In this document: positions 1 to 64,000 of the stretch, one piece after another
Layout: each line of letters starts with the position of its first letter
Position numbering within the stretch: position 1 is the stretch's first letter
Assembly: GCA_947650365.1 (NCBI GenBank)
Contig: OX393555.1
Coordinates: 80,729,995 to 80,793,994, forward strand
From: Chamaelirium japonicum
Lineage: Eukaryota; Streptophyta; Magnoliopsida; Liliales; Melanthiaceae
DNA: 64,000 nt
Direction of reading: 5' to 3'
Notes under the pieces: generated by a model
What the model saw: only the letters and a program-made list of their open reading frames with translations
What the model was told of the DNA's origin: nothing
Database searches by the model: none
Translations under genes and position numbers: made by a program

Positions 1-522
1 TTATATTATTAAATTATTTAAATTATCTAATAATTAAATAAATTAATAATTTAATTAAAAAAATTATAGTAACATTACTATGATAATTATAATAACGTTG
101 AGGTGATACTATTGAGAAGTGAAGTTTTGGAATTTAGTTCCTTCTTACTTCACACCTATAACTATGGCAATAATCAATTATATATAATTAAATATTTATA
201 AGGTAAGCTTACTAGTTAAGAGACTTGATTTAATAATTATTTTAATAAATAATTAATACGACCCCTTTAGGGTGGGGCATGTTCGATCGGATAGTTGTCC
301 ACCGTCGGATCTCTTCCATGGATTAGGGTTTCCCATAGATTGCTTAAGCCCTAAATAAGTTTACCCTATAAATAGTATACGACCCCTTTTGGGTGGGGCA
401 CGTTTGACAGGTCTCTCTTTCTTTCATCTTACAACGCATTATCAGCACGAACATGTCGAGCCCAACCGACCAGTCACAAGAAAATAGAGAGAGAAACGAA
501 GACAGAAGAAAGAGAAGAAGAT

Positions 523-981
523 AAAGTTAAAAAATTAATAATTTTAATAAATTTATTATGTAATTAATTAATTAAACCTTTTTTTATTAAATTATGAAAT
601 ACTAATTGAAATAAATAAAAAAATTTATTATTTAATTAAGTAATAAAATAAAATAGTAATTCAATAACTATTTACTTATTATTTAAATAATAAATTAATT
701 TTTTGAATATATAAATAATAAAATATTTTTTTAAATAACTTAAATTTCTTTAAATAATCAAATTAATATTTATTTATTTTAATATTTAAATATTAAATAA
801 ATTATTTAAATATTTAGTTATAAAGGTAATTATATATTTATTTAATTATTTAACTATTTAATTATTAAATTAATTAAATTAATTAAATAAAAGGAAGTAA
901 AGAAGGAAGATGAGGCACACCCAAATTTTTTGCTTTAAAAATAATTTATATTTTTCTTTAAAAAATTTAAAATATTACAAC
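523..981 (+). repeat. AT-rich body, short variant
   Basis: This is almost pure A/T sequence with repeated TAATTAAATAATT-like words. It ends in a conserved tail with GGAAGTAAAGAAGG, GGCACACCC and TTTTTTGCTTTAAAA, then ACATTACAAC-like bases before the LTR. The same tail precedes every complete LTR head in the window. No gene or RNA is visible. Confidence 0.8.
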
Positions 982-1149
982 TGTTATAAGATCGTTCGAT
1001 AGGATAGCTGTCCACCATTGGATCTCTCCCATGGATTAGGGTTTCCTATTGATTACTTAGGTTCTATATAAGCTTACCCTATAAATAATATACGACCCCT
1101 TTAGGGTGGAGCATGTTTGATGACTCTTTCTTTCTCCTATCTCACAACA
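982..1149 (+). repeat. Complete 168-bp LTR
   Basis: It starts TGTTATAAGATCG and ends CTCACAACA, directly followed by the primer-site motif at 1150. It contains a telo-box (TTAGGGTTT) at 1036-1044 and TATAAA from 1080. The 168-bp length is identical to LTRs at 5290, 20707, 27297, 43932 and 52168. Confidence 0.75.
1036..1110 (+). promoter_or_regulatory. LTR promoter: telo-box, TATA box and CCCCTTTAGGG segment (type example)
   Basis: TTAGGGTTT (reverse AAACCCTAA, the plant telo-box) is followed about 44 bp later by TATAAATAATATACGA and then CCCCTTTAGGG, which can fold on itself. The arrangement recurs in nearly every unit in either orientation. Promoter activity is inferred from motifs. A start site about 30 bp past the TATA box would leave only about 40 nt of R-U5 before the primer site. 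Confidence 0.55.
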
Positions 1150-1163
1150 CGTTATCAGCACAA
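1150..1163 (+). other. Primer-binding site like tRNA-Ile(IAU) anticodon arm (type example)
   Basis: The family consensus is CGTTATCAGCACGA, here with an A in place of G near its end. It abuts the LTR end CA. From memory of plant tRNA-Ile(AAU), residues 27-40 read TCGTGCTAATAACG, whose complement is CGTTATTAGCACGA. The only mismatch (C for T) falls opposite position 34, which is inosine in the mature tRNA and pairs with C. A primer made from the 5' half of a tRNA is known for Drosophila copia. Confidence 0.55.
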
Positions 1164-3085
1164 ACATGTCGAGCCCAGCTGACCGGTCATAAGAAAACGA
1201 AGAGAGTAACGAAGACAGAAGAGAGAGTAGATGAAAGAAGAGAACGAAGTATAAATGAAGAGAGAAGAGAGAAGAGGTCATGCTCCAGTCCATTCACTAT
1301 GGGTATAAGTATAAAGTAAGAAAGAATATAAATTCCAAAACTCAACTTCTTAATATTTATATGACCCCTTTAAGGTGGGGCACGTTTGATGGCTCTCTTT
1401 TTCTCCATCACACAATACGTTATCAGCATGAACATGTCGAGCCCAACCGACCAGTCATAAGAAAACAGAGAGAGAAAGGAAAATAGAAGAGAGAAGAGAA
1501 TGCGGAGATAAACGAAGAGAGAAGATAGAAGAAGTAGTTATGCTCCAACCAATTGGCCACAGGTATAGGTGTGAAGTAAGAAAAAATCTAATTAGGGTGG
1601 GGCATATTTAATGGCTCTCTCTTTTTCCTATCTCATAACATGTTATCAGCACGAATATGTCGAGCCCAATCGACCAGTCATAAGAAAACAGAGAGAGAAA
1701 TGAAGACGGAAGGGAAAGAAGAAGAGAGAAGAAAATAGAGAGATAAACGAATAGGGAAGAGATAAGAAGTCCTGCTTTTGTCTATTCACCATAGGTATAG
1801 GTGTGTAATAAGAAAAAATCTAAATTCTAAAACTCTACTTCTTAATAATATAATTAAATCTCTCTATTCTCTTCTCTCTTCTCCCATGGATTAAGGTTTA
1901 CCATAGTTTCCTTAGGCCCTAAGTAAGCTTACCCTATAAATAAAATACAACCTCATTAGGATAGGGCACGTTTGACTACTCTTTCTTTCTCCTATCTCAT
2001 AAAATGTTATCAGCACGAACAAATCTAGCCTAGCCGACCAGTCATAAGAAAATAGAGAGAGAAACGAAGACAGAAGATAAAGAACAGAACTGAGAATTAA
2101 TTATTTAAATAGTCTCTTCTCATACGGGTATAGGTGTGTAGTAAGAAGGAATCTAAATTCCAAAACTCCACAAAAGAGAGAGAAGAAAAGAGAAGAGAAC
2201 AGAGAGATAAATAAAGAAAGAAAAGAGGAAAAGTCCTGCTCCAGTCCATTGGCCACTGGTATAAGTATGATGTAAGAAATAATCTAAATTCCAAAACTCT
2301 ACTTTTTAATATTTATACGACCCATTTAGGGTGGGGCATGTTTGACGGCTCTCTTTTTCTCCCATCTCACAACACTTTATCAATACGAACATGTCAAGCC
2401 CAGCCGACCAGTTATAAGAAAATAGAGAGAGAAACGAAGACAAAAAAGAGATAAGAGAACAGAGAGATAAACAATAAGAGAAGAGAGAAGAAGTCCTGCT
2501 CCAGTCTATTGGCCACGGGTATAGGTGTGAAGTAAGAAGGAAGCTAAATTCCAAAACTCTACTTTTTAATAAGATAATTAAATCTCTTCGTTCTTTTCTT
2601 TCTTCTCCCATGGATTAGGGTTTTCTATAGATTACTTAGGCTCTAAGTAAGCTTCCCTATAAATAATATACGACCCCTTTAGATATGGCATGTTTGACAA
2701 CTCTCCCTTTCTCCCATCTTACTGCACGTTATCAATATGAATATGTCGAGCCCAGCCAACCAAGCACAAGAAAACGAAGAGAGAAACGAAGATAAAAGAG
2801 AGAGAGAAGAAAGAAGAGAACAGAGATATAAACGAAGATAGAAGAGAGAAGAAGTTCTGCTCTAGTCCATTGCCATCCAATCGAATGATCTCATAACAGT
2901 TGCATTGTTTTAAACTTTTTTTTTAAAAAATATAAATCATTTTTATTACAAAAAATTCAATGGCAATCTAGTGAGAGAAGAGAACGGTGAGATAAACGAA
3001 GAGAGAAGAAAGAAGAAGTCCTACTCTAGTCTATTCACCACGGGTATAGGTGTGAAGTAAGAAGGAATCTAAATTTCAAAACTCT

Positions 3086-3955
3086 ACTTCTCAATAGTAT
3101 CATCCCAAAGTTATTATAATTATCATAGTAATGGTACTATAATTTTTTTAATTAAATTAATTATTTATTTACTTATTAAATAATTTAATAATTAAAATAA
3201 TTTAATAATTAAGTTTTTGGTAAAATAATTAATTTATTTAATTATTTAATTATCTAGTTATTTAATTAAATTTATTATTATTATTATATTATTAAATAAT
3301 TATTTAATTATATAATAAATTTTTAAATTTATTTTATTAGTTATTTCTATAATTATTATTTAATTTTTAAATAATTAAATTACTAGTCAATAATTTAAAT
3401 ATTTAAAAATATTTTTAGTGAAGAATATATTAAAATGATAATTTACTTAAAGGAATAAATATTTTAATTATTAAATTATTTTATAGTTAAATAAATAATA
3501 TTTTCAATTAATTAATATTTAATTAAATATTCAAAAAATTATTTTATTAAATTATAAAAGATTATTTATAGTAAAGATATTAATTATTTAACTAAGTAAT
3601 AAGATACAATAATAATTTAATAACTATTAACTTATTATTTAAATAATTATTAAATTATATGAATATATAAATAATAAAATATTTTTTTAAATAACTTAAT
3701 TTTTTTAAATAATTAAATAAATATTTATTTATTTTAATATTGAAATAATAAATAAATTATTTAAATAATTTAATTATTTAATTTTATAGATAATTAAATA
3801 TTTATTTATTTATTTAATTATTTAACTATTTGATTTATTAAACTAATTAAATTAATTAAATAATAGGAAGTAAAGAAGGAAGATAAGGCACACCCGAATT
3901 TTTTGCTTTAGAACTAATTTATATTTTTCTTTAAAAACATTTAAAATAATACAAC
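3086..3955 (+). repeat. AT-rich body, full-length (about 870 bp)
   Basis: It begins GTATCATC(T/C)CAA-like directly after CTTCTCAATA, then continues with TTATCATAGTAATG and a long run of nearly pure A/T. It ends in the GGAAGTAAAGAAGGAAGAT tail and the start of an LTR. Comparable bodies lie at 16850-17530, 30860-31740 and 36297-37193. Scaffold-attachment or replication roles are possible for such DNA but nothing here proves one. Confidence 0.75.
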
Positions 3956-4098
3956 TGTTATGAGATCGTTCGATCGAATGGCTATCCATCGTCGGATCTC
4001 TCCATGGATTAGGGTTCCTATAGATTGCTTAGGCCCTAAGTAAGGTTAACTTATAAATAATATACGACCCCTTTGGGGTGGGGTACGTTTGACGGCTC
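3956..4098 (+). repeat. LTR, 3'-truncated
   Basis: It starts TGTTATGAGATCGTTCGATC and keeps the TATA box (TATAAATAATATACGACC near 4051) and CCCCTTTGGGGTGGGG. It stops inside GACGGCTCT and has no primer site. The break falls in the CT-rich part of the LTR, a likely recombination spot. Confidence 0.65.
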
Positions 4099-4346
4099 TA
4101 CTCCACTTCTCAATAATATAATTAAATCTCTCCATTCTCCTTCCTATTCTCCCATGGATTAGGGTTTCCCATAGATTTCTTAGGCCCTAAGTAAGCTTAC
4201 CCTATAAATAATATATGACCCCTTTAGGGTGGGGCACGTTTGACAGCTCTCTCTTTCTCCCATCTCACAATAAGTTATCAGCACGAACATATCGAGCCCA
4301 GCCGACCAGTCACAAGAAAATGGAAAGAGAAACAAAGACAGAAGTA

Positions 4347-4945
4347 GAGTTTTGGAATTTAAATTCTTTCTTACTTAATACTTATACCCATGGTAAATGG
4401 ACTAGAGCAGGGCTTCTTCTCTGCTATCTCTTCGTTTATCTCTCCGTTCTCTTCCCACTCTTCTGTCTTTGTTCTCTCTTAGTTTTCTTATGATTAGTCG
4501 GCTAGGCTCGACATGTTTTTCTTGATAACGAGTTGTGAGATGGGAGAAAGGGAGAGCCATCAAACGTGCCCTATCATAAAGGGGTCGTATATTATTTATA
4601 GGGTAAGCTTACTTAAGGCCTAAGACATCTATGGGAAATCCTAATCAATGAAAGAAGAGATAAGAGAATGAAGAGATTTAATTGTATTATTGAGAAGATG
4701 AGTTTGAAATTTAGATTCCTTCTTACTTCACACCTATACTCGTGGCTAATGGACTGGAGCATAAATTTTTCTCAATTCTCTATTTATTTATCTCTCCGTT
4801 CTTTTCTCTCTTCTTCTCTCTCTTCTGTCTTTGTTTCTCTCTCCGTTTTCTTGTGACTGGTCGGCTGGGCTCGATATGTTCGTGCTAATAACGTGTTTTT
4901 ATTATAGGAGAAAAAGAGAGCCGCCAAATATACCCTAAAACTCCA
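4347..4945 (-). repeat. Antisense units
   Basis: It opens with GAGTTTTGGAATTTA, the reverse complement of the unit's 3' box. CT tracts and primer-site motifs on - follow at about 4517-4530 and 4880-4893. An LTR in reverse, with AAGGGGTCGTATATTATTT, lies near 4579. At about 4930 it rejoins sense sequence. The open frames here are CT-tract translations. Confidence 0.7.
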
Positions 4946-6679
4946 CTTCTTAATATTATCATCACAATGTTATTATGATTATCAAAGTAATATTACTATA
5001 ATTTTTTAAATTAAATTAATTATTTATTTAATTATTAAAATATTTAAATAATTTAATAATTAATTTTTTAGTAAAATAATTAATTAATTTAATTATTTAA
5101 TTATCTAGTTATTTAATTAAATTTATTATTTTATTTATTTATTATTATTAATATATTTAATAATTAAATTTGATAACTATTTAATTATTTAAATTATTAA
5201 GTAAAGAAATAATGATTTAAAATATTTAAATAATTTAAAAAAATATTTAATTAATATTTAAAAAATATTTATTTATAAAACATTACAACTGTAATGAGAT
5301 CGTTCGATCGGATAGCTGTCCACCATCGGATCTCTCCCATGGATTAGTGTTTCCCTTAGTTTTCTTAGGCACTAAGTAAGCTTACCCTATAAATAATATA
5401 CGACTCCTTTAGGGTTGAGCATGTTTGACGGCTCCTTCTTTCTCCTATTTCATAACACGTTATCAGCATGAACATGTCGAGCCCAGCCGACCAGTCGTAA
5501 GAAAATGGAGAAAGAAACGAAGGCAAAAGAGAGAGAAGAGAACGGAGAGATAAACGAAGAGAGAAGAGATAAGAAGTCCTGCTCTAGTCCATTGGCTATG
5601 GGTATAAGTGTGAATTAAAATAACTAATTAATTATTTAATAACTAATTAGGGCTGACCAATTGTTCGATCGGATGGCTGTCCACCGTCGGATCTCTCCCA
5701 TAGATTAGGATTTCCAATAGATTACTTAGACCCAAAGTAGGTTTTCTCTATAAAAAAAATATGACCCCTATAGGGTAGGGTATGTTTGACGGCTCTCCCT
5801 TTCTCCCATCTCACAACACGTTATCAGCACGAACATGTCGAGCCCAACCGACCAGTCACAAGAAAACGGAAAGAGAAACAAAGAAAGAAAATAAAGAAGA
5901 AGAGAGAAAAGAATGAAGAGATAAATAAAAAGAGAAGAAGTCCTGCTCCAGTCTATTGGCAATGGGTATAGGTGTGAAGTAAAAAGGAATCTAAATTCCA
6001 AAACTCCACTTCTCAATATTAATAGTACCCCTTTAGGGTGGGGCATGTTTGATGGCTCTTTATTTCTCCCATCTCACAACATGTTATCTTCATGAACATG
6101 TCGAGCCCAGCCGATTAGTTATAAGAAAACGGAGAGAGAAACGAAGACAAAAGAGAAAGAAGAAGAGAAAAGAGAATGGAGAGATAAACGAAGTGAGAAG
6201 AGGAAAGAAGTCCTGTTCTAGTCCATTCGCCACGGGTTTAGGTGTGAAGTAAGAAGGAATCTAAATTCCAAAACTCCACTACTTAATATTTATACGATCC
6301 CTTTAGGGCGGGGCATATTTGATGGCTCTCTTTTTCTCTTATCTTATAATATATTATCAGTATGAACATATTGAGCATAGCCAATCAGTCACAAGAAAAT
6401 AGAGAGAGAAAAGAAAACAGATAAGAGAGAAGAAGAGAGAAGAGAATGGAAAGATAAACGAAGAGATATGAGAGAAGAAGTCCTGCACTAGTCCATTGGC
6501 CACGGGTATTGGTATGAAGTAAGATATAATCTAAATTCCAAAACTCTACAGAAGAGAGAGAAGAAGAGAGAAGAGAATGGAGAGATAAATAAAAAGAGAA
6601 GAGAGAAGAAGTTATGCTCTAGTCGATTGGCCATGGGTATTGGTGTGAAGTAAGACAAAATCTAAATTCCAAAACTCCA
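4946..6679 (+). repeat. Sense units with shortened AT body
   Basis: An AT body of about 330 bp (4960-5285), internally deleted relative to 3086-3955, leads to the complete LTR at 5290-5457. Primer-site motifs follow at 5458, 5819, 6082 and about 6348, each with a GA tract and a GGAATCTAAATTCC-type box. A second LTR near 5660-5818 has lost its first bases. Confidence 0.75.
5290..5457 (+). repeat. Complete 168-bp LTR
   Basis: It starts TGTAATGAGATCG, contains TATAAATAATATACGACTCC near 5390 and ends CATAACA. The primer-site motif follows at 5458. The length equals other complete copies exactly. Confidence 0.75.
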
Positions 6680-7709
6680 CTAATTCTGTTTTCGTTTCTC
6701 TCTCTATTTTCTAACTACTGGTCGGCTGGGCTTGACATGTTTAAACTGATAATATGTTATGAGATGGAAGAAAGAGAGGGCCGTCAAATGAGCCCCACCC
6801 TAAAGGGGTCATATATTATTTATAGGGTAAATTATGAGATAGAAGAAAGAGAAAGCCATGTAATATGCCCCAACCTAAAGGGGTCGTATATTATTTATAG
6901 GGTAAGCTTACTTAGGACCTAAGCAGTCTATAGGAAACCCTAATATATGAGAGAAGAGAGAAAAGAATGGAGAGATATAATTATATTATTGAGAAGTAGA
7001 GTTTTGGAATTTATATTCTTTCTTACTTAACACCAATACCCATGGCCATTGGACTGGAGTAGGACTTCTTCTCTCTTCTCTCTTCGTTTACCTCTCTGTT
7101 CTCTTCTCTCTTCTTCTATATCTTTTGTCTTCATTTCTCTCTCCATTTTCTTATGACTGGTTGGCTGTGCTCGATATGTTCGTGCTGATAACATATTATG
7201 AGATAGGAGAAAGAAAGAGTCATCAAACTTTCCCCACTCTAAAAGGGTCATTTATTATTTATAGGGTAAACTTACTTAGGGCCTAAGCAATCTATAGGAA
7301 ACCCTAATCCACGGGAGAAGAGAGAAGAGAACGGAGATAGAAGAGAATGAATAGATTAAATTATATTATTGAGAAGTGGAGTTTTGGAATTTAGATTCCG
7401 TCTTACTTTGCATATATACCCGTGGCCAATGGACTGGAGCAGGACTTCTTCTCTCTTCTATGTTTATTTATCTCTCCGTTATCTTCTCTCTTCTTCTGTA
7501 GAGTTTTGGAATTTAGATTCCTTCTTACTTCACACCTATACCCATGGCCAATGGACTGGAGCAGAACTTTTTCTCTCTTCGTTTATCTCTCCGTTCTCTT
7601 CTTTTTTCTTCTTTCTCTTCTGTCTTCGTTTCTCTCTCAGTTTTCTTACGACTGGTCGACTGGGCTCGATATGTTTGTACTGATAACGTACTATGAGATA
7701 GGAGATTGC
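6680..7709 (-). repeat. Antisense units with a fused LTR-LTR pair
   Basis: Primer-site motifs on - lie at about 6741, 7181 and 7677. Near 6830 one reversed LTR ends ATTTATAGGGTAA and continues directly into a second reversed LTR end (ATTATGAGATAGAAG), with no internal region between them. The remainder is CT tracts and reversed unit boxes. Confidence 0.7.
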
Positions 7710-8160
7710 TTATTTTTTTTATTTATTTCAATTAATATTTCTTTAAATATTATAAAGTATATAATTTTTTTAAATATTTTAATAGTATCATCTCAATGTT
7801 ATTATTTAAATATTTAATTATAAAACATTACAACTGATATAAGACCATTCGATTGGATAGCTGTCCATCGTCGGATCTCTCCTATAGATTAGGGTTTCCC
7901 ATAGATTTCTTAGGCTCTAAGTAAGCTTACCCTTTAAATATTTAACTATATTTAATTAATTATCGCCACGGGTATAGATGTAAAGTAAGAAGGAATCTAA
8001 ATTCCAAAACTCTACTTCTCAACAGTATCATCTCAACGTTATTATGATTATCATAGTAATGTTACTATAATTTTTTTAATTCAATTAATCCTTTAAAATG
8101 AAGAGAGTTTTGGAATTTACTATGATAATCGTAATAACATTGAGATGATACTATTGAGAA
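7710..8160. repeat. Chimeric AT-rich and LTR fragments
   Basis: GATTGCTTATTTTTT at 7705, followed by AATATTTCTTTAAATATTAT, is the reverse of chimeric junctions at about 16.1, 30.15, 35.9 and 41.9 kb. An LTR head at about 7835 stops after AAGCTTACCC near 7932. At 8095-8160 lies GAGAGTTTTGGAATTTACTA plus a reversed body edge, as at 15398, 35095 and 41055. No gene is visible. Confidence 0.6.
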
Positions 8161-10394
8161 GTGGAGGTTTGGAATTTAGATTCCATCTTACTTCACACCT
8201 ATACTTGTGGCTAATGGACTAGAGCAGGACTTCTTCTATTTTATCTTATCGTTTATCTCTCCGTTCTTTTCTCTCTTCCTCTCTCTCTTCTGTCTTCGTT
8301 TCTCTCTCCGTTTTCTTGTGACTGGTCAGGTGGGCTTGACATGTTCGTACTAATAATGTCTTATGAGATGGAAGAAAAAGAGCTGTCAAAAGTGACCCAC
8401 CTAAGGGTCGTATAAATATTAAGAAATAAAGTTTTGGAATTTAGATTCCTTCTTACTTCACACCAATACCCGTGGCCAATGGACTGGAGCATAACTTCTT
8501 CTCTCTTCTGTTTTTGTTTATCTCTCCATTCTCTTCTCTCTTCTTCTCTCTCTTCTATCTTCATTTCTCTCTCTGCTTTCTTATGACTGGTCGGCTAGGA
8601 TAGACATGTTCGTGCTGATAACGTATTGTGGGAGGGGAGAAAACAAGAGATATCAAATATGTCCCTCACTAAAAGGGTCATATAAATATTAAGAAGTAGA
8701 GTTTTGTAATTTAGATTCCTTCTTACTTCATGTCTATACCTGTGGCCAATGGACACGAGCGAGATTTCTTCTCTCTTCTCTCTTTATTTATTTCTCCGTT
8801 CTCTTCTCTCTTCTCATCTTTCTTTTGTTTTTGTTTCTCTTTCCATTTTCTTGTGACTGGTCGGCTGAGCTCGACATGCTCGTGCTGATAATGTGTTGTG
8901 AGATAGAATAAAGAGATGGGAGAGATCCGACAGGTCGTATAAATAATATATGAACATGGAAGAGATTTGACGGGTCGTATAAATATTAAAAACTAGAGAT
9001 AAGATAAGAAGTCCTGCTCCAGTCCATTGGCCACGGGTATTGGTGTGAAGTAAGAAAGAATCTAAATTCCCAAACTCCACAGAAGAGAGAGAAAAAGAGA
9101 TAAGAGAACGGAGAGATAAATGAACACAAAAAAGAAAAAAAAGAGAGAAGAGAACGAAGAGATAAACGAAGAGAGAAGAGAGAAGAAGTCCTGCTTCAAT
9201 CCATTGGTAACAGGTATAGGTGTAAAGTAAGAAGGAATCTAAATTCTAAAACTCCACAAAAGAGAGAAGAAGAGAGAAGAGAACAAAGAGATAAATAAAG
9301 AGAGAATAAAGAAGAAGTCCTGCTCCAATCAATTGGCTACGGGTATAAGTATGAAGTATGAAGGAATCTAAATTCTAAAACTCCACTTCTGTCTTTGTTT
9401 CTCTTTCTGTTTTCTTGTGACTGGTCAGCTGGGCTCGATATTATCGTGCTGATAATGTGTTATGTGATGGAAGAAAGAAAGAGCCGTCAAATATGCCCTA
9501 CACAAATGGGGTCGTATAAATATTGAGAAGTGGAGATTTGGAATTTAGATTCGTTCTTACTTCACATATCTACCCATGGCTAATGGACTAGAGTAGGACT
9601 TCTTATCTCTTCTCTCTTTATTTATCTTTTCATTCTCTCCTTTTTTTTCTCTCTCTTCATTCTTCGTTTCTTTCTCTATTTTCTTGTGACTGGTCGGTTG
9701 GGCTCGAAGTATTCATGCTTATAACGTGTTGTGAGAAGAAAAAAGAAGAAAGAAGAGAATCGAGAGATAAACGAAGAGAGAAAAGAGAATAAGTCCTGCT
9801 CCAGTCCACTCACCATGGGTATTGGTGTGAAGTAAAAAGGAATCTAAATTCCAAAACTCCACTGCTTAATAATATAATTAAATATCTCCGTTCTCTTCTC
9901 TCTTCTGCTATGGATTAGGGTTTCCCATAGATTGCTTAGACCCTAAGTAAGTTTAGCCTATAAATAATATATAACCCCTTTAAGGCGGGGTACGTTTGAC
10001 GGCTCTCTCTTTCTCCCATCTCACAACACGTTATCAGTACGACCATATAGAGCCCAGTCGACCAGTTACAAGAAAATAGACAGAAAAACAAAGACAGAAG
10101 TAGAGTTTTGGAATTTAGATTCCTTCTTACTTTACACCTATACCCGTGGCCAATAGACTAGATCATGACTTCTTCTCACTTCTCTCTTCATTTATCTCTT
10201 TGTTCTCTTCTCTCTTATTCTCTCTTCTCTGTCTTCATTTCTCTCTCTGTTTTCTTACGACTAGTCGGTTGGGCTCGATATGTTCGTGCTGATAATGTGT
10301 TAAAAGATAGGAGAAAGAGAGAGCCGTCAGACGTGCCCCACCCTAAAGGGGTCATATATTATTTATAGGATAAGCTTACTTAGGGCCTAAACAA
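8161..10394. repeat. Alternating antisense and sense units
   Basis: Orientation changes every few hundred bases: antisense at 8161-8984 and 9388-9734, sense at 8985-9387 and 9735-10100, antisense at 10101-10394. Primer-site motifs on - are at about 8345, 8610, 8880, 9444, 9713 and 10284, with one on + at 10029. Each switch falls at the same unit boundary, in the conserved sequence around ACTCCACTTCTGTCTTTG. No coding evidence. Confidence 0.7.
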
Positions 10395-10594
10395 TCTATT
10401 GGAAACCTAAAACAATTTAAAAATAGTATCATCTCAATGTCTAAATATATTAAACAGTTATTTAAATAAATAAATCTGGACAGGAGCAGGACTTAAATAA
10501 TTTAAAAACCAAATTAAATATCTCAATGTATATTAACTAATTATTTATGATATTTAAATAAATAATAGAATAGACTTATATTTAATATTATAAA
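10395..10594. repeat. Scrambled AT-rich body fragments
   Basis: Short pieces of the AT body edge (AATAGTATCATCTCAATGT at 10425) and of the unit internal part (GGAGCAGGACTT at 10482) are interleaved with A/T-rich filler. This looks like rearrangement debris and holds no gene. Confidence 0.5.
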
Positions 10595-13500
10595 TGAAGA
10601 CAGAATTGAGAGGAGAACGAAGAGATAAACAAAGATAGAAGAGAGAAGAAGTCCTGCTCCAGTCTATTGGCCACGGGTATAGGTGTTAAGTAAGAATGAA
10701 GCTAAATTCCAAAACTCCATAGAAAAGAGAAAAGAAGAGAGAAGAGAATGGAGAGATAAATAAAGACAGAAGATAGAAGAAGTCCTGCTTCAGTCCATTG
10801 GCCACGGGTATAGGTGTGAAGTAAGAAGGAATCTAAATTCTAAAACTCCACTTATGTCTTTGTTTCTCTCTCTATTTTCTTGCGACTGGTCGGTTGGGCT
10901 CGACATGTTTGTACTGATAACTTGTTATGAGATGGGAGAAAGAGAGAGGCGTCAAATATTCCCCACCCTAACGGGGTCGTATAAATATTGAGAAGTTGAG
11001 TTTTAGAATTTAGATTCCTTCTTACTCCACATCTATACCCGTGGCCAATGGACTGGAGCAGGACTCTTCTCTCTCTTCTCTCTCAGTTCTCTTCTCTCTT
11101 CTTCTATGGATTTTGGTTTCCCATAGATTTCGTAGGCCCTAGGTAAGCTTACCCTATAAATAACATAAGACCCCTTTAATGTAGGGTATATTTGATGACA
11201 CTCTTTTTCTTCCATCTCATAATACATTATCAGTACGAACATATCGAGCCCAGTCAACTAGTCACAAGAAAACGGAGAGAGAAACGAAGACAGAAGAGAA
11301 AGAAGAAAAGAGAACAGAGAGATAAACCAAGAGAGAAGAGAGAATAAGTCCTGCTCCAGTCCATTCGTCATGGGTATAGGTGTAAAGTAAGAAGGAATCT
11401 AAATTCTAAAACTCTACTACTTAATAGTATCATCTCAATATTATTATGATTATCATAGTAAATGCCAAAACAATCTTTCTTGTAATTAAGTGATTAATTT
11501 AATTAAAAAAATTATAGTAACATTATCAGTACGAAAAGAGAAGAAGTCCTGCTCAAGTCCACGGGTATAGATATGAAGTAAGAAGGAATCTAAATTCCAA
11601 AAATCAACTTCTCAATATTTATACGACCCCTTTAGGGTAGGGCACGTCTAACGGCTCTCTCTTTCTTTCATCTCACAACACATTATCAGTGCAAACATGT
11701 CGAGCCCAGCCTACCAGTCACAAGAACATGGAGAGAGAAACAAAGACAGAAAAAAGAGAAGAAGAGAGAAAATAAAATAAAGAGAGAAACAAAGATAAAA
11801 GAGAGAGAAGAAGAGAGAAGAGAACGAAGAGATAAACGAAGAGAGAAGAGAGAAGAAGTCCTATTCCAGTCCTTTGGCCACGAGTATAGGTGTGAAGTAA
11901 GAGGGAATCTAAATTGCAAAACTTAACTTCTTAATATTTATACGACCCCTTCAGGATGGGGCATATTTGATGGCTCTTTCATTCTCCTATCTTACAACAC
12001 GTTATCAGTGCGAACATGTCAAGCCCAGTCGACCAGTCACAAGAAAACGAAGAGAGAAATGAAGACTAAAGAGAGAGAAAAAGAGAAAAGAGAACATATA
12101 GATAAATGAAAAGAGAAAAGAGAAGAAGTCTTGCTCTAATTTATTGGCCATAGGTATAGATGTGAAGTATGAAGGAATCTAAATTCCCAAACTCTACTTT
12201 TCAATAATATAATTAATTCTCTCTATTTTCTTCTCTCTTCTCTCATGGATTAGGGTTTCCCATAGATTGCTTAGGCCCTAAGTATGCTTACCCTATAAAT
12301 AATAAATAATATATGATCCCTTTAGGGTGGGGTACGTTTGACGGCTCTTTCTTTCTCCCATCTCATAACACGTTATCAGCACAAACATGTCGAGCCCAGC
12401 CAACCAGTCGTAAGAAAACGGAGAGAGAAACAAAGACAGAAGTAGAGTTTTGGAATTTAGATTCCTTCTTACTTCACACCTAAACATATGGCCAATGGAC
12501 TGGAGTAGGACTACTTCTATCTTTTCTCTTTATTTATCTCTCTGTTTTCTTATCTCTTCTTCTTTCTCTTCTGTCTTTGTTTCTCTCTCTATTTTCTTGT
12601 AACTGGTCAGCTGGGCTTGACATGTTCGTGCTATAATGTGTTATGAGATTGGAGAAAGAGAGAGCCGTTGCACGTGCCCCTCCCTAAAGGGCTCGTATAA
12701 ATATTAAGAAGTAGAGTTTTGGAATTTAGATTCCTTCTTACTTCATACCTATACCTGTGGCCAATGAACTGGAGCAGGACTTCTTCTCTCTTCTCTCTTC
12801 ATTTATCTTTTCGTTCTCTTCTCTTTTTTTCCCTCTTTTCTGTCTTTATTACTTTTTCCGTTTTCTTATGACGGGTCAGTTGGGCTTGACATGTTCATGC
12901 TCATAACATATTGTGAGAAGAGAGAAGAGAACCTAAATAAAATATTTAAATCTCTCTAGATTTAATAATTAAATAGAAGTCTGTCCTCATCTTCTCTCTC
13001 TTCTGTGGAGTTTTGGAATTTAGATTTCTTATTACATCATACCTAAACCTGTGGCCAATGGACTGGAGCAGGACTTCTTCTCTCTTCTCTCTTCATTTAT
13101 CTTTTAGTTCTCTTCTCTCTTCTTCTCTTTTCTCTTCTTTCTCTTTTTTGGAGTTTTGGAATTTAGATTCCTTCTTACTTCATACCTATATCCGTGGCCA
13201 ATGGACTAGAGCAGGACTTCTTATCCCCTTCTCTCTTCGTTTATCTCTCTGTTCTCTTCTCTTTTCTACCTAAATAATTTATTTAAATAATATAATTATT
13301 TAATTGAGAGAGAAACAAAGACAGAAGAGAGAGAAGAAGAGAGAAGAGAAAGGAAAGATACACAGCAGGACTTCTTCTCTCTTCTCTTTTCGTTTATCTC
13401 TACGTTCTCTTCTCTATTCGTCTCTCTCTTCTCTGTTCTCTTCTCTCTTCTTCTCTCTCGTCTATGAAATTTTGGAATTTAGATTCCTTCTTACTTCACA

Positions 13501-13740
13501 CCTATACCCATGGCCAATGGACTGGAGCAGGACTTCTTCTCCCCTTCTCTCTTCGTTTATCTCTCCGTTCTCTTCTCTCTTCTACCTAAATAATTTAATT
13601 AAATAATATAATTATTTAATTAAGAGAGAAACAAAGATAGAAGAGGGAGAAGAAGAGAGAAGAGAACAGTCCATTGGCCATGGGTATAAGTGTGAAGTAA
13701 TAAGGAATCTAAATTTCAAAACTCTATAAAAGAAAGAGAA
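10595..13740. repeat. Units forming the left side of a local palindrome
   Basis: Sense units carry primer sites at 11225, 11681, 12000 and 12371. Antisense units carry them at about 10909, 12625 and 12895. Successive CGACCCC boxes at about 11625 and 11940 are some 310 bp apart, the shortest unit class. An AT-body fragment at 11410-11545 and a doubled TATAAATAATAAATAATAT at 12293 have inverted counterparts at 15345-15420 and 14540. Confidence 0.7.
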
Positions 13741-15420
13741 GATAAAAATAGACTTCTATTTAATTATTAAAACTATAGAGATTTATATTATTTTATTTAG
13801 GTTCTCTTCTCTCTTCTTACAACACGATATCAGCACGAATATGTCGAGCCCAACCAACTAGTCAGAAGAAAATAGAGAGAGAAATAAAGACATAAGAGAG
13901 AGAAAAAGAGAGAAAAGAACGGAGAGATAAACGAAGAGAGAAGTGATAATAAGTCCTGCTCCAGTCCATTCGTGACGGGTATAGGTGTGAAGTAAAAAAG
14001 ACTCTAAATTCCAAAACTTCACTTATCAATATTTATACGACCCCTTTAGGGTGTGGCACGTATGACGGCTCTCTCTTTCTCCCATCTCATAACACATTAT
14101 CAACACGAACATGTCGTGCCCAGTTGACCAATCATAAGAAAATGGAGAGAGAAACAAAAATATAAGAGAGAGAAGAGAGACGAGGACAGAAAGATAAAAG
14201 AAGAGAGAAGAAAGAAGAAGTCCTGCTCAAGTCCATTGACCACGGGTATTGGTGTGAAATAAGAAGGAATCTAAATTCAAAAACTCCATAGAAGAAAGAG
14301 AAGAAGAGAGAAGAGAACGGAGAGATAAATAAAGAGAGAAGAGAGAAGAAGTCCTACTCCAATCCATTGGCTATCGGTATAGATGTGAAGTAAGAAGGAA
14401 TCTAAATTCCAAAACTTCACTTCTGTCTTTATTTCTCTCTTTGTTTTCTACGACTGGTTAGCTTGGCTCGAAATATTCGTACTGATAATGTTTTGTGAGA
14501 TATAAGAAAGAGAGAGTCATCAAACGTGCCCTATCCTAAAGGGGTCATAAATTATTTATTATTTATAGGGTAAGCATACTTAGGGCCTAAACAATATATA
14601 GGAATCCCTAATCCATGGGAAAAATAAGAAGAAAATGGCGAGTGCAAATTATATTATTGAGAAGTGGAGTTTTGAAATTTAGATTACTTCTAACTTAACA
14701 CCTAGACCCGTGGTTAATGGACTGGAGCAAGACTTCTTCTCTCTTCTGTCTTCTTTTATCTCTCCATTCTCTTATTTCTTGTTCTCTCTCTTCTGTCTTC
14801 CTTTCTCTCTCTGTTTTCATATGATTGGTCGGCTGGGCTATGTATGTTCATGCTGATAACGTATTGTGGTATAGAAGAAAAAAAGAGCCATCAAATGTGC
14901 CCCACCCTAAAGGGGTCATATAAATATTGAGAAGTTAAGTTTTGGAATTTATATTCCTTCTTACTTTACACCTATACCCATGGCCCATGGCCTGGAGCAG
15001 GACTTTTTCTTTCTTCGTTTATCTTTTCGTTCTCTTCTCTATTTTTTTTTCTCTCTCTCTCTCTTCTATCTTCGTTTCTTTCTCTGTTTTCTCTTCTCTT
15101 TTTTTCTCTCTCTTCTGTCTTCGTTTCTCTCTCTATTTTCTTGTGACTGGTAGGCTGGGCTCGATATGTTTGTATTGATAACATATTGTGAGGTAGAAGA
15201 AAGGGAGAACTATCAAATGTGCCCTACCCTAAAGGTGTCATATAAATATTGAGAAGTGGAGTTTTATAATTTAGATTCCTTCTTACTTCATACCTATACC
15301 CGTGGCTAATAGACTGGAGTAGGACTTCTTCTCTTTTCGTGCTGATAATGGTACTATATTTTTTTTAATTAAATTAATCGTTTAATTAAAATGAAGAGAG
15401 TTTTGGAATTTACTATGATA
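11410..15420. repeat. Local palindrome centred near 13.4 kb
   Basis: Landmarks pair inverted about a common centre: 11410-11545 with 15345-15420 (both with the fused AATTTAATTAAAAAAA and primer-site remnant), 12293-12310 with about 14540, 12925-12990 with 13740-13800 (the GACTTCTATTTAATTATTA block), and the TACCTAAATAATTT motif at 13268 and 13575. Coordinate sums stay near 26,700-26,900. Confidence 0.7.
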
Positions 15421-15959
15421 ATCATAATAACATTGAGATGATACTATTGAGAAATAGAGTTTTAGAATTTAGATTCCTTCTTTTCATTTCTCTCTCTGTT
15501 TTCTTACGACTGGTCGGCTGGGCTCGACATGTTCGTACTGATAACGTATTATGAGATGAGAGAAAAAAAGAGCCATCAAACATGCCCCACCCTAAAGAGG
15601 TCATATATTATTTATAGGGTATGCTTACTTAGGGCCTAAGTAATCTATGGGAAACCCTAATCTATAGGAGAAGAGAGAAGAGATCGAGAGATTTAATTAT
15701 ATTATTGACAAGTGGAGTTTTGGATTTTAGATTCCTTTACTTCATATCTATACCCTTGGCGAATGGACTAGAGTAAGACTTCACTCTTCTCTCTTCATTT
15801 ATCTCTCTGTTCTCTTCTCTCTTCTCACAACACGTTATCAGCACGAACATATCGAGCCCAGCCGACCATTCACAAGAAAATGGTGCGAAAAACGAAGACA
15901 GAAGAGAGGGAAGAAGAGAGAAGAGGACGTAGAGATAAATGAAGAGAGAAGAAGAGAAA

Positions 15960-16151
15960 TAAAATATTTTTTATGCTCATAAATTTATATAAATTATTTA
16001 ATAATTATGTAATATTTTATAATTTAATATTTAAATAATAAAATTAAGATGATACTATTTAAATATTTAAAGAAACAATATACTTTATAATATTTATTAA
16101 AATATTAAATAAAATAAATAAAATAAATAAGCAATCTTCTATCTCACAACA
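15960..16151 (+). repeat. A/T chimera inside the higher-order repeat
   Basis: AAATATTTTTTATGCTCATA followed by AT-rich sequence and a reversed AT-body edge (GATGATACTATTTAAATAT near 16049) joins directly to the LTR end CTATCTCACAACA and a primer site at 16152. The same composite recurs at 29998-30157, 35767-35959 and 41720-41917. Confidence 0.7.
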
Positions 16152-16849
16152 CATTATCAGCATGAACATGTCAAACCTAGCAGACCAGTCACAAAAAAAC
16201 AAAAAGAGAAACGAAGACAGAAGTGAGAGAAGGAGAGAGAAGAGAACAGAGAGATTACCGAAAAGAGAAGAGAGAAGAAGTCATGCTCTAGTCAATTCGA
16301 CACGAGTATAGGTTTAAAGTAAGAAGTAATCTAAATTCCAAAACTCCACTTCTCAATAATATAATTAAATCTCTCCATTCTCTTCTCTCTTATCCCATGG
16401 ATTCAGGTTTCCTATAGATTGCTTAGGCTTTAAGTAAACTTACCCTATAAATAATAAACGACCTCTTTAGGGTGTAGCACAAATGACGGCTCTCTCTTTC
16501 TCCCATCACACAATATATTATCAGTATAAACATATCGAGCCAAGCCGACCAGTTACAAGAAAAAAGAGAGAAAAACGAAGACAGAAGAGAAAGAAGAAGA
16601 GAGAAGAGAACAAAGAGATAAATGAAGGGAGAAAAGATAAGAAGTCTTGCTCCAGTCTATTTGCCATGGGTATAGGTGTGAAGTAAGAAGGAATCTAAAT
16701 TCCAAAACTCCACAGAAGAGAGAGAATAAGAGAGAAGAGAATGGAGCAAAAAATAAAAAGAGAAGAGAGAAGTAGTCCTGCTCAAGCCCATTGGCCACGG
16801 GTATAGGTGTGAAGTAAGAAGGAATCTAAATCCAAAACTCCACTTCTCA

Positions 16850-17530
16850 ATAGTATCATCTCAACGTTATTATGATTATCATATTAATATTAATATAATT
16901 TTTTTAATTAAATTAATTAATTATTTAATTATTGAATAATTTAAATAATTTAATAATTATGTTTTTAGTAAAATAATTAATTTTTTAAGTTATTTAATTA
17001 TTTTATTTAATTATTAATATTATATTATTAAATTATTAAATTATTTACTGATTTAATTATTTAAATAATATACTAATTTAATTTAATTATATTATTTATT
17101 TATTTATTTATTTTATTAGTTATTTCTTAAATTATTATTTTATTTTTAATTAATTAAATAATAAGTCACTTATTGAAATATTTAAAAACTTAATTAGTGA
17201 TGAAATATATTAAATATATTATTTACTCAAATAAATAAATAATTTAATTATTAAATAATTCTATAGTTAAATAAATAATAATAAAATAAATTTTTATATA
17301 ATTAAATAATTTTTTATTAAATTATAAAATATTAATTGAAATTAATAAAAAATTAATTTTTTAATTAAGTAATAAAATTTAAAAATAATTCTATAACTAT
17401 TTACTTTTTATTTAAATAATTAGTTAATTATTTAAATAATAGCAAGTAAAGAAGGAAGATGAGGTAATCTAAACTTTTTATTTTAAAAATAATTTATATT
17501 TTTCTTCAAAAAAATTTAAAACATTACAAC
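16850..17530 (+). repeat. AT-rich body
   Basis: It runs from CTCAATAGTATCATCTCAAC through nearly pure A/T DNA to the GCAAGTAAAGAAGGAAGATG tail at about 17442 and the LTR at 17531. It is shorter than the body at 3086-3955. No gene is visible. Confidence 0.75.
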
Positions 17531-17756
17531 TGTTATGAGATTGTTCGATAGGATGACTATCCACCATCTAATCTCTCCCATGTATTATGATTTTCTATAT
17601 ATTGTTTAGGCCCTAAGTAAGCTTACCTTATAAATAATATACGACCACTTTTCCATAGATTGCTTAGGCTTTAATTAAGCTTACTCTATAAAGAATATAC
17701 GAACCTTTTAGGGTGGGGCACGTTTGACGGCTCTCTTTTTTTCCCATCTCACAATA
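17531..17756 (+). repeat. 226-bp LTR with duplicated promoter core
   Basis: It starts TGTTATGAGATTG and ends TCTCACAATA. After the first TATA box (TATAAATAATATACGACC, near 17630) a 58-bp segment from CCATAGATTGCTTAGG through a second TATA box is repeated, giving 226 rather than 168 bp. Identical-length variants are at 31741-31966 and 37194-37419. Confidence 0.75.
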
Positions 17757-18486
17757 CGTTATCAACTCGAACATATTGAGCCCAGTCGACCAGTCATAAA
17801 AAAACGGAGAGAGAAATGAAGACAAAAGAGAGAGAAGAAGAAAGAAGAGAACGGAGAGATAAACGAAGAGAGAAAAGAGAAGAAGTCCTACTCTAGTCCA
17901 TTCACCACAGGTATAGGTCTGAAGTAAGAAGGAATCTAAATTCCAAAACGCCACTTCTCAATAGTATTATCTCACTATTATTTTAATTATCATTGTAATA
18001 TTACTACAATTTTTTTAATTAAATTATTTATTTATTTAATTATTAAATAGGTGTGAAGCAAGAAGGAATCTAAATTCCAAAACTCCTTTTCTTAATATTT
18101 ATACGACCCCTTTAGGGTGGGGCATGTTTGACGGCTCTCTCTTTCTCCCATCTCATAATACGTTATCAGCATGAACATGTCAAGTCCAGCCAACCAGTCA
18201 CAAGAAAATAGAGAGAGAAACAAAGACAGAAAAGAGAGAAGAAGAGAGAAGGGAACGAAGATATAAAAAAAGATAGAAAAGAGAAGAAGTTTTGCTCCAG
18301 TCCATTGGCCACGGGTATAGGTGTAAAGTAAGAAGGAATATAAATTCCAAGACTCTAAAAAAGAGATAGAAGAAGAGGGAAGAGAACAAAGAGATAAATA
18401 AAGAAAGAAGAGAGAAGAAGTCCTTCTCCAGTCTATTGGCCACGGGTATAGGTGTGAAGTAAGAAGGAATCTAAATTCCAAAACTC

Positions 18487-19098
18487 CACTTCTATCTTTG
18501 TTTATCTCTCCGTTCTCTTCTCTCTTCTTTTCTCTTTTCTGTGTAGTTTTGGAATTTAGATTCCTTCTTAATTCACATATATACCCGTGGTGAATGGACT
18601 GGAGTAGTACTTCTTCTCTCTTCATTTATCTATGCGTTCTCTTTTCTCTTCTTCTCTATTTTCTATCTTTGTTTCTTTCTTAATTAAATAATTATATTAT
18701 TTAATTAAATTATTTAGGTAGAACAGAAAAAAGAACGGAAAGATAAACAAAGAGAGAAGGGGAGAAGAAGTCCTACTCCAATCCATTCGCCATGGTTATA
18801 GGTGTAAATTAAAAAGGAATCTAAATTCCAAAACTCCGCAGAAGAGAGAGAAGAAGGAAGAAGAGAACGAAGATAAGAGAGAAGAATAGATAAGAGTGCA
18901 TAGAGATAAACAAAGAGAGAAAATAAAAGAAGTCCTGCTCCATTCTATTGGCCACGGGTATAGGTGTGAAGTAATAAGGAATCTAAATTCCAAAACTCCA
19001 CAGAAGAGAGATAAGATAAGGATAGACTTCTTTTTAATTATTAAAACTAGAGAGATTTATATTATTTTATTTAGGTTCTCTTTTATCTTCTTATAGCA
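18487..19098. repeat. Inverted internal fragments ending the higher-order repeat
   Basis: A reversed internal part (18487-18680) is followed by the AATTATATTATTTAATTAAA block and then sense internal fragments without LTRs. The GATAGACTTCTTTTTAATTA block and TTATTTTATTTAGG at about 19060 lead to a primer site at 19099. Equivalent passages are at 32940-33540, 37990-38240 plus 39200-39628, and inverted at 12925-13620. Confidence 0.65.
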
Positions 19099-20005
19099 TG
19101 TTATCAGTATGAATATGTCAAGCCCAACCGACTAGTCACAAAAAAATGGATAGTAAAACAAAGACAGAAAAGAGAGAAAAAGAGAAGAGAACGGAGAGAT
19201 AAACGAAGAGAGAAGAGAGAAGAAGTCCTACTCCAGACCATTGGACATGGGTATAGGTGTGAGGTAAGAAGAAATCTAAATTCCAAAACTCTATACCTAT
19301 ACCCTTGGCTAATTGACTGGAGCAGGACTTCTTCTTTTCTCTCTCTTTTCTCCCATGGATTAGGGTTTCCCAATTGACTGGAGCAGGCCTTCTTCTCTTT
19401 TATCCCATGAATATACGACCCTTTTAGGGTGGGGCATCTTTGATGGCTCTCTCTTTCTCCCATCTCACAACAAGTTATCGGCACGAATATGTCGAGCCGA
19501 GTCGACCAGCCATAAGAAAACGGAAAGACTGGAGCACGACTTCTTCTCTCTTTTCTATTCGTTTATCTCTCCGTTATCTTCTCTCTTCGTTTTCTTGTGA
19601 CTGGTCGGCTGGGCTCAACATCTTCGTGCTGATAACGTATTATGAGATTAAATAAGTATAATAAATAAAGAGATGGCAGAGATCCGATGGGTCGTATAAA
19701 TATTGAGAAGTAGAGTTTTAGAATTTAGCTTTCTTCTTACTTTATATATATACCCGTGGCTAATGGATTGGAGTAAGAGTTCTATTTTCTTCTCTCTTTG
19801 TTTATCTCTCTTTCTCTTTTCTCTTCTTTAAAGAATATACGACCCCTTTTGGGTGGGGCATGTTTGACGGCTCTCTCTTTCTCCCATCTCACAACATGTT
19901 ATCAGTACGAACATATCGAAGAGAAAAGAGAGAAGAAGTTCTGTGATCAATTAATTATTTATTTAATTAGATTCTAAGGAGCTCGATATATTTGTACTGA
20001 TAATG

Positions 20006-20170
20006 TATTTTGAGATGGGAGAAATAAAGCCGTCAAACATGCCCCACCCTAAAGGGGTCGTATATATTTATAGGGTAAGTTTACTTAGGGCCTAAGCAAT
20101 CTATAGGAAACCCTAATCCATCGAAAAGATCTGACGGTGGTCAGTCATCCGATCGAACGATCTTATAACA
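20006..20170 (-). repeat. Near-complete LTR (165 bp), antisense
   Basis: The reversed primer-site motif (GTACTGATAATG) ends at 20005. The LTR then runs from TATTTTGAGATGGG to GATCTTATAACA at 20170, followed by GTTGTAATGTTTTAAA, the reversed body tail. The AT body beyond it is cut short at about 20295. Confidence 0.7.
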
Positions 20171-20449
20171 GTTGTAATGTTTTAAATTTGTTTTAAAAAA
20201 TATTAATTATTTTTAAAGCAAAAAATTTGTTTATTTAATTAATTATTTTACTAAAAACTTAATTTATAAATTTTTTAAATTATTAAATAATTTAAACAAA
20301 GACAAATAAGAGAGAAGAGAGAAGAAGTCCTGCTCCAGTCTATTTACCATGAGTATAGGTGTGAAGTAAAAAGAAATCTAAATTCAAAAACTCCACTTCT
20401 CGATAGTATCATCTCAACGTTATTATGATTATCATAGTAAATTCTCTTC

Positions 20450-20706
20450 TCTTTTCGTTTTAATATAAAGATTAATTTAATTAAAAAAATTATAGTAACA
20501 ATACTCCACTTAATTATCATAGTAATAAAATAATATAAGAAGAGAGAAGATAATTAAATATTTATTTAATTATTTAACTATTTAATTTATTAAATAATTA
20601 AATTAATTAAATAATAGGATGTAAAAAAAGAAAATGAGGCACACTCGAATTTTTTGCTTTAAAAATATTTTTCATTTTTTTAAAAAAAAATATAAAACAT
20701 TACAAC
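20450..20706 (+). repeat. Internally deleted AT body
   Basis: TTAATTAAAAAAATTATAGT and CTCCACTTAATTATCATAGT fragments join AAGAAGAGAGAAGATAATTA, so unit internal and body pieces are mixed. It ends in a variant tail (GGATGTAAAAAAAGAAAATG) before the LTR at 20707. The same mixture is inverted at about 52336-52570. Confidence 0.65.
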
Positions 20707-20874
20707 TATTTTGAGATCGTTCGATCAGAAGACTGTCCACCGTCGGATCTCTCCCATGGATTAGGGTTTCTCGTAGATTGCTTAGGCCCTAAGTAAGCTT
20801 ACCCTATAAATAATATACGATACCTTTAGGGTCGGGCACGCTTGATGACCCTCTTTTTCTCCTATCTTATAACT
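20707..20874 (+). repeat. Complete 168-bp LTR
   Basis: It starts TATTTTGAGATCG, retains GGATTAGGGTTTC and a TATA box near 20806, and ends TTATAACT before a degenerate primer site (CATTATCAGTACGA) at 20875. Its inverted counterpart is 52168-52335. Confidence 0.75.
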
Positions 20875-21189
20875 CATTATCAGTACGAATATGTCGAGCC
20901 CAGCCGACCAGTCGCAAAAAAATAGAGAGAGAAACGAAGACAGAAGAGGGTGAAGAGAACAGAGAGATAAACGAAGATAGAAGAGAGAAGAAGTCCCGCT
21001 CCAGTCCATTGGCCATGGGTATAGGTGTGAAGTAAGAAGGAATCTAAATTTGAAAACTCTACTTTTGTCTCCGTTTCTCTTCCGTTTTCTTTTGACTGGT
21101 CGGCTAGGCTCGATATATTCATGCTGATAATATATTATGAGATGTGAGAAAGAGGGAAAGGAACGGAGAGATAAACGAAGAAAGAAGAG

Positions 21190-21320
21190 AGAAGAAGTCC
21201 TGCTCTTTCTAGTTTAAAATAATTTTCTATCTCTTTTCTATCAATACTTATTTATTTTATTTTATACTATAAGATAAAGAGAGAGAAACAAAGACAACGG
21301 GGAGAGAAACAGGGAAATAA
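21190..21320. repeat. Atypical insert in the left arm
   Basis: After GAAGTCCTGCTC the unit is interrupted by TTTCTAGTTTAAAATAATTT, a run ending TTTATACTATAAG, and GA-rich sequence that joins a reversed primer site and LTR. This stretch has no other match in the window except its inverted copy near 51700-51835, so it is a good arm-specific landmark. No gene is visible. Confidence 0.6.
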
Positions 21321-24300
21321 ACAAAAGATAACGTGTTATAGGATGGGAGGAAAAGAGAACCGTCAAACGTGCCCTACCCTAAAGGGGTGGTATTTTATTT
21401 ATAGGGTAAGTATTGTGAGATGGAAGAAAGAGAGAGCCGTCAAACATGCCCTACCCTAAAGGGGTCGAATATTATTTATAGGGCAAGCTTACTTAGGGCT
21501 TAAGCAATCTATAAGAAACACTAATCCATGGGAGAAGAGAGTAGAGAATGGAGAGATTTAATTATATTATTGAGAAGTAGAGTTTTGAAATTTAGATTCC
21601 TTCTTAATTAAACTAGACATGTTATAAGCATGAGCATATCGAGCCCAGCCGACCAGTCGTAAGAAAATGGAGAGAGAAACGAAGATAGACGTGGAGTTTT
21701 GGAATTTAGATTCCATCTTACTTATTACCTATATCCGTGGCCAATGGATTAGAGCATGACTTCTTCTCTCTTCATTTATCTCTTCATTTATCTCTTCGTT
21801 CTCTTCTCTCTTCTTCTCTCTTTTTTGTCTTCGTTTCTCTCTTTATTTTCTTACGATTGGTCGGCTGGGCTTGACATATTCGTGCATATAACATGTTATT
21901 ATATGGGAGAAAAAGAGAGCCGTCAAACATGCCCCACCCTAAAGTGGTCGTGTATTATTTATAGGGTACGCTTACTTAAGGCCTAAGCAATTTATAGGAA
22001 ACCCTAATCTATAGGAGAAGAGAAAAAAGAACAGCAATATATAATTATATTATTGAGAAATGGAGTTTTAGAATTCAGATTCCTTCTAACTTCAAACCAT
22101 ACCCGTGGCCAATAGACTGGAATAGGACTTCTTCTCTCTTCATTTACCTCTCTATTCTTTTCTCTTTTTTTCTCTCTCTTCTGTCTTTGTTTCTCTGTCC
22201 ATTTTCTTGAGACTGGTCGGCTGTGCTCGATATGTTTGTGTAGATAATGTGTTATGAAATAAGAGAAAGAGCTATCAAACGTGCCCCACCATAAAGGGGT
22301 CGTAAAAATATTGAGAAGTGGAGTTTTGGAATTTAGATTCCTTCTTACTTTAAACCTATACCCTTGGCCAATGGACTAGAGCAGGACTTCTTCTCTATTC
22401 TATCTTTGTTTATCTCTCAATTCTCTTATCTCTTATTCTCTCTCTTTTGTCTTTGTTTCTCTCTCCGTTTTCTTACGACCGGTCGACTAGACTCGACATG
22501 TTCTTACTAATAACGTGTTATGAGATAGGATAAAGAGAGAGTCATCAAATATGCCCTACCCTAAAGGGGTCATATATTATTTATAGGGTAAGCTTACTTA
22601 GGGCCTAACCAATCTATGGGAAACCCTAATCCATGGGATAAGAGATAAGAAAACAGAGAGATTTAATTATATTATTAAGAAGTATAGTTTTGGAATTTAG
22701 ATTCATTCTTACCTCACACATATACCATGGCGAATGGACTGAAGTAGGACTTTTTCTCTCTTCTCTTGGTTTATCTCTCCGTTCTATTCCCACTTGTCAT
22801 AACATATTATTAGCACGAACATATCAAGCTCAGCCGACCAGTCATAAGAAAATGGAGAGAGAAACAAAGACAAAAGTGAGAGAAGAAGAGAGAAGAAAAT
22901 AGAGAGATAACCGAAGAAAGAAGAGAGAAGATTTCCTGCTCCAGTCCATTAGCCACAGGTATAGCTGTGAAGTAAGAATGAATCTAAATTCCAAAACTCT
23001 ATAGAAGAGAGAGAAGAAGAGAGAAGAGAACAGAGAGATAAATAAAGTGAGAAGAAAGAAAAAGTCCTGCTCCAATCCATTGGCCACGGCTACAAGTGTG
23101 AAGTCAGAAGGAATCTAAATTCCAAAACTCCATTTCTATCTTTGTTTCTCTCTCTGTTTTCTTGTGACTGGTCGGCTGGGCTCGATATTTTCGTACTGAT
23201 AACGTGTTCTGAGATAGGAGAAAGGGAGAGCCGTTAAACGTGCCCCTCACTAAAGGGGTCGTATATTATTTATAAGAAAAGCTTAATTAGGGCTAAAGCA
23301 ATCTATGAGAAATCCAAATCCATGGGAGAGATTCGACAGTGGACATCCATTATTCTTACTGCATACCTAAACCTATGGCCAATGGACTTGAGCATGACTT
23401 TTTCTCTTTTCTCTTTTCTCTTTTCTCTCTTCGTTTATCTCTTCGTTCTCTTCTCTCTTCTTCTCTCTCTGCTAACTTAGTTTCTCTCTCTGTTTTCTTG
23501 TGACTGGTCGACTGGGCATAATATGTTTGTGCTAATAATGTTTTATAAGATAGGAGAAAAAGAGGGAAGAGAACGGAGAGATAAACGAAGAGAGAAGAGT
23601 GAAGAAGTCTTACTCAATTCTATTGGCCACGGGTATAGGTGTAAAGTAAGAAGAATAGCTGTCCATCGTCAGATCTCTCCTATAGATTAGGATTTCCTCT
23701 AGATTGCTTAGACCCTAAGTAAGCTTATCATCATGAATATATCGAGCCCAGCCGACCAGTCACAAGAAAATAGAGAGAGAAACGAAGACAGAAGTGGAGT
23801 TTAGGAATTTAGATTCCTTCTTATTTTACACCTATACCCGTGGTCAATGAACTGGAGTAGGACTTCTTCTCTCTTCTCTCTTTATTTATCTCTTCGTTCT
23901 CTTCTCTCTTCTTATCTCTCTTCTGTGGAAATTTGCAATTTAGATTCCTTCTTACTTTACAGCTATACCCATGGCCAATGGACTAGAGCAGGACTTCTTC
24001 TCTCTTTTCTCTTCTCTCTTCGTTTATCTCTCCATTATCTTCTCTCTCTCTATTATCATTTCACACTCCGTTTTCTTGTGACTGGTCGGTTGGGCTCAAT
24101 ATGTTCTTATTGATAATATATTGTGAGAAGAGAGAAGAGAACGAAGAGATAAACAAAGAGAGAAGAGAGATGAAGTCCAGTTCTAGTCCATTCGCCATGG
24201 TTATAGGTGTGAAGTAAGAAGAAATCTAAATTCCAAAACTCTACTTCTTAATAATATAATTAAATCTCTCTGTTCTCTTCTCCCTTCTTCTATGGATTAG

Positions 24301-26299
24301 GGTTTCCCATAGATTGCATAGGATCTAAGTAAGCTTATCCTATAAATAATATACGACCTTTTTAGGGTGCGGCACGTTTGATGGCTTTCTCTTTCTCCCA
24401 TCTCACAACACTTTATCAACACGAATATGTCGAGTCCAGCCGACCAATCGCAAGAAAACAGTGAGAGAAATAATGACAGAAGTGGAGTTTTGGAATTTAG
24501 ATTCCTTCTTACTTCATACCTATACCCGTGGCCAATGGATTGGAGCAGGACATCTTCTCTCTTCTCCTTTTATTTATCTCTCTGTTCTTTTCTTGCTTCT
24601 TATCTCTCTTTTGTCTTCGTTAAACTCCACTTCTTCTCTCTATAAACGGATAGAGATATGAAGATAGAAGAGAAAGAAGAAGAGAGAAGAAGTCCTGCTC
24701 CAATCTATTGGCCACGGGTATAGGTGTGAAGCTCTCTCTTCTCTCTTTATTTATCTCTCCGTTCTCTTCTCGCTTCTTATGTCTTTTCTGTCTTCGTTAG
24801 ACTCCTCTTCTTCTCTCAATAAATGGATAGAGAAATATAGACAGAAGTGAGAGAAGAAGAGAAAAGGAACGGAAAGATAAACAAAGAGAGAAGAGAGAAA
24901 AAGTCCTACTCCAGTTTATTGGTCACGGGTATAGGTGTGAAGTAAGATGGAATCTAAATTCCAAAACTCCACTTCTGTCTTCGTTTCTCTTTCTATTTTC
25001 TTACGACTGGTCAGATGGGCTCGATATGTTCATGCTAATAACGTGTTATTAGATAGGAGAAAGGAAGAGCCGTCAAACTTGCCCTACCCTAAAGGTTTAT
25101 ATATTATTTATAGGGTAAGCTTACTTAGGTCCAAAGCAATCTATGGAAAACCCTAATCCATGGGAGAAGAGAGAAGAGAATGGAGAGATTTAATTATATT
25201 ATTTAGAAGTCGTGTTTTGGAATTTAGATTCCATCTTACTTCACACCTTTAACCAAGGCGAATAGACTAGAGCAATACTTCTTCTCTATTCTTTCTTTTT
25301 TTATCTCTCTCTTCTTTTCTCTCTTCTTTGTTAAATTCTAAATAGTGGTCGACTGGACTCCACATGTTCATTCTGATAACATGTTGTGAGAAAAAAGAAG
25401 AAGAAAGAAGAGAATGGAGAGATAATCGAAGAAAGAAGAGAGAAGAAGTCGTGCTCCAGTCCATTATCCATGGGTATAGGTGTTAAGGAAGAAGGAATCT
25501 AAATTACAAAACTCCACTTCTCAATAATATAATTAAATCTCTCTGTTCTCTTCTCGCTTCTCCCATGGATTAGGGTATCTCTTAATATTTGAACTTAGGG
25601 CCTAAGCAATTCGGGTGTGCCACTTTTTACTATCGAGCCCAACTGACCAGTTATATTTCTCTCTTCTGTCTTCGTTTATCTCTTCATTCTATTCTCTCTT
25701 CTTCACTCTCTTCTGTGGAGTTTTGGAATTTAGATTACTTCTTACTTCGTACCTGTACCCATAGCGAATGGATTGGAGAAATACTTCTTTCTCTTCTATC
25801 TTCGGAGAGATGAGAGAGAAGAAGAAAGAAAAAAATAGAGAGATAAATGAAGAGAGAAGAGAGAAGTCCTGCTCCAGTCCATTGACCACGGGTATAAGTG
25901 TGAAGTAATAAGGAATCTAAATTCCAAAACTCCTCTTCTGTCTTCGTTTCTCTCTCTATTTTCTTGTGAGTAGTCGGCTGGGCTAAATATTATCGTGCTG
26001 ATAACATGTTGTGAGATGGGAGAAAGAGAGAGCCATTAAACGTGCCCTACTCTAAAGGGGTTATATATTATTTATAGGGTAAGTGTTGTGAGATGAGAGA
26101 AAGAGAGAGCCGTCAAATATGCCCCACCTTAAAGTGGTCGTTTATTATTTATAGGGTAAGCTTACTTATGGCCTAAGCAATCTATGGGAAACCCTAATCC
26201 ATGGGAGAAGAGAGAAGAGAACGAAGAGATTTAATTATATTATACGACCCCTTTAGGGTGGAGCAAGTTTGTTGGCTCTCTCTTTCTCCCATCTTACAA
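21320..26299. repeat. Mixed-orientation units of the left arm
   Basis: Primer-site motifs on - lie at about 21880, 22236, 22502, 23191, 23527, 24104, 25030, 25368 and 25992, and on + at 21620, 22805, 23725 and 24411. Tandem LTR fusions (ATTTATAGGGTAAG joined to a new TGTGAGATG) occur near 21415 and 26085. Orientation-switch points with AAACTCC and ATAAACGGATAG lie near 24625 and 24805. A deletion of about 1.5 kb relative to the right arm falls near 25575. No gene is supported. Confidence 0.7.
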
Positions 26300-28870
26300 C
26301 ACGTTAATTAGTAAACTTAATTATTAAATTATTTAAATTATTTAATAAATAGATAATTAATTAATTTAATTAAAAAAATTATAGTAACATTACTATGATA
26401 ATCATAATAACGTTGAGATGATACTATTGAGAACTGGAGTTTTAGAATTTAAATTCCTTCTTACTTCATATCTATACCCGTGGCGATAATCAATTATATA
26501 TAATTAAATATTTATAAGGTAAGCTTACTAATTAAGAGAATTTATTTAATAATTATTTAAATAATGATTAATACGACCCCTTTAGGGTGGGGCACGATAG
26601 ATCGAATGGCTGTCCACCATCGGATCTCTCCCATGGATTATGGTTTTCTATAGATTGCTTAGGCCCTAAGTAAACTTACCCTATAAATAATATACGATCC
26701 CTTTAGGGTGGGGCACGTTTGATGGCTCTCTCTTTCTTCCATCTCACAACACATTATCAGTACAAACATGTCGAGTCCAACCGACCAGTTACAAAAAAAC
26801 AGGGAGAGAAACGAAGACAGAAGAGAGAGAAGAAGATATAGTTCAAAAAATAATAATTTAAATAAATTACTATGTAATTAAATAAAAAAAAATTATTAAA
26901 TTATAAAATAATAATTAAAATAAATAAAAAAATAATTATTTGATTAAGTTATAAAATAAAATAATAATTTAATAACTATTTACTTATTATTTAAATAATA
27001 AGGTAATTATTTGAATATATAAATAATAAAATGTTTTTTTAAATAACTTAAAATTTTTTAAATAATCAAATTAATATTATTTATTTTATTATTTAAATAA
27101 TATAAATTATTTAAATAATTTAAATATTTAGTTATATAGATAATTAAATATTTATTTAATTATTTAATTATTTAATTTATTAAACAAATTAAATTAATTA
27201 AATAATAGGAAGTAAAGAAGGAAGATAAGGCACACCCGAATTTTTTGCTTTAAAAAGAATTTATATTTTTCTTTAAAAAATAAAAAATATTACAACTGTT
27301 TTGAGATCGTTCGATCGGATGGCTGTCCACCGTCGGATCTCTCCCATGGATTAGGATTTTCTATAGATTGCTTAGGCTCTAAGTAAGCTTACCCTATAAA
27401 TAATATATAATCCCTTTTAGGTGGAGCACGTTTGATGGCTTTCTCTTTCTCTCATCTCACAATACGTTATCAGCATGAACATGTCAAGCCCAACCGACCA
27501 GTCACAAAAAAATAGAGAGAAACGAAGCAGAAGAAAGAGAAGAAAAAAGAAGAGAACGGAGAGATAAATAGAGAAGAAGTCCTACTCTAGTCCATCCACC
27601 ACTGGTATAAGTATAAAGAAAGAAAGAATTTAAATTCCAAAACTCCACTTCTCTATATTTATATGACCCCTTTAGGGTGGGGTACGTTTGACAGCTCACT
27701 TTTTCTTCATCACAAAATATGTTATTAGCACAAACATACCGAGCCCAACCGACCAATCATAAGAAAATAGAGAGAGAAAGGAAGACAGAAGAGAGAGAAG
27801 AAGAGAGAAGAGACGGGGAAATAAACGAAGAGAGAAGATAGAAGAAGTCCTGCTCCAACCCATTGGCCACGGGTATAGATGTGAAGTAAGAAGAAATCTA
27901 ATTAGCGTAGGGCACGTTTGATAACTCTCTCTTCCTTCCATCTCACAATATATTATCAATACGAATATGTCTAGCCCAACTGACCAGTCATAAGAAAACA
28001 GAGAGAGAAACGAAGACAGGAGAGAGAGAAGAAGAAAGAAGAAAATAGAGAGATAAACAAATAGAGCAGAGAGAAGAAGTCCTGCTCCAGTCCATTCGCC
28101 AAGGGTTTAGGTATAAAATAAGAAGGAATCAAAATTCCAAAACTCCACTTCTCAATAATATATATAAATCTCTCCGTTTTCTTCTCTCTTTCCCATGGAT
28201 TAGGGTTTTTCATAGATTGCTTAGGCCTTAAGTAAGCTTACCCTATAAATAAAATACGACACCTTTAGGGTGGGGCATGTTTGATGGCTCTCTCTTTCTC
28301 CCATCTAATAACATGTTATCAGTACGAACATATCTAGCCCAACCGACCAGTCACAAGAAAACAAAGAGAGAAAAAAAGACAAAAGAGAGAGAAAAGAATA
28401 AAAAATTAATTATTTAAATAGTCTCTTCTCACACGGGTATAGGTGTGAAGTAAGAAGGAATCTAAATTCCAAAACTCCACAAAAGAGAGAGAAGAAAAGA
28501 AAAGAGAACGAAGAGATAAATAACGAAAGAAGAGAGAAGAAGTCCTACTCCAGTCTATTGGCCACGAGTATAGGTGTGAAGTAAGAAAGAATCTAAATTT
28601 TAAAACTCTACTTTTCAATATTTATATAACCCTTTTAGGGTTGGGTACGTTTGATGGCTCTCTTTTTCTCCCATCTTATAACACTTTATCAACACGAACA
28701 TGTCGAGCCCTGCCGACCAGTCATAAGAAAACGATGAGAGAAACGAAGACAAAAGAGAACGAAGAAGAAAGAAGAGAACAGAGAAATAAACAAAGAGAGA
28801 AGAGAGAAGAAGTCCTTCTCCAGTCTATTGGCCATGGGTATAGATGTGAAGTAAGAAGGAATCTAAATTC
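26300..28870 (+). repeat. Segmental block gamma, copy II
   Basis: It is a direct repeat of 1-2560 with an offset of about 26,310 bp. It shares ATCAATTATATATAATTAAA at 26490, the fused LTR at 26590, the body variant starting near 26838, TTAATTATTTAAATAGTCTC at 28407 and CACTTTATCAACACG at 28683. Primer sites on + are at 26752, 27465, about 27720, 27951, 28314 and 28684. The match ends near 28870, earlier than for copies I and III. Confidence 0.8.
27297..27464 (+). repeat. Complete 168-bp LTR
   Basis: It starts TGTTTTGAGATCGTTCGATC and ends CTCACAATA; the primer-site motif CGTTATCAGCATGA follows at 27465. TATAAA begins at 27395, 98 bp into the LTR. The upstream sequence is the AT-body tail ending ATATTACAAC. 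Confidence 0.8.
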
Positions 28871-30859
28871 TAAAACTCTATTTCTGTCTTTGTTTCTCTC
28901 TCCGTTTTCTTGCGACTGGTCGGCTGGGCTCGATATATTCGTGCAGATAACGTGTTGTGAAATAGGAGAAAGATAGAGTCGTCAAACGTACCCCACCCTG
29001 AAGAGGTCGTATATTATTTATAGGTTAAGCTTACTTAGGCCCTAAGCAATCTATAGGAAACCCTAATCTATGGGAGAAGAGACACGAGAATGGAGAGATT
29101 TAATTATATTATTGAGAAATAAAGTTTTAGAATTTAGATTCCTTCTTACTTCATATTTATACCCGTGGCCAATGGACTGCATCATGACTTCTTCTCTCTT
29201 CTCTCTTCATTTATCTCTCTGTTCTTTTCTCTGTTCTTCTCTCTCTTTTGTCTTCATTTCTCTCTCTGTTATCTTGTGACTAGTCGGCTGGGCTCAACAT
29301 GTTTGTACTGATAATGTGTTGTGAGATTAGAAAAAGAGAGAGACATCAAACATGCCCCACCCTAAAGGGGTCATAAAAATATTTAGAAGTGGTGTTTTGG
29401 AATTTAGATTCCTTCTTACTTCACACCTATACCCGTAGCCAATGGACTGAAGCAGGAATTCTTCTTTCTTCTCTCTTCGTTTATCTCTCTCTTCTCTTCT
29501 CTCTTCTTCTCTCTCTTCTGTCTTCGGTTCTCTCTCCGTTTTCTTGTGACTGGTCGATTGGGCTAGATATGCTCGTGTTGATAACGTATTGTGCGATGAG
29601 AGAAAGTGAGAGTCGTCAAACGTGCCCTACCTTAAAGGGGTCGTATAGCATTTATAGGGTAAGATTACTTAGGACCTAAACAATCTATCAAAAACCCTAA
29701 TCCATGGGAGAAGAGATTTTATTATATTAATTAGAAGTAGAGTTTTAGAATTTAGATTTCTTCTTACTTCACACCTATACCCATAGCGAATGGACTGGAG
29801 TGGGACTTCTTCTCTCTTCTCTCTTCATTTATCTCTCCGTTCTCTTCTTTATTCTTCTCTCTTATCACTACACGTAATCAGCATAAACATATCGAGCCTA
29901 GTTGACCAGTCACAAGAAAACAGTGTAAGAAACAAAGACAGAAAACAAAGAATAAGAGAAAGGAGAACAGAGAGATAAATGAAGAGAAAAGAAGATAAAT
30001 AAAATATTTTTCATACTTATAAATTTATATAAATTATTGAAATATTTAAATAATAACATTGAGATGATACTATTTAAATATTTAAAGAAACAATATATTT
30101 AATAATATTTAAGAAAATATTAATTAAAATAAATAAGCAATCTCCTATCTCATAACAAGTTCTCAATACGAACATGTCAAGCCCAGGGGACCAGTCACAA
30201 GAAAACAGATAGAGAAACGAAGACAGAAGAGAGAGAAGTAGAGAGAAGAGAATGGAGAGATAAATAAATAGAGAAGAGAGAAGAAGTCCTACTCCAGTCC
30301 ATTCGCCATGGTTATAGGTGTGAAGTAAAAAGAAATCTAAATTCCAACAATCCATATCTCAATAATATAATTAGATCTCTCCATTATCTTCTCTCTTCTC
30401 CCATGTGTTAGGCTTCTATATAGATTGCTTGGGACCTAAGTAAGCTTACCCTATAAATAATATATAACCCTTTTAGGGTGGGGCACGTTTGACAGCTCTC
30501 TCTTTCTCCCATCTCATAATATATTATCAACACGAACAAGTCGAGCCCAACTGACCAGTCATAAGAAAATGGAGAGAAAAACGAAGATAGAAAAGAGAGC
30601 AGAAGAGAGAAGAGAACGAAGAGATAAACGAAGAGAGAAGAGAGAAAAAGTCCTACTCCAATCCATTGGCCACAGGTATATGTGTGAAATAAGATGGAAT
30701 CTAAATTCCAAAACTCCATAGAAAAGAAAGAAGAAGAGAGAAAATAATGGAGAGATAAATGAAGAGAAAAGAGAGAAGAAGTCCTACTCAAGTCCATTGG
30801 CTATGGGTATAGGTGTGAAAAAAGAAGGAATATAAATTTCAAAACTCTACTTCTCAATA

Positions 30860-31740
30860 GTATCATCTTAACGTTATTTTGATTATCATAATAATAGTAC
30901 AATAACTTTTTTAATTAAATTAATTATTTATTTAAATATTAAATCATTTAAAAATTTAATAAATAATTTTTTAGTAAAATAATTTATTTATTTAATTATT
31001 TAAATATTTTATTAAATTTATTATTTTATTTAAATATTTATTATTATATTATTAAATAATTGAACAAGGTAACTATTTATTTATTTAAATTATTAAATAA
31101 ATCAATATTAATTAAATAAAATATTAAATTAATTAATTTTTTATTAGTTATTTCATAAAATTTTATTTTATTTTTAAATAAAAAAATAATTAGTTAATTA
31201 TTGAAATATTTAAAAACTTATTTAGTAATGAAATATATTAAATAGATTATTTACTAAAACAAATAAATAATTTAATTATTAAATAAATTTATAGTTAAAT
31301 AAATAATAATAAAGTAAATTTTTTTATTTTTAAATAATTAAATAACTATTTTATTAAATTATGAAATATTAATTACAATTAATTAAAAAATTAATTATTT
31401 AATTAAGTAATAAAATAAAAAAATAATTCTATAACTATTTACTAATTATTTAAATAATTAGTTAATTATTTAAATATATAAATAATACTTTTTTTTAATT
31501 AAATAAATATTTTTTTAAATAACAAAATAAATATTTATTTATTTTAATATTTAAATAATAAATAAATAATTTAATTATTTAATTATATATATAATTAAAT
31601 ATTTATTTAATTATTTAATTTATTAAACTAATTAAATTAATTAAATAATAAAAAGTAATGAAGGAAGATGAGTCACACCCGAATTTTTCACTTTAAAAAT
31701 AATTTATAATTTTCTTTATTAAAATTTAAGACATTATAAC
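30860..31740 (+). repeat. AT-rich body, full-length
   Basis: It opens with AGTATCATCTTAACGTTATT, is nearly pure A/T for about 800 bp, and ends with AAAAGTAATGAAGGAAGATG and TTTAAGACATTATAAC before the LTR at 31741. No gene. Confidence 0.75.
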
Positions 31741-31966
31741 TGTTATAAGATCATTCGATGAGAAGGCTATTTATCGTCAGATCTCTCCCATAGATTATGG
31801 TTTCCCATAGATTGCTTAGGCTTTAAGTAAACTTATCCTATAAATAATATACGTCCCCTTTCCCATAGATTGCTTAGGCCTTAAGTAAGCTTACCATATA
31901 AATAATATACGTCCCCTTTAGGGTGGGGCTCGTTTGACGTCTCTCTCTTTCTCCCATCTCACAATA
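31741..31966 (+). repeat. 226-bp LTR with duplicated promoter core
   Basis: It has the same 58-bp duplication and the same total length as 17531-17756 and 37194-37419. Both promoter cores carry TATAAATAATATACGTCCCC. The primer site at 31967 is TGTTATCAGCTCGA. Confidence 0.75.
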
Positions 31967-34900
31967 TGTTATCAGCTCGAATATGTCAAGCCCAGCCGAC
32001 CAGTCACAAGAAAACGGAGAAAGAAATAGAGAAAGAAGAGAGAGGAGAAAAGAGAATGAAGAGATAAACGAAGAAAGAAGAGAGAAGAAGTCCTGCTCTA
32101 GTCTTTTGGCCACGGGTATAGGTATGAAATAAGAAGGAATCTAAAGTCCAAAACTCCACATCTCTATAATATAATTAAATCTCTCCATTCTTTTCTTTCT
32201 CTCATCTCACAACACGTTATCAGCACGAAAATTTTGAGCCCAATCAACCAGTCACAAGAAATCGGAGAGAGAAACGAAGACAGAAGAGAGAGAAGAAGAA
32301 AGAAGAGAATGGAGAGATAAACAAAGAGAGAAGAGAGAAGAAGTCCTGCTCTAGTCCATTGGCCATGGGTATATCTGTAAAGTAAGAAGGAATCTAAATT
32401 CTAAAACTCCACTTCTTAATAGTCTCATCTCAATGTTTTTATGACTATCATAGTAATATTACTATAAATTTTTTAATTAAATTAATTATTTATTTAATTA
32501 TTAAATAGGTATGAAGTAAGAAGGAATCTAAATTCCAAAACTTTACTTCTTAATATTTATACGACCGCTTTAGGGTGGGGCATATTTAATGGATCTCTCT
32601 TTATCCCATCTCATAATACGTTATCAGCACGGATATGTCAAGCCCTGCCAACTAGTCGCAAGAAAACGAAGAGAGAAATAAAGATAGAAGAGAGAGAAGA
32701 AAAGAGAAAAGAACTAAAAGATAAACAAAGATAGAAGGAGAAGAAGTCCTGCTCCAATCCATTGGCCACGGGTATAGTTGTGAAGTAAGAAGGAATCTAA
32801 ATTCCAAAACTCCACAGAAGAGAGAATAAGAGCGAAGATAACAGAAAGATAAATGAAGAGAGAATAAGTCCTGCTCCAGTCCATTATCCACGGGTATAGG
32901 TGTAAAGTAAGAAGGAATCTAAATTCCAAAACTCCACTTCTGTCATCGTTTATCTCTCTATTCTCTTCTCTCTTCTTCTCTCTCTTTTGTGTAGTTTTGG
33001 AATTTAGATTCCTTCTTACTTCATACCTATACCTGTGGGAAATGAACTGGAGTAGGACTTCTACTATTTTCTCTCTTTGTTTATCTCTTCGTTATCTTCT
33101 CTCTTCTTCTCTCTCTTCTGTCTTTGTTTCTCTCTTAATTAAATAATTATATTATTTAATTAAATTATTTAGCTAGAAAAGAGAAGATAACAAAGAGTTA
33201 AACCAAGAGAGAAGGGAAGAAAAAGTCATGCTCCAGTCCATTGGCCACGGGTATAGGTATAAAGTAAGAAGGAATCTAAATTCCAAAACTCCACAGACGA
33301 GAGAAAATAAGAGAGAAGAGAGAGAAGAATAGAGAAGAGAACGTAGAGATAAACGAAAAAAGAAGAGAGAAAAATTCCTACTCCAGTCCATTGGCCACGG
33401 GTATAAGTGTAAAGTAAAAGGAATCTAAATTCCAAAACTCTACAAAAGATAGAGAAGATAAGGACATACTTCTATTTAATTATTAAAACTAGAGAGATTT
33501 ATAATATTTTATTTAGGTTCCCTTCTATCTTCTAACAACACGTTATCAGCTTGAACATGTTGAGTCCAATCGACTAGTCCCAAGAAAACAGAGAGAGAAA
33601 TAAAGACTAAAGAGAGAGAAAAAAAGAGAAAAGAATAAAGAGATAAACAAAAAGAGAAGAGATAAGAAGTCCTGTTCCAGTCCATTCGCCACGGGTATAG
33701 GTATAAAGTAAGAAGGAATGTAAATTCTAAAACTCCACTTCTCAATATTTATATAACCCCTTTAGGGTGCGACACGTGTGACGGTTCTCTCTTTCTTCCA
33801 TCTCACAACACGTTATTAGTATGAATATATCGTGCCAAGCAGACAAGTTAAAAGAAAACGGAGAGAGAAACGAAGACAGAAGAGAGAGAAGAAGAAAGAA
33901 GAGGACGGAGAGATAAATGAAGGAAGAAGAAGTCTTGACCAAGTCTATTGACCACGGGTATAGGTGTGAAGTAAGAAGGAATCTAAATTCTAAAACTCCA
34001 CAAAAAAGAGAGAAGAAAAGAAAAGAGAACGAAGAGATAAATGAAATAAGAAGAGAGAAGAAGTCCTGCTCCAAGTCATTGGCTATGGGTATAGATGTGA
34101 AGTAAGAAGGAATCTAAATTCCAAAACTTCACTTTTGTCTTTGTTTCTCAATCCGTTTTCTTACGACTGGTCAGTTGGGCTCAACATATTCGTGCTGATA
34201 ACGTGCTGTGAGAAGAAAGAAAGAGAGAGCCATCAAACATGCCCCACCCTAAAGGGGTCACAAATTATTTATTATTTATAGGGCAAGCATACTTTAGGCC
34301 TAAGCAATCTATGGTAAACCCTAATCCGTGGGAGAAGAGAGTAGAGAATGGAGAGAGTAAATTATTTTATTGAGAAGTGGAGTTTTGGAATTTAGATTAC
34401 TTTTTACTTCACACATAAACCCATAGTTAATGGATTGGAGCAGGACTTCTTCTCTTTTCTGTCTTCGTTTATCTCTTTGTTCTCTTCTCTCTTATTCTCT
34501 CTTCTGACTTTGTTTCTCTCTCCGTTTTCTTGTAACTAGTCTGCTGGGCTCGACATGTTCCTTCTGATAACGTATTGTAAGATGGGAGAATGAGGAAGCT
34601 GTCAAATATGCCCCACCCTAAAGGGGTCATATAAATATTAAGAAGTTGAGTTTTGGAATTTAGATTCCTTCTTACTTCACACCTATACCCATGGCCAATG
34701 GCCTAGAGCAGGACTTCTTCTCTCCTCGTTTATCCTTTCATTCTCTTCTCTCTTTTTCTCACTCTTCTGTCATCGTTTCTCTCTCCGTTTTCTCTTCTTT
34801 CTTATTCTCTCTCTTCTATCTTTATTTCTCTCTCTATTTTCTTGTGACTGGTAGGCTAAGCTCAACATGTTCGTGCTGATAATATGTTATAAGGTAGAAG

Positions 34901-36296
34901 AAAGAGAGATCCATCAAATATGCTCCTTCCTAATGGTATCATATAAATATTGAGAAGTAAAGTTTTGTAATTTAGATTCCTTCTTACTTCACACCTATAC
35001 CCATGGCTAATGTACCGGAGCAAAACTTCTTCTCTTTTCATGCTGATAATGTAACTATAATTTTTTAAATTAAATTGTTTGTTTAATTAAAACAAAGAAA
35101 GTTTTGGAATTTACTATGATAATCATAATAAAATTGAGATGGTACTATTGAGAAGTGGAGTTTTGGAATTTTGATTTCTTCTTACATCACACCTATACCC
35201 ATGGAGAATGGGCTGGAGTAGGACTTTTTATCTTTTCTCTCTTTATTTATCTCTCTGTTCTTTTCTCTTTTATTCTCTCTCTTTGGTCTTTATTTCTCTT
35301 TCCATTTTCTTTCGACTCCTCGGCTGGGCTCGACATGTTCGTGTTAATAACGTATGATGAGATGGGAGAAAAAGAGATCCGCCAAATATGCCCCACCCTA
35401 AAGGGGTCGTATATTATTTACAGGGTAAGCTTACTTAGGTCCTAAGTAATCTATAGGAAACCCTAATCTATGGAAGAAGATAGAAGAGAATGAAGAGATT
35501 TAATTGTATTTTTGAGAAGTAGAGTTTTGGAATTTAGATTCCTTCTTACTTTACACCTATACCCTTGGCGAATAGACTGGAGTAAGACTTCTCTCTTCTC
35601 TCATCATTTATATTTCTGTTATATTCTCTCTTCTCACAATACGTTATCAGCATGAAAATATCGAGCGCAACTGACTAGTCATAAGAAAACGATACGAGAA
35701 ACGAAGACAAAAGAGAGAGAAGAAGGGAGAAGAGAACAGAGAGATAAATGAAGAAGAAGAAGAGAAATAAAATATTTTTCATACTCATAAATTTATATAA
35801 ATTATTTAATAATTATGTAACATTTTATAATTTAATATTTAAATAATAACATTGAGATGCTACTATTTAAATATTTAAAGAAACGATATACTTTATAATA
35901 TTTAAAGAAATATTAATTAAAATAAATAAAATAAATAAGTAATCTCCCATCTCACAATACGTTATCAGTCCAGACATATCGAGCTCAGCAGACCAGTCTT
36001 AAAAAACCATAAAAAGAAACAAAAATAAAAGAGATTGAAGGAATGAGAAGAGAACGGAGAGATAAACAAAAAGAGAAGAGAAAGAAGTCTTGCTCCAGTC
36101 CATTCGCCACGGGTATAGGTGTGAAGTAAGAAAGAATCTAAATTTCATAACTCCACAGAAGATAGAGAATAAGAGAGAAGAGAACGGAGCGATAAATGAA
36201 GAGAGAATAAAAAAAAAGTGTTGCTCAAGACCATTGGCCAGGGGTATTGGTCTGAAGTAAGAAGGAATCTAAATTCCAAAACTCCACTTCTCAATA

Positions 36297-37193
36297 GTAT
36301 CATCTCAACGTTATTATGATTATTATAGTAAAGTTACTAAAATTTTTTTAATTAAATTAATCATTTATTTAATTATTAAATAATTTAATAATTTAAATAA
36401 TTAAATAATTCATTTCTGAGTAAAAAATTTAATTTTTAACTTATTTAATTATTTTATTTATTTATTTATTATTATATTACTAAATAATTAAATTATATAA
36501 CGATTTGATTATTTAAATTATTAAATAAAGAAATATTGATTTAATAATAAATTTTATTTATTTATTTATTTTATAAGTTATTTTTTAAAATATTATTTTA
36601 TTTTTAAATAATAAAATAATTATTTAATTATTTAAATATTTAAAAACTTATTTAGTGAATAAATATATTAAATAGAATATTTACTAAAAAAAATAAATAA
36701 TTTAATTATTAAATAATTTTATTGATAAATAAATAATAATAAAATAAATTATTATATTATTAGATAATTAAATAATTAATTTATTAAATTATGAAATATT
36801 AATTGAAATTCAGAAAAAATATTTATTTAATTAAGTAATAAAATTAGAAAATAATTCAATAACTATTTACTTATTATTTAAATAATAAGTTAATTATTTG
36901 AATATAAAAATAATAAAATATTTTTTAAAAAAACATAATATTTTTTAAAATAATCAAATAAATATTTTTTATTTTAATATTTAAATAATAAATAAATTAT
37001 TTAAATAATTTAGTCATATAATTATATAGATAATTAAATATTTATTTAATTATTTAATTATTTAATAATTTAATTTATTAAACTAATTAAATCAATTAAA
37101 TATTAGGAAGTAAGATGTAAGATGAGGTAACTCGAATTTTTTATCTTAAAAATAATTTATACTTTTCTTTAAAAAAATTTAAAATATTACAAC
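36297..37193 (+). repeat. AT-rich body, full-length (about 900 bp)
   Basis: It opens with AGTATCATCTCAACGTTATT and ends with GGAAGTAAGATGTAAGATGA, TTATCTTAAAAATAATTTAT and ATATTACAAC before the LTR at 37194. It is nearly pure A/T and has no gene. Confidence 0.75.
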
Positions 37194-37419
37194 TGTTATT
37201 AGATCGTTCGATGGGATGGCTATCCACCATCGGATCTTTCCCATGGATTATGGTTTCCCATAGATTATTTAGGCCTTAAGTAAGCTTACCCTATAAATAA
37301 TATACGACCCTTTTTCTATAGATTGCTTAGGCCCTAAGTAAGCTTACCCTATAAATAATATACGACCCTTTTAGGGTGGGGCATGTTTAACGACTCTCTT
37401 TTTTTCCCATCTAACTACA
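37194..37419 (+). repeat. 226-bp LTR with duplicated promoter core
   Basis: It starts TGTTATTAGATCG and ends TAACTACA. Two TATAAATAATATACGACC boxes lie about 58 bp apart. Its neighbours on both sides match copies A and F. Confidence 0.75.
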
Positions 37420-38239
37420 CATTATCAGCACGAACATATAGAGCCCAACCGACCAGTGATAAGAAAACAGAGAGAGAAATAAAGACAGAAGGGAGAGAAG
37501 AAGAGAGAAGAAACTGAAGAGATAAACGAAAAGAGAAGAGAGAAGAAGTCCTACTCCAATCCATTGCCATGGGTATAGGTGTAAACTAAGAAGGAATCTA
37601 AATTCTAGAACTCCACTTCTCAATAATATAATTAAATCTCTCCATTCTCTTCTTTCTCCCACCTCACAACACGTTATCAGCACAAAAATATCGAGCCCAG
37701 CTGACCAGTCATAAGAAAACAGAGAGAGAAACGAAGATCGAAGAAAAAAAAGAAGGAAGAAGAGAACGGAGAGATAAACAAAGAGAGAAGAGAGAATAAG
37801 TCCTGCTCTAGTTCATTGGCCATGGGTATAGGTGTAAAGTAAGAAGGAATCTAAATTCTAAAACTCCACAGAAAAGAGAGGATAAAAAAGAAGAGAATAG
37901 AGAGATAAATATAGAGAGAAGAGAGAAGAAGTCCTGCTCCAATCCATTGTCCACGGGTATAGGTGTGAAGTAAGAAGGAATCTAAATTCCAAAACTCCAC
38001 TTCTATCGTCGTTTATCTCTCCGTTCTCTTCTCTCTTTTTCTCTCTCTTTTGTGTAATTTTAGAATTTTTATTCATGCTTACTTCACACCTATACCCATG
38101 GTGAATGGACTAGAGCAGTACTTCTTCTCTATTGCCTCCTTATTTATCTCTTTATTCTCTTCTCTCTTCTTCTCTCTCTTCTGTCTTCGTTTCTATCTCA
38201 ATTAAATAATTATATTATTTAATTAAATTATTTAGGTAG

Positions 38240-39250
38240 AAGTGAGAAGAGAACAAAGAGATAAATAAAGATAGAAAGGGAGAAGAAGTCTTCCTCCAGT
38301 CCATTGGCCACGGGTATAGGTGTAAAGTAAGAAGGAATCTAAATTCCAAAACTCTACTTCTATCTTTGTTTATCTCTCCATTCTCTTATCTATTATTCTC
38401 TCTCTTTTGTGTAGTATTAGAATTTAGATTCCTTCTTACTTCACACCTATACCCATCGCGAATGGACTAGAGTCGGACTTCTTCTCTCTTCTCTTCTTCT
38501 CTTTTCTCTCTTCTAAATGGAGAGATAAACAAAGTGAGAAGAGAGAAGAAGTCCTACTCTAGTCTATTGGCCATGGGTATAGGTATAAAGTAAGATTGAA
38601 TCTAAATTCCAAAACTTCATAGAAAAGAGAGGAGAAAAGAGAAAAGAACAGAGAGATAAACAAAGAGAGAAGAGAGAAGAAGTTATGCTCCAGTCCATTG
38701 GCCATGGGTATAGGTGTAAAGTAAGAAGGAAGCTAAATTCGAAAACCTTACAAAAAAAAGAGGAGAAAAGAGAAGAAAATTGAGAGGTAAACGAAGAGAG
38801 AAGAGAGAAGAAGTCCTGCTCCAGTCCATTGGACATGGGTATAGGTGTAAAGTAAAAAGGAATCTAAATTCCAAAACTCCACATAAAAGAGAGGAGAAAA
38901 GTGAAGAGAACGAAGAGATAAATAAAGAGAGAAGAGATAAGAAGTCCTGCTCCAGTCTATTGTCCATGGGTATAGGTGTGAAGTAAGAATGAATCTAAAT
39001 TCCAAAACTCTACTTCTATCTTCGTTTATCTCTCCGTTCTCTTCTCTATTCTTCTCTCTCTTCTGTATAGTTTTAGAATTTATATTCCTTTTGACTTCAC
39101 ACCTATACCCATGGCGAATGGACTAGAACAGGACTTCTTCTCTTTTCTCTCCTTATTTATCCATCTGTTCTCTTCTATTTTCTTCTCTATCTTCCATCTT
39201 AGTTTCTCTCTCAATTAAATAATTATATTATTTAATTAAATTATTTAGGT
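38240..39250. repeat. Tandem internal fragments without LTRs
   Basis: About eight successive 115-190 bp pieces each contain a GA or CT tract, GTCCATTGGCCA-like sequence and a GGAATCTAAATTCC-type box, but no TATA box or primer site. They make several overlapping open frames on both strands by low-complexity translation. This is local amplification of the internal region only. Confidence 0.65.
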
Positions 39251-39543
39251 AGAAGAGAGAAGAGAACGGAGAGATAAACGAAGAGAGAAAGGGAGAAGAA
39301 GTCTTGCTCAGTCCATTGGCCACGGGTATAGGTATGAAGTAAGAAAGAATCTAAATTACAAAACTCCATAGAAAAGAGAGAAGAAGAAAGAAGAGAACAA
39401 AGAAAAGAGGGAAGAATCAAGATGAGAACATATAGATAAACAAAGAAAGAAGAGAGAAGAAGTCCTGCTCTAGTCTATTGGCCACGGGTATAGGTGTGAA
39501 TTAATAAGGAATCTAAATTCTAAAACTTCACAGAAGAAAGAAA

Positions 39544-42117
39544 AGATAAGGACATACTTCTATTTAATTTTTATAACTAGAGAGATTTATATTATTTTAT
39601 TTAGGTTCTTTTCTTTCTTCCCATAACACGTTACCAGCACGAACATATCAAGCCCAACTGACTAGTCACAAGAAAACGGAGAGAGAAATGAAAACAAAAG
39701 AGAGAGAAAAAGAGAGAAGAGAATGAAGAGATAAACGAAGAGAGAAGAGAGAAGAAGTTCGGCTCCAATCCATTGGCCACGGGTATATGTGTGAAATAAG
39801 AAGTAATTTAAATTCCAAAACTCCACTTCTTAATATTTATATGACCTCTTTAGGATGGGGCATGTGTGACGGCTCTCTTTTTTTCCCATCTTATAACATG
39901 TTATCAGTACGAACATGTTGAGCCCAATCGACCAGTAATAAGAAAATAGTTAGAGAAACGAAGACAGAAGAGATAGAAGAAGAGAGAAGAGAATAGAGAG
40001 ATAAACAAAAAAAGAAGAGAGAAGAAGTCCTACTCCAGTTCATTGGCCATGGATATAGGTGTGAAGTAAAAAGGAATCTAAATTCCAAAACTTCACTAAT
40101 ATCTTCTTTTCTCTGTCTGTTTTCTTACGACTGGTCAGCTGAGCTCGACATGTTAATGCAGATAACGTGTTGTGAGATAGGAGAAAGAGAGAGTCGTCAA
40201 ACGTGACCCACCCTAAAGGGGTCGTATATTATTTATTATTTATAGAGTAAGCTTACTTAGGGTCTAAACAGTCTATGGGAATCCCTAATCCATGGGAGAA
40301 GAGAGAAGAGAATAGAGAGATTTAATTATATTATTGAGAAATAGAGTTTTGGAATTTAGATTACTTCTTACTTCATACTTAGACCCGTGGCCAATGGACT
40401 GGAGTAGAACTTCTTCTCTCTTCTCTCTTTGTTTATCTCTCCGTTCTCTTCTCTCTTGTTCTTTCTCTTCTAATCTCATTTCTCTCTCCGTTTTCTTGTG
40501 ACTAATCAACTGGGATCGACATATTCGCACTGATAACGTGTTGTGAGATAGGAGAAAGAGAAAGCTGTCAAATATGCACCACCCTAAAGGGGTCGTATAA
40601 ATATTGAGAAGTTGAGTTTTGGAATTTAGATTCCTTCTAAGTACTCCACACCTATACTCGTGGCTAATAGACTGGAGTAGGACTTCTTCTCTCTTCGTTT
40701 ATCTCTTTGTTTATCTCTTCTCTCTTCTTCTCTCTCTTCTGTCTTCTTTTCTCTCTTTATTTTCTCTTCTCTTTTCTTCCCTCTCTTCTGTCTTTATTTC
40801 TTTCACTTGACTGGTAGGCTGGGCTTGACATGTTCATACTAATAACGTATTGTGAGGTGGAAGAAAAAGAGAGCCGTCAAACGTGCTCCACCCTAAAAGG
40901 GTCATATAAATATTGAAAAGTGGAGTTTTGTAATTTAGATTCCTTCTTACTTCACACCTATACCCATGGCCAATGGACTAGAGCAGGATTTCTTCTTTTT
41001 TCATACTGATAATATTACTCTAATTTTTTTAATTAAATTAATCATTTATTTAAAATAAAGAGAGTTTTGGAATTTACTATGATAATCATAATAATGTTGA
41101 GATGATACTTTTGAGAAGTGAAGTTTTGGAATTTAGATTCCTTCTTACTTTACACTTATACCCATGGCGAATGGACCGGAGCAGGACTTCTTTTATCTTC
41201 TTTCTTCGTTTATCTCTCTGTTCTCTTCTCTTTTCTTCTCTCACTTCTATCTTTGTTTCTCTCTTCGTTTTCTTGCGACTAGTCGGCTGGGCACGACATG
41301 TTCGTGCTGATAATGAACTGTGAGATGGGAGAAAGAGAGAGCCATCAAACATGCCCCACCCTAAAGGGATCATATATTATTTATATGGTAAGCTTACTTA
41401 GGGCCTAAGAAATCTATGGGAAATCCTAATCCATGGGAGAAGAGAGAAGAGAACGGATATATTTAATTATATTATTGAGAAGTGGAGTTTTAAACTTTTG
41501 ATTCCTTCTTACTTCACTCCTATACCCTTGGCGATTGGACTGGAGTAAGACTTATTCTCTCTTTTCTCTTTATTTATCTCTTCATTCTCTTCTCTCTTCT
41601 CATAACGCGTTATCAGCATGAACATATCAAGCCCAACCGACCAGTCCCAGGAAAACGATGCGAGAAACGAAGACAAAAGAGAGAGAAGAGAACAGAGAGA
41701 CAAATGAAGAGAGAAGAAGAGAAATAAAATATTTTTCATGCTCATAAATTTATATAAATTATTTAATAAATATGAAATATTTTATAATTAAATATTTAAA
41801 TATTAATATTGAGATAATACTATTTAAATATTTAAAAAACGATATACTTTATAATATTTAAAAAAGTACTAATTGATATAAATAAAATAAGTATGCAATC
41901 TCTCATCTCACAACATGTTATCAACACGAAAATGTCGAGCACAATGGACGAGTTATAAAAAAAAAGAGAGAGAAACAAAGATAGAAGAGAGAGAAGGAGA
42001 GAGAAGAGAACGAAAAAATAAACGAAGAGATAAGATAGAAGAAGTCTTGCTCCAGTCCATTCACTATGGGTATAGGTGTGAAGTAAGATAGAATCAAAAT
42101 TCCAAAACTCCACTTCT
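39544..42117 (+). repeat. Higher-order repeat, copy C (truncated)
   Basis: It follows copies A and B from the ACATACTTCTATTTAATTTT block through the ATGTGTGACGG LTR variant at 39863, TTATTTATTATTTATAG at about 40229, body-edge chimera near 41000-41110 and A/T chimera at 41720-41917. It then stops. At about 42117, CTTCTCAATG joins AATTTTTTGC, so the AT body and doubled-TATA LTR are absent and inverted block gamma begins. Confidence 0.7.
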
Positions 42118-43931
42118 CAATGAATTTTTTGCTATAAAGATAATTTATAATTTTCTTTAAAAAAGTTTAAAACAATACAACTATTATAAGATCGTTCGAT
42201 CGGATGGTAATGGACTGGAGAATGACTTCTTCTATCTTCTATCTTCGTTTATATCTCTGTTCTCTTCTCTCTTCTGTCTTTGTTTCTCTCTCTATTTTCT
42301 TGTGATTGGTCGACTGGGTTTGACATATTCGTGCTGATAACGTATTGTAAGATGGGAGAAAGAGAGAGTCATCAAATGTACCCCATCTAAAGGTGTCATA
42401 TATTATTTATAGGGTAAACTTACTTAGGGCCTAAGCAATCTATGGGAAACCCTAATCTAGGGGAGAAGAAAGAAGAGAACGAAGAGATTTAATTATATTA
42501 TTGAGAAGTGGAGTTTTGGAATTTAGATTCCTTCTTACTTCACAACTATACCCGTAGCTAATAGATTGGAGCAAGTCTTCTTCTCTCTTCTCTCATTGTT
42601 TATCTCTCTGTTCTCTTCTCTCTTCTTCTCTCTCTTTTGTCTTGGTTTCTCTCTCTATTTTCTTATGACTGGTCGGCTGGGCTCGACATATTCGTACTGA
42701 TAAAGTATTATGAGATGGGAGAAAGAAAGAGCCGTCAAATATACCCCACCCTAAATGGGTCGTATAAATATTAAAAAGTGAAATTTTGGAATTTAGATTC
42801 TTTCTTACTTCGTACCTATATCCGTGGCCAATGGACTGGAGCAGAACTTCTTCTCTCTTCTCTCTTTATTTATCTCTCCGTTCTCTTCTCTTTTCTTCTC
42901 TCTCTTTTGTGGAGTTTTGGAATTTAGATTCCTTCTTACTTCATACCTATACTCGTGTGAGAAGAGACTATTTAAATAATTAATTCTTAGTTCTCTTCTC
43001 TCTCTCTTCTGTCTTTGTTTCTCTTTCTGTTTTCTTATAACTGGCCGATAGGGCTAGACATGTTCGTGCTGATAACATTTTGTGAGATGGGAGAAAGAAA
43101 GAGCTGCCAAACGTGCCCTACCCTAAAGGGGTCGTATTTTATTTATAGGGTAAGCTTACTTTGGGACTAAGTAATCTATGGTAAACCCTAATCCATAGAA
43201 GAAAAGAGAAAAGAACAGAGAGCTTTAATTATTTTATTGAGAAGTAGAGTTTTGGAATTTAGACTCCTTACTACACACCTATACCCATGGCGAATAGACT
43301 GGAGCAGGACTTCTTCTCTCTTCTCTATTCGTTTATCTCTCTATTTTCTTTTCTCTTCTTCTCTCTCTTCTGTCATCATTTCTCTCTCTGTTTTCATATG
43401 ACTAGTCGGTTGGGCTCGACATATTCGTGCTGATAATGTGCTGTGAGATGGGAGAAAGAGAGAGCCATCAAATATGCCCCACCCTAAATAGATTTCTTCT
43501 TACTTCATACCTATACCCGTGGCCAATAGGTTGGAGCAGGACTTCTTCTATCTTTTCTCTTCGTTTATCTCCCCGTTCTCTTCTCTCTTCTTTTCTCTCT
43601 TCTGTCTTCCTTTCTCTCTCTGTTTTCTTTTGATTGGTGGCTAGGATCGACATGTTCGTGTTGATAATGTATTATGTGATAGAGAAAAAGAGATCCGTCA
43701 AACGTGCCCCACCCTAAAGGGGTCATATAAAGATTGAGAAGTGAAGTTTTGAAATTTAGATTCTTTCTTACTTTATACTTATACCCGTAGTGAATGGACT
43801 GAAGCAGGACTACTTCTCTCTTCATTTATCTCCTCGTTTTCTTCTTTTTTCTTCTCTCTCTTCTGTCTTTGTTTCTCTCTCCGTTTTCTTGTGACTGGTC
43901 GACTGGGCTCGACATGTTCATGCTGATAACG

Positions 43932-44099
43932 TATTATGAGATGGGAGAAAGAGAGAGCCATCAAATGTGCTCAACCCTAAAGGAGTCGTATATTATTTAT
44001 AGGATAAGCTTACTTAAGGCCTAAGCAATCTAAAAGAAACCCTAATCCATGGGAGAGATCCGATGGTGGACAACCATCCGATCGAACAATCTTATAACA
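43932..44099 (-). repeat. Complete 168-bp LTR, antisense
   Basis: The reversed primer site (TCATGCTGATAACG) ends at 43931. The LTR starts TATTATGAGATGGG and ends ATCTTATAACA, then the reversed AT-body tail with TTCGGGTGTGCCTCATC follows. Counterparts are 982-1149 and 27297-27464. Confidence 0.75.
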
Positions 44100-44570
44100 G
44101 TTGTAATATTTTAAATTTTTTAAAGAAAAATATAAATTATTTTTAAAGCAAAAAATTCGGGTGTGCCTCATCTTTTTTTTTCACTTCCTATTATTTAATT
44201 AATTTAATTAGTTTAATAAATTAAATAGTTAAATACTTAAATAAGTATTTAAATATCTATATAACTAAATATTTAAATTATTTAAATAATTTATTTTTTA
44301 TTTAAATTTTAAAATAAGTAAATATTAATTTGATTATTTAAAAAAAATTAAGTTATTTAAAAAAATATTTTATTATTTATATATTCAAAAAATTAATTTA
44401 TTATTTAAATAACAAGTAAATAGTTATTGAATTATTATTTTATTTTATTACTTAATTAAATAATTAATTATTTTATTTATTTTAATTCATATTTTATAAT
44501 CTAATAAAAAATTTAATTATTTAATTATATATCAAATTTATTAAAATTATTATTTTTTTAACTATATCTT
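44100..44570 (-). repeat. AT-rich body, short variant, antisense
   Basis: This is the reverse complement of the body variant at 523-981, from the tail (CACTTCCTATTATTTAATT near 44182) to TTTTTTTAACTATATC near 44553. It is nearly pure A/T with no gene. Confidence 0.75.
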
Positions 44571-45095
44571 TTTCTATCTCTTCTGTCTTCGTTTCTCTCT
44601 CCGTTTTCTTTTGACTGGTCGGTGAGGCTCGACATGTTCGTGCTGATAATGCGTTATGAGATGGAACAAAGAGAGAGCTATCAAACGTGCCCCACCCTAA
44701 ACGGCTCGTATATTATTTATAGGGTAAGCTTACTTAGGGCCTAAGCAATCTATAGAAAACCCTAATCCATGGGAGAGATCCAACGGTGGACAACCATCCG
44801 ATCGAACGTGCCCCACCCTAAAGGGGTCGTATTAATCATTTATTTAAATAATTATTAAATCAATTCTCTTAATTAGTAAACTTACCTTATAAATATTTAA
44901 TTATATATAATTGATTATCGCCATAGGTAAACGTGTGAAGTAAGAAGGAATCTAAATTCCAAAACTCCACTTCTCAAATAGTATCATCTCAATATTATTA
45001 TGATTATCATTGTAATATTACTATAATTTTTTTAATTAAATTAATTAATTCTTTAATTATTAAATAATTTAAATAATTTAATAATAAAGTTTACT

Positions 45096-48000
45096 AATTA
45101 ACGTGTTGTGAGATGGTAGAAAGATAGAACCGTCAAACTTGTCTCTTCTCCCATGGATTACGATTTTCTATAGATTGCTTAGGCCCTAAGTAAGCTTACC
45201 CTATAAATAATATATGACCCCTTTAGGGTGGGGCACATTTACGACTCTCTCTTTCTCTCTTCTCATAACACTTACCCTATAAATAATATATGACCCCTTT
45301 AGGGTGGGGCATGTTTGACGGCTCTCTCTTTCTCCCATTTCACAACACATTATCAGCACGAACATATCGAGCCCAGCCGACCAGTCGCAAGAAAACGAAG
45401 AGCGAAACAAAGATAGAAGAGGATTTTTCAAATTTAGATTCCTTCTTACTTCACACCTATACCCGTGGTCAATGGACTGGAGCAGGACTTCTTCTCCACA
45501 GAAGAAAGAGAAGAAGAGAGAAGAGAACGAAGATATAAACAAAGACAGAAGAGAGAGATACGACTGGTCGGCTATGCTCGATAGTAAGAAGTGGCATACC
45601 CAAATTGCTTAGGCCCTAAGTTCAAATATTAAAAGATACACAGTCGAATCTCTCCCATAGATTAGGGTTTCCCATAGATTACTTAGGCCCTAAGTAAGCT
45701 TACTCTATAAATAATATACGACCCCTTTAGGGTGGGGTATGTTTAACGGCTCTCTCTTTTTCCCATCTCACAACACGTTATCAGCACGAACAGGTCGAGC
45801 CCAGCGACAAGTCGCAAGAAAACGGAGAGATAAACAAAGACAGAAAAGATAGAAGAAGAGAGAAGAAAATGGAGAGATAAACAAAGATAGAAGAGGGAAG
45901 AAGTCCTGCTCTAGTCCATTGGCCATGGGTATAGTTGTGAAGTATGAAGAAATCTAAATTCCAAAATTTAACTTCTCAATAATATAATTAAATCTCCCCA
46001 TTCTCTTCTATTGTCCCATGGATTAGGGTTTCCCATAGATTGCTTAGGCACTAAGTAAACGTACCCTTTAAATAATATACGACCCCTTTAGGGTAGGGCA
46101 TATTTCATGGCTCTCTCTTTCTCCCATCTCACAATACATTTTCAGCACGAACATGTCGAGCCCAGCCGACCAGTCATAAAAAAACGGAGAGAGAAATAAA
46201 GATAGAAGAGAGAGAAGATGAGAGATGAGAACGGAGAGATAAACGAAAAGAGATGAGAGAAGAAGTCATGCTCCAGTCCAGTCACCATGGGTATAAATAT
46301 GAAGTAAGAAGGAATCTAAACTTTAAAACATCACTTCTCAATAGTATCTTCTCAATGTTATTATGATTATCATAGTAATGTTACTATAATTTTTTTAATT
46401 AAATTAATTGTTTGATTAAAACAAAGAGAGCAGGGAATTTACTATGATAATCGTAATAACGTTGAGATGATACTATTGAGAAAACTCCAATTCTCAGTAA
46501 TATAATTAAATCTCTCCGTTCTCTTCTATCTTCTCCCATGGATTAGGTTTTTCCATGGATTACATAGGCCCTAAGTAAGCTTACCTTATAAATAATATAC
46601 TATCCCTTTAAGGTGGGGCACATTTGATGGCTCTCTCTTTCTCCCATCTCTTAATACATTATCAGTACGAACATGTCGAGCCTAGCCGACCCATCACAAG
46701 AAAATAGATAGAAAAACGAAGACAGAAGTGGACTTTTGAAATTTAGATTCCATCTTACTTCACACCTATACCCATGGCCAATTGACTGGAGCAGGACTTC
46801 TTCTCTCTTCTCTCTTCATTTATCTGTCCATTCTCTTCTCTCTTCTTCTTTCTCTTTTGTCTTTGTTAAACTCCACTTCTTTTCTCAATAAACGAAAAGA
46901 GAAACGAAGACAGAAAAGAGAGAAGAAGAGAGAAAAGAACGGAGAGATAAACGAAGAGAGAAGAGAAGAAGTCCTGCTCCAGTCCATTGGCCATGAGTAT
47001 AGGTGTGAAGTTCTCTCTTCTATTATCTTTCCGTTCTCTTCTCTCTTCTTTTGTCTTCGTTTGTCTCTCTATTTTTCTTATTACTAGTCGATTGGGCTCG
47101 ACATATTCGTGCTGATAACGTATTATGAGATGGGAGAAAGTGAGAGCCGTCAAATGTGCCCCACCCTAAAGGGGTCGTATATTATTTATAGGGTAAACTT
47201 AGTTAGGGCCTTAGTAATCTATGAGAAACCCTAATCCATGAGAGAAGAGAGAAGAGAACAAAGAGATTTAATTATATTATTGAGAAGTGGAGTTTTAGAA
47301 TTTAGATTCCTTTTTACATAACACCTATACCCATGGATAATAGACTGGCGGAGGATATCTTCTCTCTTCTTTTTCGTTTTTCTCTCCATTCTCTTCTCTC
47401 TTCTTTTCTTTACTCACAACACGTTATCAGCATGAACATGTCGAGCCCAGCAGACCACCATTTAGAATTTAACTAAATTTTTTAAATATATTATTTAAAT
47501 TATTTATCTATCTATTCTCTTATCTCTTCTTCTCTTTCTTCTGTCTTTATTTCTCTCTCCGGTTTCTGGTGACTGGTCGGATGGGCTCGATATGTTCGTG
47601 CTGATAACAAGTTATGAAAAAAAATAAGAAGAGAGAAGAGAAAGGAGAGATAAACAAAGAAAGAAGAGAGAAGAAGTACTGCTCCAGTCCATTCACCACG
47701 GGTATAGGTGTGAAGTAAGAAGGAATCTAAATTCCAAAACTCTACGTTTAAATAATATAATTAAATCTTTCCATTCTCTTCTCTCTTATCCCATGGATTA
47801 AGGTTTCCTTTAAAATGCTTAGGACCTAAGTAAGCTTATCCTATAAATAATATACGACCCCTTTAGGGTGGGGCATGTTTAACGGCTCTTCCTTTCTTCC
47901 ATCTCATAACATGTTATCAGCTTAAACATGTCGTGTCCAGCTGACCAGTCGTAAGAAAAGAGAAAAAGAAACAAAGACAGAAGTGGAGTTTTGGAATTTA

Positions 48001-49690
48001 AATTCCTTCTTACTTCACACCTATACCTGTGGCCAATTGCCTAGAGCAGGACTTCTTCACTCTTCTCTTCGTTTATCTCTCCGTTCTCTTTTCTCTTCTT
48101 TCCATACTTCTGTCTACGTTTCTCTATCCGTTTATTGAGAGAAGAAGAGGAGTTTAACGAAGACAAAAGAGAGATAAGAAGCGAGAAGATAACGGAGAGA
48201 TAAATTAAGAGAAAAGAGAGAACTTTATACCTATACCCGTGGCCAATGGACTGGAGCAGAACTTCTTCTCTCTTCTTTTTTTGTTTATCTGTCCGTTTTC
48301 TTCTCTCTTTTTCTTTCTCTTCTGTCTTTTTTTCTCTATCCATTTATATAGAGAAGAAGTGGAGTTTAACAAAGACAGAAGAGAGATAAGAAGCGAGAAG
48401 AGAATAGAGAGATAAATGAAAAGAGAAGATATCCTGCTCCAGTCTATTAGCCAAGGGTAGAAGTGTGAAATAAGAAGGAATCTAAATACCAAAACTCTAC
48501 TTCTGTCTTCGTTTCTCTTACTATTTTCTTATGACTGGTCAGCTGGGCTCGACATATACGTACTGATAACATATTGTGAGATGGGAGAAAGAGAAAATCG
48601 TCAAATGTGCCCCACCCTAAAGGGGTCGTATATTATTTATAGGATAAGCTTACTTAGGGCCTAAGCAATCTATGGGAAACCCTAATCCATAGACGTAAAG
48701 AAAAAAGAACTGAGAGATTTAATTATATTATTGAGAAATAGAGTTTTGGAATTTAGATTCCTTCTTACTTCACACATATACCCATGGTGAATGGACTGGA
48801 ACATGACTTCTTCTTTCTTCTCTCTTTATTTGTTTCTCCGTTCTCTTCTCTCTTCTCACAACACGTTATAAACATGAATATATCGAGCCCAACCGACCAG
48901 TCACAAGAATATAGAGAGTGAAATGATGATAGAAGAGAGAGAAGATAACAGAGAGAAAAACAAAGAGAGAAGAAGTCCTGCTCGAATCCATTAGCCACGC
49001 ATATAGCTGTAAAGTAAGAAGGAATCTAAATTCCAAAGCTCCACATAAGAGAGATAAGAAGAGAGAAGAGAATGGAGAGATAAATGAAGAGAGAAGAGAG
49101 AAAAAGTCCTACTCAAGTCCATTGGCCATGGGTATAGGTGTGACGTAAGAAGGAATCTAAATTCCTAAACTCTACTTCTATCTTCCTTTCTCTCTCCATT
49201 TTCTTGTGACTGGTCGGCTGGGCTCGACATGTTCGTACTGATAACGTACTATGAGATGGGAGAAAGTGAGAGTCGTCAAACATGCCCCACCCTAAAAGGG
49301 GCGTATATTATTTATAGGGTAAGCTTACTTAGGGCTTAAGTAATCTATCGGAAATCCTAACCATGGGAGAGATCCGACGGTGGACAATCATCTTTCTTAC
49401 TTCACACCTATACCCATGGCCAATAGAATGGCGCAAGACTTCTTCTCTCTTCTCTCTTCGTTTATCTCTCCATTCTCTTCTATCTTTTTCTCCCATCTCA
49501 CAATACATTATCAGTACGAACATGTCGTGCCCAACCGACTTGTTACAAGAAAACGAAAAGAGAAACAAAGACAGCAGAGAGAGAAGAAGAGAGAAAAGAA
49601 CGAAGAGATAAACGAAGAGAGAAATGATAAGAAGTCCTGCTCAAGTCCATTGGCCATGGGTTTAGGTGTGTAGTAAGAAGGATAGCTATC
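45096..49690. repeat. Mixed units of the right arm, including block beta
   Basis: Primer-site motifs on + are at 45348, 45776, 46137, 46657, 47422, 47912, 48864 and 49506, and on - at about 47107, 47595, 48558 and 49233. A tandem LTR fusion (CATAACA joined to CTTACCCTATAAAT) lies at 45270. The part from about 46.5 to 49.69 kb (beta) is repeated inverted at 60.93-64.0 kb and in shortened form at about 22.7-25.5 kb. Landmarks include the AAACTCC/ATAAACGG switches near 46875, 48140 and 48345. Confidence 0.75.
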
Positions 49691-52167
49691 CACCATCGGA
49701 TCTCTTTAATTGATTTGGGCTTCCCATAGATTTGTTTGGCCCTAAGTAAGCTTACCCTAAAAATAATATACGACCCCTTTAGGGAGGGGCACGTTTGACG
49801 ACTCTCTCTTTCTCCCATCTCATAACACGTTATCAGCAAAAAAAAAGAGCCCAGCCGACCAGTCATAAGAAAACGGAGAGAGAAACGAAGATAAAAATAG
49901 AGTTTTGGAATTTAGATTCCTTCTTACTTCACACCTATACCCGTGGCTAATGGATTGGAGTAGGACTTCTTCTCTCTTCTTACTTCATTTATCTCTCCGT
50001 TCTCTTCTCTCTTGTTCATTCTCTTCTATGGAGTTTTGGAATTTACATTCATTCTTACTTCACAACTATACCCGTGGCCAATGGACTAGAGCTGGACTTC
50101 TTCTCTTTTCTCTCTTCGTTTATTTCTCTGTTTTATTCTCTCGTCTTCTCCCACTTCTGTCTTTGTTTCTCTCTTTGTTTTCTTATGACTAGTCGGCTGG
50201 GCTCGATATATTCGTGCTGATAATATGTTATGACAAGTGAGAATAGAACAAAGAGATAAATGAAGAGAGAAGAAAGAAGAAGTCCTGCTTCTGTCCATTC
50301 GCCATGGGTATAGGTGTGAAGTAAGAAGATATCTAAATTCCAAAACTCAACTTCCCAATAATATAATTAAATCTCTCATTTCTCTTCTCTCTTCTCCCAT
50401 GGATTAGGATTTCCCATAAATTACTTAGGCCCTAATTAAGCTTACCATATAAATAATATATGACCCCTTTAGGGTGGGGCATGTTTGACGACTCTCTCTT
50501 TGTCCCATCTCATAATACGTTATCAGTACGAACATGTCGAGCCCAGCCGACCAGTTGCAAGAAAACGGAGAGAAAAACAAAGACAAAAGAGATAGAAGAA
50601 GAAAGAAGAGAATGGAGAGATAAACGAAGATAGAAGAGAGAAGAAGTCCTGCTCCAGCCCATTGGCCACGGGTATAGATTTGAAGTAAGAAAGAATCTAA
50701 ATTTCAAAACTCCACTTCTCAATATTTATACGACCCCTTTATGGTGGGGCATGTTTAACCGCCCTCTCTTTCTCCCATCTCACAACACGTTATCTATATG
50801 AACATGTCGAGCCCAGCCGACCTATTATAAAAAAATGGAGAAAGAAACGAAGACAGAAGAGAGAGAAGAATAGAGAAGAAAACAGAGAGATAAACGAAGA
50901 GAGAAGAAGTCTTGCTCCGGCTAGTACATTGGCCATGGGTATAGGTTTGAAGTAAGAAGGAATCTGAATTCCAAAACTCCACTTCTCAATAATATAATTA
51001 AATATCTCCGTTCTCTTCTCTCTTCTCCTATGGATTAGGATTTCCCATAGATTGCTTAGGCCCTAAGTAAGCATACCCTATAAATAATACATGACCCCTT
51101 TAGAGTAGGGCATATTTGATGGCTCTATCTCTTTCTCCCATATCATAACACGTTATCAGCACAAACTTGTCGAGCCCAGCCGACCAGTCGCAAGAAAATA
51201 GAGAGAGAAACGAAGACAGAAGAGAGAGAAGAAGAGAGAAGATAATAAAGAGATAAATGAAGAGAGAAGAAGTCATGCTCCAGTCCTTTGGCCATGGGTA
51301 TAGGTGTAAAGTAAGATAGAATCTAAATTCCAAAACTCTACTTCTATCTACGTTTCTCTCTCTGTTTTCTTGCGACTAGTCGGCTGGGCTCGATATGTTC
51401 GTGCTGACTACATATCTAGTTTAATTAAGAAGGAATCTAAATTCCAAAACTCTATTTCTTAATAATAAATTAAATTTCTTCATTCTTTTCTCTTTTCTCC
51501 TATGGATTAGGGTTTTCTATAGATTACTTAGGCCCTAAGTAAGCTTATCCTATAAATAATATTCGACCCCTTTAAGGTAGGGCACATTTGATAGCTTTCT
51601 CTTTCTCCCGTCTCACAACACGTACCCTATAAATAATATACGACCCCTTTTGGGTAGGGCACGTTTGACGACTCTCTCTTTCTCCCAACTTATAACACGT
51701 TATCTTTTGTTTCTCTCCCTATTTCTCTCTCTGTTTTCTTTGTTTCTCTTTCTTTCTCTTATAGTATAAAATAAAATAAATAAGTATTGATAGAAAAGAG
51801 ATAAAAAATTATTATAAACGAGAGAGAGCAGGACTTTTTCTCTCTTCTGTCTTCGTTTATCTCTTCATTCTCTTCTCTCTTTCTCCCATCTCATAACATG
51901 TTATCAGCAGAACATATCGAGCCTAGCCGACCAGTCGCAAGAAAACAGAGAGAGAAACGAAGGCAGAAGTAGAGTTTTTAAAATTATATTTCTTCTTACT
52001 TCAAACTTATACCCATGGCTAATGGACTAGAGCGGGACTTCTTCTCTCTTCTATCTTCGTTTATCTCTCCATTCTTTTATCTCTTCTTCTATCTTTTCTG
52101 TATTCGTTTCTTTCTCGGTTTTTTTTATGACTGGTCGGCTGGGCTCGATATGTTCGTGCTGATAACG
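49691..52167. repeat. Mixed units of the right arm, outer part
   Basis: Primer sites on + are at 49828, 50518, 50788, 51151, 51699 and 51898, and on - near 50212 and 51399. A tandem LTR fusion (CAACACG joined to TACCCTATAAATAATAT) lies at about 51620. The insert with TTATAGTATAAAATAAAATA near 51755 is the inverted copy of the one at 21190-21320. No gene is supported. Confidence 0.7.
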
Positions 52168-52335
52168 TGTTGTAAGATGAGAGAAAAAGAGGGTCGTCAA
52201 GCGTGCCCCACCCTAAAGGTGTCGTATATTATTTATAGGGTAAGCTTACTTAGGGCCTAAGCAATCTACGAGAAACCGTAATATATGGGAGAGGTCCGAC
52301 GCTAGACAGCCATCCGATCGAACGATCTCACAATA
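52168..52335 (-). repeat. Complete 168-bp LTR, antisense
   Basis: A near-consensus reversed primer site (TTCGTGCTGATAACG) precedes it. It starts TGTTGTAAGATGAG and ends GATCTCACAATA, followed by the reversed AT-body tail with GAGTGTGCCTCATC. It is the counterpart of 20707-20874. Confidence 0.8.
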
Positions 52336-52881
52336 GTTTTAATATTTTATATTTTTTTAAAGAAAAATATAAAATATTTTTAAAGCAAAAAATTTGAGTG
52401 TGCCTCATCTTCTTTCTTTACTTCCTATTATTTAATTAATTTAATAATTTAAAAAATTAAAAAGTTAAATAATGAAATAATTAAGTAAATATTTAATTAT
52501 CTTCTCTCTTCTCACTTTATTTTATTACTATGATAATTAAGTGGAGTGTTGTTACTATAATTTTTTTAATTAAAATAATCATTTAATTAAAATGAAGAGA
52601 GAATAGAATTTCCTATGATAATCATATCAACGTTGAGATGATACTATTGAGAAGTGGAGTTTTAGAATTTAGATTCCTTTTTACTTCACACCTATACCCG
52701 TGGCGAATGAACTGGAGTAGGACTTCTTCTCTCTTCTCTCTTATTTATCTTCGTTTAAATTATTTAATAATTTAGAAAATTTATAAATTAAGTTTTTAGT
52801 AAAATAATTTATTTAAATAAACAATTTTTTTGCTTTAAAAATAATTAATATTTTTTAAAAAAAAATTTAAAACAATGCAAC
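52336..52881. repeat. Two AT-body remnants, head to head, with one unit between
   Basis: A reversed body remnant (52336-52500) with TCTTCTCTCTTCTCACTTTA inserted, a body edge with GAATTTCCTATGATAATCAT (from 52604), a reversed internal part, and a sense body remnant (52755-52881) lead to the LTR at 52882. The layout mirrors 20170-20706. No gene. Confidence 0.65.
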
Positions 52882-53048
52882 TGTTATGAGATCGTTCGAT
52901 CGGATACTGTCTACCATCAGATCTCTCCTATGGATTAGGGTTTCCCATAGATTGCTTAGGCCCTAAGTAAGATTACCCTATAAATAATATACAACTCTTT
53001 TAGTGTGGGGCACGTTTGATGGCTCTCTCTTTCTCCCATCTCACAATA
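52882..53048 (+). repeat. Near-complete LTR (167 bp)
   Basis: It starts TGTTATGAGATCGTTCGATC and ends TCACAATA, followed by CATTATCAGCACAA. One base is missing in CGGATACTGTC relative to the usual CGGATGGCTGTC. It is the counterpart of 20006-20170. Confidence 0.75.
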
Positions 53049-55085
53049 CATTATCAGCACAAACATGTCGAGCCCTATAGAATCTAATTAAATAAATATT
53101 TAATTGATTTCATAACTTCTTCTCTCTTCTCTCTTCGATATGTTCGTACTGATAACATATTGTGAGGTAGGAGAAAGAGAGAGCATTCAAACGTGCCCCA
53201 CCCTAAACAGGTCGTATATTCTTTAAAAAGAAGAGAAGAGAACGGAGAGATAAACGAAGAGAGAAGAACTCCTGCTCTAATCCATTGACCACGGGTATAA
53301 GTATGAAGTAAGAAAAAAGCTAAATTCTAAAACTCCACTTCTCAATATTTATACGACCCATGAGATCTCTACCATCTCTTTATTTATTATACTTATTTAA
53401 TCTCACAACACGTTATCAGCACGAACATATCAAGCCCAACCGACCAGTCATAAGAAAACGGAGAGAGAAATGAAAACAGAAGAAAGAGAAGAAGAGAGAA
53501 GAGAACGGAGAGATAAACGAAGAAAGAAAAGAGAAGAAGTCCTGCTCCAGTCCATTGGCCACGAGTATAGGTGTGAAGTAAGAAAGAATATAAATTCCAA
53601 AACTCCACTTTTGTCTTCGTTTCTTTCTCTGTTTTCTTAAGACTGATCTATTTGGCTCGACATGTTTGTGCTGATAACGTGTTGTGAGATGGGAGAAAGA
53701 GAGAGCTATCAAATATACCTCACCCTAAAGGGGTCGTATAAATATTAAGAAGTAGAGTTTTGGAATTTACATTCCTTCTTACTTCACAACTATACCCGTG
53801 GCCAATGGACTGGAGAGGCCACAGGTATATTATTTATTGGGTAAGATTACTTAGGGCCTAAACAATCTACGGTAAACCCTAATCCATGGGATATTACTTA
53901 GGGCCAAAGCATGACTTCTCGCTTCTCTTCTTATTTATCTCACTGTTCTTTTCTCTCTTTCTCCCATCTCACAACACGTTATCAATACGAACATATCCAG
54001 CCCAGCTGACCAGTCGCAAGGAAACGAAGAGAGAAGGGAGGACAAAAGAGAGAGAAGAAGAGAGAAGAGAACGAAAAGATTTAATTATATTATTGAGAAC
54101 TGGAGTTTTGAAATTTAGATTCCTTCTTACTTCACATCTATACCCGTGGCGATGTACTTGAGCAGGACTTCTTCTCTCTTCTCTCTTCGTTTGTCTCTTT
54201 GTTCTCTTCTCTCTTCTTCCCCCTCTTCTATCTTCGTTTCTCTCTCCGTTTTCTTGTGACTAGTCGGCTGGGCTCGATATGTTCATGCTGAATAGGAGAG
54301 ATTATTTAACTAATATAATTTTTAGTCCTGCTCCATATTTAATCTCTCTTCTTCTCTCTCTTCTGTGAAGATTTGGAATTTAGATTCCTTTTTACTTCAC
54401 ACCTATACCCGTGGCCAAAGGACTGGAGCAAGACTTCTTCTCTCTTCTCTTTTTATTTATCTCTTTTTTATCTTCTCTCTTCTTCTCTCTCTTCTATGGA
54501 GTTTCGGAATTTAGATTTCTTCTTACTTTACACTAATACACATGGCCAATGAACTAAAGCAGGACTTTTTTTCTCTTTTCTCTTTATTTATCTATCCATT
54601 CTTTTCTCTCTTCTTCTCTCCCTTTTGTTTTTGTTTCTCTTTCCCTTTTCTTGTGACTGGTCGGTTGGGCTCGATATGTTCGTACTGATAACGTATTGTG
54701 AGATGGGAGAAAGAAAGAGTCGTCAAACGTGCTCCTCCCTAAAGGGATAATATATTATTTATAGGGTAAGCTTACTTAGGGCCTAAGCAATCTATGGGAA
54801 ACCTTAATCGATGGGAGAGATTCGATGATGGATAACCATCCTTCTTACTTCACACCTATACCCGTGGTGAATGGACTGGAGATGGACTTCTTCTCTCTTC
54901 TCTCTTCTTCTTTTTCTAATTATCGGATAGCTATCCACCATCGGATCACACTTATGGATTAGGGTTTCGCATAGATCGCTTAGACCCTATGTAAGAAGAA
55001 GTCATGCTCTAGTCCATTGGCCACGAGTATAGAAGTGAAGTAAGAAGGAATCTAAATTCGAAAACTCTACTTCTCAATAGTATCA
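53049..55085. repeat. Units between the right arm and the gypsy element
   Basis: Primer sites on + are at 53049, 53411 and 53977, and on - near 53144, 53665 and 54680. A short unit remnant with AAATAAATATTTAATTGATT at 53090 pairs with about 19945. Near 53820-53900 an LTR fragment is doubled. At 54820-54960 a reversed LTR piece, an internal fragment and TCGGATAGCTATCCACC are fused. No coding domain. Confidence 0.65.
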
Positions 55086-55402
55086 TCTCAACGTTATTAT
55101 GATTAATTAATTTAATAATTAAGTTTTTAGTAAAATAATTAATTAATTTTATTATTTAATTATCTAATTATTTAATTAAATTTATTATTTTATTTATTTA
55201 TTATTATTTTATTATTAAATAATTAAATTGGGTAACTATTTAAATATTTAAATTATTAATAAAAGAAATAATGATTTAATTATATAATTAATTTATTAAT
55301 TTATTTTATTAGTTATTTCTTTAATTATTATTTTATTTTTAAATAATTAAATAATTAGTCAATTATTCAAACGGAGTGGGAGAACATAGAGATAAATAAT
55401 AG
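55086..55402 (+). repeat. Truncated AT body and unit fragment flanking the gypsy element
   Basis: TATCATCTCAACGTTATTAT followed by AT-rich sequence stops near 55366 and joins a scrap of the GA-rich internal part (GAGAACATAGAGATAAATA). The gypsy LTR begins at 55403. The five bases before it (AATAG) would be the target-site copy if the insertion made one, but the other end is missing. Confidence 0.65.
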
Positions 55403-55444
55403 TGTCTGTGGGTGCAAATTATGGCAAAAAGCCCCAGAGACTAC

Positions 55445-55640
55445 GGGACCCACCAGCTCTGCCTGGGAGGCCCACGGAGACCGCCGCGGGACCCACTAGC
55501 CCTGCCTGGGGGGGTCCATAGAAACTACCGTGGGACCCACCAGCCCTGCCTGGGGGGTCCACGAAGACCACCGTGGGACCCACCAGCCCTGCCTGGGGGG
55601 TCCACAGAGACCGCCGCGGGACCCGCCAGCCCTACTTGGG
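55445..55640 (+). repeat. 43-bp minisatellite in the gypsy LTR (about 4.5 units)
   Basis: Units start with GGGACCCACCAG at 55445, 55488, 55532, 55575 and 55618 (variants in each), giving periods of 43-44 bp. Each contains CCCTGCCTGGGGGGTCCAC-like sequence and is very GC-rich. The unit length is not a multiple of 3 throughout, and the open frames across it on both strands are by-products, not genes. Confidence 0.9.
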
Positions 55641-55700
55641 AAATCCCTGGATACAAAGGCAAAAACCGCCAATTGCCTCGGATTTCCTCCCAGAGTTTTT

Positions 55701-55710
55701 CTATAAATAG
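55701..55710 (+). promoter_or_regulatory. TATA box of the gypsy LTR
   Basis: CTATAAATAG is a strong TATA match about 300 bp into the LTR, preceded by GC-rich minisatellite and followed by moderately AT-rich leader. It is the only good TATA box in the LTR, so U3 would end about 30 bp downstream. Confidence 0.65.
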
Positions 55711-56080
55711 CAGGACCTTCAAATGTAAAAAAATCCAGAACCAAACTCTGAGCTCTGACTTCGATATTCCTTTACTTTCAATCTCTTTTTCAAAGAGCTC
55801 AGTGATACTCGGACTGTTGAGGTCAATTCTAGTGGAGAGTTAGTGAATTCGGGTTGCTCCCTATAGCACGGAAACGTAGGCTTCGGCTAAACTCTGAGAT
55901 CATACCTTGTGTCAATCTTCTGACTGTTTGTTTATCAAAAATCCCAACTCAAAGTCATCAAGACATCAACCTTCGGACCTACCTTCTATTCAGTAGATCG
56001 ATCAAAGATCTTTGACTCGACTTCGATTGACTGGTGGCATGGAGTCTTCGGATCAGCAAGAAGATTTTCCCCCCATAGTT

Positions 56081-56100
56081 TGGCGCTATCTGTAGGATCC
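56081..56100 (+). other. Primer-binding site of the gypsy element
   Basis: TGGCGCTATCTGTAGGATCC starts with TGG, the complement of a tRNA 3' CCA, and sits six bases past the likely LTR end. Sites starting TGGCGC are common in plant Tat and Athila elements, from general knowledge. I do not assign the tRNA. Confidence 0.7.
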
Positions 56101-56316
56101 GTTTGAAAAGCCAAGTTTGCTCTACATCAAACATCAGATCGGTTGAGCAGACAACTGGTCTAGATAGTCAAACATCCTGGCCCCTTCGGTTGAGCAAACA
56201 ACCGTTAAGATACCGACAATCTTGTTGCATCCTTCGCTCTCTAAAAGGCGAGGACGAAGCATCAGGATCATCCAGAGAAAAGTAACACACGTCAAGATCA
56301 TCCAGAGACTCGTTCG

Positions 56317-57691
56317 ATGAGTCAACGGCTCAACTTCGGGCAGCCCCTCGCTTTCCCTGAAATGGGGGTTCGATCAGGAAGCGGAAGATCGGTCGATCGA
56401 CCGATCGCTCCACCTCTCCGTCAGTCGATAGGGCAAACTGTCCCTGCTCCTGCTAAAAACCCACCATTTACCTACCAAATCTCAACGATCGACTTTCAGC
56501 TATTGCAATTGGCTAAGCAAAATGCCACCCTCACAGTTGAAAGGGACACCCTTAAGAAGGCAGCCTCCGAAGCCGGAATTGCTTTCCCCATCCCTTCATT
56601 CGACGAGAGACTTGATCCGCCATGGCAATCGATTCACTCTGAATCACGAAGGTCAATGGGCACCACTGCCCATGAGAGGATTCGTCGCAACCCAACCCCC
56701 TCTGCGGCTCCATAGAAGTAGAGTGTCTAGGATCATATCGATAACGAGTCCTTTCAATCACTTCAGGTCACAACTGTGTTAGGCAGACACAGTCGAAGCC
56801 CAACTTGCGAGGGAGGCACTAGATGAAAGGAGCGCCCTCAAAAGGTAGAACTTCTTCATCCCTCCCACTCCAACATAAAGCTAGAATGGATCTTCGTCAC
56901 CAAATCCATCCCGTAACCACTCAAAGGCTTGGACAAGACCTCTCGATCTTACCTCTCGATCTGCATCCAGGTCGAGGGCATGGTCGTAGAGAAGGATACT
57001 CTTCTACTGGACCTCTCCACCGAAGTTTGTTTCAATCATCCTTTCCGAGGGGATGGAGAACTCCAACTCTCCCCAAGTTCAATTGCCTCAAAAGGGATCC
57101 TACCCTCATATTCTAGCATTCAAGCAAGCTCTAACACCACATGAAGAAGAGAACAATATGCTTTGCCAAACCTTCGTCGGAAGCCTCGATGAGCTATCTC
57201 TCGATTGGTACCATAACCTTCGGGCTGGGTCCATCACCCAGTTCGGAGTATTGGCAAACCACTTCGTACAACACTATCAACTTAACTTGAAGCCTAAGAA
57301 GAAGCTCGATTCCCTCTACTGGCTAAGGATGGGAGCAGATGAAAGTCTTCGCAGTTTCACATAAAGATTTCGCAACGAGCACGCCACTCTCTTAGGACGA
57401 TATCTGGATGATGAGGCTATCATGTTAGCTTTCCAAAATGCCCTCCGGTTCGATCTGCATATCTATAATGATTTCATCCGTAATCCTCCCCCTTTCCTGG
57501 GTATGATGTTTGATCGAATTCAGAGGTAGATCGAAGTCGAAGACGATCAGGTCGCCCGAAAGGGACGAGAAACAAAACGACAACCTGTCGAGAAGGAAGC
57601 CCCAAAGTATACCACCAAAGCTCACAATGCGGAGGCAGTAGCCCCCCTGCACCCAAGCGGCCGAGAAATGACGGACGTAGATCGCCTCTGA
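56317..57691 (+). pseudogene. gag-like capsid region, broken
   Basis: An opening frame at 56317-56715 (132 codons) resembles the poorly conserved N-terminal part of plant Ty3/gypsy Gag. It includes a stretch rich in Gln, Leu and Glu that could be a short coiled coil. After a disrupted section (56716-57052) the recognisable capsid core appears from 57053, with W-Y-H-N-L, SITQFGVLANHFVQHY and a basic KPKKKL motif, as in the retrotransposon Gag domain. In-frame stops occur at 57362 (TAA), 57527 (TAG) and 57689 (TGA), and the frame changes near 57650. Gag would form the virus-like particle. This copy cannot make it. Confidence 0.85.
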
Positions 57692-58014
57692 AGAAGATTA
57701 CATTCACGGATTGGACTCTACCGATCGAGTAGATTCTTGATCAAATTCAACATCAGGAATTCCTCCGAAGGTCGAATCCTTTACAGTCTAATACCAAGGT
57801 CACAGCTGATAAAATGGTCTACTGTGATTTTCATCGCAGTCACGGCTCTTCTACCGATCAATGCTATCGGTTGAGGTACCATCTGGAGGATTTGCTACAA
57901 GAAGGCCATCTCTAGGAGTTCGTCAAAGGCGGGCAAGATCAACACCGACCTTCGGCGAAAGGAAAAAAAGCTTGCTGGATCCACCAAATCTCTACCGATC
58001 AATCGCCTATCGCT
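57661..58014 (+). pseudogene. gag C-terminal region and gag-pol linker, broken
   Basis: In the frame that continues into protease, a stretch near 57814-57900 reads C-D-F-H-R-S-H-G-S-S-T-D-Q-C followed by Y-R-L-R-Y-H-L-E-D-L. This is the C-x-F-H-x-x-H-G-H-x-T-x-x-C type motif found in plant Tat-like Gag proteins, here with Ser where the second HGH His is usual. TAG stops are at 57730 and 57913. The upstream gag frame ends at 57691, so a frameshift near 57650 separates them. Confidence 0.75.
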
Positions 58015-58704
58015 ATGCGTGCTAACATCTTCGGCATTCACAGAGCATTGCCTAATCAAATGCTGACAGGGAAAGAAGTCGATCGGCAAGTGCGACGCAT
58101 ATTCAATGTTCGCTCTGCAGCGAACAAAGAAGACACCTGGATCGAAAAACCTATCAAAGGCCTAACTTGGCCATCTATAATCTTCAACGACTCTGATCTT
58201 CAAGGAGTCCATACTCCACATCGAGACACCCTAGTCCTGAAGCTCATCGACGGGAGCACCGTCAACCGCATCCTCATCGCCACCGGAAGCTCTATCGTCA
58301 TATTCTCAGGCTACTTCAAGCGTCTGGGACATAAATATACAAGCCTCGAAGTTGTCCCGACCGTGATCACGGGCTTCAACGAAAAGCAGAGCATAACAAT
58401 AGGGGAATCAAGATTCACCCTCGACCTCAGTCGAGAGACTCGAGTCTCCGTAAGAGTCACCGTTGTCGAAGGAACGTCCAACTCCAACGTCATCCTGGGG
58501 CGGTCTTTCCTCCACCAGATCAATGCTATATCCTCCTCCTACCACCAACTCCTAAAATTTGCAACTGGAGAGGGTATCGTCTGCATCCGGGGAGATCAAC
58601 AAACTGGGCGATCTTGCGAAGCGGCAGCTGCAAAAACAGATCGCCGAATAAATTTCGTCCCCCCGAAGCGACCAAGAGATGAAGCTAGTCCTTTTTCAAT
58701 ATAG
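58015..58704 (+). pseudogene. Aspartic protease region of gypsy pol, catalytic Asp lost
   Basis: This is the longest intact frame of the element (229 codons). Around codons 70-110 it has the retropepsin layout of a short beta strand, the active-site loop and a hydrophobic strand, but the loop reads I-A-T-G-S-S. The expected D-T/S-G has become A-T-G (GCC at 58279-58281), so it could not cleave the polyprotein. A second conserved block, V-I-L-G-R-S-F-L-H, lies near codons 160-168. It ends at TAG 58702 in the same frame as the reverse transcriptase, which resumes beyond another stop (58834). The ATG at 58015 is only the first in the open stretch, not a true start. Confidence 0.85.
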
Positions 58705-59683
58705 CAACCAAAGGAGATCCCACTGTCCGAACCTCCACCAATCGAATGGGAGACCTCACCCTCAATCAACATTGGCAGTGGAGATCTCCCTCGAGAAACC
58801 TTCATCGGTACCGATCTCAGCGACACAGAAGCATAAGACATGGTTTCCTTCCTTCAATCCAATATTAACGTCTTCGCCTGGTGTTTCGAAGACATGCCCA
58901 GGATCAACCCGAAGGATGCTTCTCACCGGATCGCAATCAAAGAAGGAGTGAAGCTTGTCAAACAAAAACCACGCACAATCCGACCAGAACGACAAGCTGC
59001 AGTTCATGAGGAGATTAATAAGCTACTCGCAGCAGGCTTCATTCGTGAAGTAGAGTACCCTACTTGGATCTCCAACATAGTCGTTGTCCCTAAGAAGAAT
59101 GGCAAAATCAGGGTCTGCATCGACTTCACCAACCTTAACAGGGCTTTCCCTAAAGACCCATTCCCCATGCCAAGGACAGATAGACTCGTTGGCGCCACTG
59201 CTGGCCACGAGCTCCTATCTTTCATGGACGGATACTCTGGGTATATTCAAATCCCGCTACATCCGGACGATCAAGAGAAGACATATTTCGTAACATACCG
59301 AGATCTTTACTGCTACAACGTAATGCCATTCGGCCTCAAAAATACTTGATCGACCTATCAAAGGCTAGTCACAAAGATGTTCGAATAACAAATCGGCCGC
59401 AACACTGAAGTCTATGTCGATGATCTACTCACCAAAAGTCCCAATCGGGAGAGCCACTTCTCCAATCTAGCAGAGATGTTTCAAATCCTCCGAAAATACC
59501 ACATGAAGCTTAACCCAGCCAAATGTGCCTTCGGTGTTCAATCGGGTAAATTCCTGGGTCACCTTGTGACCAGGAGAGGCATCGAAGCCAACCCCGACCA
59601 AATTCGATCTATCCTCGATATGCCATCGCCTAACAATCGGAAGGAAGTTCAATACCTCACTGGAAGATTAGTTGCCCTCAATC
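58705..59683 (+). pseudogene. Reverse transcriptase region of gypsy pol, broken
   Basis: RNA-directed DNA polymerase domain. Visible blocks in order are: F-A-W near the start, an H-x-I linker, K-Q-K-P-R and P-E-R, E-I-N-K-L-L-A-A-G-F-I-R-E, W-I-S-N-I-V-V-V-P-K-K-N-G-K, R-V-C-I-D-F-T-N-L-N, S-F-M-D-G-Y-S-G-Y, M-P-F-G-L-K-N, the catalytic Y-V-D-D at 59413-59424, and K-C-A-F-G with F-L-G-H-L-V further on. Catalytic Asp residues are therefore intact, but stops at 58834 (TAA), 59347 (TGA) and 59386 (TAA) interrupt the frame. A one-base loss near 59683 shifts it. Confidence 0.9.
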
Positions 59684-60054
59684 ATTCATCTCGAAATCTT
59701 CTGACAAGTGCAAACCACTCTTCGATAAATTGCGAAAGGCAGATACCTCTGGATGGAGTACAACTTGCGAACAAGCTTTTCAAGATGCCAAAAATTATCT
59801 CGTGCGTACTCCTATTTTGACAGCTCCGCTCCCAAAGAAAGATCTTTGGCTCTATCTTAACGTTACTGATCAAGCAATCAGTACGGTCCTGGTCAGCAGA
59901 AGAGAAGGCATTGAATATCTGGTCTACTACATCAGTCATACACTTCTCCCGGCAGAGACATAATCTTCAACCCTATTTTGTCTCTCATCCGATCAGTGTC
60001 ATCTCAGAGCACCCACTCAACAACATCCTAGACAAGGCTGGTCGAGCAGGTTGA
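59684..60054 (+). pseudogene. RT connection and first RNase H, internally deleted
   Basis: After the frameshift near 59683 the frame continues to TAA at 59961 with F-Q-D-A-K, L-T-A-P and L-Y-L-N-V-T-D-Q-A, the usual start of the gypsy RNase H with its first Asp. The expected segment with the catalytic Glu is missing: sequence jumps from an A-E-T tripeptide (just before 59961) to a remnant read in another frame (about 59966-60054). That remnant keeps a degraded P-L motif before the K-W box. About 50-60 bases appear deleted. This RNase H would be inactive. Confidence 0.8.
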
Positions 60055-60690
60055 ATGACCAAATGGGTGATCGAGATGAGTGCTCTCGGAATTCAATTCG
60101 AGCCTTGCACTTCGCTCAAAGGGCAAGTTGTAGCTGACTTCCTTGCCGACTTCCCCATGGATGATCCTATTGCATGGAAGGATGACGTCAAAATACACCT
60201 CGATAACGAAGACGAACCTCCGCTCAACTCTGCTCCTACAACCATCAATCATAGTCCCGAGACTCCCAATACTTCAAATCGATGGAAGCTTTACACTGAC
60301 GGAGCTTTAAGTGCAATCGATTCGGGAATTGGGATAGTCTTGATATCCCCCGAGCTCGATCACCTCCAAAAGGCTATTCTCCTCGGATTCAACGCTACAA
60401 ACAACAAAGCAGAATACGAAGCACTTATCTCTGGATTGGAGATTATTAGATCCTTGGGGGTCGACCGTCTCGTTGTCCACAGCGACTCCCAACTGATAAT
60501 TCGACAGATTAATGGGGAGTATACAGCCCGTGAAGAAAGGAAGCAATACTATTTGGCTTTGGTGATGCATTATCGATAATGATTTAATAACATCGAATTC
60601 CTTCAAATCCCGAGGGCCGAGAATCGAGAAGCTGATGCTCTGGCTAACGCTGCTTCAGTACTTGGAGATTCACTCGGAGAAAGGTGAATA
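60055..60690 (+). pseudogene. Second RNase H (aRNH-type) of gypsy pol, broken
   Basis: It opens with the T-K-W-V-I-E box and G-Q-V-V-A-D-F-L-A-D-F that link the two RNase H domains in Tat elements. The second RNase H follows: Y-T-D-G-A (Asp codon at 60298-60300), N-N-K-A-E-Y-E-A-L, H-S-D-S-Q-L, and E-A-D-A-L-A-N near 60630. All four acidic positions are present. Two consecutive stops (TAA 60577, TGA 60580) split the last motif from the rest, and a further TGA follows near 60685. Presence of this extra domain is the main basis for the Tat-like call. Confidence 0.88.
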
Positions 60691-60925
60691 CAGATCAACT
60701 ATCAAGAATCATCAAAAACCACCATCGAACAGCAGATCGTTGCCACTAATGAATGGTCTAGGGGTTGAAGACAGTCGATTTTCAATCTTACAACATATGA
60801 CCTTGGGGATTGGAGACTGCCAATTTTTGACTTCTTCAAACATGGCAGAATGCCAGAAGATCCAATTCAAGCTAGAAGAATTCAAAGAAAGCTTTCATGT
60901 TACAGCCTCCAAGGAGCGGATCTAT
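60691..60925 (+). pseudogene. Pol linker before integrase, cut off at the array
   Basis: Downstream of the RNase H stop, a frame with one further stop (near 60768) carries D-W-R-L-P-I-F-D and G-R-M-P-E-D, then R-R-I-Q-R-K and a Y-S-L-Q-G-A-D-L-Y ending. This is the conserved spacer ahead of the integrase zinc-binding domain in plant gypsy elements. It ends at 60925. From ACTTGAGCAGGACTTCTTAT onward the sequence is array. No HHCC or DDE integrase motif is present. Confidence 0.8.
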
Positions 60926-63900
60926 ACTTGAGCAGGACTTCTTATCATTTCTCTCTTCATTTATCTCTTCGTTCTCTTCTCTTTTCTTCTCTCTCTGCTG
61001 TCTTTGTTTCTCTTTCCGTTTTCTTGTGACTGGTCGGTTGGGCACGACATGTTCGTGCTGATAACGTATTGTGAGATGGGAGAAAAAGAAATAAGAGAAT
61101 GAAGAGATAAACGAAGAGAAAAGAGAGAAGAAGTCTTGCTCCATTCTATTGGCCACGGGTATAGGTGTGAAGTAAGAAGGATGACTGTCCACCATCGGAT
61201 CTCTCCCATGGTTAGAATTTCTAATATATTACTTAGGCCCTAAGTAAGCTTACCGTATAAATAATATACGACCCTTTTAGGGTGGGGCATGTTTGACGAC
61301 TCTCTCTTTCTCCCATCTAATAATACGTTATCAGTACGAACATGTCGAGCCCAGCCGACCAGTCACAAGAAAACAGAAAGAGAAAGGAAGATAGAAGTGG
61401 AGTTTAGAAATTTAGATTCCTTCTTACGTCACACCTATACCCATGGCCAATGGACTAAAGTAGGACTACTTCTCTCTTATGTGGAGTTTCGGAATTTAGA
61501 TTCCTTCTTACTTTACAGCTATACGTGTGGCTAATGGATTGGAGCAGGACTTCTTCTCTTTTCGTTTATCTCTCTGTTATCTTCTTTTTCTTCTATCATC
61601 ATTTCTCTCTTCGTTTTCTTGTGACTGGTCGGTTGGGCTCGACATGTTCATGTTGATAACGTGTTGTGAGAAGAGAGAAGAGAACAGAGAGACAAATAAA
61701 GAGAGAAGAAAGAAGAAGTCATGTTCCAGTCCATTCGCCATGGGTATATGTGTGAAGTAAGAAGGAATCTAAATTCCAAAACTCTACTTCTTAATAATAT
61801 AATTAAATCTCTCAGTTTTCTTTTCTTTTTGTTTATGGATTAGGGTTTTCCATAGATTGCTTAGGCCCTAAGTAAGTTTTCCCTATAAATAATATATGAC
61901 CCCTTTAGGGTGGGGCACGTTTGATGACTTTCTCTTTCTCCCATCTCACAACATGTTATCAGTACGTTTATAATATCGAGCCCAGCTGACCAGTCGTAAG
62001 AAAACAGTAAGAGAAACGAAGACAGAAGTGGAGTTTGGTATTTAGATTCCTTCTTACTTCACACTTATACCCTTGGCCAATGGACTGGAGCAGGACATCT
62101 TCTCTCTTCATTTATCTCTCTGTTCTCTTCTCGCTTCTTATCTCTCTTCTGTCTTCGTTAAACTCTACTTCTTCTCTATATAAACGGATAGAGAAACGAA
62201 GACAGAAGAGAAAGAAAAAGAGAGAAGAAAACGGAGAGATAAACGAAGAGAGAAGAGAGAAGAAGTTCTGCTCCAGTCCATTGGCCATGGGTATAGGTGT
62301 GAAGTTCTCTCTTTTCTCTTTATTTATCTCTCCGTTCTCTTCTCGCTTCTTATCTCTCTTTTGTCTTCATTAAACTCCTCTTCTTCTCTCAATAAACGGA
62401 TAGAGAAACATAAACAGAAGTGTGGGAAGAAGAGAAAAGAGAACGGAGAGATAAACGAAGAGAAGAGTGAAGAAGTCCTGCTCTTGGCTATTGGCCACGG
62501 GTATAGGTGTAAATTAAGAAGGAATTTAAATTCCAAAACTCCACTTCTGTCTTCGTTTCTCTTTCTCTTTCTTGCAACTGGTCAGCTGGGCACGACATGT
62601 TCGTGCTGATAACATGTTATGAGATGGAAGAAAGGAAGATCCGTTAAACATGCCCCACCCTAAAGGGGTCGTATATTATTTATAGGGTAAGCTTACTTAG
62701 GTCCTAAGCATTTTAAAGGAAACCTTAATCCATGGGAGAAGAGAGAAGAGAATAGAGAGATTTAATTATATATTTCAAAGTAGAGTTTTGGAATTTAGAT
62801 TCCTTCTTACTTTACACATATACCCGTGGTGAATGGACTGGAGCAGTACTTCTTCTCTCTTCTTTCTTTGTTTATCTCTCTCTTCTCTTCTCTCTTCTTA
62901 TTTTTTCTTACAACTTGTTATCAGCACGAATATATCGAGCCCAGCGGACCAGTCACCAGAAACCAGAGAGAGAAATAAAGACAGAAGAAAGAGAATAAGA
63001 GATAAGAGAATAAAGAGATAAATAATTTGAATAATATATTTAAATAATTTAGTTAAATTCTAAATGGTGGTCTGCTGGGCTTGATATATTCATGCTGATA
63101 ACATGTTGTGAGTAAAGAGAAGAAGAGAGAAAAGAATGGAGAGATAAAGGAAGAAAGAAGAGAGAAGAAGTCCTCCTCTAGTCTATTATCCATGGGTATA
63201 GGTGTTATTTAAAAAGGAATCTAAATTCTAAAACTCCATTTCTCAATAATATAATTAAATCTCTCCGTTCTCTTCTCTCTTCTCCCATGGATTAGAGTTT
63301 CTCATAGATTACTAAGGCCCTAAGTAAGTTTACTCTATAAATAATATACGACCCCTTTAGGGTAGGGCATATTTGACGGCTCTCACTTTCTCCAATCTCA
63401 TAATACGTTATCAGCACGAACATGTCGAGCCCAGTCGACTAGTAATAAGAAAAATAGAGAGACAAACGAAGACAAAAGAAGAGAGAAGAGAACGGAGAGA
63501 TAAACGAAGATAAAAGAGAGAACTTCACACCTATACCCATGGCCAATGGACTGGAGCAGGACTTCTTCTCTTCTCTCTTCGTTTATCTCTCCATTCTTTT
63601 CTCTCTTCTTCTCTCTTTTCTGTCTTCGTTTCTATCTTCGTTTATTGAGAAAAGAAGTGGAGTTTAATGAATACAAAAGAAAGAGAAGAAGAGAGAAGAG
63701 AATAAAGAGATAAATGAAGAAAGAAGAGAGAAGAAGTCCTGCTCCAGCCAATTAGCCATGGGTATAGGTGTGAAGTAAGAAGGAATCTAAATTTCAAAAG
63801 TCTACTTCTGTCTTCGTTTTTCTATCTATTTTCTTGTGATGGGTTGGCTGGGCTCGACATGTTCGTGCTGATAACGTATTATGAGATGGGAGAAAGAGAG

Positions 63901-64000
63901 AGCCATCAAATGTGCCCCACCCTAAAGGGATAGTATATTATTTATAATGTATGCTTACTTAGGGCCTAAGCAATCCATGGAAAAACCAAATCCATAGGAG
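60926..64000. repeat. Array of TRIM-like units (right part); inverted copy of 46.5-49.69 kb
   Basis: The same unit family resumes immediately after the truncated gypsy element. Primer-site motifs lie near 61326, 61954, 62915 and 63406 on + and near 61053, 61648, 62600, 63090 and 63863 on -. The order of rare landmarks is the reverse complement of 46.5-49.69 kb. The landmarks are the GCTGTCTTTG variant at 60998, the TTTACAGCTATA variant at 61512, the AAACTCC-to-ATAAACGG switch points at 62160 and 62385, and the block around 63020-63075 containing TTAAATTCTAAATGGTGGTC. The copy runs off the window end. No gene is supported here. Confidence 0.85.

Follow-up and report, generated by a model that had tools for sequence, protein, structure and literature searches.

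A Miniature LTR Element Family of Chamaelirium japonicum with a Putative Primer Binding Site Matching an Edited Half tRNA-Ile

Part-tRNA Primers and Arrayed Miniature Elements

Initiator tRNA-Met, a tRNA not known to carry inosine at position 34, is the primer of the Drosophila copia element. Copia uses a half-tRNA, and yeast Ty5 primes from an initiator tRNA-Met that is cut within the anticodon loop (PMC5371799). The use of only a short tRNA segment as primer is also given by the ICTV as a feature of hemiviruses (PMC8515867). Priming by an edited tRNA-Ile half is already published for the Ty1/copia lineage Bianca, of which the primer binding site (PBS) is complementary to a half tRNA-Ile whose first anticodon base has undergone A-to-I editing (Neumann et al., 2019; PMC6317226). 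Bianca elements have gag and pol in two separated ORFs, with a spacer of 172 bp on average (PMC6317226). Tandemly arrayed TRIMs have been described as common in plants; their units are shorter than 1 kb, lie head to tail and share LTRs (Gao et al., 2016; PMC4717578). That article does not use the words PBS or tRNA in its main text.

The elements of Chamaelirium japonicum described here resemble copia and Ty5 in that the primer would be part of a tRNA, but differ from Ty5 in that this would be tRNA-Ile and not initiator tRNA-Met (PMC5371799). Longer loci of the same host share with Bianca a PBS that fits an edited half tRNA-Ile, a copia pol region and two separated ORFs (PMC6317226). For the PBS, this likeness is one of sequence complementarity only; what was observed with regard to the hemivirus primer feature is likewise complementarity of sequence. 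The elements in the window differ from Bianca in being miniature. They resemble the arrayed TRIMs in their short LTR-internal-LTR units with shared LTRs, although the clusters of the host look far larger, as judged by eye from lists of places (PMC4717578). What is added here is modest, i.e., a miniature, arrayed family with the site, the exact 14-nt boundary of the match and a possible trace of primer copying at one locus (L076).

The Window Family and Its 14-nt Site

The window is the whole stretch of 64,000 nucleotides that was analyzed (G000:C7:80729995-80793994), within an assembly of 1.519 Gb. A short LTR element packs it in both orientations. The consensus site after the LTR end is CGTTATCAGCACGA, a 14-mer that is present at 97 window sites when two or fewer mismatches are allowed, compared to 0.12 expected (100 shuffles). 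Using a 50-bp context probe, 134 family sites were found (71 on the plus and 63 on the minus strand), 14 of which are exact to the 14-mer; at equal threshold, the probe gave 0 matches on one strand of one base-shuffled window. The initial annotation of this DNA had counted, by eye, about 139 sites directly after the LTR end. The probe puts this number at 134, and abutment to the LTR is seen on longer host relatives (three loci, see below). The copies and parts referred to in the text are the following:

1150..1163, plus strand: putative PBS copy singled out by the initial annotation, CGTTATCAGCACAA, with 1 mismatch to the consensus (sequence, mismatch search)
1150..1280, plus strand: short internal region of one miniature element, from the PBS to the next LTR start, with a purine-rich tract at its end (sequence, spacing)
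1281..1417, plus strand: one LTR copy, TG..TA at this copy (sequence, spacing)
1418..1431, plus strand: next putative PBS copy, CGTTATCAGCATGA, on the strand of the 1150..1163 copy (mismatch search)
4880..4893, minus strand: putative PBS copy, CGTTATTAGCACGA, that has T opposite position 34 and so equals the unedited complement, a minority state (mismatch search)
5819..5832, plus strand: exact copy of the putative PBS, after ..CTCACAACA (mismatch search)
8610..8623, minus strand: exact copy of the putative PBS (mismatch search)
15833..15846, plus strand: exact copy of the putative PBS (mismatch search)
32215..32228, plus strand: exact copy of the putative PBS (mismatch search)
53411..53424, plus strand: exact copy of the putative PBS (mismatch search)
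63406..63419, plus strand: exact copy of the putative PBS (mismatch search)

As the sites at 1150..1163 and 1418..1431 lie on the same strand, LTR and internal parts alternate. Spacing in the window has modes of 132 bp from the PBS to the next LTR start and of 138 or 232 bp from an LTR start to the PBS, and the elements often share LTRs head to tail. Their layout is that of a TRIM: LTR, PBS, short internal region, purine tract and LTR, in less than 1 kb and non-coding. The internal region is too short for gag or pol. Rfam and ARAGORN gave no match on the window.

At two places in the window, 26301 (plus strand) and 45104 (minus strand), CGTTAATTAGTAAAC follows the LTR end in place of the PBS. 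The flanks of both are largely alike and AT-rich, as if one copy had been duplicated. Degraded reverse transcriptase (RT) and RNase H pieces, Ty3/gypsy-like, are located among the miniature elements at 58837-60579 (plus strand), with Pfam matches to RVT_1, RVT_3 and RNase_H in three of the five ORFs scanned.

Complementarity to Host tRNA-Ile(AAU)

Inosine at position 34 (I34) is established for eukaryotic tRNA-Ile(AAU). The site had been proposed to equal the complement of residues 27-40 of this tRNA in plants, except for a C opposite position 34. Such a tRNA is indeed encoded in the host genome, where a 27-base stretch of it, GAGCGTCGTGCTAATAACGCGAAGGTC, has nine exact matches. All nine matching genes are tRNA-Ile with anticodon AAT (ARAGORN); all have A34 and the expected anticodon arm. 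The complement of residues 27-40 is CGTTATTAGCACGA, and the PBS consensus differs from it only opposite position 34, as proposed. With the C opposite A34 as only misfit, the site would be fully complementary if the tRNA is A-to-I edited. Moreover, the complementarity is internal to the tRNA, so that the primer would be a 5′ half.

The initial annotation had named two results that would speak against this reading. One is a genomic tRNA-Ile anticodon arm that does not match the site; this was looked at, and the arm matches. The other is a better match of the site to a tRNA 3′ end, which was not encountered as far as tested, since the start of the site lacks TGG. A match to the mature tRNA 3′ end (CCA) was rejected as a candidate for the same reason. 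A scan of the host genome with RF00005 gave 63 matches, all with one score, of which 62 are on contigs C539 and above; a usable set of nuclear tRNAs did not come out of it.

A tRNA in which G34 is encoded, i.e., nuclear or organelle tRNA-Ile(GAU), would pair directly with the C of the site without any involvement of editing. However, the anticodon arm with G34 (TCGTGCTGATAACGCGA) has 0 matches in the 1.52 Gb assembly, by which a tRNA with this full arm and G34 is ruled out. The stem of plastid tRNA-Ile(GAU) is a different one. A genome-wide search with the arm and the D-arm together (any base at position 34, at most three mismatches) found 12 places. Nine of these are the tRNA-Ile genes, one is L076 and two lie elsewhere. 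The two others have 1 and 2 mismatches and are candidate tRNAs only; like the nine genes, they have T at 34 on the site strand, the complement of A34. The single C34 match is L076, which is a retroelement locus. We consider pairing with an encoded G34 very improbable.

The Base Opposite Position 34

In the 134 window sites, the base opposite tRNA position 34 is C in 118, T in 11, A in four and G in one. At the level of the host genome, there are at least 14,508 exact copies of the C-form 14-mer and 0 copies of the same pattern read backwards. For the T form, at least 1,345 copies are found, the nine tRNA genes included, against one for the backward control. T is accordingly present opposite position 34 in approximately 8% of the copies (11/134 in the window; 1,345 versus 14,508 in the genome). 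On C1 below 116.28 Mb, the stretch for which both the C and the T listing are complete, 75 C copies stand against 4 T copies, with the tRNA gene located there left uncounted. The flanks of these four T copies differ, and each is preceded by ..AACA. The LTR end followed by a site with a base other than C at 34 occurs at 996 places in the genome; among the 100 listed, this base is mostly T and in a few cases A.

The T copies, together with the conceivable priming with one internal mismatch, could indicate that the tRNA-Ile half is used while C34 is a tolerated A:C mismatch or a relic, inosine having no role. However, the C is kept in copies of which the downstream flanks have lost similarity, and the T copies look like the result of ordinary C-to-T decay. 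In the position-34 column, T is rarer (11 of 134) than at site positions 0, 9 and 11 (36, 42 and 34 of 134, respectively), a comparison between positions with different methylation contexts.

The C form is also found in sequences from two other plants. In ice plant, a small RNA reads across ..CAACA, CGTTATCAGCACGA and A (PMC4977306), and in rapeseed a PCR primer reads across ..CTTAACA and CGTTATCAGCACG (PMC8961026). Both were retrieved from literature by a text search with the antisense 13-mer and, as the LTR end is identical, they are apparently retroelement junctions. Text searches with unedited tRNA stretches gave none, which is a weak control because the tRNA itself was missed as well. These two sequences likewise argue against the tolerated mismatch or relic, which we consider improbable.

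A soybean match of an 11-mer search was rejected, because it is a tandem repeat unit in which the full site is missing. With C as well as with T, the junction had 0 matches in IMG/VR. The ice plant small RNA is listed as a novel miRNA, mcr-miR6; it spans the LTR/PBS junction in antisense and is possibly a retroelement siRNA (PMC4977306).

Ends of the Match

Twenty host loci were fetched over 6.5 kb. Three of these (L014, L019 and L027) have a 3′ LTR with 96-99% identity to the 5′ LTR, and it stops exactly where the 14-mer position starts. Another 16 have no 3′ LTR in that stretch, and in L015 the LTR alignment reached the end of the locus 7 bases short. Because the 3′ LTR ends where the 14-mer begins, the LTR and the site adjoin without spacer, which would place the end of the primer at G40.

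The other end was studied on a set of 60 dispersed copies. The listing for C1 as far as 95.4 Mb has 63 places, of which three were unfetched. These copies were chosen by an exact match to the 14-mer, so that their internal conservation is not independent and the information comes from the flanks and the C-to-T counts alone. AAYA precedes the 14-mer in all 60 (57 AACA and 3 AATA). A T/C-rich stretch at -10 to -7 of the LTR ends is partly common to them as well, and the copies are related. The first base after the 14-mer is A in 11, G in 29, T in 12 and C in 8 copies, which corresponds to 0.19 bits (0.12 bits in the 31 rows with flanks differing by more than 30%), and the downstream sequence is near random. 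With the LTR end before the 14-mer and near-random sequence after it, the match spans tRNA residues 27-40 and no more.

These ends also bear on the idea that the 14-mer is not a primer site at all, but another conserved motif, such as the target of a small RNA or a signal for packaging. The ice plant small RNA over the junction would fit such a role (PMC4977306). However, the initiator-Met site, too, has small RNAs that contain its complement, and these leave the nature of that site unchanged (PMC5846777). In addition, the 14-mer lies without spacer at the LTR end in the three loci, which is where a primer site belongs, and it corresponds to one host tRNA stretch that ends within the anticodon stem. 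A motif of another kind is hardly credible.

Coding Relatives in the Host Genome

A search for a copia-like element with the same site had been suggested, and such elements were found: several host loci carry both the site and copia pol. Nine ORFs from L010, L016, L017, L021, L022, L024 and L028 each have a copia pol domain above the Pfam cut-off; two further matches, rve in L022 and SH3 in L021, do not reach it. In L010, L016 and L024, the integrase precedes RVT_2 downstream of the site. With the RT domain of L024 as query, 15 of the 20 loci, L024 itself included, proved to have an RT stretch in the same orientation as the site. The same-strand RT of the other 14 is 54-96% identical to that of L024. 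The exceptions are L023, with an RT scrap of 25 residues, and L012, with RT on the opposite strand; for L013, L018 and L025, this query gave no RT match. The usual initiator-Met junction is also present in the host genome, 6,401 times. Two of eight loci with the initiator-Met site gave an RT match, at 28-42% identity to L024.

In L016 and L028, a gag ORF (Retrotran_gag_2 and zinc knuckle) is followed by the pol ORF after 267 and 268 bases, respectively, a distance measured between the close of the gag frame and the point at which the next frame opens. L012 has a gag ORF as well, with an unscanned ORF 279 bases further on. No intact ORF of that size is present there in the other 11 of the 14 loci listed. 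The spacer of 267-268 bases differs from the average of 172 bp in Bianca, but both were counted differently (PMC6317226). The coding relatives are likened to Bianca by their PBS, pol and ORF layout.

The LTR end upstream of the PBS in L025, a dispersed copy, resembles that of the window family by eye. This copy is therefore a candidate for linking the family to a coding relative, but its 6.5 kb gave no RT match.

Proposed Priming Mechanism

The case for a PBS is made by the sequence match, its ends, the copies with unlike downstream flanks, the A34 in nine genes and the copia coding regions. The shortness of the match, 14 nt, is counted against it. Taken together, the 14-mer is probably the PBS of a Ty1/copia-type lineage, very probably Bianca, and of its TRIM-like miniature, non-autonomous relatives, with priming by a tRNA-Ile 5′ half through an I34:C pair (probability of about 0.88). 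At sequence level, what the initial annotation observed is confirmed and its interpretation supported.

According to the proposed mechanism, A-to-I editing would provide the host tRNA-Ile with I34, which pairs with C. The mature cytosolic tRNA would be cut after G40, releasing a 5′ half of which residues 27-40 would anneal to the PBS. This half would subsequently prime minus-strand DNA synthesis. The miniature elements would be moved by the coding relatives.

C34 might be kept up in either of two ways. One is selection on a strictly inherited site, as would be suggested by the PBS of Ty1 and Ty3, which have been reported to be strictly inherited (PMC7472051). The other is rewriting by copying of the tRNA, which is what happens in retroviruses. 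Such copying could be hindered here by a bulky modification of A37, which in the case of tRNA-Lys3 was shown to be able to stop RT (PMC13191261). The strict inheritance in Ty1 and Ty3 and the RT stop at modified A37 both count against taking C34 as necessarily derived from tRNA copying.

One locus bears on this second way. In L076, alone of the 60 copies, the match continues past residue 27 into the D-arm of the tRNA, with 14 of 16 further bases matching, compared to 1 to 8 of 16 in the other 59 dispersed copies. The two misfits are opposite G26 and G19. If each base matches with a chance of one quarter, the nominal probability of at least 14 matches out of 16 is 1.6e-5 over 60 copies and 0.004 over 14,508. 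L076 was first spotted by eye. L076 may be the trace of a primer half that was copied past residue 26. In the tRNA, G26 is N2,N2-dimethylguanosine, which is a strong block to RT. A tentative and rather doubtful extension is that, in plus-strand synthesis, the edited tRNA half serves as template for RT, which halts before G26. This would set the length of 14 nt and rewrite the C opposite inosine in each cycle, which would make the genome a read-out of tRNA editing and L076 a case of read-through.

Implications and Large Arrays

The host tRNA genes and the genome-wide counts support the published view of an edited half-tRNA as primer of a plant copia lineage, and within one genome the miniature relatives that carry this site reach very high numbers. 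This suggests why such elements would escape primer-site searches that look for TGG and tRNA 3′ ends. Should the tRNA copy be inherited, the sites would form a genomic record of tRNA modification.

Besides the window (C7:80.73-80.79 Mb), dense clusters of sites extend over at least 1 Mb at C1:116.28-118.12 Mb, C2:0.14-1.44 Mb and C2:108.70-109.89 Mb. Among the matches listed, the clustered sites show recurring distances by eye. This suggests that the miniature element is now part of large satellite-like arrays.
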